Below the pieces are notes generated by a model that worked only from the letters and a program-made list of their open reading frames with translations, searched no databases and had not been told where the DNA came from. From a virus: 39,595 nucleotides of DNA. The stretch spans positions 1-39,595 of the IMG/VR virus record IMGVR_UViG_3300003885_000015; one strand, 5' to 3'. Made by a program: the position numbers and the translations under genes. Positions 1 through 39,595 of the stretch are shown in pieces. Numbering within the stretch: position 1 is the stretch's first letter; the number at the start of each line of letters is the position of its first letter.

Positions 1-2138
1 CACACCCCATAAAATAGACGAGTAACACCCGTGGTTGTAATTGGTAAAGGGCTGTTTGTTGTCATGATGCTGTTGACGATATTTCTGACTTTAATGTGTT
101 TGATACCTTTTTGATTAACCCTGATCGTGTCAGGTGGTGCAGCAGCTAATGGTTTGAGTCGGTTGTTTATCAAAGCTGATTCACGTCTATCACCAAGTTC
201 AGTCTCATTAATGTGTAAGAATTTAGTACCAAGTAAGTAATCATTAAACTCTGAATTAAGTTCCTCACCACTGACAACCATATAATTGTCACCCATCGCA
301 CGAGCTAACGGGTAGAGTAGGAAATCTTTACCGCAACCCTCACCACCACCGAGGATTAACATGTGGTTGATTTTGTTCTCAGGGAACCGCAAAGTGTAAG
401 CCATCCACTGTATAATGTGTTTTCGGTTTTCACCCCAACCAAGTACATCAAAATGGTTTAACCAAGCTTGGACATCACCCGGTGCACCTGTTGATTGTGA
501 TGAGTTATTCCATGTGTTTGAGAATAAAATATCGTTGTCTAGGAACAAGGGTTTCTCCTTTGGTGCATAATCTAGCTTATCAACTTTGATCACTCTGCCA
601 TCAGTCAATGCTTTCTTACGTGCTTCACTGTCGATATGGCAAAAACTGTTATGAAATGCTTCTGGTGATAAGAACAATCTCGCTTTACTGTCGTAAAATT
701 GATTCAGTTCTTTAACGTAAACCACGTTGTCATAGAATGATTCGTCAACTTCTTTCTCGTACCAATTGCTTCTTAAGTCTTTAAGAATTTCTTTAAATTC
801 TGTTTTATTCCACATCATCACATCACAAATTTGAGTGTGGTAATGGTGTTGATCAATTTTTGGCAGGTCGTCGATGTGTTTGAGTAATTCAGCGGCCATT
901 ACGCGAGAGTTTTCATCGTTCGGATGAGTTTTCTTTAACTTTTCTATGATCGAACTTATTGTTGTGTTAAGGTTGTTAATAATCGGTGTTGTTACCACCG
1001 ATGGTTGTGCTAAAAAATTGGTTACTGGTTGTAAAAAACTTGCCACGGGTCCTCGATCTACCCGTGGTATTTCCAGAAAACTCACCTGTTCCACCAACGG
1101 TTCCAGAAAACTCACCTGTTCCACCAACGGTTCCAGAAAACTCACCTGTTCCACCAACGGTTCCAGAAAACTCACTTCCTTGCTCGCTGATTTATTAAAA
1201 CCAAGTGCATCAAAACTTCGTTCAATTTGCCAACTTTTAAACTCATTCATTATACCGGGTGAAACTTGATCAAGATATTGCATCAAATGGCGACCAGTCC
1301 TATCTTGGCATGCACCGTGGTGACATTTAAACCCATAACTGCCATCAACATTGGTGAACAAAGCTGAACCGCTATTATCCTCATCAGTGTGTTCTTCAAC
1401 CCACGGACATGTTATGTCATATCGCCCGGCTGATCGGGTAGATTTTATATTGATGTGCTGCATGAGAGGGTGATCAGGGATGCTTGCAGCACTTTCAACA
1501 CCGTTGGATATCGGGGTATACAAATTAACGTCGAAAGGAACTGCAAGCTGTTCGATGGTAACACGATTGAACGGTTGCCAATGAAGCATGCGGCATTTAA
1601 ACGGCTTACCATCAACCAACTTAGTCGATTTATTGTTTGAACCCTCTGGTAGCCTTACATAACGGGTCACACCACGCATGCCCGGATCACGACCGTCGGG
1701 CGCTAATCCATTTTTAACCAGACCATCGAGTAAGTTTTCTACCATTGATCGATGGATGCAGGGTTTGTCTAATATGTAACCCCACTGCTCTGATCCTTCA
1801 GACGTTTCTAAAATCCAAGAAGGGATTGGTAGTTTAGAAACTTCATCAATTGATAATTTTTCACGTACATCATCAAGCACTATGCAAGGTGTTGACCGGA
1901 ATAAAGCCTTCCGTCTGCGTGCTTTTTGGTTTTCATCACAGTAAAAATTACTAATAGTAAAGTATTGATTGCTGTTTGGTGTGAGATGATATGCTTGGTT
2001 GTAATTTCCCATCCATGACATCAAATGATGCCCTTTAGGAATGTCATTTGGATCAAATGTGAAATCTGTGACATGTGCTAATGGTGATTGATCACCGAAT
2101 ATACATTCTAAAAATTGGTCATTTGAAACTTCGATCAT
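1..2138 (-). CDS. Primase/helicase (PrimPol-like N-terminus, zinc site, SF3-like helicase), 3' end outside window
   Basis: Reading leftward from ATG at 2138 the frame stays open to the window edge (about 712 residues), so the C-terminus is missing. The N-terminal third contains TRYVRLPEGSNNK, the RLPG-N-K type motif of phage and plasmid RepB/AEP primases. Next comes a probable zinc site (CPW...KCHHGAC near residues 245-280). Then a linker with tandem 10-residue repeats, and then an ATPase with Walker A GGGEGCGKD at about residues 597-605 followed by LHINETE, as in DUF5906/SF3-type phage helicases. Its role would be priming and fork unwinding. It is transcribed divergently from the rest of the replication genes, from a good sigma70-like promoter at 2174-2203. 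Start chosen as the first ATG in frame, with a purine-rich GAGA upstream. The family call is solid; exact enzymology is inferred. Confidence 0.85.
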   Translation of the reverse strand, partial: MIEVSNDQFLECIFGDQSPLAHVTDFTFDPNDIPKGHHLMSWMGNYNQAYHLTPNSNQYFTISNFYCDENQKARRRKALFRSTPCIVLDDVREKLSIDEVSKLPIPSWILETSEGSEQWGYILDKPCIHRSMVENLLDGLVKNGLAPDGRDPGMRGVTRYVRLPEGSNNKSTKLVDGKPFKCRMLHWQPFNRVTIEQLAVPFDVNLYTPISNGVESAASIPDHPLMQHINIKSTRSAGRYDITCPWVEEHTDEDNSGSALFTNVDGSYGFKCHHGACQDRTGRHLMQYLDQVSPGIMNEFKSWQIERSFDALGFNKSASKEVSFLEPLVEQVSFLEPLVEQVSFLEPLVEQVSFLEIPRVDRGPVASFLQPVTNFLAQPSVVTTPIINNLNTTISSIIEKLKKTHPNDENSRVMAAELLKHIDDLPKIDQHHYHTQICDVMMWNKTEFKEILKDLRSNWYEKEVDESFYDNVVYVKELNQFYDSKARLFLSPEAFHNSFCHIDSEARKKALTDGRVIKVDKLDYAPKEKPLFLDNDILFSNTWNNSSQSTGAPGDVQAWLNHFDVLGWGENRKHIIQWMAYTLRFPENKINHMLILGGGEGCGKDFLLYPLARAMGDNYMVVSGEELNSEFNDYLLGTKFLHINETELGDRRESALINNRLKPLAAAPPDTIRVNQKGIKHIKVRNIVNSIMTTNSPLPITTTGVTRLFYGV
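1071..1175 (-). repeat. 30-bp in-frame tandem repeat inside the primase/helicase gene
   Basis: Three perfect copies of a 30-bp unit occupy 1081-1170, flanked by partial copies (1071-1080 and 1171-1175). On the coding strand the unit encodes the decapeptide VSFLEPLVEQ. Copies are identical at the DNA level, which points to recent expansion by slippage or recombination. It has no spacers, so it is not a CRISPR array. It sits in the linker between the zinc region and the helicase domain. Confidence 0.95.
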
Positions 2139-2173
2139 TTCTGTTCATCTCATAAAAATTAAATGTATTAAAC

Positions 2174-2203
2174 AGCATAGAGTGATAATCAGTATATTGT
2201 CAA
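2174..2203 (-). promoter_or_regulatory. Sigma70-like promoter for the primase/helicase gene
   Basis: On the minus strand TTGACA (2203-2198) and TATGCT (2179-2174) are separated by 18 bp. This is a full consensus -35 with a 4/6 -10, about 35 nt upstream of the primase start. The -35 hexamer lies inside the left arm of the palindrome at 2199-2244. Confidence 0.6.
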
Positions 2204-2244
2204 TTAACTTATTCGCGTAGTTATTTTTTACGAATATAATTGAC
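2199..2244. promoter_or_regulatory. Palindromic operator-like region between divergent promoters
   Basis: Outer arms GTCAATTA (2199-2206) and TAATTGAC (2237-2244) and inner arms TATTCG (2210-2215) and CGAATA (2231-2236) form a nearly continuous inverted repeat with a 3-nt offset on the left. Each outer arm overlaps the -35 element of one divergent promoter, so a protein bound here could control both directions. The first plus-strand gene encodes a ribbon-helix-helix-like protein, the obvious candidate to bind it. The arms are seen; the binding is inference. Confidence 0.55.
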
Positions 2245-2268
2245 TAACTGAAAGTCATGCTTTACAGT
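2240..2268 (+). promoter_or_regulatory. Candidate promoter for the replication operon
   Basis: TTGACT (2240-2245) and TACAGT (2263-2268) are 17 bp apart and lie 39 nt before the first plus-strand start codon. The -35 overlaps the right arm of the palindrome at 2199-2244. The -10 is only a 4/6 match. Confidence 0.4.
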
Positions 2269-2306
2269 ATATTCTTTATGTAAGTAATTTAACGAAGGTA
2301 ATCCCG

Positions 2307-2567
2307 ATGGTAGAAGATTTAAACAAGGAGAAAAGAAAGAAGCGAAGATACAATAGGACTGCACCTCTTGTTGATACGTTAGACATGAGAGTAAGAACTG
2401 ATGTGACATTTTTTAACACGTTCAAAAGTAAAGTTAAAGAAGATTTAAACATAACCTATGGATGTTTCATAAAGGAAATGATGGAAGCATTTATAGAAAA
2501 TCGTTTGACAATCGTTAAACGAAAAACACCAACGAAAAGAAAAGGCGGAATATATGTCAATAAATAG
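2307..2567 (+). CDS. Small basic ribbon-helix-helix-like DNA-binding protein
   Basis: 86 residues. A very basic N-terminal arm (KEKRKKRRYNR) precedes a segment at about residues 27-64 that fits the ribbon-helix-helix pattern: a short strand (MRVRTDV), helix (FFNTFKSKVKEDL), turn (NITYG) and second helix (FIKEMMEAFIENRL). The Arc/CopG fold usually dimerises and inserts its strand into the major groove. GAAGGT sits 9 nt before the ATG. It is the first gene of the plus-strand operon, directly beside a palindrome that overlaps both divergent promoters, so an autoregulatory repressor or activator is the simplest reading. The fold call is by pattern only; the gene overlaps the next one by 14 bp. 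Confidence 0.6.
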   Translation: MVEDLNKEKRKKRRYNRTAPLVDTLDMRVRTDVTFFNTFKSKVKEDLNITYGCFIKEMMEAFIENRLTIVKRKTPTKRKGGIYVNK

Positions 2568-3009
2568 TGATTTAAAACGAATGGCCGATTCACTTGAAGA
2601 AATAGTTTCTCTACTTAAAGTGATGGCACCAACAACAGTAACAGCTACACCTATAACTGCAGCGGAAGGTGATCCGAAAATACCATTCCCGGCACCACAT
2701 GTTGCACCAATAGTGGCAGTTGCACCAGTGGCAGTTGCACCGATAGCACCAGTGGCAGTTGCACCAGTGGCACCAGTGGCAGTTGCACCAGTGGCACCAG
2801 TGGCAGTTGCACCAGTGGCAGTTGCACCAATAGTGTTAACAGACCTTGAGATGAATGCAGCTATGGTTGCGGAATTAAACCGAATTGGTTCGCGTGACAT
2901 GATCAATTCAATAATGGCTTCGCTCGGTGTTACAACAGCGTCAGGTTTGACGATTGAAATTCAGCAAAATCTACTTGCTCAAATTCGTCAAATACCACCA
3001 ACGGTATGA
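2554..3009 (+). CDS. Unknown protein with Val-Ala-Pro repeat linker
   Basis: 151 residues in three parts. The N-terminus (about 1-25, SDLKRMADSLEEIVSLLKVM) has the heptad look of a short coiled coil. Residues 49-90 are a run of VAP/VAV/APV units. The C-terminal 60 residues form a compact, probably helical domain (NAAMVAELNRIGSRDMINSI). The start overlaps the preceding gene, and its stop overlaps the next start as ATGA, indicating translational coupling between the RHH protein and the DUF2800 nuclease. The layout suggests an oligomerising N-terminus tethered to a binding domain by a flexible linker. Similar small C-terminal domains occur in phage replication operons, but I do not recognise a named family. 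The minus-strand ORF over this region is a shadow of the repeat. Confidence 0.7.
   Translation: MSINSDLKRMADSLEEIVSLLKVMAPTTVTATPITAAEGDPKIPFPAPHVAPIVAVAPVAVAPIAPVAVAPVAPVAVAPVAPVAVAPVAVAPIVLTDLEMNAAMVAELNRIGSRDMINSIMASLGVTTASGLTIEIQQNLLAQIRQIPPTV
2701..2830 (+). repeat. Short tandem repeat coding Val-Ala-Pro units
   Basis: Imperfect iterations of GTTGCACCAGTGGCA- and GCACCAGTGGCA-type units (12 to 21 bp) encode alternating VAPVAVAP and VAPIAP. Some adjacent copies are identical at the DNA level, consistent with slippage-driven length change of a flexible linker. Confidence 0.85.
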
Positions 3010-4316
3010 GTTCGCACGCACGGTTAAGTCCGTCGAACCTTCGTTGGCCTAAATGCCCCGGGTCTATTGAAGCTGAGTTGCTCTATCCTGATATCGCTGG
3101 TGCCGCTGCGATTGATGGTACAGGTACACATTTATTGCTTGAATTGTCTTTATTAAAAGGTGTAAGTGCAGACCATTTTGATCGAGATATCATTGGTGCG
3201 AACCATGAAGATCAACCGAACGGCTGGTTAGTTGACGCTGAACGCTGTAAACGCGCTCAAATGTGTCTTGATTATATTGGTCGTCGAGTTGCTGAGCTTA
3301 AAGATCAATTCATTGGTGCAGAAGTTACTGTCGAGGCTGAATCAAAATCTGACCCTGGTGGTGCGTTTGGTCGAACTGACTGGAACGGGACATCAGATGT
3401 AACAATCATTGTTCGTCATAAAATGACTGGTGCTTGTTTGTTTATTGAGGTGATCGACTATAAAGATGGTCGAGGTTACGTTCAGATTAAAGACAACACA
3501 CAGTTAATCAGTTATTTATTTGGTCGAATGAGGGAATACATTGCCAGTGGTCCTGATCGTGTCAGACCGTTTATTGGTGAGAAATTACACGGTTGTCGAA
3601 TGACAATTGTTCAACCGAAAACAAACCCGGCAGTTCGATACGTATGTTCAACTCGACCAGATGATAATTTCTCAGTTGAACATGTGATTGAAAAAGCGAT
3701 TGAACTTAGTGAGGCCGCTGATAAAACCGATGAAGTTAATGCATCAAGGACTGCAGGCAAGCATTGTCAGTGGTGTAAGGCTAATCCCAAACGTGGTGGT
3801 CACTGTGACACGCAAATAAAGGAGAGTATAAACGTGGTAAACGATAATCAAATTCTTGATCTAAACTCACTCAGTAAAGTCATTACTGAGTCAAGCAATA
3901 TGACCAATGAAGAACTAAGCAGGATTGCTTACGCTGAGGTAGGTATACAAGCTGCGTTTGATGTAGTGAAGTCTGAAATTGAAAAACGAATAATCGCTGG
4001 CCAAGTTGTCGATGGTTACGCAATGAATCCGGGCAGAGGCTCAAACAAGTGGGCGCATGATAATGAAACCATCGCTAAACGTCTGAAAGGTCGTCGGTTA
4101 AAATTGGATGAAGTTTTCCCTAAGAAATTAATTACACCAGCAGCGGCGCTTAAACTTAATTCATTAAGTGACGAACAGAAAGAACGGATCAAAAAAGATT
4201 TAATTGTTTTTGTTGCAGGGAAATTAACATTACAGAAAGTTGCACATGAACCAGTTGAAAAATCTGCTGATCAATTGTTTCCTACAATCCCACTTGACAC
4301 ACCTACATTTCTATAA
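3006..4316 (+). CDS. DUF2800 PD-(D/E)XK nuclease, Cas4/RecB-like
   Basis: 436 residues. The opening RLSPSNLRWPKCPGS is the DUF2800 signature. A PD-(D/E)XK core is visible: D131 in TSDVTI and D151-x-K153 in EVIDYKDG. Four cysteines, one N-terminal (C17) and three C-terminal (C254, C257, C267 in CQWC...GGHC), have the spacing of the iron-sulphur cluster in Cas4/AddB-type nucleases. The C-terminal 160 residues continue the DUF2800 domain. It probably processes DNA ends during recombination or replication, alongside the neighbouring ssDNA-binding protein; the DUF2800-DUF2815-polymerase-VRR-NUC-helicase order is common in phages. It starts at ATGA overlapping the previous stop. The protein ends PTFL, resembling the Ser-Phe-Leu ends of other replication proteins here. 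Confidence 0.88.
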   Translation: MSSHARLSPSNLRWPKCPGSIEAELLYPDIAGAAAIDGTGTHLLLELSLLKGVSADHFDRDIIGANHEDQPNGWLVDAERCKRAQMCLDYIGRRVAELKDQFIGAEVTVEAESKSDPGGAFGRTDWNGTSDVTIIVRHKMTGACLFIEVIDYKDGRGYVQIKDNTQLISYLFGRMREYIASGPDRVRPFIGEKLHGCRMTIVQPKTNPAVRYVCSTRPDDNFSVEHVIEKAIELSEAADKTDEVNASRTAGKHCQWCKANPKRGGHCDTQIKESINVVNDNQILDLNSLSKVITESSNMTNEELSRIAYAEVGIQAAFDVVKSEIEKRIIAGQVVDGYAMNPGRGSNKWAHDNETIAKRLKGRRLKLDEVFPKKLITPAAALKLNSLSDEQKERIKKDLIVFVAGKLTLQKVAHEPVEKSADQLFPTIPLDTPTFL

Positions 4317-4326
4317 GGATTAAATC

Positions 4327-5190
4327 ATGCCATTAGTTAAAGGTATTTTAAGTTTCCCTGCATTGTTTACACCTAAAACCGCGAAAGGCGCAACCGATCC
4401 AAAGTACGGCGTTGTTGTACTGTTACCACCGAATGACCCACAGTTACCTGACTTGTTAGCGTTGGTGGAGGCGGCAAAACTCGACGCATTTCCCAGTGGT
4501 TACACTGGCACCGATGAATGTGTTAAAGCATATGATATTAAGTATGCAGGCAAGGACTACTACGACCCTCGTTTTTCTGGTTGGTACGCATTCAGTTCAT
4601 CATCTAAACAGGATGATAAACCAGCCGTGGTTGATATGAACAGGCAACCAGTTATTGATCAATCGTTGGTTTATTCTGGTTGTATCGCTTACGTCAATGC
4701 TGCGATCAGTGGTTATAACAAAGGCAAAGGTGGTGTTGGTGGTTGGCTTAATGGTGTGATGGTGACGGACGAAGTTCCGTTAATGGGTAGACTCGACGGC
4801 AAACCAACGGTCGATCAAATGTTTGTGAATATCGGTGGTAATGCAGGTGTGGTTGCACCAGCTTTAGCACCGTATCTACCACCAGCTTCAGCACCAGTTC
4901 CACCACCAGCTTTAGCACCAATTCCACCACCGCATCTGTCACCAGCTTTTGTACCAGTTGCACCACCAGCTTTAGCACCACCAGTTCCAGTTGCACCACC
5001 AGTCGCACCACCAGTTCCAGTTCCACCACCGCATCTGTCACCAGCTTTAGCACCAGCTTTAGCACCAGTTCAATTAGTCATGACAGCAGCAGCAAATGGT
5101 GTGACTTATGAACAGTACATGGCGACCGCTGGTTGGACTGATCAGATGTTAATTGATCAAGGTTTGGCGATACTACCCTCGTTCGCGTAA
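4327..5190 (+). CDS. DUF2815 family single-stranded DNA-binding protein with extended Pro-rich tail
   Basis: 287 residues. Residues 1 to about 175 match the DUF2815 family, phage ssDNA-binding proteins of OB fold: it begins LVKGILSFPALFTPK and includes YDPRFSGWYAFS and GWLNGVMV. About 75 residues of ALAP/PVPPP/HLSP repeats follow, then a small C-terminal module with TYEQYMATAGWTDQMLIDQG. That module recurs as a tail domain in phage proteins. The protein ends AILPSFA. Role: coat ssDNA and recruit partners. SD AAGGAT lies 8 nt before the ATG. The repeat linker is far longer than needed by the family and is a site of length instability. No iron or zinc site is seen. Confidence 0.85.
   Translation: MPLVKGILSFPALFTPKTAKGATDPKYGVVVLLPPNDPQLPDLLALVEAAKLDAFPSGYTGTDECVKAYDIKYAGKDYYDPRFSGWYAFSSSSKQDDKPAVVDMNRQPVIDQSLVYSGCIAYVNAAISGYNKGKGGVGGWLNGVMVTDEVPLMGRLDGKPTVDQMFVNIGGNAGVVAPALAPYLPPASAPVPPPALAPIPPPHLSPAFVPVAPPALAPPVPVAPPVAPPVPVPPPHLSPALAPALAPVQLVMTAAANGVTYEQYMATAGWTDQMLIDQGLAILPSFA
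4851..5066 (+). repeat. Proline-rich coding repeats in the ssDNA-binding protein
   Basis: Imperfect iterations of CCACCAGCTTTAGCACCA- and CCACCGCATCTGTCACCA-type units encode PPALAP and PPHLSP. Several units are identical over more than 15 bp, indicating internal duplication. Confidence 0.85.
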
Positions 5191-5216
5191 ATGAGCGTCT
5201 TGAAACTGAATTAGTT

Positions 5217-5248
5217 AAGTATCACTCTAGGGAATGAGGGTGATACTT
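5217..5248 (+). promoter_or_regulatory. Leader hairpin with GGA loop upstream of the DNA polymerase gene
   Basis: AAGTATCAC (5217-5225) pairs with GTGATACTT (5240-5248). Three further pairs (5226-5228 with 5237-5239, one of them G-U) extend the stem to 12 bp and leave an 8-nt loop AGGGAATG. GGA in a hairpin loop beside a ribosome-binding region is the layout of CsrA targets, and this operon encodes a CsrA-like protein. It is not a good intrinsic terminator because no T-run follows. The structure is seen; the regulatory role is inference. Confidence 0.5.
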
Positions 5249-5268
5249 TGTTTAAGGGCAACATTAAA

Positions 5269-7275
5269 ATGAACGACTTCCTCTATAACGTCACAACCGG
5301 TGATATTGTTTACGATTGCGAGACTTACCCGAACGCTTTCACCATTGGTTTTCATCACAGGAAAACCGGGGAAAAGTGGTTGTTTGAAATCAGTTCAAGA
5401 AAAGATCAGACGAAAGAATTTTGTTATTTCCTTGAACTGCTTAATTTCAATAGTTGCACAATAGTGGGTTTTAATAATATTGGTTTCGATTACCCTATTA
5501 TTCATCGAATCTATGCTAATCGGTATAACCTCTACACATTTGAAGACATCTACCTTCACTCGCAACAAATAATCAATGCTTACGGAAATGCAAAATTTGG
5601 CTTGATGGTTTATCAAGATGACTGGATTGTTAATCAACTCGATTTATTTAAAATCCACCACTTCGATAACAAGTCGAAATCTACCAGCTTGAAAGTGCTT
5701 GAGTTCAATATGCGCTTAGATGATGTTGAAGACCTACCTTTCGATGTTGGCACTATTCTCACCAACGAACAAATTGATGCACTGATTCATTACATGTGGC
5801 ACGACATCTATGCAACCGATCAATTCATGAATCGTACATTGTCTAAAATCAATCTAAGAAAACGACTGTCAGAAACTTTCGATATCGACATGATGAACAT
5901 GAGTGATATTAAGATGGGTGAGACTATTCTTGTTTCTGAAATGGAAAAGAACGGCATCAGTTGCTATGACCGGGTAGGTCGAAAGAAAGTAAAACGACAA
6001 ACAAAAAGAAAAACAATTGACCTCAATGAAGTTATTTTTCCTTATATAAATTTTGAAAATTTTGAGTTCCAACGAGTTAAAACTTATTTCGAGTCAAGAG
6101 TTATTACAGAAACAAAAGGTGTGTTCAACGATCTTATTGCGGAAGTTGAAGGACTGGAGTATAAGTTCGGTACTGGTGGTTTGCACATGTCTACCGAATC
6201 AAAAACCGTAGTCAGTGACGACCATAGTCAGTTGATTGATGTTGATGTGAAAAGCTTTTACCCGCTAATGGGTATCAAAAATAAATTATTCCCGGCACAT
6301 CTTGGTGTTGCTTTCTGTGACGCTTATGAAGGTGTTTATATCACTCGAACAACTTTTGAAAAAGGCACCTCAGAAAACGAAGCATTCAAGCTTGCACTTG
6401 TTGGTGCGTATGGTGGGAGTAATAACGAGTACTCACCTTTCCTTGATTCTAAGTACACAATGGCAATCACCATCAACGGGCAATTATTGCTGTGCATGTT
6501 GGTAGAGCAATTAATTAAAATCCCCGAATTGAAAATGATCCAAGCCAACACCGATGGTGTGACATTCCTTTGCCCTCGTAATTACATCCCTTATTCAAGG
6601 AAGGTTTGCAAGTGGTGGGAACAAGCGACCATGCTTGAACTTGAAGAACAATTTTATGATCGTATGTTTATTCGTGACGTGAATAATTACATTGCTGAAA
6701 AAGAAGATAAGGGGTTAAAACGAATTGGTGTGTACGCTCATGTAACAGCCGATCAGAACCCCGGTTCAAGAGAATTACCACACCATAAAGACTGGTCAGC
6801 ACGTATAGTTCCTTTGGCGGCTGAGGCTGTGTTAGTGAGAGGTGAAGACGCTGAACAATTCATTCGCAACTATAAAGACGATTATGATTTTCTCTTAAGA
6901 ACAAAAGTACCAAGAAGCAGTCAACTCGAACTTGCTGGTGAAAGAGTGAGTAACACAATTCGATATTACATGAGTGTGAACGGCGGAATGCTTGAGAAAG
7001 TAATGCCGTCAAAAGGTGAAAATGGAGAATATAAACGGGCAAACAAATTAACAGATGGATATTTCAATGAAATCATGAATGAAATAGGACAAGGTGTTTG
7101 GGACGAACGGATTCACACCAAGAATAAATCGACCTACAGCATAAGACGTTCTGGTATTCACGCCGGTTGTAAAGTGTCAGTGTGTAACAACATCGAGCAT
7201 TATGATAGATCAGTATTAGATTATCAGTGGTACATTAATGAAGTGAATAAGATAACTAAGCCAATTATGGAGTAA
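5269..7275 (+). CDS. DNA polymerase, family B-like, with 3'-5' exonuclease
   Basis: 668 residues from the ATG at 5269. The exonuclease domain shows Exo I D-x-E in VYDCETYPN (D16/E18), Exo II in GFNNIGFDYPIIH (D74) and Exo III in YMWHDIYATD (D179). Polymerase motifs are A: DVDVKSFYPLM (D326), B: KLALVGAYGG (from K374) and C: NTDGVTF (D429). These match the compact family B-type phage replicases with NTDG in motif C. It would be the replicative enzyme of this phage. I chose the ATG with AAGGG 10 nt upstream; a TTG at 5248 would add 7 residues and is preceded by GAGGG, but that TTG is buried in the leader hairpin. GGAGTAACAACG at its 3' end is the ribosome-binding site of the next gene. Confidence 0.88.
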   Translation: MNDFLYNVTTGDIVYDCETYPNAFTIGFHHRKTGEKWLFEISSRKDQTKEFCYFLELLNFNSCTIVGFNNIGFDYPIIHRIYANRYNLYTFEDIYLHSQQIINAYGNAKFGLMVYQDDWIVNQLDLFKIHHFDNKSKSTSLKVLEFNMRLDDVEDLPFDVGTILTNEQIDALIHYMWHDIYATDQFMNRTLSKINLRKRLSETFDIDMMNMSDIKMGETILVSEMEKNGISCYDRVGRKKVKRQTKRKTIDLNEVIFPYINFENFEFQRVKTYFESRVITETKGVFNDLIAEVEGLEYKFGTGGLHMSTESKTVVSDDHSQLIDVDVKSFYPLMGIKNKLFPAHLGVAFCDAYEGVYITRTTFEKGTSENEAFKLALVGAYGGSNNEYSPFLDSKYTMAITINGQLLLCMLVEQLIKIPELKMIQANTDGVTFLCPRNYIPYSRKVCKWWEQATMLELEEQFYDRMFIRDVNNYIAEKEDKGLKRIGVYAHVTADQNPGSRELPHHKDWSARIVPLAAEAVLVRGEDAEQFIRNYKDDYDFLLRTKVPRSSQLELAGERVSNTIRYYMSVNGGMLEKVMPSKGENGEYKRANKLTDGYFNEIMNEIGQGVWDERIHTKNKSTYSIRRSGIHAGCKVSVCNNIEHYDRSVLDYQWYINEVNKITKPIME

Positions 7276-7280
7276 CAACG

Positions 7281-7883
7281 ATGATCGAAGTTTTAGACCA
7301 CGGGCATGTGGGTTTCATTGAGTCTTTCGGCGACGACTCAACAGTTTTACAAATTGCAAAAAATATTATTGGTAAGGGTGATGATCTCAATGATCAAAAG
7401 TGTATTGATTTTTTAATTAAAACAGAACGGTCATCACTGCTCAATCCTGTGATGTTCAACTTTGAAATCAAAGCACCTTTATTTGTTCTTGAAAGATGGT
7501 ATGAATATTCTTACAAGAACAAAATGAACGATAAAATAACAGAAGAATTCTATACACCTTCTGAGTTTTCATTTGACGGTTTGATTGATTTATCCAAAGA
7601 CTCAGGAAAAATGAAAATCAGTCAAATAAGAAGTTTGATATTCAGAAGCAATCAAACCTCATACACCCATTACAGTGATTTAATTAATTTTGGTATACCT
7701 AATCACTTAGCTGAAATGATATTACCAAGTTCACACTATAAAACAGTGAATACAATAATATCACTGCCTAAATTGTTAAATTTTAAAGACATTGAAAACT
7801 CACACGAGTGCAGCACTTATAGTGATGCAGTTTGTGAACTGATAAAAGACATCATACCGCTGACTTTAAAATCTATACGTTAA
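7281..7883 (+). CDS. ThyX-like protein with a degenerate signature motif
   Basis: 200 residues. The overall order resembles flavin-dependent thymidylate synthase: an N-terminal strand (VLDHGHVGFIESFGDDSTVLQIAK), LIKTERSSLLNPVMFNFEIKAPLFVLER, then LPSSHYKTVNTIISLPKLLNF and a C-terminal helix. ThyX has RHRxxSxNExSxR after the FEIKAP-type stretch; here the same place reads RWYEYSYKNKMN, losing the second Arg, the His and the Asn-Glu. The late LR...AQ.EIR segment is also altered (ENSHECSTYSDAV). It therefore looks like a diverged ThyX that either changed chemistry (another pyrimidine modification) or became non-catalytic. It sits between the polymerase and a nuclease. The family call rests on pattern and needs a structure-based comparison. 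Confidence 0.55.
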   Translation: MIEVLDHGHVGFIESFGDDSTVLQIAKNIIGKGDDLNDQKCIDFLIKTERSSLLNPVMFNFEIKAPLFVLERWYEYSYKNKMNDKITEEFYTPSEFSFDGLIDLSKDSGKMKISQIRSLIFRSNQTSYTHYSDLINFGIPNHLAEMILPSSHYKTVNTIISLPKLLNFKDIENSHECSTYSDAVCELIKDIIPLTLKSIR

Positions 7884-7963
7884 AAGTTATGAATGAGATT
7901 GCGATTTCAGTACTGGTCACGATCATGTTTTATTTTTTAGTGAAATATAAAAAAGGAAACTTC

Positions 7964-8251
7964 ATGGGAGTAAGAGAAAGGAAAGTCGAACATTATCTAC
8001 GCGACAGGGTGAAAGAAATCGGTGGACTTTCTCGCAAGTGGGGTAAGTCTAACGTAGCTGGTGTACCTGATCAGTTGGTTTTTCTACGTGGCAGCATCTA
8101 CCTAGTTGAAATAAAAACAACCGATGGTGTATTAGAACCAGAACAAAAACGCGAACACGCTCGCATGGCCGATGTACTGATAGAAGTTTACACACTGTAC
8201 GGTCATCGTGATATTGATGAATGGGTAAAGAAAATAAATGAACGAACTTAA
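7964..8251 (+). CDS. VRR-NUC domain nuclease
   Basis: 95 residues from ATG 7964. It matches the small phage VRR-NUC (PD-(D/E)XK) nucleases: REKVExYL-like opening (RERKVEHYLRD), GGLSRKWGKS, GVPDQLVFL with the catalytic Asp, and YLVEIKTTDG with Glu-x-Lys, then the helix EQKREHARM. Stand-alone VRR-NUC proteins act as structure-specific nucleases, often next to helicases, as here: its 3' end overlaps the helicase start by 14 bp. I prefer the 7964 start because AAAAGGA lies 6 nt upstream. An in-frame ATG at 7889 would add 25 residues, mostly hydrophobic (AISVLVTIMFYFLV), making a membrane-anchored form. That start lacks a clear SD but lies only 5 nt after the previous gene. Confidence 0.88.
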   Translation: MGVRERKVEHYLRDRVKEIGGLSRKWGKSNVAGVPDQLVFLRGSIYLVEIKTTDGVLEPEQKREHARMADVLIEVYTLYGHRDIDEWVKKINERT

Positions 8252-10676
8252 ACCAAGTGATTTATTTGCTTATCAACGTGAGTCGATCATACACCAACTG
8301 AATCACGTTGATTCGGTACTATGGCTTGGTATGGGGCTTGGTAAAACACCGATTACGTTAACTACTATCGTCGATAGAATGAGAGCTGGTCATGTCAAAA
8401 AGGTATTGATTTTCGGCACACTGAGAATCATTCAAAGTGTGTGGCGTAAAGAGGCTTTGAAATGGACTCACACCAGTCATTTAAAATTCAGCATCATTAA
8501 TGGGACTAAGCAGGCAAGGACTAAATCATTGTTTGAGGAAGCTGATATTTACATGATCAACTACGACAACATGAACTGGTTAGCTGAAACTCTGGATCAT
8601 TATTATTTTTCACAAGATTTAGAAAACCCGTTTCAAATGATTGTCTATGATGAAATTACAAGATTGAAAAAAAGCACCACGTTAAGAATGGCCGGTGGTA
8701 ATCGGGATCGCATAGACAGACGTGGTGAAGTGCATAAGATTAAAGTCACTGGGTGGAACAAGTTCGTTAACTTATTCAAATATCGAGCTGGTCTGACAGG
8801 CACACCAGCATCGAATGGTTACATTGATCTACATGGTCAGTACTTGGTGATTGACGGTGGTGAACGCCTTGGTAAATTTATCACGACTTACAGACAGGAG
8901 TATTTCACTAAAAGTTATGACGGTTGGGGCTACACACCAACACAACTTGGTAAAGCCGCTATTGTAAGTAAGATATCAGACATTACGCTCAAAATGGATA
9001 GTAAAGATTATCTTGATTTACCAGCCGTCAAAGTTACAAACCATTTAGTCGACCTGCCTAAAAATGTGTGGAAATCTTATAAAGAATTAGAAAAAACTTT
9101 GTTCACTCAACTGGAGTCAGGTGTTGATATTGAGCTGTCAAATAAAACCAGTTTATCAAATAAAATATTACAGTTTTGTAATGGCAGTCCTTACATTAAC
9201 CCAATGGAACCTGAGTTCGATGTTATGCACGATGCCAAACTGGATGAGTTAATGAACATCGTTACTGAGGCTGCTGGTTCACCTGTGTTATGCAGTTATT
9301 CGTTTAAAGCAGATGCACAGCGAATCATGAAAAAAATGAAAAAATTTAAACCGGTGAACTTAACTGAAAGTCCGTCAAGGCTCACAGGTAGCATCATCGA
9401 CAAATGGAACAAAGGTGAAATAAAATTATTAATAGGTCATCCTGCATGCTTGCACCCTGACACCCTGCTATTGACCGAACGGCGTGGGTGGATTAAACTC
9501 ATTGACATCAGTGTAACTGAAAAAGTATTTGACGGTGTTGATTTTGTATCTCACGGTGGTTGTTTGTATTCAGGCTATAAAGAAGTAAATAATCTTTTTG
9601 GTGTAACTATGACACACAACCATAGATTACTAATATCAGGTAAATGGGTGGAATCATGTAATGTTGAAAATTGTGAAAATATTAAAAAAGAAGCATTATA
9701 CAAATACAAAGGCAATGACAAATACCTTAGCAAAATGTTTACATTGCGGGGCAATATCAGAAATCCTCAAACAGAATGTAACAAAACACAACCGTTTAAA
9801 AAGAGAATATTGTCAACACTGTATCAGAGAAAATTATCACAACATGACAAACACTCGAATATGGAGAATATGGCAAGGAATGATTCGTCGTTCAAAAAAC
9901 CCATTAGACAAAAATTATGCAGGTCGTGGGATAAGCGTGTGCGAAAGCTGGTTGGATTTCAAAACGTTTTACACCGATATGCACAAAACATACAGAAGCA
10001 ATTTGACTATCGAAAGAATAGATGTGAACAAGGGTTATTCAAAAGAAAACTGTACGTGGGTCACAATGCTTATGCAACAGTCGAACAAAAGAACAACACG
10101 ATTTTTAATCTACAAAGGTTCAAAAATACATCTAGCAGGGTTATGCCGTTTAACAGGGTTGAGCAAAACGAAATTAAAAATGAGATTAGACCGGGGGATG
10201 ACAGCGGATCAAGCGGTGACAGACGCAATGAACTCACCTTACGGAAAAAGTACGAACCCGAAAAACAAGGCAAAAAGAGAGTTAAGAAAAACCATGTCTA
10301 TGACTTAGTTGATTGTGGTCCACGTCACCGATTCTTAATCAAAAATGCAAAAGGTGAAGTGTTCACATCACATAACTCAATGGGCCATGGGATTGATGGT
10401 CTACAGTACTCAGGCAGTATTGTTGTTTGGTTTGGTTTGAACTGGTCACTTGAGTTGTACGAACAAATGAACGGACGCATCAATCGACTTGGGCAAACCA
10501 AACCTGTATCAATCATTCGTATACTTTGCAGAGACACAATTGACCTTATTGTTGCAATCAGACTTGACGGCAAGTACAACACTCAAGAAGGTTTAAAAGC
10601 AGAAGTTGACAAGTATAGAGGCGTTCAACCAGTTCAATCATTTTTAACAGCTCAGCCAGTTGTTAGTTTTTTATAA
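8238..10676 (+). CDS. SNF2-type phage helicase interrupted by an intein
   Basis: 812 residues; about 502 after intein removal. Helicase motifs: I GMGLGKT (31-37), II YDEITRLK (D138/E139), III LTGTP (186-190), and VI GRINRLGQ (746-753). Motif V reads HPA...SMGHGIDGLQ across the insertion: residues 404-713 are an intein placed exactly inside the conserved HPAS-GHG motif, a catalytic-site position typical of inteins. Superfamily 2 SNF2-like helicases with this ending (WFGLNWSLELYEQ) are common in phage replication operons beside VRR-NUC. The C-terminus reads QPVQSFLTAQPVVSFL, two copies of the short motif also seen in the primase linker. The start overlaps the nuclease gene. Splicing itself is inferred from intact junction residues. 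Confidence 0.9.
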   Translation: MNELKPSDLFAYQRESIIHQLNHVDSVLWLGMGLGKTPITLTTIVDRMRAGHVKKVLIFGTLRIIQSVWRKEALKWTHTSHLKFSIINGTKQARTKSLFEEADIYMINYDNMNWLAETLDHYYFSQDLENPFQMIVYDEITRLKKSTTLRMAGGNRDRIDRRGEVHKIKVTGWNKFVNLFKYRAGLTGTPASNGYIDLHGQYLVIDGGERLGKFITTYRQEYFTKSYDGWGYTPTQLGKAAIVSKISDITLKMDSKDYLDLPAVKVTNHLVDLPKNVWKSYKELEKTLFTQLESGVDIELSNKTSLSNKILQFCNGSPYINPMEPEFDVMHDAKLDELMNIVTEAAGSPVLCSYSFKADAQRIMKKMKKFKPVNLTESPSRLTGSIIDKWNKGEIKLLIGHPACLHPDTLLLTERRGWIKLIDISVTEKVFDGVDFVSHGGCLYSGYKEVNNLFGVTMTHNHRLLISGKWVESCNVENCENIKKEALYKYKGNDKYLSKMFTLRGNIRNPQTECNKTQPFKKRILSTLYQRKLSQHDKHSNMENMARNDSSFKKPIRQKLCRSWDKRVRKLVGFQNVLHRYAQNIQKQFDYRKNRCEQGLFKRKLYVGHNAYATVEQKNNTIFNLQRFKNTSSRVMPFNRVEQNEIKNEIRPGDDSGSSGDRRNELTLRKKYEPEKQGKKRVKKNHVYDLVDCGPRHRFLIKNAKGEVFTSHNSMGHGIDGLQYSGSIVVWFGLNWSLELYEQMNGRINRLGQTKPVSIIRILCRDTIDLIVAIRLDGKYNTQEGLKAEVDKYRGVQPVQSFLTAQPVVSFL
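9447..10376 (+). other. Intein coding segment within the helicase gene
   Basis: 310 codons. Block A starts at Cys1 (CLHPDTLLLTERRGW) and block B is GVTMTHNHRLLI with the Thr-x-x-His. Block F is HVYDLVDCGPRHRFLIK, and block G ends TSHN followed by Ser as the first C-extein residue. Cys1, the penultimate His, the terminal Asn and the Ser+1 are all present, so class 1 splicing looks possible. The roughly 200 codons between B and F are open in this frame but read as a Lys/Arg-rich sequence with no endonuclease motif. The endonuclease is instead encoded in the +1 frame over the same DNA. Removing 9447-10376 joins HPA to SMGHG in frame. Confidence 0.9.
9715..10308 (+). CDS. HNH-type homing endonuclease encoded out of frame inside the intein
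   Basis: 197 residues from ATG 9715, with AAAGG just upstream. An in-frame ATG at 9661 would give 215 residues but has a weaker SD. The frame is +1 to the helicase/intein frame. It starts with a two-CxxC zinc region (CLHC, CQHC). The family core follows: IWRIWQGMIRRSKNP, NYAGRGISVCESW, LTIERIDVNKGY, ENCTWVT. It ends with a DNA-binding tail (LAGLCRLTGLSKTKLKMRLDRGM) like the helix-turn-helix tails of phage HNH homing enzymes. Role: cut intein-less helicase alleles to spread the intein. Because it is not fused to the intein it would have to be made as a separate protein from an internal start. Its recognisable motifs all lie in this frame, and none in the helicase frame. Confidence 0.85.
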   Translation: MTNTLAKCLHCGAISEILKQNVTKHNRLKREYCQHCIRENYHNMTNTRIWRIWQGMIRRSKNPLDKNYAGRGISVCESWLDFKTFYTDMHKTYRSNLTIERIDVNKGYSKENCTWVTMLMQQSNKRTTRFLIYKGSKIHLAGLCRLTGLSKTKLKMRLDRGMTADQAVTDAMNSPYGKSTNPKNKAKRELRKTMSMT

Positions 10677-10691
10677 AAAGGAATTTGCATC

Positions 10692-10997
10692 ATGTTAGTA
10701 CTAAAAAGGAAAAAAGGTCAACGAATTGTCATGGTCAACAATGGTGCGTTGAGTTACGTAAAACTGCTTAGTTTCAGGGAAGGAGACAGTGCAGTAATCT
10801 CAATTAAGACAAATGGGAATGAAACTTACAAAACGCATCAGGTTAAACTCCGCGAAAATTTATTAATCCACGATAGTATTACCATTTACATTGTCGACAT
10901 ATTTAAGTTTTTTGTAAAAGTCGGCATTGATGCACCGAAGAGTGTCATCGTGGATCGTGAAGAAATACACTTGAAAAAAATAAAAAGTGTTAATTAA
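10692..10997 (+). CDS. CsrA/RsmA-like RNA-binding protein, apparently a two-unit fusion
   Basis: 101 residues, against about 60 for ordinary CsrA. The N-terminus MLVLKRKKGQRIVM matches CsrA strand 1, and the C-terminus VKVGIDAPKSVIVDREEIHL matches strands 3-5, including VxREEI with the RNA-contacting Arg. Between them lies extra sequence that itself resembles CsrA strands 2-3 (LSYVKLLSFREGDSAVISI) and a second strand 1-2 (ENLLIHDSITIYIVDI). So the chain can be read as two CsrA units, the first lacking its end and the second lacking its start. CsrA works as a dimer whose RNA site combines strand 1 of one subunit with strand 5 of the other, so this could fold as a one-chain dimer with one complete site. 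SD AAGGAA lies 7 nt before the ATG. It is the last gene of the replication operon. Confidence 0.7.
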   Translation: MLVLKRKKGQRIVMVNNGALSYVKLLSFREGDSAVISIKTNGNETYKTHQVKLRENLLIHDSITIYIVDIFKFFVKVGIDAPKSVIVDREEIHLKKIKSVN

Positions 10998-12036
10998 GAA
11001 TCTCGTAATATAAATCATGAAGTTTTGCATTCCTTGTTACTGTATCAGAGTGTTGTATTCTGAGTTCAAAAGTCCTTGTTGTATTAATTAGAATTGGAGG
11101 ACTTATGATTGGAAAAGCTACACCAGTAGAATCGTTTACAAGCCTGGAGTAACCCACTGATGCGAAAGTGTCTGTATCAAGAATAAATACTTCCCAATTA
11201 ACGGTCGCAGGTGCATTTGAATCTGCTGATACGAATGCTGATAGCCTGATGTATGTACCAACGGGTACATTGAAAACAAATGAACCACTTACACCTGCAC
11301 TAAAAACGCTTATCAAATCATCTTTGATAATATTATCGTAATTCATAATAATCAACCCACTGACAGGGATTGGTATATCAGCACCACTGTATGTGACATG
11401 CCCTAGTTTAAGCAGACCTGAACCGGGAGGCCCCGGATCACCTTGAACACCTTGAACACCTTGGTTGCCTTGAACACCTTGGTTGCCTTGAGCACCCGGA
11501 TCACCTTGAATACCCTGTGGTCCCTGCGGCCCTGAAGCATTTGGTGTGACAATCAAGTCGCCATTACTGTCAAACCCTAAAATCAGACCGGCTCGATCAA
11601 CCTCGTCTTCTTGAATTTCAAAATTACCACCATCGAGGTCGTGAGATTTTGAAAATGAAAAACACCGACTTACTAAATCAACTAATTGCCTAAGGACATA
11701 AGTGATTCGATCCATTTGATTTTCATGAATTTCTGGGAAAAATGCACCTTGAGAAGTGAATTCTGTTAACTGAGTTGAAGGGTATTCGGCTCTTATATAG
11801 ATGATTTCACCAATAGGCAATGCACCAGCTAGAAGTGAGATAAAACCAGAGGAACCAGAAGATGAAACTGTATAGTCAGTACTCGCGATCAATTTCACCT
11901 GAGTATCTGCTAAATCAGTTTGATAAACTGCTACCTCTGAGGTATCAGTCCCCGGCCTAAAGCTGAAGTAATAAATATTTGTAGTACCATCACCTGTAAA
12001 TGGCCCTGATGTGATGCTTACGTTTGGAACTGTCAT
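10990..12036 (-). CDS. Tail fibre, T7-fibre-like N-terminus with collagen-like repeats
   Basis: 348 residues. Residues 1 to about 130 match the T7-type tail fibre attachment domain (SGPFTGDGTTNIYYFSF, DYTVSSSG, IIYIRAEYPSTQLTEF, HENQMDRITYVLRQL). Residues 169-207 are uninterrupted Gly-x-y collagen-like triplets (GPQGPQGIQGDPG start), predicted to trimerise. The C-terminal 140 residues are beta-rich (GSFVFNVPVGTYIRLSAFV) and could be a trimeric receptor-binding head of jelly-roll type. It is the last gene of the leftward virion block and is probably the host-recognition protein. Its stop overlaps the CsrA-like gene tail to tail by 8 bp, with no terminator between. The triplet DNA contains short direct repeats (ACACCTTGGTTGCCTTGA type). 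Confidence 0.85.
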   Translation of the reverse strand: MTVPNVSITSGPFTGDGTTNIYYFSFRPGTDTSEVAVYQTDLADTQVKLIASTDYTVSSSGSSGFISLLAGALPIGEIIYIRAEYPSTQLTEFTSQGAFFPEIHENQMDRITYVLRQLVDLVSRCFSFSKSHDLDGGNFEIQEDEVDRAGLILGFDSNGDLIVTPNASGPQGPQGIQGDPGAQGNQGVQGNQGVQGVQGDPGPPGSGLLKLGHVTYSGADIPIPVSGLIIMNYDNIIKDDLISVFSAGVSGSFVFNVPVGTYIRLSAFVSADSNAPATVNWEVFILDTDTFASVGYSRLVNDSTGVAFPIISPPILINTTRTFELRIQHSDTVTRNAKLHDLYYEILN

Positions 12037-12037
12037 T

Positions 12038-15000
12038 TTATAAATCCCTCTTAGGGCCGAAACCTAGTTCTTGAAAAGTGAACTTTTCACCATCAACAAT
12101 CACTTCTTCTAAATGTTCACCAGTCGCCCATGCTTGACTGACACCGGGTATACCAAGACCTGCACCTATGAGTTTCGTCACACCTTTGACGCTTGCTTTC
12201 GTAATCTCTTTATCAGTCACAGCGCCTTCAATCAATCTCGGTAAAGATTCAACACCGGACTTGATGATTGATGCTATTGGTGAAATATTATAACCAAAAC
12301 CACCACCAAGTGAACTAGCCACATCACGAACCAAAGGAATAGATGCTGCTGGGTACATTGCTACTTTGGTCAACATTTTTTGAAGTCGTTCATCTTCATC
12401 ATTGCCGTCTGGTGCAGACAATTCATCTCTCATCATCATGTCGAACAACACAGGTAGCGTGTAAAGGAATATCAGTTTTGCAGCAACACCTGTGACAGAC
12501 GTGTCACCAGATTTAACACCACGGCCAAAATCTCGCTGTTGGTTCCAGAACGCACTGAAGAACGTCATAAACATGGTGAGCATTTTACCCGTTTCTGCTT
12601 GACCTCGTGAGATTCTGGCCATGTCTTTAATCGCACCAGAGCCTTGCACATTCTCAACTACAAAATCGGCATATTCAAACGCTTTCTTTTCGTCTCCGGA
12701 CAATTTCATTTCTTTGATATAAGCAGAATGCCAACTAGGTATGTCAACCATGTAAAATTGGGTATAAGCAATGTGCTTCATTGACACTTCTTGAGCCCAT
12801 GCCAGTTTACCGCTTTTACCCTCAAGCAACTGCATTGCATTTTTTATTTCACGATCCATTGTTTTCGTTCGATGTTTCAGTATTTTTGAATTACTCATTG
12901 CGAAATTTTGAGCACTTCGCATTGACTCACGACTGCCTAAAACAGTCCGCAGTGCTTGAAAGTAGTTTACTGAACCCACTTCACCAATGGTGTTAAATGC
13001 GCCTGATATCTGAATAACGCCAGTTGATACTTTGAACCCCATTGCACCAAGTGTTGTACCAAAGCGAAGTCGCTGGAACACACTGTCCCAAAACATTTTT
13101 GCAGGTGATTCACGACCGTCTTTGGCAATATCATTAACCCACGGAATCAATTGATCGTATTCATTTTCGCCAATACTAGCAACTATCTGATCACGAACAC
13201 GCTTATCTCTTACCAATTTATTCGTTTGGCGTACAGCGTCATGGTGGGTGATATAGTGAATAGTTTCTTGAAAATGAGAGGCTATAACGTCCATACTCAA
13301 TCGAATGGGGTCATAGAACTTAGTTCGCTCATTCGTTGCACCAGCGTTAACTGAGGCTTGAATACTGGCAGTCCCGCCGAAAAGCATAGAATCAGTTTGA
13401 GCGTTAATCTTTTCTTCACGTTTTCGTGCTGCATCACTTCGCAGTGGGTCATATTTGACCGGGTAATAACCACCTGATAGTTCCATACCATCGTATTTAT
13501 CACCAATGGGTTTGACTGGTACAGCTATCACTTTCGGTGGTGCAAGCCCAGTTGTTCTTTTATGCACTTCTGCCAATGGATCATACAGCGTATTCATCTG
13601 CTTCCAAACCAGTTGAACAAATAACCAATCTTCTTTTTCCATGTGTTGCAGAACAGATTGCAGTATTCTATTGTCAAAACTGATATCCGATTCAATTTCA
13701 GGGTCAGCCCACTGCTCACCAAGTAGAAATTTTCTTAAATTCCCTTCATTCCCAGTGTTAAGTGCGATTGCAATGATCTCATCACCTTTGAGATTACCCG
13801 TGTGACCTGCTCGACCTTTGATCTCAGGAATGAAAAATGTCTTATTATGGCGTTTTATGGTTTCTTTCGATCTAGCTTTGATTGCTTTCATCACCGGTTC
13901 AGCGGCGCTTTTCCACAATGTCAGTGAGTTGGTGTAAGCCGTGTTGAAGTTTTGAACTAATGCCCGGTGACTTATCCCTACACGCTCACCGCCATCAAGC
14001 CACGAGGCCATCCAAGGGATTTTTGTCATTTGAGCCATCGCCCAACGTGACCATTCAACCGGTTTTGCCGGTGCATCTGCTCTGCTGGCGTTGACTTGGA
14101 ATTTGTCCCCGCTCTTATTCACACTGTCCATGCCACCAGTCCATTCAGTGACAAAATCATCGAAATCAACTCGTTCTTGATCGACTGTTATTTTATTTGA
14201 ATAAACTGCGACATGCTCCAAGTTCACCAATGAGTCATTGATGCCTTGAAGTTTGGCAAAGGGGATTTTTTTCCAATGGGTGATGAACTCACCATCGAGT
14301 ACTTCATTCGATAGCATCAACTGATCACCATCATCTTCAAGACGGTTTTTCACCCACAAGTTGATATCATCAATTTTCTTGATTGAGGTAGATTTTCTAA
14401 ATTCAAACCGCGATAGGATTCGTTCTATTTGTTCCCAGTACTGATTACCGGCCTTTCTGATCGCCAGTTGAACTTTCTTCTTTTTATACCTTGCAGTGCG
14501 TTTAACGATCTTCAGTGTTTCTTTTTTCGCATTGGTTGCAGCAACACCAAGGTAGAAGTTAACCACCTGTTGAAGTTTGGCCGCACTTGCACCCGTCTTG
14601 TCACCTTTGGCAAGCAATTTGGCCGACAGTTGAGCCGCTTTTATTTCTGCTTTGCGGTACTTATTCGGGAAAATCTCAGTGAAGGATAATTTGCCAATGT
14701 TGATGATCGCGTTTTCTTTTATTGTTTGACGATCAATTTTTGGCAAACTCGTGTTACGCGACAGCATCTTGAGTTCTTTCAACATCAACTCTGCACGACT
14801 TTCATCTTGAACAGCAATATCCGCTTCAAGACCGATTGAACCATCGTTGAGAATATCACCATGACGTTCAACCATGATTTTTTCAGCGTTTGCATTTGCA
14901 ACATCAGCAATCGGTGGTGCAACTATTAACGCGTTAAGCATCTCAGCACCAGAAGGATAATCGAATAGTGCAGCAGCCTCATTCGGGTGAACCGAACGCT

Positions 15001-18000
15001 TACTATTTGATACCATGTCCTTGAGTTCAACCGGTACAACGACCGATTTAACATTGCTTTTGCTGGTTTTCTTAACACCCACTATATCGCGTACTGCACT
15101 GCGATTCAGTTTGACATCAACTAAGCCGATTGAATTGTCCAACGTGTTTATTTTAGCTTGATCAATGCGAATCAGTTCGTTAAGTTCGTCAACCTCAAGT
15201 GCTAGTTTATCATCAACAAGACGATCGTTATTACTGAGTATATTACGAACATGAGTAGCAGAATCGGAGTTTGAGTTTTTTCCACCATCGATGTTTTTTG
15301 AGTTAAGTAATAAGGTAACTGCTTCAAGTGTCATACCGCCTTTAATTCTGAATAATGGTTTTTTACCGAAACGGGTATTATTATCAGTAGAATCAATCCC
15401 GACAATTTTCATACTTTCTCGGTTTAACCCGCCGTGTAGTGCAATGAACTTACCAATGCTTTCATTTTTTGATCTTAGTTTCCTGACTGACCTCTTAGCA
15501 TTCTCAACACCTTTTGTTAATTTACTTATTTCAGTTTCGATGTGTTCAGTTGATACATTGGATTTTAAACGATTGCCAACTTGATATATTTTTCTGACTT
15601 TTAATTTTTCAATCTCATCAAGAATAATGATGTCTTTTTCTTCTTTCCAGTGTTCCTCACTTCTTTGAGTTAACTGCTTAACTATTTTATCGCGCAATGT
15701 TTCAACTTGCTTATCATCAGACTCTTGCTCTTTGAGTTGATGATCTTCAAATTGTTTTTCAGTCATACCCGCCATTGTTGCATCGGTGAACAACGGTTCA
15801 AGTTTCATTCGTGCTTGTGCTTGTGCAATTTGTTCCTCAGTGGCTATCAAGCTGTCAAAAAATCGTCGGGCATTGTCATCAAGATTAACGTTGAGGCTGT
15901 CAACACCTTCTCGATCAATCATACGTTTATATAAGTTGGTCATCCATCGAGCGAGCGACCGGAACACTTCACGCAACTCAACCGATGGCGCTTTACCTTC
16001 CATCAGATATTTTTCAAAACCACGTGCTAATTGTTCATGAGTCGCACGTTTGATGTGCACATCTTTTGCTGTATCACCCGTGGTTTTATCAACCAAGAAT
16101 GCAGTCACGTCATCGGTGGTAACACCGTTGCCTGCTTCTTTAGCCACGTCACTTGAGTTTCGTTCAAACCAGTTGTTCATGCTCTCAAGCATTGCACCAT
16201 CGGTTTTAATTTCCATTTCATAAGTGAAGTGGGCGAACTCGTGCATGAAAGTTGATTCATTCGACGTTTCATTCAATCGAATAACTGAGTTCACTGGGTC
16301 ATAGTAACCACGATCATCTTGTGTCAGTGCTTTATCGAGTCGTTTGCGTTCACCAGTAAACACACCTTCGATAGTCAAATTCGATTCGTCAAAAACTTCT
16401 GTGATGGTTTTATTATCACGTTCGGCTTTTGCCTCAGCCCATAACGGTACAATCTCAGCCATAACGGAAGCGTCTTTGACTGTCACTCGACCAGTATCAA
16501 CCAGTTGATCTCGAACCGTGTTAAATATTTTTTCTGAGCTGACTTCTATATCAGTTCGTTCACCGGCTTTTGCCATGAGCGATTGAATATAACTTTCATT
16601 TTCTTTTTTTGTTTCGGCTTCTCGGAAGGGTGATGTTGAATCTGCATCAAGCGTCATGCCTTCACGAAGTTCATCAAAATGCTTCGTATCAGCAATCTCA
16701 GTGGCGAAGTCAGCCAACGGTATCTGAATATCAGTTCCGGTTGCCATCGCTTCTCGTGCTTGCTTGATTAACAAAGAAAGTGCGACATCTTTTTCAATAT
16801 CTTTTGGTGAAAACTCTTGAAGGTATGCGTCTACTTTTTCACTGTCGATGAAAACGGTGGTGTTATCTTCATCACCAACACGCTCGACAAACTCTTTAAA
16901 GTTTTCTTTATCTCGCTCTTTTGATTTTGAGTTTTTAACATCTTCGTTGAGCTGATCAATTTGTTTTTGTTCTTGCTCTGACTTCCTGATTCGTTGATTA
17001 TTTTCAACCGTGGCACTGATTACTGTACCGGGTGAGGAAAGCACCAACGATGCTTGAAATGCTTTTTTACCAGCCTCAGCCACTTGTTCTGCATGTTCAT
17101 CACTGAAAATATTACTCAGAATTTTAGACAAGTCTTGTTCAGTGAATGAATCGTTATCCACAAACTTAGCAACATCACCACCGAGTAATTTAACTGACTC
17201 TTGTATCATCTCAGTCAATGTTTCAGCGGCGACAGCGACAGCATATCGACTAGCGATCCTGGTCATTAATTGACGACCTGACTCACTGGCAATTTGATCA
17301 CCCACTTTCTTTTTAATCATCGCTCGCATGACCGGTGTGACAGTACGACCAAGTGCAGCAAGGGCAAGTGACTCAAGCATTGCATTGATTAAACCAACGG
17401 CAACCGCTGCACCGCCGGCTATTTTTTGATTAATGACATTGCCTTTATCATCCTTGAATGCTGAGAAATCAAGGAATGCGCTACCGGCTTCAATGTCAAA
17501 AGCGCCTTTGGCAATGCCAACTCGACCAGCGAATTTAGCACCAAGTAAACCAGCGGTAGCACCCGTGGCAATTGCGCCGGGGCCAGTCACAGCACCCACA
17601 GCTAGACCACCTAACGCAGCCGTAGCACCACCAGCGGCGGCGAAAAGAAGACCTTCTGCCACTATCTCATAAATAACCGGCAGTTGTTCAGCGGCAACCA
17701 CAGGTGATTCTGCAAAAAAACCAAGTTCGGAACCTTCGACTTTCAAATTTTCCCTGATCTCATCGAGTCGTTTCAACTGAGGATCGACAAGATTCAGTTC
17801 ACTTATTGGTAAAATGGTATCAAGTGCATCAGGGTTAATCTGAGTACCGTCACTGATCACACCATTGATCACACCATCGGGTGAGTCCAATGTTTTGAAT
17901 AATCGGTCTAATCCTATCTCAGCCATTTCAACCGACAGTTGACCTTTCTCAAAACCACGGGCTAAATCTGATCCGTAATCTTTTACTGAGGTGAACGTGT

Positions 18001-18472
18001 CCTCGATGGACTTCATCACGTCAATATCGTCTTGTGCAATGACAGCATTATCGAAGTTTGTAAGGTGGTTCGCTGTGATCTTATTGAATTGCTGCAGTTC
18101 GGTGAAATCAATCGCATCGAGATTTAATTTACTCTCAACACTTTTTGAATCAGACTCAACAGCGAACCGGGGAATACCTGATTGACGACTGAGTTCTTTT
18201 GTTTTTGCAAACTGATCAGGGTCAACTTTAACAGCCTCACTCATCACACCTTTAGTTTTGATGCTTTGATCAAATTCATCAACCAAAGCTAACTCGCTGG
18301 CTGAAAAGTTTTCAGGGTTGCTTGGCGTTTGAGGGTCGTTAAGCTCACTTAATGGTGAAATATTTCTTACAAACTTAGGCGCTTTTTTCTCAAGCGTAGT
18401 ACCACCGTCGGCACTGACACCTTCAAAATTCAATGCATCAAAATCAATCGCATCAAGATTTAATTCACTCAT
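12038..18472 (-). CDS. Giant internal virion/ejection protein with HExxH motif (T7 gp16-like position)
   Basis: 2144 residues. By size, position and composition it is the large ejection protein of a T7/BPP-1-like particle. Features: LNLDAIDF occurs twice near the N-terminus (residues 4-11 and 116-123). An Ala/Gly-rich hydrophobic stretch lies around 270-340 and another around 350-375. HEFAH at 744-748, in STFMHEFAHFTYEM, fits a zinc metallopeptidase-like site. Lys-rich coiled segments fill the middle. The last 500 residues (QRLRFGTTLGAMGFKVSTGV, LIFLYTLPVLFDMM) resemble the polyvalent-protein C-terminal domains of phage ejection proteins. No lysozyme or transglycosylase motif was found. ATG 18472 overlaps the previous stop as ATGA; an ATG 18 bp upstream (18490) is the alternative. 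Confidence 0.8.
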   Translation of the reverse strand: MSELNLDAIDFDALNFEGVSADGGTTLEKKAPKFVRNISPLSELNDPQTPSNPENFSASELALVDEFDQSIKTKGVMSEAVKVDPDQFAKTKELSRQSGIPRFAVESDSKSVESKLNLDAIDFTELQQFNKITANHLTNFDNAVIAQDDIDVMKSIEDTFTSVKDYGSDLARGFEKGQLSVEMAEIGLDRLFKTLDSPDGVINGVISDGTQINPDALDTILPISELNLVDPQLKRLDEIRENLKVEGSELGFFAESPVVAAEQLPVIYEIVAEGLLFAAAGGATAALGGLAVGAVTGPGAIATGATAGLLGAKFAGRVGIAKGAFDIEAGSAFLDFSAFKDDKGNVINQKIAGGAAVAVGLINAMLESLALAALGRTVTPVMRAMIKKKVGDQIASESGRQLMTRIASRYAVAVAAETLTEMIQESVKLLGGDVAKFVDNDSFTEQDLSKILSNIFSDEHAEQVAEAGKKAFQASLVLSSPGTVISATVENNQRIRKSEQEQKQIDQLNEDVKNSKSKERDKENFKEFVERVGDEDNTTVFIDSEKVDAYLQEFSPKDIEKDVALSLLIKQAREAMATGTDIQIPLADFATEIADTKHFDELREGMTLDADSTSPFREAETKKENESYIQSLMAKAGERTDIEVSSEKIFNTVRDQLVDTGRVTVKDASVMAEIVPLWAEAKAERDNKTITEVFDESNLTIEGVFTGERKRLDKALTQDDRGYYDPVNSVIRLNETSNESTFMHEFAHFTYEMEIKTDGAMLESMNNWFERNSSDVAKEAGNGVTTDDVTAFLVDKTTGDTAKDVHIKRATHEQLARGFEKYLMEGKAPSVELREVFRSLARWMTNLYKRMIDREGVDSLNVNLDDNARRFFDSLIATEEQIAQAQARMKLEPLFTDATMAGMTEKQFEDHQLKEQESDDKQVETLRDKIVKQLTQRSEEHWKEEKDIIILDEIEKLKVRKIYQVGNRLKSNVSTEHIETEISKLTKGVENAKRSVRKLRSKNESIGKFIALHGGLNRESMKIVGIDSTDNNTRFGKKPLFRIKGGMTLEAVTLLLNSKNIDGGKNSNSDSATHVRNILSNNDRLVDDKLALEVDELNELIRIDQAKINTLDNSIGLVDVKLNRSAVRDIVGVKKTSKSNVKSVVVPVELKDMVSNSKRSVHPNEAAALFDYPSGAEMLNALIVAPPIADVANANAEKIMVERHGDILNDGSIGLEADIAVQDESRAELMLKELKMLSRNTSLPKIDRQTIKENAIINIGKLSFTEIFPNKYRKAEIKAAQLSAKLLAKGDKTGASAAKLQQVVNFYLGVAATNAKKETLKIVKRTARYKKKKVQLAIRKAGNQYWEQIERILSRFEFRKSTSIKKIDDINLWVKNRLEDDGDQLMLSNEVLDGEFITHWKKIPFAKLQGINDSLVNLEHVAVYSNKITVDQERVDFDDFVTEWTGGMDSVNKSGDKFQVNASRADAPAKPVEWSRWAMAQMTKIPWMASWLDGGERVGISHRALVQNFNTAYTNSLTLWKSAAEPVMKAIKARSKETIKRHNKTFFIPEIKGRAGHTGNLKGDEIIAIALNTGNEGNLRKFLLGEQWADPEIESDISFDNRILQSVLQHMEKEDWLFVQLVWKQMNTLYDPLAEVHKRTTGLAPPKVIAVPVKPIGDKYDGMELSGGYYPVKYDPLRSDAARKREEKINAQTDSMLFGGTASIQASVNAGATNERTKFYDPIRLSMDVIASHFQETIHYITHHDAVRQTNKLVRDKRVRDQIVASIGENEYDQLIPWVNDIAKDGRESPAKMFWDSVFQRLRFGTTLGAMGFKVSTGVIQISGAFNTIGEVGSVNYFQALRTVLGSRESMRSAQNFAMSNSKILKHRTKTMDREIKNAMQLLEGKSGKLAWAQEVSMKHIAYTQFYMVDIPSWHSAYIKEMKLSGDEKKAFEYADFVVENVQGSGAIKDMARISRGQAETGKMLTMFMTFFSAFWNQQRDFGRGVKSGDTSVTGVAAKLIFLYTLPVLFDMMMRDELSAPDGNDEDERLQKMLTKVAMYPAASIPLVRDVASSLGGGFGYNISPIASIIKSGVESLPRLIEGAVTDKEITKASVKGVTKLIGAGLGIPGVSQAWATGEHLEEVIVDGEKFTFQELGFGPKRDL

Positions 18473-20070
18473 CTTGTTGCATCCCGCCAAGCTCTGACTA
18501 GATTTTCAGTTGTGATAGGGATGTTTCTCTCACGCAATGCACCAGTTAATGTTCTGATATCTTTAACCGGGATATCATCGAGTGAAGTTTCACTGTCGAA
18601 AAACGTCCCTTCCTCAACAACCTTGCGGGTGAACCCGGCAAGCAGTTCAGTGTATTCTTGAGAATTTAATTCACGACCTAATATGTCTTTTTGAATATCA
18701 TGTTCGGTGTCAAGCAATGCATAGAATTGGTCAGTACGCACGTTATCACGACCTTTCGCACTGCCAAAAATTTGAAAAACAGCCGAATTAGTCTGCTTGG
18801 TTCGAGTTCGCCCGATTTGATGATCAGTTTTGTCTTTTTTACTGCCTGCACCACGTGCTGATTTTACAGCAGTGATTAACCGATTGCGTTGCGTTGGTGC
18901 GAGTTTGTGGAAAAAATCAGAAGGGTTGATTTTAGCCAATTTTTTATCATCAAGAACCATCAAGTCACTGAATGTTGACCAGTCGGTTTTAACTTCACCA
19001 ACGTCACCCTTGAGTTTAGCTTTCTGAACATTCGATAATAAATTCCATTTTTCGCCGTTAGTTGAAATGAATTGCTCAACCGTATTAGCAGGATCAATGA
19101 TGAAATTTTCAGCGTCTTCATAAGCATCACCATTGGCTTCTGATTCGATTTGTTTCTTAAGTGAGAATTGACGCATTGCCTCAGATGACACTTTCTTATT
19201 AAGAACAGGGTCACTGGTTCCAATGACACGATCAATCTCATCTTTGATATCACCACGATCATCAAATTGACTGACTGCTTTACGTGCAACCAACACAGCC
19301 GTGGTTGAATCTGATTCATCTTTTTCAGCAATTACTTTTTTATCAATCGCCTTATTCATTTTAATTTTATCAGGTGGTTCCAGCAGATCACCATAGTCAA
19401 CCATTGACACTTTAGCTTCGTCTGAACTCACTGCTAACGCGGCACTGATCGTAGCACCAGCGAATGAAGATCGGTAGGTTTGCAATTTTTCGTTTCGTGT
19501 TTCAGCACTGTCACCCGTTAAATCCGACAGTTCATTGATAGCCTGTTCACCGAGGTTTTGCTGCACTTTTAAATCGAAAGGTTGGTTATACAACAAGGAA
19601 GCATTTTCAATCGTATTTTCGACTTGTGAGCCAATGGTTGCTAAATTCCAAGATTGAAAACCTTTCGTCGCATGTCGCTGAACATCTGACTTACTGCGGT
19701 TAACTTGTCTTTTCGCAACGGATTCAAATTTTTGTCTGGTAATAGGGTCAAGATTATCACCATAAGATTTGACTAAATCATCAAGTGACTTGTTCGCACC
19801 CTCAGCACCATCGAACGCATTAATACCTTGCGTGTTGAAGTAACCCGTTTGTGAATTGAAAAACAGATCATTCTTGTCACGCTCGAAATTAACCAAAGCA
19901 TCTTCTGCTTTGAGCGTAGTGACGCGGTTATTAATCTGATTACCAACATCTGCCAATTTCAGCAAACTATTGGCAACCGGTGAGCCACCAGAGGGAATTG
20001 CGCTGAGTTTCGCACCGGGTACAACTTGAGACTGAACCGTTGGTTGAACTGCTTGAGATATTTTAGGCAT
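18469..20070 (-). CDS. Internal virion protein, T7 gp15-like
   Basis: 533 residues, helical and charged, with no transmembrane segment. Sequence cues such as PVANSLLKLADVGNQINNR, NFERDKNDLFFNSQTGYFNTQG and ITRQKFESVAKRQ are typical of the phage internal core protein that sits between the gp14-like and gp16-like proteins. In T7 this protein forms part of the internal core and, with the giant protein, the DNA-ejection tunnel. It is coupled to the giant protein gene by a 4-bp ATGA overlap, and 2 bp separate it from the gp14-like gene upstream. The assignment leans on gene order plus the N-terminal pattern. Confidence 0.75.
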   Translation of the reverse strand: MPKISQAVQPTVQSQVVPGAKLSAIPSGGSPVANSLLKLADVGNQINNRVTTLKAEDALVNFERDKNDLFFNSQTGYFNTQGINAFDGAEGANKSLDDLVKSYGDNLDPITRQKFESVAKRQVNRSKSDVQRHATKGFQSWNLATIGSQVENTIENASLLYNQPFDLKVQQNLGEQAINELSDLTGDSAETRNEKLQTYRSSFAGATISAALAVSSDEAKVSMVDYGDLLEPPDKIKMNKAIDKKVIAEKDESDSTTAVLVARKAVSQFDDRGDIKDEIDRVIGTSDPVLNKKVSSEAMRQFSLKKQIESEANGDAYEDAENFIIDPANTVEQFISTNGEKWNLLSNVQKAKLKGDVGEVKTDWSTFSDLMVLDDKKLAKINPSDFFHKLAPTQRNRLITAVKSARGAGSKKDKTDHQIGRTRTKQTNSAVFQIFGSAKGRDNVRTDQFYALLDTEHDIQKDILGRELNSQEYTELLAGFTRKVVEEGTFFDSETSLDDIPVKDIRTLTGALRERNIPITTENLVRAWRDATR

Positions 20071-20072
20071 GT

Positions 20073-20594
20073 CTACACCTGTACATTGGCCGAACTATCA
20101 GCCGTGAACCATTTATCAGCCACACCGGAACCTACAATTGTTGACCCTATATTCCCGGCACCACTGAGCAGTGTGCCAATCGCACGTTGATTGCCTTGTT
20201 TTTCAGCCGCAACACCAGCCGCTCTGGTGAATGTTGCCTGATTTTCAACTGATGAAGCCTTGTCATCAAAATTTCGACGTAAGCGAAGTGCATCTGCTTC
20301 ACCCAAAACAGCCGCATCTTGTTGTAATTTAAACGCCGAACCTGAGTCAACATCAATACCACTTGCACCTGCTTGCGCTCTTTGTTTTGAGACAAGCTGT
20401 GCAGTACGTTGTCTTAAGTCATTCTCACGTTCAACACTGATATTCCTAACCCGAGTAGCATCGTTTTCTAGCACCCTTGCGTTATAATCGGCAACACTTT
20501 TCTCATATTTCCCTTGTTGCCTTTGTTGATAAGCAGTAGCCACTGTACCTGCAACCTGCAAACCAACAACAACCGCCAATACAGGACTACACAT
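20073..20594 (-). CDS. Internal virion protein, T7 gp14-like
   Basis: 173 residues. The N-terminus has a hydrophobic segment (VLAVVVGLQVAGTVATAY), followed by a long amphipathic helix (QQRQQGKYEKSVADYNARVLE) and the conserved ARSGVDV-like stretch (QAGASGIDVDSGSAFKLQQDAA). These are hallmarks of the gp14-type ejection protein, which enters the outer membrane during infection. A late Gly-rich hydrophobic piece (IGTLLSGAGNIGSTIVG) completes the family pattern. The start overlaps the end of the gp13-like gene by 8 bp. The order gp13-gp14-gp15-gp16-like is the same as in T7. Confidence 0.82.
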   Translation of the reverse strand: MCSPVLAVVVGLQVAGTVATAYQQRQQGKYEKSVADYNARVLENDATRVRNISVERENDLRQRTAQLVSKQRAQAGASGIDVDSGSAFKLQQDAAVLGEADALRLRRNFDDKASSVENQATFTRAAGVAAEKQGNQRAIGTLLSGAGNIGSTIVGSGVADKWFTADSSANVQV

Positions 20595-21060
20595 TTAAAC
20601 CACCTTCTAAATGAAACCGATGAAAAAACTCATTTTCAAGCCCGTATCTCGCCGGTTTTTCAATAATGAACCCAATTCTTTTTAACCATCTTATGCTTTT
20701 TTTATTATTCACATGCACATAATTAGTCAAAGATGGGCAAATATTAAGCATATCATCTATCACACCGTCGATATTCTTAATAAATTCTCTTTTATGCTGT
20801 AAAGCGGCATTAGTTCCTAGCAACCACGGCGAACCTATGCCTAGTACAGCGTTACGAATGACCAAACCCAACATAACAACCGGGTTATTGTTTATCGTCA
20901 CGATAACGCAAATCTCAGACTCACAAACACCATCAATCAAAGCATTCATTGGTGATAAATGATGTGACGACCAAACCTCATCAATATCATCTTGACGCAT
21001 GTCATCTGCAATCTGTTTCATTAAACTCAGTTTTGGTTTAACGAACTTAACCACCGACAT
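20587..21060 (-). CDS. DUF2833 / T7 gp13-like acetyltransferase-fold protein
   Basis: 157 residues from the ATG at 21060; the codon before it is TTG, so an extra Met-like start is possible. It shows the GNAT-like pattern of DUF2833: MRQDDIDEVWSSHHLSP, then ICVIVTINNNPVVMLGLVI, GIGSPWLLGTNAALQHKREF, and NYVHVNNKKSIRWLKRIGFIIE near the C-terminus, the classic end of the acetyltransferase fold. T7 gp13 is a morphogenesis/internal protein of this family needed for complete particles; catalytic activity is not established. It overlaps the tail protein upstream by 14 bp and the gp14-like gene downstream by 8 bp. Confidence 0.78.
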   Translation of the reverse strand: MSVVKFVKPKLSLMKQIADDMRQDDIDEVWSSHHLSPMNALIDGVCESEICVIVTINNNPVVMLGLVIRNAVLGIGSPWLLGTNAALQHKREFIKNIDGVIDDMLNICPSLTNYVHVNNKKSIRWLKRIGFIIEKPARYGLENEFFHRFHLEGGLNV

Positions 21061-23470
21061 CAATTCTAGGAATGACAGATAAAACAGTTAAAGGCAGTGG
21101 TGATCGTTGCTCAATTCTAACACCACCACCTTTCGACCACTGTGGGTCAATGAACACTTCTTGCTTATATGTTCGCAATGGTAAAGGGTCATAACCATCG
21201 AAGTCATATCTTGGTTTAATTTCTTGAAACGTGGTTTGAGTAACAACATCACCATCTTGTCTGGCACCGACAAACCCACCACGGGACATATCGACTTCAA
21301 TGGTGACTTTTGATACCGACAACGAACTGTGCTTGAGTGTTTCAGAAGGTGAAGCAAGATCAATATCAAGCAGTTCGATTACTGGCAAATAAGGCAGACC
21401 AACTTGAACCAATGCCGCTTCATCATTAAGTCTAATCTCACCAGCGACCACTAAAAATTCCCCGGCTTCATACCCATCAGCCAAAACCGTAACCATTCTA
21501 CCTTCGAGGTGATCCAGACCGTCGACCTCAATCTTAGGTTTGCTGGGACTACCCGTAACGAATGGCACACGAGTAACACCTGAGTCCAGATAAAAACAAT
21601 CAATCACGTTCACTTCTTCACGTTGATCTAATCGCTCAGTGTAGTGCAAAGTCACACCTTGAATGACACGAGCAACCACGACATACACCGAGTCAATGTC
21701 ACGCTCACGAATAACTTCAACCGATTTAAACAAACCATCAGTGTCATGCCTGTGCCAAGCAAATACACCTTGATTTCGATCATGAGTTAAACCAAGTAAA
21801 ACACCATCACTTCTAACACACCAAAGGATTCGATAAGGTGCCAATGAGAAAGCCATACTCACGATCTCAAAGCCCTTGAATAAATGTTCTGACATCAAGG
21901 AAAGTTCTTCGTTGAGATAATTACCTTGACCTAAGATGTAGCCGAACTCTCGAATTTTTGACTGATTATTCTGAAGATGGATTACATTGTTATCAATAAC
22001 AATTGGTTTTAACCATGATGAACCATTGTATGATTGAACCCGTACACCAGCAGTTGCAGGTGTGAGTACACGATCTCGACCATCGCCAAGCACCCATTCA
22101 GCGCCGGAAGTCATGATGATCAAACTATCAAGTGAGACAATGTGTCTAATCTCATTCACGCTTTTTGCCGCAATAGTCAAAGTGACTGCATCATCATCAC
22201 GAGAAACACGAGATATCCGCATTGATTCAAAGTCAGCAGTTTGTGACATGAAAATAGTATACGGGTCATTAATTGTATTGGCGAACACATGACGTGACTG
22301 ATAATAACCCACAGTTGCCGGGTAATTGTTTAAGTTAGCAAAAGGCAACCTTTCTTCATACGGCGCAATGCTTGTGATCGGCGCAATGTTGAAATCTTCA
22401 AACGTCAATGTTCTTGAGTCACCAATCCAGCCGAAAATATCCGTATTCGACGCTATGCTTTTATAAACACGATAATAACTGATAGCCGTCATCGGGAAAT
22501 TCGGATCATTCCAATTAAGTTTAGCGCCAAAAGTTGATGTCAGTTCTGGTGAGGTGAATTTAATCACTTTATCAAACAACGATTCTCTACCTTGAACGCT
22601 AACAGCAGTGACAACGTAGAAGTAATCTTTACTTTCTGCCCCACCACCTGTACCAACATTATCAACAGTCGGTTCCCCTGACAAAAGACCACCTGAGATG
22701 TATGGTGTATACGTGCTTGAGTCCTCACCAATCAATCGGAGTGTAGTGACATTGATTATGTCAATATTGAACGAACGATTGTTGAGTTCAACTGTACCAA
22801 CGATACCCGCGATTGTAACCAACTGACCTTGCTTGAGTCCTACAATTGTCGTTGTCGATATGTCAGTCTGAGCACCTATGTTTATACCATTGATGCTGTA
22901 TATAATCGCTGGTTCTTCTGGAAACTGAGGAGGGAGAACAATGTTTCCAAACATAATGCTTGAAATTGACCATGATATATCATTAACAGGATCATGCACC
23001 AGATATTGTGGTGGGTGTTGCCCAGCAGTACCACCGTCATCGAATACAGCAGTAATTGTCATTATGTCACCAGACTGAGTGAACTGCATTCGATTGATAA
23101 CATTAGTATCGGTGAAAGGTGTTACAAGAAAATAAGGAACACCACTTTCTAAAACAAACGCACCATCGCGAATAACATACATTCTACCGGGTTCAAAAAG
23201 CAACATATAATTTGCGTCATTGAATGGTCCGACTCTGTTCGTTTCAAACGGGATCAGTCTTGGTGAATTTGCTAAATCATAACCTTGACCAGTGACAACC
23301 ATGTTATCAACAATGCGAAACCCCGGACGTGAGTAAACACCACCTTGAGCGCGTATGAAAAAATTCTTACAAAGATTTAAACCTGTGGAATAAACCGAAA
23401 GATCAGCGCGGGATTGCAGAGAAGGTGATATTTCACCAGCGGTGAATGATCGTTTTATCGTGGTAGGCAA
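21047..23470 (-). CDS. Tail tubular protein B-like (tail nozzle) protein
   Basis: 807 residues. The opening TTIKRSFTAGEISPSLQSRADLSVY...CKNFFIRAQGGVYSRPGFRIVD carries the family signature (F.aGElsP.l..R.Dl..Y..G....N....pqGG...RPGt). That signature marks the large beta-propeller/nozzle protein of T7- and BPP-1-like podoviruses. Downstream it has GAEWVLGD, FGYILGQGNYLNEELSLMSEHLF and RILWCVRSDGVLLGLTHDRNQGVFAWHRH, the propeller blades. It forms the distal tail tube that contacts the fibres. The start is TTG at 23470 with AGGA 7 nt upstream; no closer ATG gives the conserved N-terminus. It lies 2 bp after the tail tubular A-like gene. Confidence 0.85.
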   Translation of the reverse strand: MPTTIKRSFTAGEISPSLQSRADLSVYSTGLNLCKNFFIRAQGGVYSRPGFRIVDNMVVTGQGYDLANSPRLIPFETNRVGPFNDANYMLLFEPGRMYVIRDGAFVLESGVPYFLVTPFTDTNVINRMQFTQSGDIMTITAVFDDGGTAGQHPPQYLVHDPVNDISWSISSIMFGNIVLPPQFPEEPAIIYSINGINIGAQTDISTTTIVGLKQGQLVTIAGIVGTVELNNRSFNIDIINVTTLRLIGEDSSTYTPYISGGLLSGEPTVDNVGTGGGAESKDYFYVVTAVSVQGRESLFDKVIKFTSPELTSTFGAKLNWNDPNFPMTAISYYRVYKSIASNTDIFGWIGDSRTLTFEDFNIAPITSIAPYEERLPFANLNNYPATVGYYQSRHVFANTINDPYTIFMSQTADFESMRISRVSRDDDAVTLTIAAKSVNEIRHIVSLDSLIIMTSGAEWVLGDGRDRVLTPATAGVRVQSYNGSSWLKPIVIDNNVIHLQNNQSKIREFGYILGQGNYLNEELSLMSEHLFKGFEIVSMAFSLAPYRILWCVRSDGVLLGLTHDRNQGVFAWHRHDTDGLFKSVEVIRERDIDSVYVVVARVIQGVTLHYTERLDQREEVNVIDCFYLDSGVTRVPFVTGSPSKPKIEVDGLDHLEGRMVTVLADGYEAGEFLVVAGEIRLNDEAALVQVGLPYLPVIELLDIDLASPSETLKHSSLSVSKVTIEVDMSRGGFVGARQDGDVVTQTTFQEIKPRYDFDGYDPLPLRTYKQEVFIDPQWSKGGGVRIEQRSPLPLTVLSVIPRIDVGG

Positions 23471-23472
23471 AA

Positions 23473-24129
23473 TTAATTCCTAATAGTGACAAACTCACTC
23501 TCAGCTTGATCTATGTGATGATCATTGAGGTCTTTGACGATAGCTGAACTCAAGTAGTTTTTGTATATCTGTAACGATTCACGTCTAAGTTTAATCCCTA
23601 AATCACCACCGACAATCGGTATAGCAATTTCAGACGCAAGCAAATGAGAAAGTGCTAACACAAAATCATTACTAAACAATTCTGAATTTTCCTCTCTGGA
23701 CATATAATCAACATATAACCCGGGTTGATTTGATCCAACAAGTCTAAGACCAGCTTTCATGAATATTTCATAAGGGATCGACTTTCTCAACTCAGCGCGT
23801 GTTAATACCCGGCTATCAAGCAATCGAGAAATATAATCACTACTGCCACTTGCCAGTTCTTCGTAACTCCCCACCAGTCTGTTGATGTGCAAACAATTAA
23901 TAGGGTAGTTGTAGACATACGCCCAATTAAATATCGTATCTGAGGTTGAGTTCAACGGCTCAAGCTTTCGAGCAAACTGCCACGGTATTTCGGCAAGTAA
24001 ACGATCACGCACAATGGGGTAACGCAAGCTGCACTGTTGTGCTTGCACTGAATTTTCAGTAAAGGAGTTAATCGTACGAGCGCGTATATTACCTAGCGCC
24101 AAATTACAAATGGCAACTTCACTGACCAT
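23473..24129 (-). CDS. Tail tubular protein A-like adaptor
   Basis: 218 residues. The N-terminal half matches the tail tubular protein A (gp11-like) pattern: VAICNLALGNIRARTINSFTENSVQAQQC, YPIVRDRLLAEIPWQFARKLEPL. The protein then reads FNWAYVYNYPINCLHI and ends with helical sequence. In T7-like phages it forms the ring joining portal to nozzle and also contacts the fibres. Its start shares a base with the stop of the upstream 106-residue gene, and it is followed at 2 bp by the nozzle gene, as expected for a stoichiometric tail pair. Confidence 0.85.
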   Translation of the reverse strand: MVSEVAICNLALGNIRARTINSFTENSVQAQQCSLRYPIVRDRLLAEIPWQFARKLEPLNSTSDTIFNWAYVYNYPINCLHINRLVGSYEELASGSSDYISRLLDSRVLTRAELRKSIPYEIFMKAGLRLVGSNQPGLYVDYMSREENSELFSNDFVLALSHLLASEIAIPIVGGDLGIKLRRESLQIYKNYLSSAIVKDLNDHHIDQAESEFVTIRN

Positions 24130-24449
24130 TAGCTTGTGTCACCATAAAGTGTTTTGATAACGTCTTTTTCTCCTTTTGGTTTAGTCAATTCAATGTGTGT
24201 GAATTGAAATCGCACATTCTTATTAGATTCTTCTTTATCTTTGTGTTCACTCATCGAATCAAGAAAAGCAAACCCGCGAACTTCTACAACTTCACCAATC
24301 TCAATATCGTCAACTTTGAGTTCTTCCAACATATCGTCATCAAAATTAACACTCGTACCATACGGGTAATGTGACTGATCCGAGCATTCAGTTAACTTGT
24401 TAGAGTCATCCTTTTCTCGTTTGATCGACACCATACCATCATGTTTCAT
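24129..24449 (-). CDS. Capsid staple-like small head protein
   Basis: 106 residues. SHYPYGTSVNFDDDMLEELKVDDIEIGEVVEVRGFAFLDS follows the pattern of the small podoviral head protein annotated as capsid staple (YPYG..i.L..E.l.kL.i....vG..v...a.a.V), ending with a QFTHIEL strand. Such proteins clip adjacent capsomers. Acidic and soluble. ATGA overlap couples it to the 95-residue gene upstream, and its stop overlaps the tail tubular A-like start. The name is a family-pattern call; an alternative is an uncharacterised head decoration protein. Confidence 0.6.
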   Translation of the reverse strand: MKHDGMVSIKREKDDSNKLTECSDQSHYPYGTSVNFDDDMLEELKVDDIEIGEVVEVRGFAFLDSMSEHKDKEESNKNVRFQFTHIELTKPKGEKDVIKTLYGDTS

Positions 24450-24733
24450 ATCGTTTCTACCGAACTTGATGGTTTAGCAGGATCATTTCCTTCACCAGTA
24501 CCAAGAAATGAGGCTTCTTGAACGTCTTCCTTGTTACTGGCAATTTCTTCAACCAGTCTCTTTTCTTCTTTCAAACGCTTTTCACGTTCTTTTTTCGATT
24601 CAGGTTTTTGCAACTCAAGCCATGACGGAATTTCTTTAAACGCTTTTTGCACAGTTAGCGTTTTTCGTTTTCCCGTAGGACTGTATAGCTTACCGTTAAA
24701 AAAACCAGTTTTTAACACTCTGTAACTTGGCAT
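24446..24733 (-). CDS. Small podoviral head-region protein of unknown function
   Basis: 95 residues. The N-terminus YRVLKTGFFNGKLYSPTGKRKTLTV followed by IPSWLEL is a compact motif often found between capsid and tail genes in podoviruses (F.nG..Y.p.gk....PsWl). The rest is a charged coiled segment (KKEREKRLKEEKRLVEEI) with a disordered tail. SD AGAGGGATG lies immediately upstream. It is the first gene after the hairpin that follows the capsid genes. The role is not known; a minor head or connector component is likely from position. Confidence 0.65.
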   Translation of the reverse strand: MPSYRVLKTGFFNGKLYSPTGKRKTLTVQKAFKEIPSWLELQKPESKKEREKRLKEEKRLVEEIASNKEDVQEASFLGTGEGNDPAKPSSSVETI

Positions 24734-24751
24734 GTCTCATCCCTCTAAAAT

Positions 24752-24793
24752 ACCTGCCTCGAAAAAACTCGTCATTTTCACTTCAAGACAGGT
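24752..24793 (-). terminator. Hairpin after the capsid genes, partial terminator or processing site
   Basis: In the minus-strand RNA a 12-bp stem forms between 24793-24782 (ACCUGUCUUGAA) and 24763-24752 (UUCGAGGCAGGU), with two G-U pairs and an 18-nt loop; it is perfect only in that direction. It is followed by AUUUUAG rather than a long U-run. Placed right after the major capsid and cement genes, it could attenuate transcription into the tail genes or stabilise the capsid mRNA. Confidence 0.45.
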
Positions 24794-24816
24794 TAAGAAA
24801 ATATCAGTGAGTACTA

Positions 24817-25245
24817 TTAAGCACCCGTGATATTAGTTTGATTACCCATTGTAATACCTGCGGTAATTTTACCAACACTCGGTGCACCACCGACCACTAC
24901 GTAACTGATACCAAGATACCGTTGGTCAACTTCTGTCGGTAAATAACGAAGCACGAACTGCTTACCAACAACCAAGTCAGCAAGAAGGATAGTCTCAGTG
25001 ATGATGTCAGTACCAAGTGCAGGTGTTGCACCTTTAGAAATTGAAACAACCAACGAAGTTAAAATGTCGAACGCCTCAGTCACTTGAACCAAGACAGGGA
25101 TCATGCTTTTACCAACGTCTTGATGCAATGGTGCTTGACTATCGAAAGGTGTGCCAGCGATACCAAGATCAATTTGATTCGTTGAAATCGAAGTCGCTAC
25201 AATCACTTGATTGTCAGAAAACAATTGTTGTTGTGAAAAAATCAT
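24817..25245 (-). CDS. Bbp16-like capsid cement protein
   Basis: 142 residues. It begins MIFSQQQLFSDNQVIVATSISTNQIDLG, the pattern of the BPP-1 Bbp16 cement protein family (LFSd.QaltatA.STn.iDLG), and is otherwise beta-strand rich (QFVLRYLPTEVDQRYLGISYVVVGG). Cement proteins decorate the capsid and strengthen it after expansion. The gene directly follows the major capsid gene and has its own SD (GGAG about 8 nt upstream), as expected for a protein made in similar amounts. A stem-loop follows it at 24752-24793. Confidence 0.83.
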   Translation of the reverse strand: MIFSQQQLFSDNQVIVATSISTNQIDLGIAGTPFDSQAPLHQDVGKSMIPVLVQVTEAFDILTSLVVSISKGATPALGTDIITETILLADLVVGKQFVLRYLPTEVDQRYLGISYVVVGGAPSVGKITAGITMGNQTNITGA

Positions 25246-25274
25246 TTCTTTTTACTCCACAAAATTAATTTGAA

Positions 25275-26273
25275 TTAAACGACTCGTTGTTCAGTGTTAA
25301 CAACAGCATCAGTTTCACGAATGGGAATGCCGCGATAAGTCATCACTTCCTTACCTTCGATTTCCATTGGTTTCAATCGAACGAAGTTATCACTTGCGCC
25401 TGCGTTCGTTGCCAGCGCGTCCAATGCTTCAAGCACGTCACGATTACAATAGATCGAAATACTACCACCAGCGACACGTCGATTCTGTAACTGGTAATAA
25501 GCTTTACGCATGAAATCGTACACAGCCACTGCACCAGACTGCAAATCACTGACATCAATGTTGGCAATACGGGAAACATAACGCCAATCTCTAACTGCTA
25601 AACCGATGTGCCAAGTAAACATTTCTTCTTTGGCATAGTAGGCATTGTTATTGTCATCAAGCACACGTTGCTCACCCTTATCTTCACGCTGAACACCAGC
25701 TTGAGTGCCTTTAGGGTAAATCAAATTACATTGATTATCACCCCAGGTAACGAACCAGATGGATGTGTTATCAACACCTACACCACCAGCATCAATGATC
25801 TGATTACCGTTTGGCGCAGACAGATCATTGAACCGAGGTGCAAACCCCATAAACTCCTCTGGGTCACTTGCGGAGTTACCGTAGATGATTTTGGATTGTA
25901 CTTCGTTCGACATTGCCTCAAGATATGATTGAGCCTCAGACAAACGTACTGCACCTTCATTTGTGGACAAGTCCAACAAACGAGTATCAATAGTCGATAA
26001 ACCTTCAACAAAGCCGGTTGTATCTTCAACCTGTGCTGTACGACCTTTGCTGTTTGGTACACCTTTGTATAATTTACCCCATGAAATATCGGGCAAACCA
26101 GTACGAACGGTGTGCAAGTGAGTTGTACCTTTATTACACTCAACGGCCAATGCATCATCAAGCATTGGGTTCATTTCCATAAGCATTTCGATTACTTCAA
26201 CGAACTGGCCACGACCATCTTGCTGCGTATAAATGTCGATTAAATCAACATATTTAGAACCTAAAACTGCCAT
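25275..26273 (-). CDS. Major capsid protein, BPP-1 (Bbp17)-like
   Basis: 332 residues. It matches the short HK97-fold capsid proteins of BPP-1-like podoviruses: VLGSKYVDLIDIYTQQDGRGQFVEVIEMLMEMNPMLDDALAVECN, THLHTVRTGLPDISWGKLYKGV, STIDTRLLDLS and KIIYGNSASDPEEFMGFAPRFN. The C-terminal half has RDWRYVSRIANIDVSDL and YCNRDVLEALDAL. No protease cleavage region is obvious at the N-terminus. SD GAGG lies 10 nt upstream. It stands between the scaffold and cement genes, the canonical order. Confidence 0.88.
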   Translation of the reverse strand: MAVLGSKYVDLIDIYTQQDGRGQFVEVIEMLMEMNPMLDDALAVECNKGTTHLHTVRTGLPDISWGKLYKGVPNSKGRTAQVEDTTGFVEGLSTIDTRLLDLSTNEGAVRLSEAQSYLEAMSNEVQSKIIYGNSASDPEEFMGFAPRFNDLSAPNGNQIIDAGGVGVDNTSIWFVTWGDNQCNLIYPKGTQAGVQREDKGEQRVLDDNNNAYYAKEEMFTWHIGLAVRDWRYVSRIANIDVSDLQSGAVAVYDFMRKAYYQLQNRRVAGGSISIYCNRDVLEALDALATNAGASDNFVRLKPMEIEGKEVMTYRGIPIRETDAVVNTEQRVV

Positions 26274-26285
26274 AATTTATTTACC

Positions 26286-26996
26286 TCAATTATCAGGATA
26301 AAGGATCGAAATTCGGCTATTCTCTTTATGGATGTTTTTACCATCAGAATCTGGGACATCTTCTTTCAATGTCCTACCGACTCGAACCATGAACCGGATC
26401 ATCTCAGGGTGATTTCCCACACCATGATCATCCAGCAATGTTTTCAACTCGGGTGTGCCATAGCGAGTAATAGCAGATCGTGCAACCTTCACATTCTCAA
26501 CAAATTTATCACCACCGAATTCACCATCATTTTCAGATTGCGTACTCCAATCAGTCATCAACTGATTAAAATCATCAACCTGCTTCACCTGACCTGCTTG
26601 AACATTTTTTGCGTAAACATTGACTAGCTTTTGGGCTTGTTCCTGACTTAACCCTGCTTCTTTGAAGACAGGGGAAACCTCAGAAATTGCAACCTCATTC
26701 ACTGTCATGCCATCAGGCAAACTAAATTCAGCGTAGTTTTCAGGAACTTCTATTGTTGTATCACCATCTTTAGGTAGTGTACTATCACCTGTTAATACAG
26801 TCTCACCGTCTTTAGGTGACGTACCGTCATCCGTTAATACAGTTGCACCAGTTTTCGTTCCTTGTACTGGCGCAACTGTTCCTTGCGCCGCTGGGACTGC
26901 TGCTGCTTCTGGGACTGCTTCTGGAACTGCTGCTGCTGCTTCTGGAACTGCTGCTGCTGCTTCTGGGACTGCTGCTGCTTCTGGAACTGCTGTCAT
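26286..26996 (-). CDS. Scaffolding protein with VPEAAA repeats
   Basis: 236 residues, acidic and helical, with position immediately before the major capsid gene. The first 35 residues are tandem VPEAAA/VPEAAAA units. A Thr/Asp-rich linker with a repeated VLTDDGTSPKDGE / VLTGDSTLPKDGD block follows. Then comes a helical core (FKEAGLSQEQAQKLVNVYAKNVQ, DDFNQLMTDWSTQSEND, EMIRFMVRVGRTLKED), the usual pattern of podoviral scaffolds that end in a basic or helical capsid-binding tail. The start is ATG at 26996 and overlaps the Bbp19-like gene by 4 bp (ATGA). Confidence 0.8.
   Translation of the reverse strand: MTAVPEAAAVPEAAAAVPEAAAAVPEAVPEAAAVPAAQGTVAPVQGTKTGATVLTDDGTSPKDGETVLTGDSTLPKDGDTTIEVPENYAEFSLPDGMTVNEVAISEVSPVFKEAGLSQEQAQKLVNVYAKNVQAGQVKQVDDFNQLMTDWSTQSENDGEFGGDKFVENVKVARSAITRYGTPELKTLLDDHGVGNHPEMIRFMVRVGRTLKEDVPDSDGKNIHKENSRISILYPDN
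26880..26993 (-). repeat. VPEAAA-coding short tandem repeats at the scaffold N-terminus
   Basis: Repeats of GCTGCTGCTTCTGG[AG]ACTGC-type units encode VPEAAA with varying Ala count. CTG/CTT triplet runs make the tract prone to length change. It covers about the first 37 codons of the scaffold gene. Confidence 0.85.
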
Positions 26997-27247
26997 TTAT
27001 TATTCTCTCTCATCATTGTCATGTAAAATCCATAAGCATTGGTTTTAAGTACTGTTTCAAAATGCAAGCCAGCCTCACGAACACCAGCGTTATAAGCGTG
27101 TGTAATCGGATCAGCGTCGAATGTCGAACTGTGAACACCGCAAAAACTCAAATATTCCCAAATGAACCTACGACCACTTTCATGACGAAGTAAATTCTCA
27201 AGGTCAAGTACTAACCGAGCCTCTTGTGTTAGTTGTTCCTCACTCAT
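26993..27247 (-). CDS. Bbp19-like small head-module protein
   Basis: 84 residues. It matches the small conserved protein between portal and scaffold in BPP-1-like phages: RLVLDLENLLRHESGRRFIWEYLSFCGVHSSTFDADPITHAYNAGVREAGLHF, with the pattern R.fi...L...Gv..s.f......a.n.G.R..Gl. The function of the family is unknown. Overlaps of 4 bp on both sides (portal upstream, scaffold downstream) show tight translational coupling in the head operon. Confidence 0.75.
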   Translation of the reverse strand: MSEEQLTQEARLVLDLENLLRHESGRRFIWEYLSFCGVHSSTFDADPITHAYNAGVREAGLHFETVLKTNAYGFYMTMMRENNK

Positions 27248-28947
27248 GATGTTTGCTCTATTGCCCGATCAAGCAGAGTGCTATCACCAACAGCGGTTTC
27301 AGACGCGGTTTTAGCCATATCTGCAGCGGCGGCTGCCTGAGCTGCCACTTGTTGTTGTTGATCCGCCTGAGCCTCTTGAGATGCCTGAGCTTGAGCATCG
27401 TCGTTGCTTTTAATCATAGCAGGATTAACACCAATTGCATCAGCGTAGTCATCAATGGCCTGATTAGGGTCAATTTTAAAGCGTGTTTCAGGCCACAGGT
27501 TAGCCATACTCGCGGTAAAGTCAGCAATTTGAGCAATGGACTCAGTATTTGCCATTCGTTGAGCTTGAGCCAATACAGACACATATTCGACTCTCAGCTC
27601 TTTATTCTGCAATTCAGGTGGTGGAAGTGGGAAAACACCGTTCTCCTGTAGAATGTTAAATGTTCGATCAATCAATGGATCAAGTAGCTCATTATGCAAC
27701 CGCTCAAGCACTGGACCAAGCATCAACAATTTTTCCTCATGCTTCTCAACCACTTCACGCGCCGTCATTTGACGACGATCACTGTTTGCCAACAGTAGAA
27801 ACAAGTCTTCATAGAATGCACGACTGATACGTTGTTCAGCCTCGACGTTAATTGACCGAATAGCATTAATATCAGGTCTGAAATTTTCGTAAACACTACG
27901 CAAACCCGGATCGTTCTTGCTCTCAGTAAAGACGATTTGTCCCGGTGATAGTTTGGAACTCTTAAGCAAGTTCTTCATCCCCGGTGTGCCTTGCAATGGT
28001 GGATCAACCACTTTATCAATGGCCTGATACAACCGGCGTTCACCAAGTTGCAATGCTTTAGTATCACCAAGGGCAATAATACCGGGGCAATCAGTTGCGT
28101 AAATATCCTCACCCGTCACATCCCAACGAGGGGTCATGATCGGGAATTCATCAAACCCGGATTCACGAAGAAACTTATCACCACTGTCACCGTTAACATG
28201 GGGGCCACGGCCACTATTGCCCGTTGACTTCGCTATCTGCTCATAATAAACCGAACGCCATGGCTTATCACTGGCTAAAATACTGAGGTTGTCACGATCA
28301 TCGTTTGGCTCAATCACATGAATGATCTTAACCCACGCCTCAGTATTGCCCGTGTCCCATTGACGCTTAACTTCTTTTGACACGTTATCCATGCCAAATT
28401 GTTTCACCACTTGACCCGCAGTTAACTCGTATTCTCGGTACATGGTGTCAGTAATATTTTGACCATTCGTACCGAGCATGTAACTGCCAACTGTGTAAGG
28501 TTTACACCAGATCACATTTTCAAAATCTTGGTATACACCCATCGCCGCAGTACCAAATACACCAAGCTCAAGGTAAACTTGGTGCAGTGAGTTATACATA
28601 TTCGACAAAGCAAACACTTTGTAAAGCGTGGTCTGAACTTGATACAACCACGCTTTCACTGAGGCAAGATCATCAAGCTCATTGTCACCCGTGGATAATC
28701 GAAACCAAGGGCGTGCGGGTGACGTAATGCCGGACATCATACCCGATGCCATTGTCCGGGCAGCCAGACGACTTTTATTGTTGATTTGCCTCGTATTACG
28801 CTTGTGACCTTTGTTACGATCAGACGTGAGAAATCGACCACGATGTGACAAATGATAATCCGACAATTCCCGATAGGTAGGGAAAAATGTCGAACGCTCT
28901 GATCGAAGTAATTCCAACCGCTTATTGTAACTTCTGATTGTGTGCAT
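27244..28947 (-). CDS. Portal (head-to-tail connecting protein)
   Basis: 567 residues. The N-terminus (YNKRLELLRSERSTFFPTYRELSDYHLSHRGRF, NNKSRLAARTMASGMMSGITSPARPWFRLS) and the later DRRQMTAREVVEKHEEKLLMLGPVLERLHNELLDPLIDR stretch are diagnostic for the Phage_head-tail connector (T7 gp8/BPP-1-like) portal family. It forms the dodecameric ring through which DNA is packaged and ejected. The C-terminal tail is Ala/Gln-rich (QEAQADQQQQVAAQAAAAAD), as is common for podoviral portals. It is followed by the Bbp19-like gene with a 4-bp overlap and preceded 15 bp upstream by the lipase gene. Confidence 0.92.
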   Translation of the reverse strand: MHTIRSYNKRLELLRSERSTFFPTYRELSDYHLSHRGRFLTSDRNKGHKRNTRQINNKSRLAARTMASGMMSGITSPARPWFRLSTGDNELDDLASVKAWLYQVQTTLYKVFALSNMYNSLHQVYLELGVFGTAAMGVYQDFENVIWCKPYTVGSYMLGTNGQNITDTMYREYELTAGQVVKQFGMDNVSKEVKRQWDTGNTEAWVKIIHVIEPNDDRDNLSILASDKPWRSVYYEQIAKSTGNSGRGPHVNGDSGDKFLRESGFDEFPIMTPRWDVTGEDIYATDCPGIIALGDTKALQLGERRLYQAIDKVVDPPLQGTPGMKNLLKSSKLSPGQIVFTESKNDPGLRSVYENFRPDINAIRSINVEAEQRISRAFYEDLFLLLANSDRRQMTAREVVEKHEEKLLMLGPVLERLHNELLDPLIDRTFNILQENGVFPLPPPELQNKELRVEYVSVLAQAQRMANTESIAQIADFTASMANLWPETRFKIDPNQAIDDYADAIGVNPAMIKSNDDAQAQASQEAQADQQQQVAAQAAAAADMAKTASETAVGDSTLLDRAIEQTS

Positions 28948-28962
28948 TTGCTTTACCTATTT

Positions 28963-29808
28963 TTATACTGTTCCGTCGAACTCATCGTCGTCATCAACAG
29001 CATTTACTAGTGCTTTATAAACATCACTACCATGATCAGTAATACCATCAGTACCAACAACGAATAGGTCATCATAACGCCCTTCTAACCGATCCCAGAA
29101 CCTCGCCCACCATGAGAGGTCGTCACCATCCTCGAAAAATTGACCATCATGATCAAAGTACTTAAGCTCACCAACGTGTGAATAACCGAGCATTTGAGGC
29201 GGCATCCTCGTTACCACATCATTGTTGTTGACCATACGGAAACAACGGTCGTGCATCTGATTATTGAATAATCTGCAGAATTGATGATCACCAACACGCG
29301 GTTGACCAAATGTATACACACCTGCAATCGACATCTGTGAAACAGTCAACTCAACCATTGCTGAGAAAACCACAGCCAATGCACCACCAAGGGAATGTCC
29401 GGTGACGTAAATCGGTTGCAAATTGCCCCTAAGCCGGGTTATCTCAGCAAGCACATCAAGGTAAACACTGTTGACTGCTTGCGTGAACCCATGATGCAAT
29501 TTACCGAAACTCTCATTGATATTAGTTTGTATTTGTGTCGTCCAATGTGTTTTAAACATGCCGACATCAGTTGCCCAATCTTTAAGACTGGTTCCCTCAG
29601 TGCCACGAAAACTGACAATGATCTTATCCTTATCACCAGCGACGAAACATTGTGTACCAGTGTGAGTATTTTCAATAAAGTATCGATCTTTCGACGTATC
29701 GAAACCGAATGATTCCAAACCGGTTTTAATTTTGTATTTCGGTTGATAAGACAAGCAAGCCATTTCGACCATGTTTCTCATCATGGCTGTGCTGAATAAT
29801 GAACTCAT
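28963..29808 (-). CDS. Class 3 lipase (alpha/beta hydrolase) embedded in the head module
   Basis: 281 residues. Class 3 lipase pattern: oxyanion-side IIVSFRGTEG (64-72), WATDVG, HHGFTQAV, nucleophile elbow VTGHSLGGALA with Ser139, GVYTFGQPRVGD, Asp197 in NNNDVVTRMPP, and His259 in DHGSDVY. So the Ser-Asp-His triad is complete. Length is normal for the family. No signal peptide or transmembrane segment is seen. It hydrolyses acyl esters; natural substrates could be host membrane lipids. The gene sits in the leftward virion block between a small coupled gene (ATGA overlap) and the portal, so it is expressed with late genes. A role in lysis or in virion entry is inference; no endolysin was found elsewhere in the window. 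Confidence 0.88.
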   Translation of the reverse strand: MSSLFSTAMMRNMVEMACLSYQPKYKIKTGLESFGFDTSKDRYFIENTHTGTQCFVAGDKDKIIVSFRGTEGTSLKDWATDVGMFKTHWTTQIQTNINESFGKLHHGFTQAVNSVYLDVLAEITRLRGNLQPIYVTGHSLGGALAVVFSAMVELTVSQMSIAGVYTFGQPRVGDHQFCRLFNNQMHDRCFRMVNNNDVVTRMPPQMLGYSHVGELKYFDHDGQFFEDGDDLSWWARFWDRLEGRYDDLFVVGTDGITDHGSDVYKALVNAVDDDDEFDGTV

Positions 29809-30113
29809 GATGGTTTCACCTGCTGTGCAATTCGCTTCTCAACTTCGCCGACAATCTCTTGATTTGTCAAACCATCATGTTCAAAATGAGACTTCTCAAA
29901 TGTGTCCGCTGGTGTCCATGAAACATAATCATCTGAATACTTCACAAGATAACCTTCATCTTTCCCACACTCATTAACGGGTATAGACCAACCACGAAAA
30001 TCGTTATATTCAAGTCTGGTCATTGGCTTTGCTTTTATCAACTTCACTCCGATGTACAAGATTAAATCCTCATCCTCATCCTCTTGCTCAACTGCTTGCT
30101 CACTGTCACTCAT
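29805..30113 (-). CDS. Conserved phage protein of unknown function
   Basis: 102 residues from ATG 30113. An acidic N-terminus (EQEDEDEDL) precedes YIGVKLIKAKPMTRLEYNDFRGWSIP and DEGYLVKYSDDYVSWTPADTFEKS, a recognisable small domain common in phage genomes (YIG.K.ikA.pm....y...rGw..p..E....GYlV.Y.dgY.sW.P...Fe). No function is established for it to my knowledge. It is coupled to the lipase gene by an ATGA overlap. A GTG at 30164 would add 17 residues, but AGGGG lies 8 nt before ATG 30113. Confidence 0.7.
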   Translation of the reverse strand: MSDSEQAVEQEDEDEDLILYIGVKLIKAKPMTRLEYNDFRGWSIPVNECGKDEGYLVKYSDDYVSWTPADTFEKSHFEHDGLTNQEIVGEVEKRIAQQVKPS

Positions 30114-30179
30114 CCTTCTGGCCCCTTGTTGTTTAAAATTGTTATGTTGTAGGTAGTATTTCACTGCTGATTTTGGTCG

Positions 30180-30524
30180 TTATAAATACACATGAGTTCG
30201 CGCATATCCGCGATGTCGTTGGTCGTATTCGTATTTAGACTTTGCCCACAATTTTTCTTGATATACAATCAGATCATCGGCAGTGCATTTCTCACAGAGC
30301 ATTTCATCTTTCGCTTTCTGTCCTTTGTAACCTTGACTCACCTTATCCTGATCAGTGTACCAAAACCCAACTGTTTTTACATACGCCAACTTAAACACCA
30401 TCCCCGCTTCTATTTTAGTGCCACAGCAATGACAGCGAGGGTCACAGTTCTCAACCCTAAATGCCCTGATTAACTCATCTGTAATTACCAAGGCGACATC
30501 AGCTGGGATTTCGTTTAGTTTCAT
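30180..30524 (-). CDS. Putative zinc-binding protein of unknown function
   Basis: 114 residues. Two Cys pairs, CHCC (near residues 35-38) and CEKC (near 78-81), are separated by about 40 residues, a layout like a treble-clef or zinc-ribbon site, and EMLCEKC is typical of the second pair. The C-terminus is basic and aromatic (KSKYEYDQRHRGYARTHVYL). SD AAGGAAGAT lies upstream of the ATG. The neighbours are a fibre-like protein and small late genes, so a DNA- or virion-associated role is possible. I do not recognise the family. Confidence 0.65.
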   Translation of the reverse strand: MKLNEIPADVALVITDELIRAFRVENCDPRCHCCGTKIEAGMVFKLAYVKTVGFWYTDQDKVSQGYKGQKAKDEMLCEKCTADDLIVYQEKLWAKSKYEYDQRHRGYARTHVYL

Positions 30525-30560
30525 GGTTCATCTTCCTTGAATTGTTATGGGTGGGGAATG

Positions 30561-31982
30561 TTACTCACCCCATTCTATTGAAAGATTCGCATTGACACCG
30601 TTGGCAGTATCACAAATCATCACTAAATAATCACCACGAACGAGGTGATACTCAAAATCATCATTCGGCTTATCTCTCACTGCTACCGATGCCGCCAATG
30701 TACTGAAATTAAATACAGGAAACAACTTAGCCAAGTCAAAACCGGTTACAGTAGAGTTAAACTCAACAAGTGACCGCCCGGGCTTAGGTACAACAAATGC
30801 ACCGCCAGAAAACGCCGTTGGATCACGAGTGATGTATAACGATAAAGATGCTGTACCAAATGAACTTACACCCACCGTCAAACGTTCCATGCTCAAGTCT
30901 TTTGTATTAACCCGTCCGTTGTCTGCTAACAGCGGTTGCTTAAGCACTAACACCGGTTGACCAGTGTTAATAACCGTATCTATTGAAAAATTATTCCACT
31001 GGAACCGCTCATTGAACCCGCCTTCAATTAAGACACTGGTGTAACTGGCTTCAAGCCTGACCTCGCGTGTGACGTTGCTCGCTCGCATGCCGATAGGAAG
31101 ATTAAGATCACGAATAAGCAACCCACCTGCAAGTTGATTAATTCGATTAATCGTATGCACAAGGGTAGGGTACATGCTTGCTGAGTCAGTGATATAGAAC
31201 CGGATAATACCACCACCGTTGCCGTGAATTTGAATCTCATAATTATTCATCTTCGTCACGTCATAAGCGAATGGCACTGTGATCAATTCCTCAATTGTCA
31301 CCACACCATCACTCATGATCACTGCATAAAGCAGACTATCACCCCGGGTTCTAAAATACGCACCGTTCTCGATGGTCATCAAACCAGCCTCAAGCACACC
31401 ATCAGCCGCAGCATCAATAAATGCCACACTGACCGCACCCTTGAGACCAGTATCCATCTGATAAGGCGCGTGTCGACGACCAATGATGAAAGTTGAATCA
31501 CCATCGACTACACCTGATCTTAAATCAAGGTAGCCGCTAGGTGCTGCGGCACGAGTCGAGAGGCTGTTAGACACCTCAACGTTGTTCTCCTCAATGATCC
31601 AGTCTGAAGAACTCACGTCAAACGTAAAACCTGCATCAAACACCGCATCGTCAATGGCGATCTTAGGTAAACCCCACGCGCTCACGTTAAGGTCAGTACC
31701 AGCCGCAGGCGCACCGGGGATTGTTGGAGTTAATAACTGAGTCACGATCAACCTTGAGGCGCTGGACGTGGCAATCGCCCACACGTCTGTATCAACTGAG
31801 TCGAACTTAAGCGTGTGATGCTTACCATACAAAATATGGAACACTTTATTAGCCGTACTGGGCTTGACCACGCTCACCACGACACGCACAGCGTCACCAT
31901 CAGATTGCATCACCATCGACTCAAAGCCACTATTGATCTGGACGTACTCAGTCGTGCTTAAATTAATTGATACCGTTGCCAT
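30561..31982 (-). CDS. Beta-rich structural protein, probable virion fibre or decoration
   Basis: 473 residues, almost entirely predicted beta strand and loop with few Lys and Cys, as in virion surface proteins. The N-terminal 90 residues (ATVSINLSTTEYVQINSGFESMVMQ, RVVVSVVKPS) look like a particle-attachment domain. Then come GYLDLRSGVVDGDSTFIIGRRH and repeated strand pairs, with a lectin-like or galactose-binding-like region around NNYEIQIHGNGGGIIRFYI. It is positioned between the terminase-side Pro-rich gene and small late genes, not beside the tail fibre at the other end. It may be a second receptor-binding or head-fibre protein. No named family is recognised with confidence. SD AGGAAATT lies 4 nt upstream. 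Confidence 0.65.
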   Translation of the reverse strand: MATVSINLSTTEYVQINSGFESMVMQSDGDAVRVVVSVVKPSTANKVFHILYGKHHTLKFDSVDTDVWAIATSSASRLIVTQLLTPTIPGAPAAGTDLNVSAWGLPKIAIDDAVFDAGFTFDVSSSDWIIEENNVEVSNSLSTRAAAPSGYLDLRSGVVDGDSTFIIGRRHAPYQMDTGLKGAVSVAFIDAAADGVLEAGLMTIENGAYFRTRGDSLLYAVIMSDGVVTIEELITVPFAYDVTKMNNYEIQIHGNGGGIIRFYITDSASMYPTLVHTINRINQLAGGLLIRDLNLPIGMRASNVTREVRLEASYTSVLIEGGFNERFQWNNFSIDTVINTGQPVLVLKQPLLADNGRVNTKDLSMERLTVGVSSFGTASLSLYITRDPTAFSGGAFVVPKPGRSLVEFNSTVTGFDLAKLFPVFNFSTLAASVAVRDKPNDDFEYHLVRGDYLVMICDTANGVNANLSIEWGE

Positions 31983-31988
31983 AATTTC

Positions 31989-32411
31989 CTATCTGTTCCT
32001 CGTTGATCTTTGCGTGTCTCTGAACAGTTGTTGCGGGTTCCTCGGTGATCTCACTGGTGGTGTTGGCGGTGCTTTGGGTCGTGGTGAAGTTGCGGTGCCA
32101 TCTGTTGGCCTTTTTACCAACGGACTTGGTGCGATACCAACTAAACCAACACCACTGGTGAAACTATTTACCGTTGCTGCATTACGCGCCACGTTGTCAA
32201 CAGTAAGTATTGATCGTTTTTTACTGCCTTGACCACCAGCTACACCAGCGAGTGAACCACTACCTTGAGCGGTCAGGATCGTGCCGGGATGTCCTTTACG
32301 CCTTACCTGATCAGGGTCAACACTGAGTGCTGAATTAAGGTCAGGTGCTCGCGGCGCTTGCGGTGCTCGTGGCGGTGGTGCAGGTGCAGTTGGTGTTGAT
32401 CCTAAGCACAT
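31989..32411 (-). CDS. Small Pro-rich phage protein beside the large terminase
   Basis: 140 residues. It starts MCLGSTPTAPAPPPRAPQAPRAP, matching the MC.G.....P..P pattern of small basic/Pro-rich proteins found next to terminase or portal genes in podoviruses. The middle is Gly/Ser-rich (GSGSLAGVAGGQGSK) and the C-terminus basic (RSPRNPQQLFRDTQRSTRNR). It appears largely disordered. The function is unknown; small virion proteins of this type have been found in particles of related phages. It lies 6 bp upstream of the fibre-like gene. Confidence 0.6.
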   Translation of the reverse strand: MCLGSTPTAPAPPPRAPQAPRAPDLNSALSVDPDQVRRKGHPGTILTAQGSGSLAGVAGGQGSKKRSILTVDNVARNAATVNSFTSGVGLVGIAPSPLVKRPTDGTATSPRPKAPPTPPVRSPRNPQQLFRDTQRSTRNR

Positions 32412-32456
32412 AGTCTGATTATCCTGTTCGTTTGGTAATGTTGAGTATTTGGTATC

Positions 32457-34118
32457 TTATTGGTCATAGTCAATCACATCATAGTCTAATGGGTCATAAT
32501 CATGACTCTTTTGTTTATTACGCAATGGGGTAGCAGCATCAAGCATACCACGGGGGATAGCACGTTTAGGCACTATCTGAGCGAATGTAAGGTACAATTG
32601 ATCGGCCCAGTCAGGGCTGATTTTCAACCGTTTCTTAACGTCCTTCTTACGCTCCAACACCAAACGATCCTTGTCATCATGCCAAAACTCACGACAAATT
32701 AGCTCATCCTCCAACCGTTGATCATCGTGGATCGCACCACCCTCTATTAACCATTGCCTGCAGCGGAAACCCATTTCAGCAGTCTTATTACTGAATTTAG
32801 ACTTATCATCAGCGTCATGACCGAAACCAATGCCGACAACGTGATAACCCAACTGATTAAGACGGTCGACCATCGGGCCGCCGAGACCTGTCTCATCAAG
32901 GAACGTTACATCAGGCTGATGCCGATCAAGAATCATACTGATTTTACTGATCACATTGGAACTGTTGCGCGAATCCTCACCCTTAATCCGGTACACTTTT
33001 TCCGATTTTGCATCTTTACCACGCCGAAAACCGATCATGCAATCATCTTTACCACCGCGAGAAACATCAATCCCGCAAATAAGCGGATCGTCCGCCAGAT
33101 ATCGACCAAGTGGCCTACGTTGCGCTTTTGTTACATCATCGTTACTAATGAACTGCATCTCACCGGCTTTCGGAAACTTACCTAACACACGCACACGATA
33201 GAAATCGCTGTCAACACCGTGATCTTTTTCCCATTCTGCAAGCAGCTCTTTGTTCGTCATGCGCGCAGTTCTGCTATCTACCGTATGCGTAGACCATCTT
33301 GAATTGTGCGCTTTGAAACAATTCCGAAACTTCCCCGTGTTCCTCGTTGGGTTACCGTAAACAAAAAACATCGGTTCACCATCGGTTAAACCACCTTCTG
33401 CAACATCCCATATCACATCAGGTACGGCACTTGCCTCATCGAAAATATAAAAGCTGGTGGAGCCTGCGGAATGTTGGCCAGCGAAAGACTCAGAATTCTC
33501 CTCACGACAGGTGAGTGCATCAACACGCCAGTCAGTTGAGTTACTGTGATGATACATAGCCATGCTTCCACGGCCTGAACTGTAACTGAACCAATGACCA
33601 ACCAGTGAACGCCTCAACCACTTGCCAAGTTCACCCCATGTTTTCGTTTTAAGCTGATCGCTCGTATTGGCCGTGACAATGCCTTTGGCGTTCGGCCTCG
33701 TTGACATGATCCACATGATCAACCAACTTGTGAGTGCACTCTTACCCACACCATGACCGCTGGATGTTGCTTGCCTGATAGGATTAACCGGATCGAAACC
33801 ATTAAAACCGTTGGCTTTGACTTGCTCGCCGATTTCAATCAATTGTTCTTTCTGCCATTTGTCGGGCCCATCGAAACCAACCAATTCACCATGACCCCAA
33901 TCATACGACCACATGACGTGACCATACGGATCATTGAGGAATTGAGCACAATCATCAGCCAGTGATAGATCAATGTTGTCAACATCATATTCTTTGGAAT
34001 GACGCATCACACCAGCGATCGTTTTAATATTTTTTGGTGTTGGGTGCTGATTTGGGTGAAGTGGTATCAGGAAGTTATCTAATGACTGTTGCAGTGGTAT
34101 CAGGAAGTTGTTGTTCAC
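32457..34118 (-). CDS. terL: Large terminase subunit
   Basis: 553 residues. The ATPase has Walker A SSGHGVGKSALTSW (near residues 120-133) and Walker B FYIFDEASAVPD, then coupling motif YGNPT. The nuclease domain has GIDVSRGGKDDCMIGF, FLDETGLGG and ISPDWADQLYLTF, the RNase H-like acidic residues. Length is normal. The start is a GTG at 34118 that overlaps the TerS stop as GTGA. The first 25 residues carry a duplicated NFLIPL(Q/H) segment coded by a 16-bp direct repeat (34061-34076 and 34094-34109). The next start, ATG giving MRHSKEYDVDN, would omit it. Packages concatemeric DNA with the portal. Confidence 0.92.
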   Translation of the reverse strand: MNNNFLIPLQQSLDNFLIPLHPNQHPTPKNIKTIAGVMRHSKEYDVDNIDLSLADDCAQFLNDPYGHVMWSYDWGHGELVGFDGPDKWQKEQLIEIGEQVKANGFNGFDPVNPIRQATSSGHGVGKSALTSWLIMWIMSTRPNAKGIVTANTSDQLKTKTWGELGKWLRRSLVGHWFSYSSGRGSMAMYHHSNSTDWRVDALTCREENSESFAGQHSAGSTSFYIFDEASAVPDVIWDVAEGGLTDGEPMFFVYGNPTRNTGKFRNCFKAHNSRWSTHTVDSRTARMTNKELLAEWEKDHGVDSDFYRVRVLGKFPKAGEMQFISNDDVTKAQRRPLGRYLADDPLICGIDVSRGGKDDCMIGFRRGKDAKSEKVYRIKGEDSRNSSNVISKISMILDRHQPDVTFLDETGLGGPMVDRLNQLGYHVVGIGFGHDADDKSKFSNKTAEMGFRCRQWLIEGGAIHDDQRLEDELICREFWHDDKDRLVLERKKDVKKRLKISPDWADQLYLTFAQIVPKRAIPRGMLDAATPLRNKQKSHDYDPLDYDVIDYDQ

Positions 34119-34582
34119 AGAAAGTCTTCATCCATGTGATTACCTGATAACCTCATTGTCACATTACGGTCACGCGCTCTTAGCAATCGTTCGATTACGT
34201 CCTTGCTTGTATCTAGGTTTACATTTGTTTTATCTGCAGCAAACGCATCAACGTGAACATGCTTTGCCAGCAGCGTTAATGCCACATTGCTTGCTGAAAT
34301 GTTACCAGCCTGACGTGCAATATAATGATTATCCACCGCTTGCATTAACAACCAGTCAGGTGTGATCTGACCAACAACCAATGGCTTATCACTCAGCATT
34401 GTAATTGCAGCGGCTATTGCAGGTCGTTGAACCAAACGATACCCATCGTCCGAGCTGTAACCACTGGCTATTGCAGCACGGCGTGGCATATAGTCTTTGA
34501 CGTACTCAACAATAAAATTAATCTCTTGCTGATTAAGCTCGTCAATAAGTGTGCTCGTCATTAAATTATTTAAATCAATCAT
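34115..34582 (-). CDS. terS: Small terminase subunit
   Basis: 155 residues. The N-terminal helix-turn-helix region (LNQQEINFIVEYVKDYMPRRAAIASGYSSDDGYRLVQRPAIAAAI) is the terminase small subunit pattern. A helical oligomerisation part (ISASNVALTLLAKHVHVDAFA) and a charged tail follow. It recognises the packaging site and stimulates TerL. It lies directly upstream of terL with a 4-bp overlap. GGGA lies 6 nt before the ATG. An in-frame ATG at residue 8 is a less likely start. Confidence 0.82.
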   Translation of the reverse strand: MIDLNNLMTSTLIDELNQQEINFIVEYVKDYMPRRAAIASGYSSDDGYRLVQRPAIAAAITMLSDKPLVVGQITPDWLLMQAVDNHYIARQAGNISASNVALTLLAKHVHVDAFAADKTNVNLDTSKDVIERLLRARDRNVTMRLSGNHMDEDFL

Positions 34583-34676
34583 GGGAATCCCATCGGATAT
34601 ATACCATTGAGCATAGCATACAACCGAATTCTAAGGCTCATAGCGCCGTTTTAACCGACTACATTGATGAATGGCA

Positions 34677-35105
34677 TTAATTAGTAGGCGACGATGTGAT
34701 AGGGACGAAGGTGATCACTATCTTGAACATGCTCGGTGGCAATACTATCTGGTTAGGTACTGGCACGATTGATTGCGTATTAGATGGCTTAGACTCGATG
34801 CCAAACTGATCGACAGCTTTAACGTGTAATACCAACGTACGACCATAATCAGCGGCAATGATCGGCAGTAAATAAGTAAGGCCAATGACCGGAGATTGGT
34901 TGAGCTTGATCGCTTGATCATAGACGTTATAAGTCACGTTAGGGGTTAAGCTTGCATCCCAGCTTAATGAAGCGTTACCGGCAACCAGTGGTATACCAGC
35001 ATCGTTAGTACCAACTATTTGAGCGTGTGCGTTATTGCTAGTAACCATCAAAGCGAAAAAACCAAGTAAAGCGATTAAAGCGATTAAAGCTGTCAAACGA
35101 ATCAT
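34677..35105 (-). CDS. Secreted FN3-like protein, first gene of the late block
   Basis: 142 residues from the ATG at 35105; a GTG at 35111 would add two. The N-terminus is a clear signal peptide: Arg3, then a hydrophobic core (LTALIALIALLGFFALMV) and an AHA cleavage site followed by Gln-Ile. The mature part resembles one fibronectin type III domain (LSWDASLTPNVTYNVYDQA, YGRTLVLHVKAVDQFG). A periplasmic protein at the head of the late operon might act on the host envelope, for lysis, exclusion of other phages, or host surface change; this is inference. It is the first gene of the leftward block, separated from terS by 94 bp. Confidence 0.7.
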   Translation of the reverse strand: MIRLTALIALIALLGFFALMVTSNNAHAQIVGTNDAGIPLVAGNASLSWDASLTPNVTYNVYDQAIKLNQSPVIGLTYLLPIIAADYGRTLVLHVKAVDQFGIESKPSNTQSIVPVPNQIVLPPSMFKIVITFVPITSSPTN

Positions 35106-35700
35106 ATACACCCACTTTCATTATCTGTTGTTAAAACCTAGATGATAGCAATCACCAGCGACTGCCAGCAACATGTAATCGTATATATTAACCCTCCTAA
35201 TTACAGTAGTTAATCAGACTCATATAGCAATATAACAATTCAACTTACTAAGACCATTCACAGTGTCACACGCTCACAGCATCATATGCAAATACTAACG
35301 ACTTCAATCACCGGTTACAGTGCTGTCACCAACGATCAAACAACAGCCTAATCACCGTGCTGTTATCCGTGGCTGACCACAGCATCAACACCAAGGATAT
35401 CAACACTCTAATAATCAATGATCTGTCATGTTGTTGTGATTATTTAGGGGGGGAAAGTGGGTTAGAGTTTACTGTGAGAGATGGATTACAATGTATACCA
35501 TAGTCAAAAAACTCAGCTACCAGCCTGAACTCGCTTACTAGTACTGCCCTCTCGCAAAAGCATTGACACACAGACGCACAGAAACAGCTTACTAATTGAT
35601 CAACACACACACTCAGACACACCGACACGCTACACATCAACACCAATGACACCAACATTATACACACCAACAACCAGCAACATACGACACCCCACACTCC

Positions 35701-35780
35701 ATACACGCTACACACCAACACCCCGCACCCCATGCACTCTATATATCAACACCCCGTGCCTCATACACTCTACACATCCA
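35701..35780 (+). repeat. Degenerate 31-bp direct repeats, C/A-rich
   Basis: Copy 1 at 35701-35731 and copy 2 at 35732-35762 share 24 of 31 positions by eye; a partial third copy starts at 35763. A core CAACACC(CC) recurs upstream near 35637 and 35663. The repeats lie in the strand-biased tract and could be iteron-like, but I cannot show binding. Confidence 0.6.
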
Positions 35781-35806
35781 GTCAAACAATTGACGCAAAA
35801 CAACGG

Positions 35807-35836
35807 TTGATACTAAAAGATTTTTAGTGTTACACT
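35807..35836 (+). promoter_or_regulatory. Early promoter with palindrome in the spacer
   Basis: TTGATA (35807-35812) and TACACT (35831-35836) have an 18-bp spacer (17 if TTACAC is used). The spacer is filled by the 17-bp palindrome ACTAAAAgatTTTTAGT at 35812-35828. The next gene starts 50 bp downstream. A near-copy of the palindrome occupies the same position in the promoter at 36546-36574. Confidence 0.6.
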
Positions 35837-35885
35837 ACAGTCACCGGTGGAAACATCACACACTATATAAGGAGCACACATCAAC

Positions 35886-36503
35886 ATGACAACAAACAAC
35901 ACAGGTTACAAACTGAATATTAAACGCGGTTGGATTATCCCTGATAATTGCACGTTGGTAAAAGGTACTATTACCCCACCATTCAGCAGCATCGGCAACC
36001 ACGCTATTATCAGCAGTGATTGCATCATTGGCAGTCATAGCCGGATAAACAACAATGTGACAATCGACGTTAATTGCAATATTAAGAAAAATACTATCAT
36101 TGGTAACGATTGTTCCATCGCTGATGGCGCTCACCTTGGTAACAATGTTGTTATCGGTGACGATTGTTTACTTGGTGATTTCACGCAAGGTTTTAATGTT
36201 GTTTTTGGTGATGATTGTATTATTGAGAATGACAACGAGATAAAACACCAAGTAATCGGGATAAGGCTGTTTGGTGATGATAATTACTATTACGAGAGTG
36301 AGTTTAAAAAGTATACAAATCATTTAGACAGTAACAAAATTAAACGCGTGGAGTTTGGCAAGCAAGACCAACGCAGCGCATATAGCGTAACTACATTCAA
36401 CCACAAAGGGGCAATTGATAAACAGATAGCATTTGTTAAAAAAGATCAATTACTCGGTTTCGTCGTTGGTTATAACCAAGCAGTGTTTGATCATAAGCAG
36501 TAA
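35886..36503 (+). CDS. Hexapeptide-repeat (left-handed beta-helix) protein
   Basis: 205 residues. From residue 35 to about 120 the sequence follows a six-residue period with I/L/V at the inward position: IGSHSR, INNNVT, IDVNCN, IKKNTI, IGNDCS, LGNNVV, IGDDCL. That is the left-handed beta-helix pattern, as in hexapeptide transferases. It lacks the acetyl-CoA site residues I would expect. The N-terminus GWIIPDNCTLVKGTITPPFSSIG is paralogous to that of the truncated protein at 39187. The C-terminal 75 residues are a separate domain with FNHKGAIDKQIAFVKKDQLLGFVVGY. The start has AGGAG 13 nt upstream (wide spacing). It is the first gene of the early block; the function is unknown. Confidence 0.7.
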   Translation: MTTNNTGYKLNIKRGWIIPDNCTLVKGTITPPFSSIGNHAIISSDCIIGSHSRINNNVTIDVNCNIKKNTIIGNDCSIADGAHLGNNVVIGDDCLLGDFTQGFNVVFGDDCIIENDNEIKHQVIGIRLFGDDNYYYESEFKKYTNHLDSNKIKRVEFGKQDQRSAYSVTTFNHKGAIDKQIAFVKKDQLLGFVVGYNQAVFDHKQ

Positions 36504-36535
36504 CAACTTAATGATCATAAGCAGTAACAACTTAA
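36488..36535 (+). repeat. Perfect 24-bp tandem duplication at a gene end
   Basis: The unit TGATCATAAGCAGTAACAAC plus TTAA occurs twice, at 36488-36511 and 36512-36535. The first copy contains the stop codon of the preceding gene. Each copy ends TAACAACTTAATGA, resembling the TAACAACTCAATGA translation start of the next gene. Confidence 0.9.
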
Positions 36536-36545
36536 TGACCACCGG

Positions 36546-36574
36546 TTGTAAGTGTACTATAAATGTTTTAGTAT
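36546..36574 (+). promoter_or_regulatory. Second early promoter with the same palindrome
   Basis: TTGTAA (36546-36551) and TAGTAT (36569-36574) are 17 bp apart. ACTATAAatgTTTTAGT (36556-36572) differs from the palindrome in the 35807 promoter by one arm base plus the central triplet. The gene at 36610 follows. Confidence 0.5.
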
Positions 36575-36593
36575 ATTTACACCAATAATCAAA

Positions 36594-36606
36594 ACGAGGT
36601 AACAAC
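36594..36606 (+). promoter_or_regulatory. Repeated ribosome-binding cassette, first of three copies
   Basis: ACGAGGTAACAAC sits 3 nt before the ATG here and, identically, 2 nt before the ATGs at 37301 (37286-37298) and 37688 (37673-37685). GAGGT is the Shine-Dalgarno core. GGAGTAACAACG before the ThyX-like gene (7269-7280) is related. The conserved AACAAC part lies between SD and start codon and may be an unstructured enhancer. Confidence 0.75.
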
Positions 36607-36609
36607 TCA

Positions 36610-37101
36610 ATGACAACAAGTCCACAAGCGCAAGTTTCTAAGTTCTGTAAGCAATATATAAAATCAATCGGTTTAACCTGTCGTACAAAGTCCAGCAGTT
36701 TCGCTGGTGGTAATTCAGTGGATGTCTTTCTTACTGACATACCGCCAACCGTTATTGCATCAATCAAAGCTGAGTTTGAACAGTACGAAAGTGGTTACTT
36801 TAATGCTTATAAGGATATCTACGAGTATAAGAGCAATCAATCGAACGTGCCGACGGTTAAGTATTTAACGGTTAATAATCAATTTAGCGACAACACGGTA
36901 AACAAAGCATGGTCTTTTTTAAGAGGGTTGTATCCTGCAAATGCCGAGCTTTTACCTGTCGATTTAAACGAAGCGAAATATAAAAAATGGTGTAAGAATG
37001 ATTACCATGATATAGGCCATCTGGTTTATGGCTTGCTTTGCGGTGAAGGTTTGTTCGGGCAACGTCAAAATGATTCAAAACAGTTTTGGGCTAACAACTA
37101 A
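36610..37101 (+). CDS. LPD29-like domain protein
   Basis: 163 residues. Residues 5-75 match the Large Polyvalent Protein-associated Domain 29 pattern: FCKQYIKSIGLTCRTKSSSFAGGNSVDVFLTDIPPTV followed by FEQYESGYFNAYKDIYEYKS (a helix, then two strands and the D.....Y end). LPD domains occur in long polyvalent phage and plasmid proteins and as stand-alone proteins near replication or anti-restriction functions; their biochemical role is unknown. The rest (KAWSFLRGLYPANAELLP, WCKNDYHDIGHLVYGLL) is an unassigned C-terminal domain. It has the GAGGT SD cassette and its own promoter. Confidence 0.65.
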   Translation: MTTSPQAQVSKFCKQYIKSIGLTCRTKSSSFAGGNSVDVFLTDIPPTVIASIKAEFEQYESGYFNAYKDIYEYKSNQSNVPTVKYLTVNNQFSDNTVNKAWSFLRGLYPANAELLPVDLNEAKYKKWCKNDYHDIGHLVYGLLCGEGLFGQRQNDSKQFWANN

Positions 37102-37140
37102 TGTACACATGGACAGCAAGTAACAATAGCAGTTTTCTCA

Positions 37141-37311
37141 ATGGCGAACGGAGTGCTAAGACGTTACGTGTGGAGTGAGTTAGGCGGTGAAGGTGCTTTG
37201 ACTATCAGTTATAACAATTTTATCGTGAGGCGTGATAGTCGCAGCGTGATGCGCACTGGTAACAAGTGGGTAACAACCAACAAGGACGAGGTAACAACCA
37301 ATGACGAGTGA
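37141..37311 (+). CDS. Possible small early gene
   Basis: 56 codons from ATG 37141, reading MANGVLRRYVWSELGGEG, LTISYNNFIVRRDSRSVMRTGNKWV. The composition is protein-like, and it fills the otherwise empty gap of 200 bp between two real genes. Its end overlaps the next start by 11 bp. There is no clear SD, which lowers confidence. A 25-codon ORF at 37101-37178, overlapping the preceding stop as TAATG, is the alternative for this stretch. Confidence 0.35.
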   Translation: MANGVLRRYVWSELGGEGALTISYNNFIVRRDSRSVMRTGNKWVTTNKDEVTTNDE

Positions 37312-37660
37312 TCAAGAAGATGAAGTATTTGAAGCGTTAATAAAATCAATTGTAATCGAGCTTAACAAACCCGTGGTTGATTTCAAAGTGATATTAATCA
37401 GTAATAACATAGCTTCAATCAAGCAAGTTTCTACTGGTTTAAGGTTCTATATTTTTTCTCAATTTCATCGCATTGCGAAAAAGGGAGTTAAATTATACAT
37501 AGACATACCTAAGATTTACAAAAGCCATGCTAGTAATCAAATGCCTGTTGGTATTTCAGCCGATGAACCGATAAGTGTAATTGCTGAAAATATTAAAAAC
37601 CGGTTTTTAGACGAAGCGAATAAAGCTTTTAAACTTTATGCTGGAAAAGCGAATAAGTGA
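37301..37660 (+). CDS. Early protein of unknown function, paralogue of the next gene
   Basis: 119 residues. It shares long stretches with the N-terminal 140 residues of the 37688 gene: MTSD-E opening, LIKSIVIELNKPVVDF, SIKQVSTGL-FYI, PK-YKSH, PVGIS and RFLD-ANKA. It is therefore a tandem duplicate lacking the C-terminal extension. It appears to be mixed alpha/beta with no catalytic motif seen. The identical SD cassette (ACGAGGTAACAAC) means leader and gene were duplicated together. I do not recognise the family; early position suggests a host-takeover or defence-evasion role, without direct evidence. Confidence 0.75.
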   Translation: MTSDQEDEVFEALIKSIVIELNKPVVDFKVILISNNIASIKQVSTGLRFYIFSQFHRIAKKGVKLYIDIPKIYKSHASNQMPVGISADEPISVIAENIKNRFLDEANKAFKLYAGKANK

Positions 37661-37687
37661 TACTTAAATTAAACGAGGTAACAACCA

Positions 37688-38332
37688 ATGACGAGCGATG
37701 AAGAAGCAATAATATTTGAAGATTTAATAAAATCAATTGTAATCGAGCTTAACAAGCCTGTGGTTGATTTTAGAGTAACATCAAATGCCGGTCACATAAT
37801 TTCAATCAAGCAAGTTTCTACTGGTTTGAATTTTTATATTCTTTCTCATTTTCAACATAAGGCTAAAGGTGAAATCAAAGTGTGCTTGAGTGTACCTAAA
37901 AATTACAAAAGCCACTCCGATTCATTAAGTGGTTGGGGTTATACGGGTGATTATGCGCCTGTAGGCATTTCAGCTACCAGACCAGCGCATGTGATTGCTA
38001 AAAGTATTAAAAGCCGGTTTTTAGACAAAGCAAACGAGGCTAATCAGTTTTGTATCGGTGAACTTAAAGAGCAAATAAAAGCGGTTGAAGCAAACGAGAA
38101 AGCTAGTAATGAACTATACGAAGCTTTCGGTTCCGAGCATTATAAATTGAATATTTGCGATTTAGGTTATGGTTCTTTTTATATGCCTGCACCAGATACT
38201 GAAATAAGAACAACCGCGTTAAATATTAACAACAATTACTGCACGATTGAGGCGCACTATTTGCCGCTTGATCTAGCAGCCACATTATTGCAAGCAATCA
38301 AGGACTACTCAATCAAGGAATGTAGACAATGA
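37688..38332 (+). CDS. Early protein of unknown function, longer paralogue
   Basis: 214 residues. The first 140 residues are paralogous to the preceding gene, with one insert (HSDSLSGWGYTGDYAP). The remaining 75 residues add a charged helix (ELKEQIKAVEANEKASNELYEAFG) and a beta-rich end (TALNINNNYCTIEAHYLPLDLAATLL). The same SD cassette precedes it. The stop TGA overlaps the next ATG. Divergence between copies is mostly conservative, so both are probably functional. No known domain is recognised. Confidence 0.75.
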   Translation: MTSDEEAIIFEDLIKSIVIELNKPVVDFRVTSNAGHIISIKQVSTGLNFYILSHFQHKAKGEIKVCLSVPKNYKSHSDSLSGWGYTGDYAPVGISATRPAHVIAKSIKSRFLDKANEANQFCIGELKEQIKAVEANEKASNELYEAFGSEHYKLNICDLGYGSFYMPAPDTEIRTTALNINNNYCTIEAHYLPLDLAATLLQAIKDYSIKECRQ

Positions 38333-38661
38333 AACAAGACCGCATTATTAAAACACCGGAAATAATTGAAATTGAAAGTGAAAAAGATTCGATAAAAATT
38401 CAAAAACTTTTATTTTCTAAAGGTATTTTTTGGTACTCAATACTAGACAACCTTTACCCAAAACATACTGACAAGCCTTTTTTGGTTGTGTCATTAGTAC
38501 ACTTCAGATTAGTTTTGTTTTATATGACAAACAGATTGATATCAATTGACACAATTAAATCAAGTGAGTACATCAGACTTCATTCACCGACATGGTGGGA
38601 CAGAATTAAGCTTTTTTGCTCAAACAAGCCTCCAACCGCAAGCCGAAAAACAACTAATTAA
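38329..38661 (+). CDS. Small early protein of unknown function
   Basis: 110 residues, basic, with hydrophobic strands (FLVVSLVHFRLVLFYMTNRL) and a Lys-rich opening (MKQDRIIKTPEIIEIESEKDS). An ATGA overlap with the previous gene, and AAGGA 9 nt upstream, support it as real. The hydrophobic stretch is interrupted by His and Arg, so a membrane segment is unlikely. No family is recognised. Confidence 0.65.
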   Translation: MKQDRIIKTPEIIEIESEKDSIKIQKLLFSKGIFWYSILDNLYPKHTDKPFLVVSLVHFRLVLFYMTNRLISIDTIKSSEYIRLHSPTWWDRIKLFCSNKPPTASRKTTN

Positions 38662-38668
38662 AGGACTA

Positions 38669-39190
38669 ATGATCATGGATTTAAGCACAATAGCAAAGCT
38701 TAGTAAAAAGAAAGTACCAAAAAGTGACTGGGAATGGGTGTCGTTACCGGTTGACACTGGGGAAAAAAGGACGGTTTGCCGCTATATATATGTGCATGAT
38801 GGTTATGCTTACGGTACTAATGGCAAAATCATTCATAAAATCAAAACAAAAAAAGAATCTGGTTACTATAGCAAACAAGGACAATTGTTATATTCACCAA
38901 AATGGTACAACTATCCTTCACATATATTCGAGCTTTGCAGTAATGATACATTAAGCTACCAAAATGTTAACGATGACGAAATGGTTATTGTTAGCGAGTC
39001 AAAATTCAAAGCATTTAAAATACCTTATTTAAAAGAATGGGGCTTTGATGTAAGTCTGGTGAAAATGGCAATGTCATTACCTAACAGCATGTATCACATT
39101 CAAGTTAATAAATTGTCAATGAATATATATATCACGTTAGAGGGTGGCGCATGTGCCGTGGTTATGCCGATGAGACTTACAGCAGCATGA
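38669..39190 (+). CDS. Early protein of unknown function
   Basis: 173 residues from ATG 38669, chosen because AAAGGA lies just upstream; an in-frame ATG far upstream (38546) would overlap the previous gene by over 100 bp. It reads MDLSTIAKLSKKKVPKSDWEWVSL, CRYIYVHDGYAYGTNGKIIH, SESKFKAFKIPYLKEWGFDVSLVKMAMSLP and MNIYITLEGGACAVVMPMRL. The last part has a look of the sliding-clamp (DNA polymerase III beta) C-terminal strands and is placed like the small clamp-like proteins of some phages. This is a weak resemblance and not a call. The stop overlaps the next ATG (ATGA). Confidence 0.65.
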   Translation: MIMDLSTIAKLSKKKVPKSDWEWVSLPVDTGEKRTVCRYIYVHDGYAYGTNGKIIHKIKTKKESGYYSKQGQLLYSPKWYNYPSHIFELCSNDTLSYQNVNDDEMVIVSESKFKAFKIPYLKEWGFDVSLVKMAMSLPNSMYHIQVNKLSMNIYITLEGGACAVVMPMRLTAA

Positions 39191-39595
39191 AGGTATACAA
39201 CCGGAATAAATTAGGCGGTTGGGTGATCCCAGCTTGTACTGTATTTCATGAGGAGATTTCTGCACCAGCTTTTTCACAATTTGGTATAAGTTGTTATTTT
39301 CCGGCACGTTCTAAGTTTGATAATAACTGTGAGTTTGATGACAATTGCGTTTTTAACGAGTCATGTATATTTGACGATCAGAATAAGTTTGGTGTCAATT
39401 GCAGGTTTAAAAATTATTGTTTTTTTGGCAAGCGGAATACCTTCAGTGATTACTGTGAGTTTTTTAAAGGTTGCAGGTTTAAATCATGGTGTGAATTTTC
39501 CAGTGGTTGCCGGTTTGAAGCTAGAAACAGATTCGGGAAAGATTGTATTTTTGGTAAATACAATTTGTTTAAGAAAAACTGTTTTTTCAATCACG
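39187..39595 (+). CDS. Phe/Cys hexapeptide-repeat protein, 3' end outside window
   Basis: 136 residues visible; the frame runs off the right edge. The N-terminus (GGWVIPACTVFHEEISAPAFSQFG) parallels that of the 35886 protein. After residue 40 there are at least 15 six-residue units with Phe at position 1 and mostly Cys at position 5: FDNNCE, FDDNCV, FNESCI, FGVNCR, FSDYCE, FKSWCE, FSSGCR, FGKDCI. Stacked in a left-handed beta-helix this gives a Phe core ladder and a Cys ladder. There are 13 Cys in all and no signal peptide. It starts at ATGA overlapping the previous gene. No function is known; it could be a scaffold, a metal- or ice-binding surface, or a mimic of another molecule, none of it tested. 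Confidence 0.7.
   Translation, partial: MKVYNRNKLGGWVIPACTVFHEEISAPAFSQFGISCYFPARSKFDNNCEFDDNCVFNESCIFDDQNKFGVNCRFKNYCFFGKRNTFSDYCEFFKGCRFKSWCEFSSGCRFEARNRFGKDCIFGKYNLFKKNCFFNH

Follow-up and report, generated by a model that had tools for sequence, protein, structure and literature searches.

A 39,595-nt IMG/VR phage record (IMGVR_UViG_3300003885_000015, positions 1 to 39,595; hereafter the window) very probably carries a mobile intein of class-1 type, with the gene for its homing endonuclease overprinted in another frame of the same DNA; splicing, expression, cleavage and homing are predicted from sequence and structural models. A helicase ORF on the plus strand (8238-10676, 812 aa) is interrupted at 9447-10376 by 310 codons, which begin with Cys, contain TxxH and the block F motif VYDLVDCGPRHRF, and end in SHN/S, so that a helicase of 502 aa would remain once spliced (812-310). 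As the initial annotation had described, an HNH ORF occupies the +1 frame of this intein (Table 1); its TAG stop codon at 10306-10308 lies within block F. In one reading of this DNA, the helicase frame would be translated across the whole element, and the two halves of the splicing (Hint) domain would fold with a long disordered linker between them and release the intein, leaving the 502-aa helicase. In a second reading, ribosomes would initiate at an internal ATG (9661) behind a Shine-Dalgarno (SD)-like site and produce a 215-aa HNH protein, which could cut intein-free helicase genes and so lead to homing. Selection would then keep the HNH protein functional and remove every stop from the intein frame, with the linker otherwise free.

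Table 1. Features of the intein-containing helicase gene and the overlapping HNH ORF (positions in the window).
Feature	Position	Strand	Evidence
N-extein, SNF2/SF2-type phage helicase, ends ..IGHPA	8238..9446	+	PF00176 7e-10; phrog_62 3e-103
Intein N-terminal splicing (Hint) half, Cys1 (block A) and TxxH (block B)	9447..9746	+	Invariant residues, AlphaFold, Foldseek
Block B TxxH motif, T56-H59	9612..9623	+	Sequence motif
SD-like GGGTGGAA, 7 nt 5' of ATG 9661	9646..9653	+	Anti-SD duplex energy
HNH endonuclease ORF (215 aa), +1 to the intein frame, between blocks B and F	9661..10308	+	phrog_3377 2.6e-42; phrog_374 4e-38
Four-Cys region, zinc-finger-like (C26, C29, C51, C54)	9736..9822	+	Invariant or nearly so in 51 sequences
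Intein-frame linker, residues 101-275, dual-coding with HNH	9747..10271	+	Stop-free; predicted disordered
HNH-like catalytic motif region (LTIER..Y..NC.W......N.R)	10003..10092	+	I-HmuI 1u3e alignment, E=0.032
Intein C-terminal splicing half, block F VYDLVDCGPRHRF and block G SHN	10296..10376	+	Invariant D286, G291, F296, H309, N310
C-extein, begins with Ser+1 (SMGHG), helicase C-terminal part	10377..10676	+	Helicase_C 0.0011; phrog_11354 1e-21

The putative start of the HNH ORF at ATG 9661 is retained throughout the helicase family, in which NTG stands 214 nt after block A in 28 of 28 members (27 ATG, one GTG); 5' of it lies a site resembling GGTGGAGG, which pairs strongly with the anti-SD. 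The duplex energy with the anti-SD reaches a local minimum directly 5' of this start, with a mean of -7.0 kcal/mol in 28 relatives versus -2.1 at 3,598 other ATGs; part of the signal is supplied by the intein codons W-V-E-A, which counts against reading it as a start signal. The region of the AlphaFold HNH model that begins at the Met of 9661 has a pLDDT of ~97, and Met19 (9715), where the ORF had originally been started, is not conserved among relatives, so that the earlier start is replaced by 9661. Given the conserved NTG and the SD-like site, internal initiation appears to be the best account of HNH expression in the helicase family, in support of the earlier proposal that the endonuclease is made separately from an internal start. 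It is reasonable to infer that a separate HNH protein would escape the need to be spliced. For the family with HNH at +2 (see below), the initiation signal is less clear, as the HNH start codon there derives from the codon of an invariant Trp of the intein, with the SD-like signal 3' of this start. Programmed ribosomal frameshifting from the intein N-half, which would yield an extein-intein-HNH fusion with no internal initiation, could accommodate the +2 (equivalent to -1) family, where the presumed start region of the HNH includes a GGAGG-like site that is followed by no ideal start codon, and also the several loci in which the HNH frame is open for some codons 5' of the start. We consider it unlikely, because the invariable position of NTG behind an SD-like site in the helicase family and the stops in the HNH frame of three loci (L002, L214 and L226), the nearest 4 codons 5' of the start, argue against it, and non-systematic inspection brought up no conserved slippery site and no clear frameshift signal.

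The residue set of class 1 inteins is complete in the window (C1, T56xxH59, H309-N310 and Ser+1); C1, T56, H59, H309 and N310 are invariant in 44-46 relatives, and the +1 residue is either Ser or Cys among them. AlphaFold predicted intein residues 1-100 and 280-310 with pLDDT values mostly >95, and Foldseek searches with this Hint model recovered mini-inteins, all 50 matches listed being inteins or Hint-like proteins (Hedgehog, BIL, Vint). Profile matches to the NEQ068 and Mtu RecA inteins likewise place it within the Hint fold. The intein splits the conserved helicase motif GHPA/SMGHG precisely, and this motif is uninterrupted in 21 intein-free helicase relatives, which represent empty sites. 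The Helicase_C match of the C-extein lies under the Pfam cut-off. On these sequence features and models, 9447-10376 is a class-1-type intein, which would splice autocatalytically. It differs from canonical large inteins, which carry the endonuclease in the intein frame. The possibility that the insert stays unspliced as a tolerated loop in the helicase was suggested by the ShiLan methylase insertion, for which such retention has been proposed; the ShiLan element also comprises an out-of-frame HNH and lacks a splicing domain (PMC11855218), and its relative Pacc40 has an HNH of the same family. This explanation is very improbable here, as the Hint domain is complete, confidently modelled and matched by inteins in the PDB, and the insertion lies within a conserved helicase motif.

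Directly 3' of the helicase gene, the window encodes a CsrA-family regulator (10692-10997, plus strand; PF02599, 1.9e-13, residues 52-95) with extra residues between its CsrA-like N-terminus and the conserved part. The window furthermore encodes a ThyX-like protein (7281-7883, plus strand; PF02511, 1.6e-8), a class 3 lipase-like protein, here in a phage genome (28963-29808, minus strand; PF01764, 1.6e-31), and a hexapeptide-repeat protein of the left-handed beta-helix type (35886-36503, plus strand; PF00132, 6.5e-16).

A Pfam search with the HNH protein of the window returned no match, and its assignment to the HNH family by sequence and fold draws on the phrog_3377 match, the I-HmuI alignment and the structural similarity of its AlphaFold model (mean pLDDT 90.6) to the HNH nuclease PacI, which was the best match in VIA-align with a Z of 6.8, under the level of a clear match. 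Foldseek found no significant PDB match for the same model. R119, Y126, N130 and N142 are conserved in 51 sequences, and H60, Y86 and N130 are further conserved candidates for catalysis. The nearly invariant Arg119 aligns with the I-HmuI His, the canonical catalytic residue of the motif, and because of this replacement the term HNH-type endonuclease names a fold and sequence family here, with catalysis unproven. The active site of PacI is likewise unusual (Tyr/Arg). The ORF is thus best described as encoding a putative HNH-type endonuclease, which would cleave the intein-free allele. Divergence of the HNH by codon position follows p3>p1>p2, as expected for a protein that is under purifying selection. 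That the ORF is an inactive relic, open by chance, has little to recommend it: the HNH core has been deleted and the intein kept in some relatives (L039, L225 and HNH-less inteins), but this divergence pattern and the invariance of zinc-type Cys and catalytic-region residues in 51 sequences make the idea most improbable.

The intein frame contains no stop across the HNH ORF, and the third frame has 41. The view that the open intein frame is not due to chance was upheld by synonymous shuffling of the HNH ORF, which yielded 12.4 expected intein-frame stops and no stop-free sequence in 100,000 shuffles (P<=1e-5); under the codon usage of the helicase itself, the expectation rose to 22.3 stops, with a minimum of 9 in 20,000 trials. 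Eight free-standing HNH relatives contain 14-35 stops in the same register, and such controls contain 5-18 in a second register. Among the relatives described below, shuffling predicted 610 stops for +1 elements (77 elements) and 165 for +2 elements (45 elements), and none was observed. In +1 elements, an HNH codon ending in T before AA, AG or GA creates an intein-frame stop, and T is absent from synonymous third positions in all 2773 such contexts (0 of 1125 in the helicase family alone) versus 2587 of 8544 (30%) elsewhere.

The initial annotation had also concluded that both frames are under selection. This stands for the HNH protein and for the avoidance of third bases that would create intein stops, and is refined for the intein-frame linker, which seems to be constrained only to stay open. 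At matched divergence, 4-fold sites of the HNH and of the Hint N-half differed to a comparable extent (0.68 vs 0.72, 0.64 vs 0.64 and 0.62 vs 0.61 in three comparisons), which leaves the need to stay open as the main constraint on the linker. The AlphaFold prediction for linker residues 101 to 270, largely without structure and with pLDDT of about 45 (about 40-53 per block), agrees with this. Strong amino-acid selection on the linker is not supported by the 4-fold divergence; intein-frame similarity shows a mild excess (mean z 2.1), leaving room for weak constraint.

Other inteins with the same overlap, for which the initial annotation had recommended a search, were surveyed by three scans of viral contigs using intein-frame alignments, together with earlier loci. 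Elements were counted if both Hint halves were in phase, and were made non-redundant at 90% nucleotide identity (n=142); because the scans were seeded with out-of-frame examples, the sample represents this Hint subfamily and not all inteins. The HNH is at +1 in 84 of these phage inteins, at +2 in 51 and in frame in none, with no HNH detected by profile in the remaining 7. The two-frame layout is thus present in 135 non-redundant elements, i.e. the window plus at least 134 others. The intein frame is stop-free in all 142 elements, and the third frame contains 6-47 stops. In 16 further loci without a C-half match, the HNH is out of frame throughout (15 at +1, one at +2), so that no in-frame HNH, the arrangement that would have spoken against the overlap, was found among the 142 elements or these loci. 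The only rows in phase 0 stemmed from spurious far-upstream N matches with 25 or more stops.

The hosts of these elements are helicases and DNA polymerases with many insertion sites. Six divergent helicase relatives share 57-67% amino acid identity in the HNH and retain site, phase and start, and in L026 the intein occupies another helicase site (FC/NGSPY numbering: ..CLQF/CNGSP..) with the HNH again at +1. DNA polymerase inteins carry the HNH at +1 in APSE-1, Shewanella SFCi1, Caulobacter GB2A and Gardnerella AB1, and at +2 in Pseudomonas MR14, EBPR siphovirus 2 and Salmonella Ent1. In one locus (L027, about 4995-6460), the Walker A region of the helicase (GLGK/TPIT) holds a different intein, with a frameshift 3' of it. 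Assembly or sequencing indels that displaced an in-frame HNH, a concern raised at the outset, do occur, or else true frameshifts do, as the N and C halves are out of phase in L085, L106 and L223; as the explanation of the layout, such artefacts are refuted by the recurrence of one phase in 84 non-redundant +1 elements, including the complete isolate genomes of APSE-1, SFCi1 and GB2A, and the intein frame remains stop-free. Phage group I introns commonly carry HNH genes, and an intron with a fortuitously open intein frame is just as implausible, given that no Rfam match was found at E<=1 across 9000-10900, intein motifs flank the HNH on both sides and the frame is kept open in every full-length in-phase relative.

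Several patterns fit the gain, decay and loss expected if the overprinted inteins pass through a homing cycle. Extein and intein trees contain strongly supported splits that conflict, and in the pair L205/L206 the exteins are 50% identical, the Hint domains 85% and the HNH 79%. In L216 (614-1513) versus L218 (2501-3400) and in L214 versus L226, the first part of the HNH shares 50-65% nucleotide identity and the flanks mostly 80-98%, which is consistent with exchange of an N-terminal HNH module that has closed neither frame. Most of the HNH is lost in L039 and L225 with the intein frame intact, and several HNH-less inteins retain HNH remnants. A prophage copy from an Arsenophonus symbiont (L250, 2501-3418) is an apparent pseudogene; stops interrupt its HNH frame, and another follows directly after the intein. 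In the HNH tree, free-standing genes fall between the main groups, with modest support at some nodes, a topology compatible with capture of HNH genes into Hint domains at least twice, perhaps four times. We consider it likely that overprinted inteins form a widespread class of phage mobile elements with at least two, and probably more, separate HNH captures, two phases, an independent endonuclease with an internal start and a stop-free disordered linker.

If this is true, two selfish activities share one segment of DNA and not one protein, and the splicing domain would shield the nuclease gene against loss by the host. A frameshift in the nuclease gene would also break the host helicase or polymerase, a natural counterpart of the sequence entanglement engineered for stability in synthetic biology (compare PMC12455656). 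Phage inteins at present recorded as lacking an endonuclease may in many cases be mobile, and annotation confined to the host frame would miss a class of homing nucleases, including those of well-studied Salmonella and Escherichia phages. With their stop avoidance and free linker, these elements would furthermore allow dual coding to be studied cleanly in a natural setting. No account of inteins with an overprinted endonuclease was found in the open literature; either Gosselin et al. (2025, bioRxiv 10.1101/2025.01.02.630785), which concerns 'non-canonical architecture' in actinobacteriophage inteins and is cited in PMC11855218, or Gorbalenya (1998, 'Non-canonical inteins') may cover part of this, and priority is uncertain.

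The closest published case is that of the ShiLan domain and Pacc40 gp60, insertions in mycobacteriophage methylases with an out-of-frame HNH, for which no intein or intron splicing domain was found and retention was argued (PMC11855218). They resemble the element described here in that the insert is open in the host frame and sporadically distributed, and the Pacc40 HNH belongs to the same family (39% identity). In contrast, the elements described here have a complete Hint intein, other host genes, two phases and many insertion sites. The cyanophage CL131 dCTP deaminase intein, for which self-excision was shown, likewise combines Hint and HNH in a phage nucleotide-metabolism gene, but its HintN and HNH_3 lie in one frame, the usual layout (PMC6293099). 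The same +1 architecture as in the window is found in the DNA polymerase, instead of a helicase, of APSE-1 (P45/P46, NC_000935), where GenBank annotates the P46 HNH nested in P45; the APSE-2 record (NC_011551) lists P45 alone, and one paper on APSE makes no mention of an intein. The polymerase intein of Salmonella phage Ent1 (Jerseyvirus) also hides an HNH, here in the +2 phase, and its record mentions only an intein 'encoding splicing domains'. Likewise, none of the 14 rows listed for +2 HNH hidden in polymerase inteins of Jerseyvirus-like isolates (H161-H174) has an endonuclease annotation. Escherichia phage Pubbukkers is a further isolate whose polymerase intein hides an HNH. Annotation pipelines mostly miss out-of-frame HNH within inteins, and an HNH >=60% identical to the Ent1 type is present in 163 isolate-phage records.

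Follow-up and report, generated by a model that had tools for sequence, protein, structure and literature searches.

A putative single-chain, two-unit CsrA-like protein with one predicted RNA site in a phage genome

CsrA regulates translation globally in bacteria, and its dimer with two sites is thought to be central to its action. The RNA surfaces of the dimer are formed by parallel strands 1 and 5 from opposing chains, with L4 and R44 as critical residues; full repression of glgC needs both sites of one CsrA dimer, one-site dimers made with R44A cannot bridge, and some CsrA targets have a single site (PMC7652899). The order of strands in each sheet is 5A-2B-3B-4B-1A in RsmA and 5A-2A-3B-4B-1B in RsmN (PMC3791407). 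Copies of csrA on plasmids and phages have been surveyed (PMC7366521), and a term search of that survey found no fused or tandem form. One plasmid copy, RsmQ, alters host behaviour (PMC9928087). We found the tandem one-site layout undescribed in the open-access literature, where no account of a tandem, two-domain or monomeric CsrA was found, although a description elsewhere is possible.

In this work, we analysed a virus record of 39,595 bases (the window) and found a protein that is probably a single-chain CsrA pseudo-dimer with one predicted RNA site, which is the best explanation of our data. Like canonical CsrA, RsmA and RsmE (PF02599; 1vpz, 2bti, 2jpp), it keeps L4 and R44 and the predicted strand order, and its second unit overlays a whole CsrA chain; unlike them, with their two identical chains and two RNA sites, it is one chain of about 1.6 units with one expected site. 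RsmN/RsmF of Pseudomonas aeruginosa (4kji, 4krw, 4k59) is also a longer CsrA relative with extra residues past strand 2, and strand 1 and strands 3-4 are expected on one sheet in both cases. However, the insertion in RsmN is a single helix, and two chains are still required for its two sites, whereas the extra residues of the window protein correspond to CsrA strands 3 and 4 followed by a second 1 and 2. The engineered R44A one-site dimers (Mercante 2009, as described in PMC7652899) share with it one working site on a dimer-like body, but they are two-chain laboratory constructs, while the window protein is natural and single-chain, with its second site deleted and not mutated. RsmQ (PMC9928087) and the surveyed copies (PMC7366521) are likewise CsrA relatives on mobile elements; RsmQ differs in forming a homodimer, and heterodimers with host Rsm proteins, in two-hybrid tests (PMC9928087).

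The csrA-like gene and its profile match

The gene and its immediate surroundings are as follows.

8238-10676, plus strand: SNF2-type helicase gene with an intein-like insert, directly upstream of csrA
10675-10682, plus strand: ribosome-binding site AAAAAGGA, at the helicase stop codon (10674-10676), read from the sequence
10692-10997, plus strand: csrA-like coding sequence for a single-chain tandem CsrA-like protein of 101 aa (Pfam, AlphaFold2)

The open reading frame starts 15 nt past the helicase stop codon, is preceded by an AAAGGA ribosome-binding site and encodes the protein MLVLKRKKGQRIVMVNNGALSYVKLLSFREGDSAVISIKTNGNETYKTHQVKLRENLLIHDSITIYIVDIFKFFVKVGIDAPKSVIVDREEIHLKKIKSVN. The Pfam CsrA profile (PF02599) matches it with an E value of 1.9e-13 and 50.6 bits, above the curated cut-off of 27, so that membership in the CsrA superfamily is real, while the NCBIfam equivalog cut-offs are missed (NF002469, 43.1 against 73 bits; TIGR00202, 36.9 against 70.1). 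The match is split in two, with residues 1-14 on profile positions 1-14 and residues 52-95 on positions 7-50. Because the second stretch has no gaps, residues 46-51 take the position of CsrA strand 1 for a second time, and residues 46-58 fall on strands 1-2 as a second, degenerate copy.

A match in which Pfam alone detects only the ends (1-14 and 52-95) may also be read as a single normal CsrA unit whose strands 2 and 3 are separated by an unrelated beta insertion, and which would form an RsmN-like dimer with two RNA sites. Consistent with such an insertion, the middle of the window protein, taken by itself, does not score against the CsrA profile (-0.5 bits), and the two-unit statement for this sequence therefore rests on its family and on the predicted fold.

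Relatives and the two-unit architecture

Besides the window protein, we found 15 distinct proteins with the tandem layout, in Pseudomonas phage vsMR, Xanthomonas and Stenotrophomonas plasmids, IMG/VR phages and a few bacterial contigs. Searches by tblastn recovered the layout in vsMR and on Xanthomonas and Stenotrophomonas plasmids, where the proteins carry the annotation "carbon storage regulator". In single-sequence searches vsMR was the only clear full-length phage relative, and a scan with vsMR as query found no relatives; an alignment-based scan added one locus (L020). A DNA spacing pattern (M-L-x-L-x-R ... A-P ... R-E-E) returned four viral loci, then five genome loci and then four further viral loci. 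One of the genome loci (L032) was false by frame, leaving 12 further true loci (eight viral and four genome) under strict patterns, and the same pattern with longer spacing gave none. The tandem layout is thus rare, and there is some redundancy among its members: L028 and L031 are identical as far as the shorter one reaches, and L034 and L035 are 96% identical. A scan with an alignment of L034, L035 and L037 recovered those three, and the other loci that were read or scored were ordinary CsrA.

The relatives are informative about the middle of the protein. In L034, L035 and L037, unit 1 lies on CsrA profile positions 1-37/38 and unit 2 on positions 1/2-57, so that their extra residues are, by sequence, plainly CsrA strands 3-4 and, after these, another strand 1. 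Two clear CsrA domains were also found in L027, L030, L033 and L036, and weaker ones in the remaining members. Moreover, a family profile of unit 1 from which strands 1-2 had been removed matched ordinary CsrA in hhalign with a probability of 96% and a score of 38-39, in register with CsrA strands 3-4. The scores of 100 column shuffles per alignment did not exceed 16.9, that of the reversed profile was about 8, and the result was unchanged when L034, L036 and L037 were left out.

Genes next to the relatives encode, among others, a phage primase (L027), an integrase (L037) and DNA methyltransferases (vsMR, L020), while the neighbours tested in L029, L030 and L033 did not look phage-like, except for a helicase in L029. 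On a Xanthomonas citri plasmid (L021, 2501-3134), an ordinary csrA lies directly behind the long tandem one. A tree of unit 2 (50 columns) places the window protein on a long branch, indicating divergence, and does not decide between one and several origins of the layout (a single clade is not rejected, p-AU 0.62).

The fold of one chain of the window protein was predicted with AlphaFold2 from an alignment of 13 sequences (pLDDT 90.6, pTM 0.78). Nine strands and a helix were obtained, in the order of strands 1-4, then strands 1-5 and the helix. The strands of unit 1 span residues 2-6, 11-16, 19-28 and 33-40, and those of unit 2 residues 47-53, 56-58, 64-70, 75-80 and 86-89, followed by the helix at 90-100. 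The prediction for L037 (pLDDT 83.9) has an identical layout and behaves in superposition like the window protein. Of the ten strands in a CsrA dimer, the single chain thus holds nine; unit 1 lacks its strand 5 and its helix. Its parts are as follows.

10692-10826, plus strand: unit 1, residues 1-45, CsrA strands 1-4 without strand 5 or helix (fold, profile, Pfam stretch 1-14)
10695-10709, plus strand: unit 1 strand 1 (LVLKR), whose L4 and R6 contribute one half of the RNA site predicted as intact
10812-10829, plus strand: linker NGNETY, from unit 1 strand 4 to unit 2 strand 1 (predicted fold)
10827-10994, plus strand: unit 2, residues 46-101, complete CsrA with strands 1-5 and C-terminal helix (Pfam, fold, superposition)
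10830-10850, plus strand: unit 2 strand 1 (KTHQVKL), eroded, with H at the L4 position and V at the R6 position
10932-10964, plus strand: A81-P82, V85, V87 and R89-E90-E91 of unit 2, which contribute the second half of the RNA site predicted as intact

Superpositions of the model argue against an inserted domain. With VIA-align, residues 44-100 fall on the entire 1vpz chain at 1.0 A over 57 residues, residues 45-101 fall on 2bti at 0.9 A, and unit 2 superposes end to end on 1vpz, 2bti, 5z38 and 2jpp at 0.9-1.4 A. The RsmN chain also superposes over model residues 1-93 (52 residues, 1.7 A, 33% identity), which would favor an insertion at the place where RsmN/RsmF have their helix. However, an alignment over 1-93 would also be expected of a chain in which strand 1 of unit 1 lies on the sheet of unit 2, since strand 1 is unswapped in RsmN, and the helix between strands 2 and 3 was not predicted in the window protein, where AlphaFold2 placed strands 19-28 and 33-40 instead. 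Considering also the match of the family profile to strands 3-4, far beyond shuffles, and the two obvious units of L034 and L037, we regard one CsrA unit with an insertion as very unlikely.

The first-pass annotation had proposed a two-unit, single-chain CsrA-like protein, to be examined by structure prediction and by a profile search of each half, and had named an unrelated domain inserted at residues 18-62 as the outcome that would speak against it. No such domain was found, and the two domains scored in relatives and the compact nine-stranded chain, with a whole CsrA chain matched by residues 44-100, bear the proposal out. Its view of the middle as the missing halves of two units holds in that CsrA strands are there and fails in that unit 1, with strands 1-4, is no half unit; similarly, the search by halves succeeded with the family profile of the unit 1 middle and in the relatives, but not with the middle of the window protein alone.

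Foldseek and VIA also returned CcsBA, an S-layer domain and phage baseplate plugs (residues 1-85, Z 5-9, 2.7-3.6 A). As the sequence points to CsrA only, we take these candidates to share a common beta arrangement with the model. Among them, plugs of the Pam3 gp18 type (PDB 7yfz, 9b45) resemble the model with Z of about 5 and 3.3-3.6 A over 80-83 residues, and many unnamed small phage proteins in BFVD resemble it with TM up to 0.80. The likeness to plugs and to BFVD proteins may reflect either a common arrangement or distant kinship.

If units 1 and 2 of the pseudo-dimer are read as two chains, the model would contain the sheets 5(2)-2(1)-3(1)-4(1)-1(2) and 2(2)-3(2)-4(2)-1(1). Here unit 1 strand 4 adjoins unit 2 strand 1, so that a very short join would be possible. 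The protein probably originated by fusion of a CsrA without strand 5 and helix to a complete CsrA; as strand 4 adjoins strand 1 of the other chain in the CsrA dimer, only a short turn would have been needed. It is also conceivable that the chain exchanges strands with another copy of itself or with the CsrA of the host, giving a larger assembly that has at least two sites. Swapping is natural in CsrA (PMC3791407), the plasmid protein RsmQ pairs with RsmA and RsmE of its host in two-hybrid tests (PMC9928087), and the absence of unit 1 strand 5 leaves an open sheet edge. Nevertheless, the lone chain folds confidently in AlphaFold2, which suggests that no partner is needed, and such swapping seems unlikely.

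The RNA site and its possible action

The chain carries two units instead of the canonical one, as judged from homologues, profile and predicted fold, and the same evidence suggests a single RNA site where the canonical homodimer has two. RNA contacts were placed from superposition ranges. Residues A81-P82, V85, V87 and R89 of unit 2 are equivalent to CsrA A36, P37, V40, V42 and R44, and the PF02599 contact residues L4 (unit 1) and R89 (R44) are present. A composite surface of unit 1 strand 1 and unit 2 strand 5 would thus be kept, while the second surface could not form, its strand 5 being absent and its strand 1 eroded.

Across the family, L4 and R6 of unit 1 and R44 of unit 2 occur in 16 of 16 members, although in 10 of the 16 the search pattern imposed L4, R6, A-P and R-E-E, and probably also L4 and R6 in L020, which has A-A in place of A-P. 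The five pattern-independent members (the window protein, vsMR and three plasmid proteins) all keep L4, R6 and R44. By contrast, only 4 of the 16, and none of these five, have a basic residue at the R6 position of unit 2. One full and one degraded site, as anticipated at first pass from the sequence, fit this pattern in the 16 proteins.

A tandem fold that has lost RNA binding and acts as a protein-protein decoy, for instance for a CsrA partner, could explain the divergence of the window protein (its long branch) and the substitutions in its site, K5 for T5, K7 for R7 and D88 for H43. These substitutions may instead mean a shifted RNA specificity. Lost binding should erode the site residues, as happened in the second site, but the window, vsMR and plasmid proteins retain every one of L4, R6, A-P, both valines, R44 and E-E, so that a decoy seems distinctly unlikely.

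Judging from sequence and model, the pseudo-dimer is most likely a monovalent binder of GGA-containing RNA, the natural counterpart of the engineered one-site CsrA dimers. It would bind A(N)GGA RNA at one site per molecule without a partner chain, and might block or alter translation of phage or host mRNAs, or occupy GGA sites against host CsrA, without the two-site bridging used by full CsrA. Given the two-site requirement of glgC and the existence of single-site targets, a one-site protein should act on single-site targets or occupy GGA without bridging. Within its own mRNA, AAGGA occurs both at the ribosome-binding site and at codons 5-7, weakly hinting at autoregulation. Near the gene starts of the phage, ANGGA gave no clear signal, with 11 of 37 genes having it in the Shine-Dalgarno zone, which the motif resembles anyway.

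More tentatively, these proteins might form a monovalent, partner-independent CsrA class of phages and plasmids that acts on GGA sites in host or own mRNAs without bridging, possibly unable to mix with host dimers and thus separate from the host Csr circuit. A natural one-site, one-chain CsrA, if confirmed, would make the need for two sites testable without engineered mixtures, and suggests a way for mobile elements to influence regulation in the host without entering into mixed dimers with its CsrA.

Phage context

The structural genes of the window are of podovirus type, with a head-tail connector, internal virion proteins and tail proteins. The connector and polymerase are 60-66% identical to those of Vibrio phages MZH0603, PS25B.1, 1.185.O and 1.021, which makes a Vibrio-like host likely. 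The rightward replication operon ends with csrA, which faces the leftward late operon. At the helicase junction of MZH0603, PS25B.1 and 1.185.O, no csrA is annotated and opposing genes directly follow the helicase; hence csrA has the look of an accessory gene that was either acquired or lost at this junction.

The upstream helicase gene contains an intein-like insert at 9450-10370 (plus strand; 307 aa, C405 to N711), which splits IGHPA from SMGHG relative to MZH0603. Similar inserts occur in DNA polymerase genes of APSE phages, with about 24% identity over 98% of the insert, and in APSE-1 two annotated genes, P45 and P46, likewise cover the matching region. Within the insert, in another frame, is an HNH endonuclease open reading frame (9661-10308, plus strand; 215 aa; phrog_3377, E 2.6e-42), and the frame of the insert itself is open throughout. 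A ThyX-like thymidylate synthase (7281-7883, plus strand; PF02511, E 1.6e-8) lies between the polymerase and nuclease genes, and an esterase/lipase family match (28963-29808, minus strand; phrog_21992, E 3.3e-20) lies amid the structural genes.
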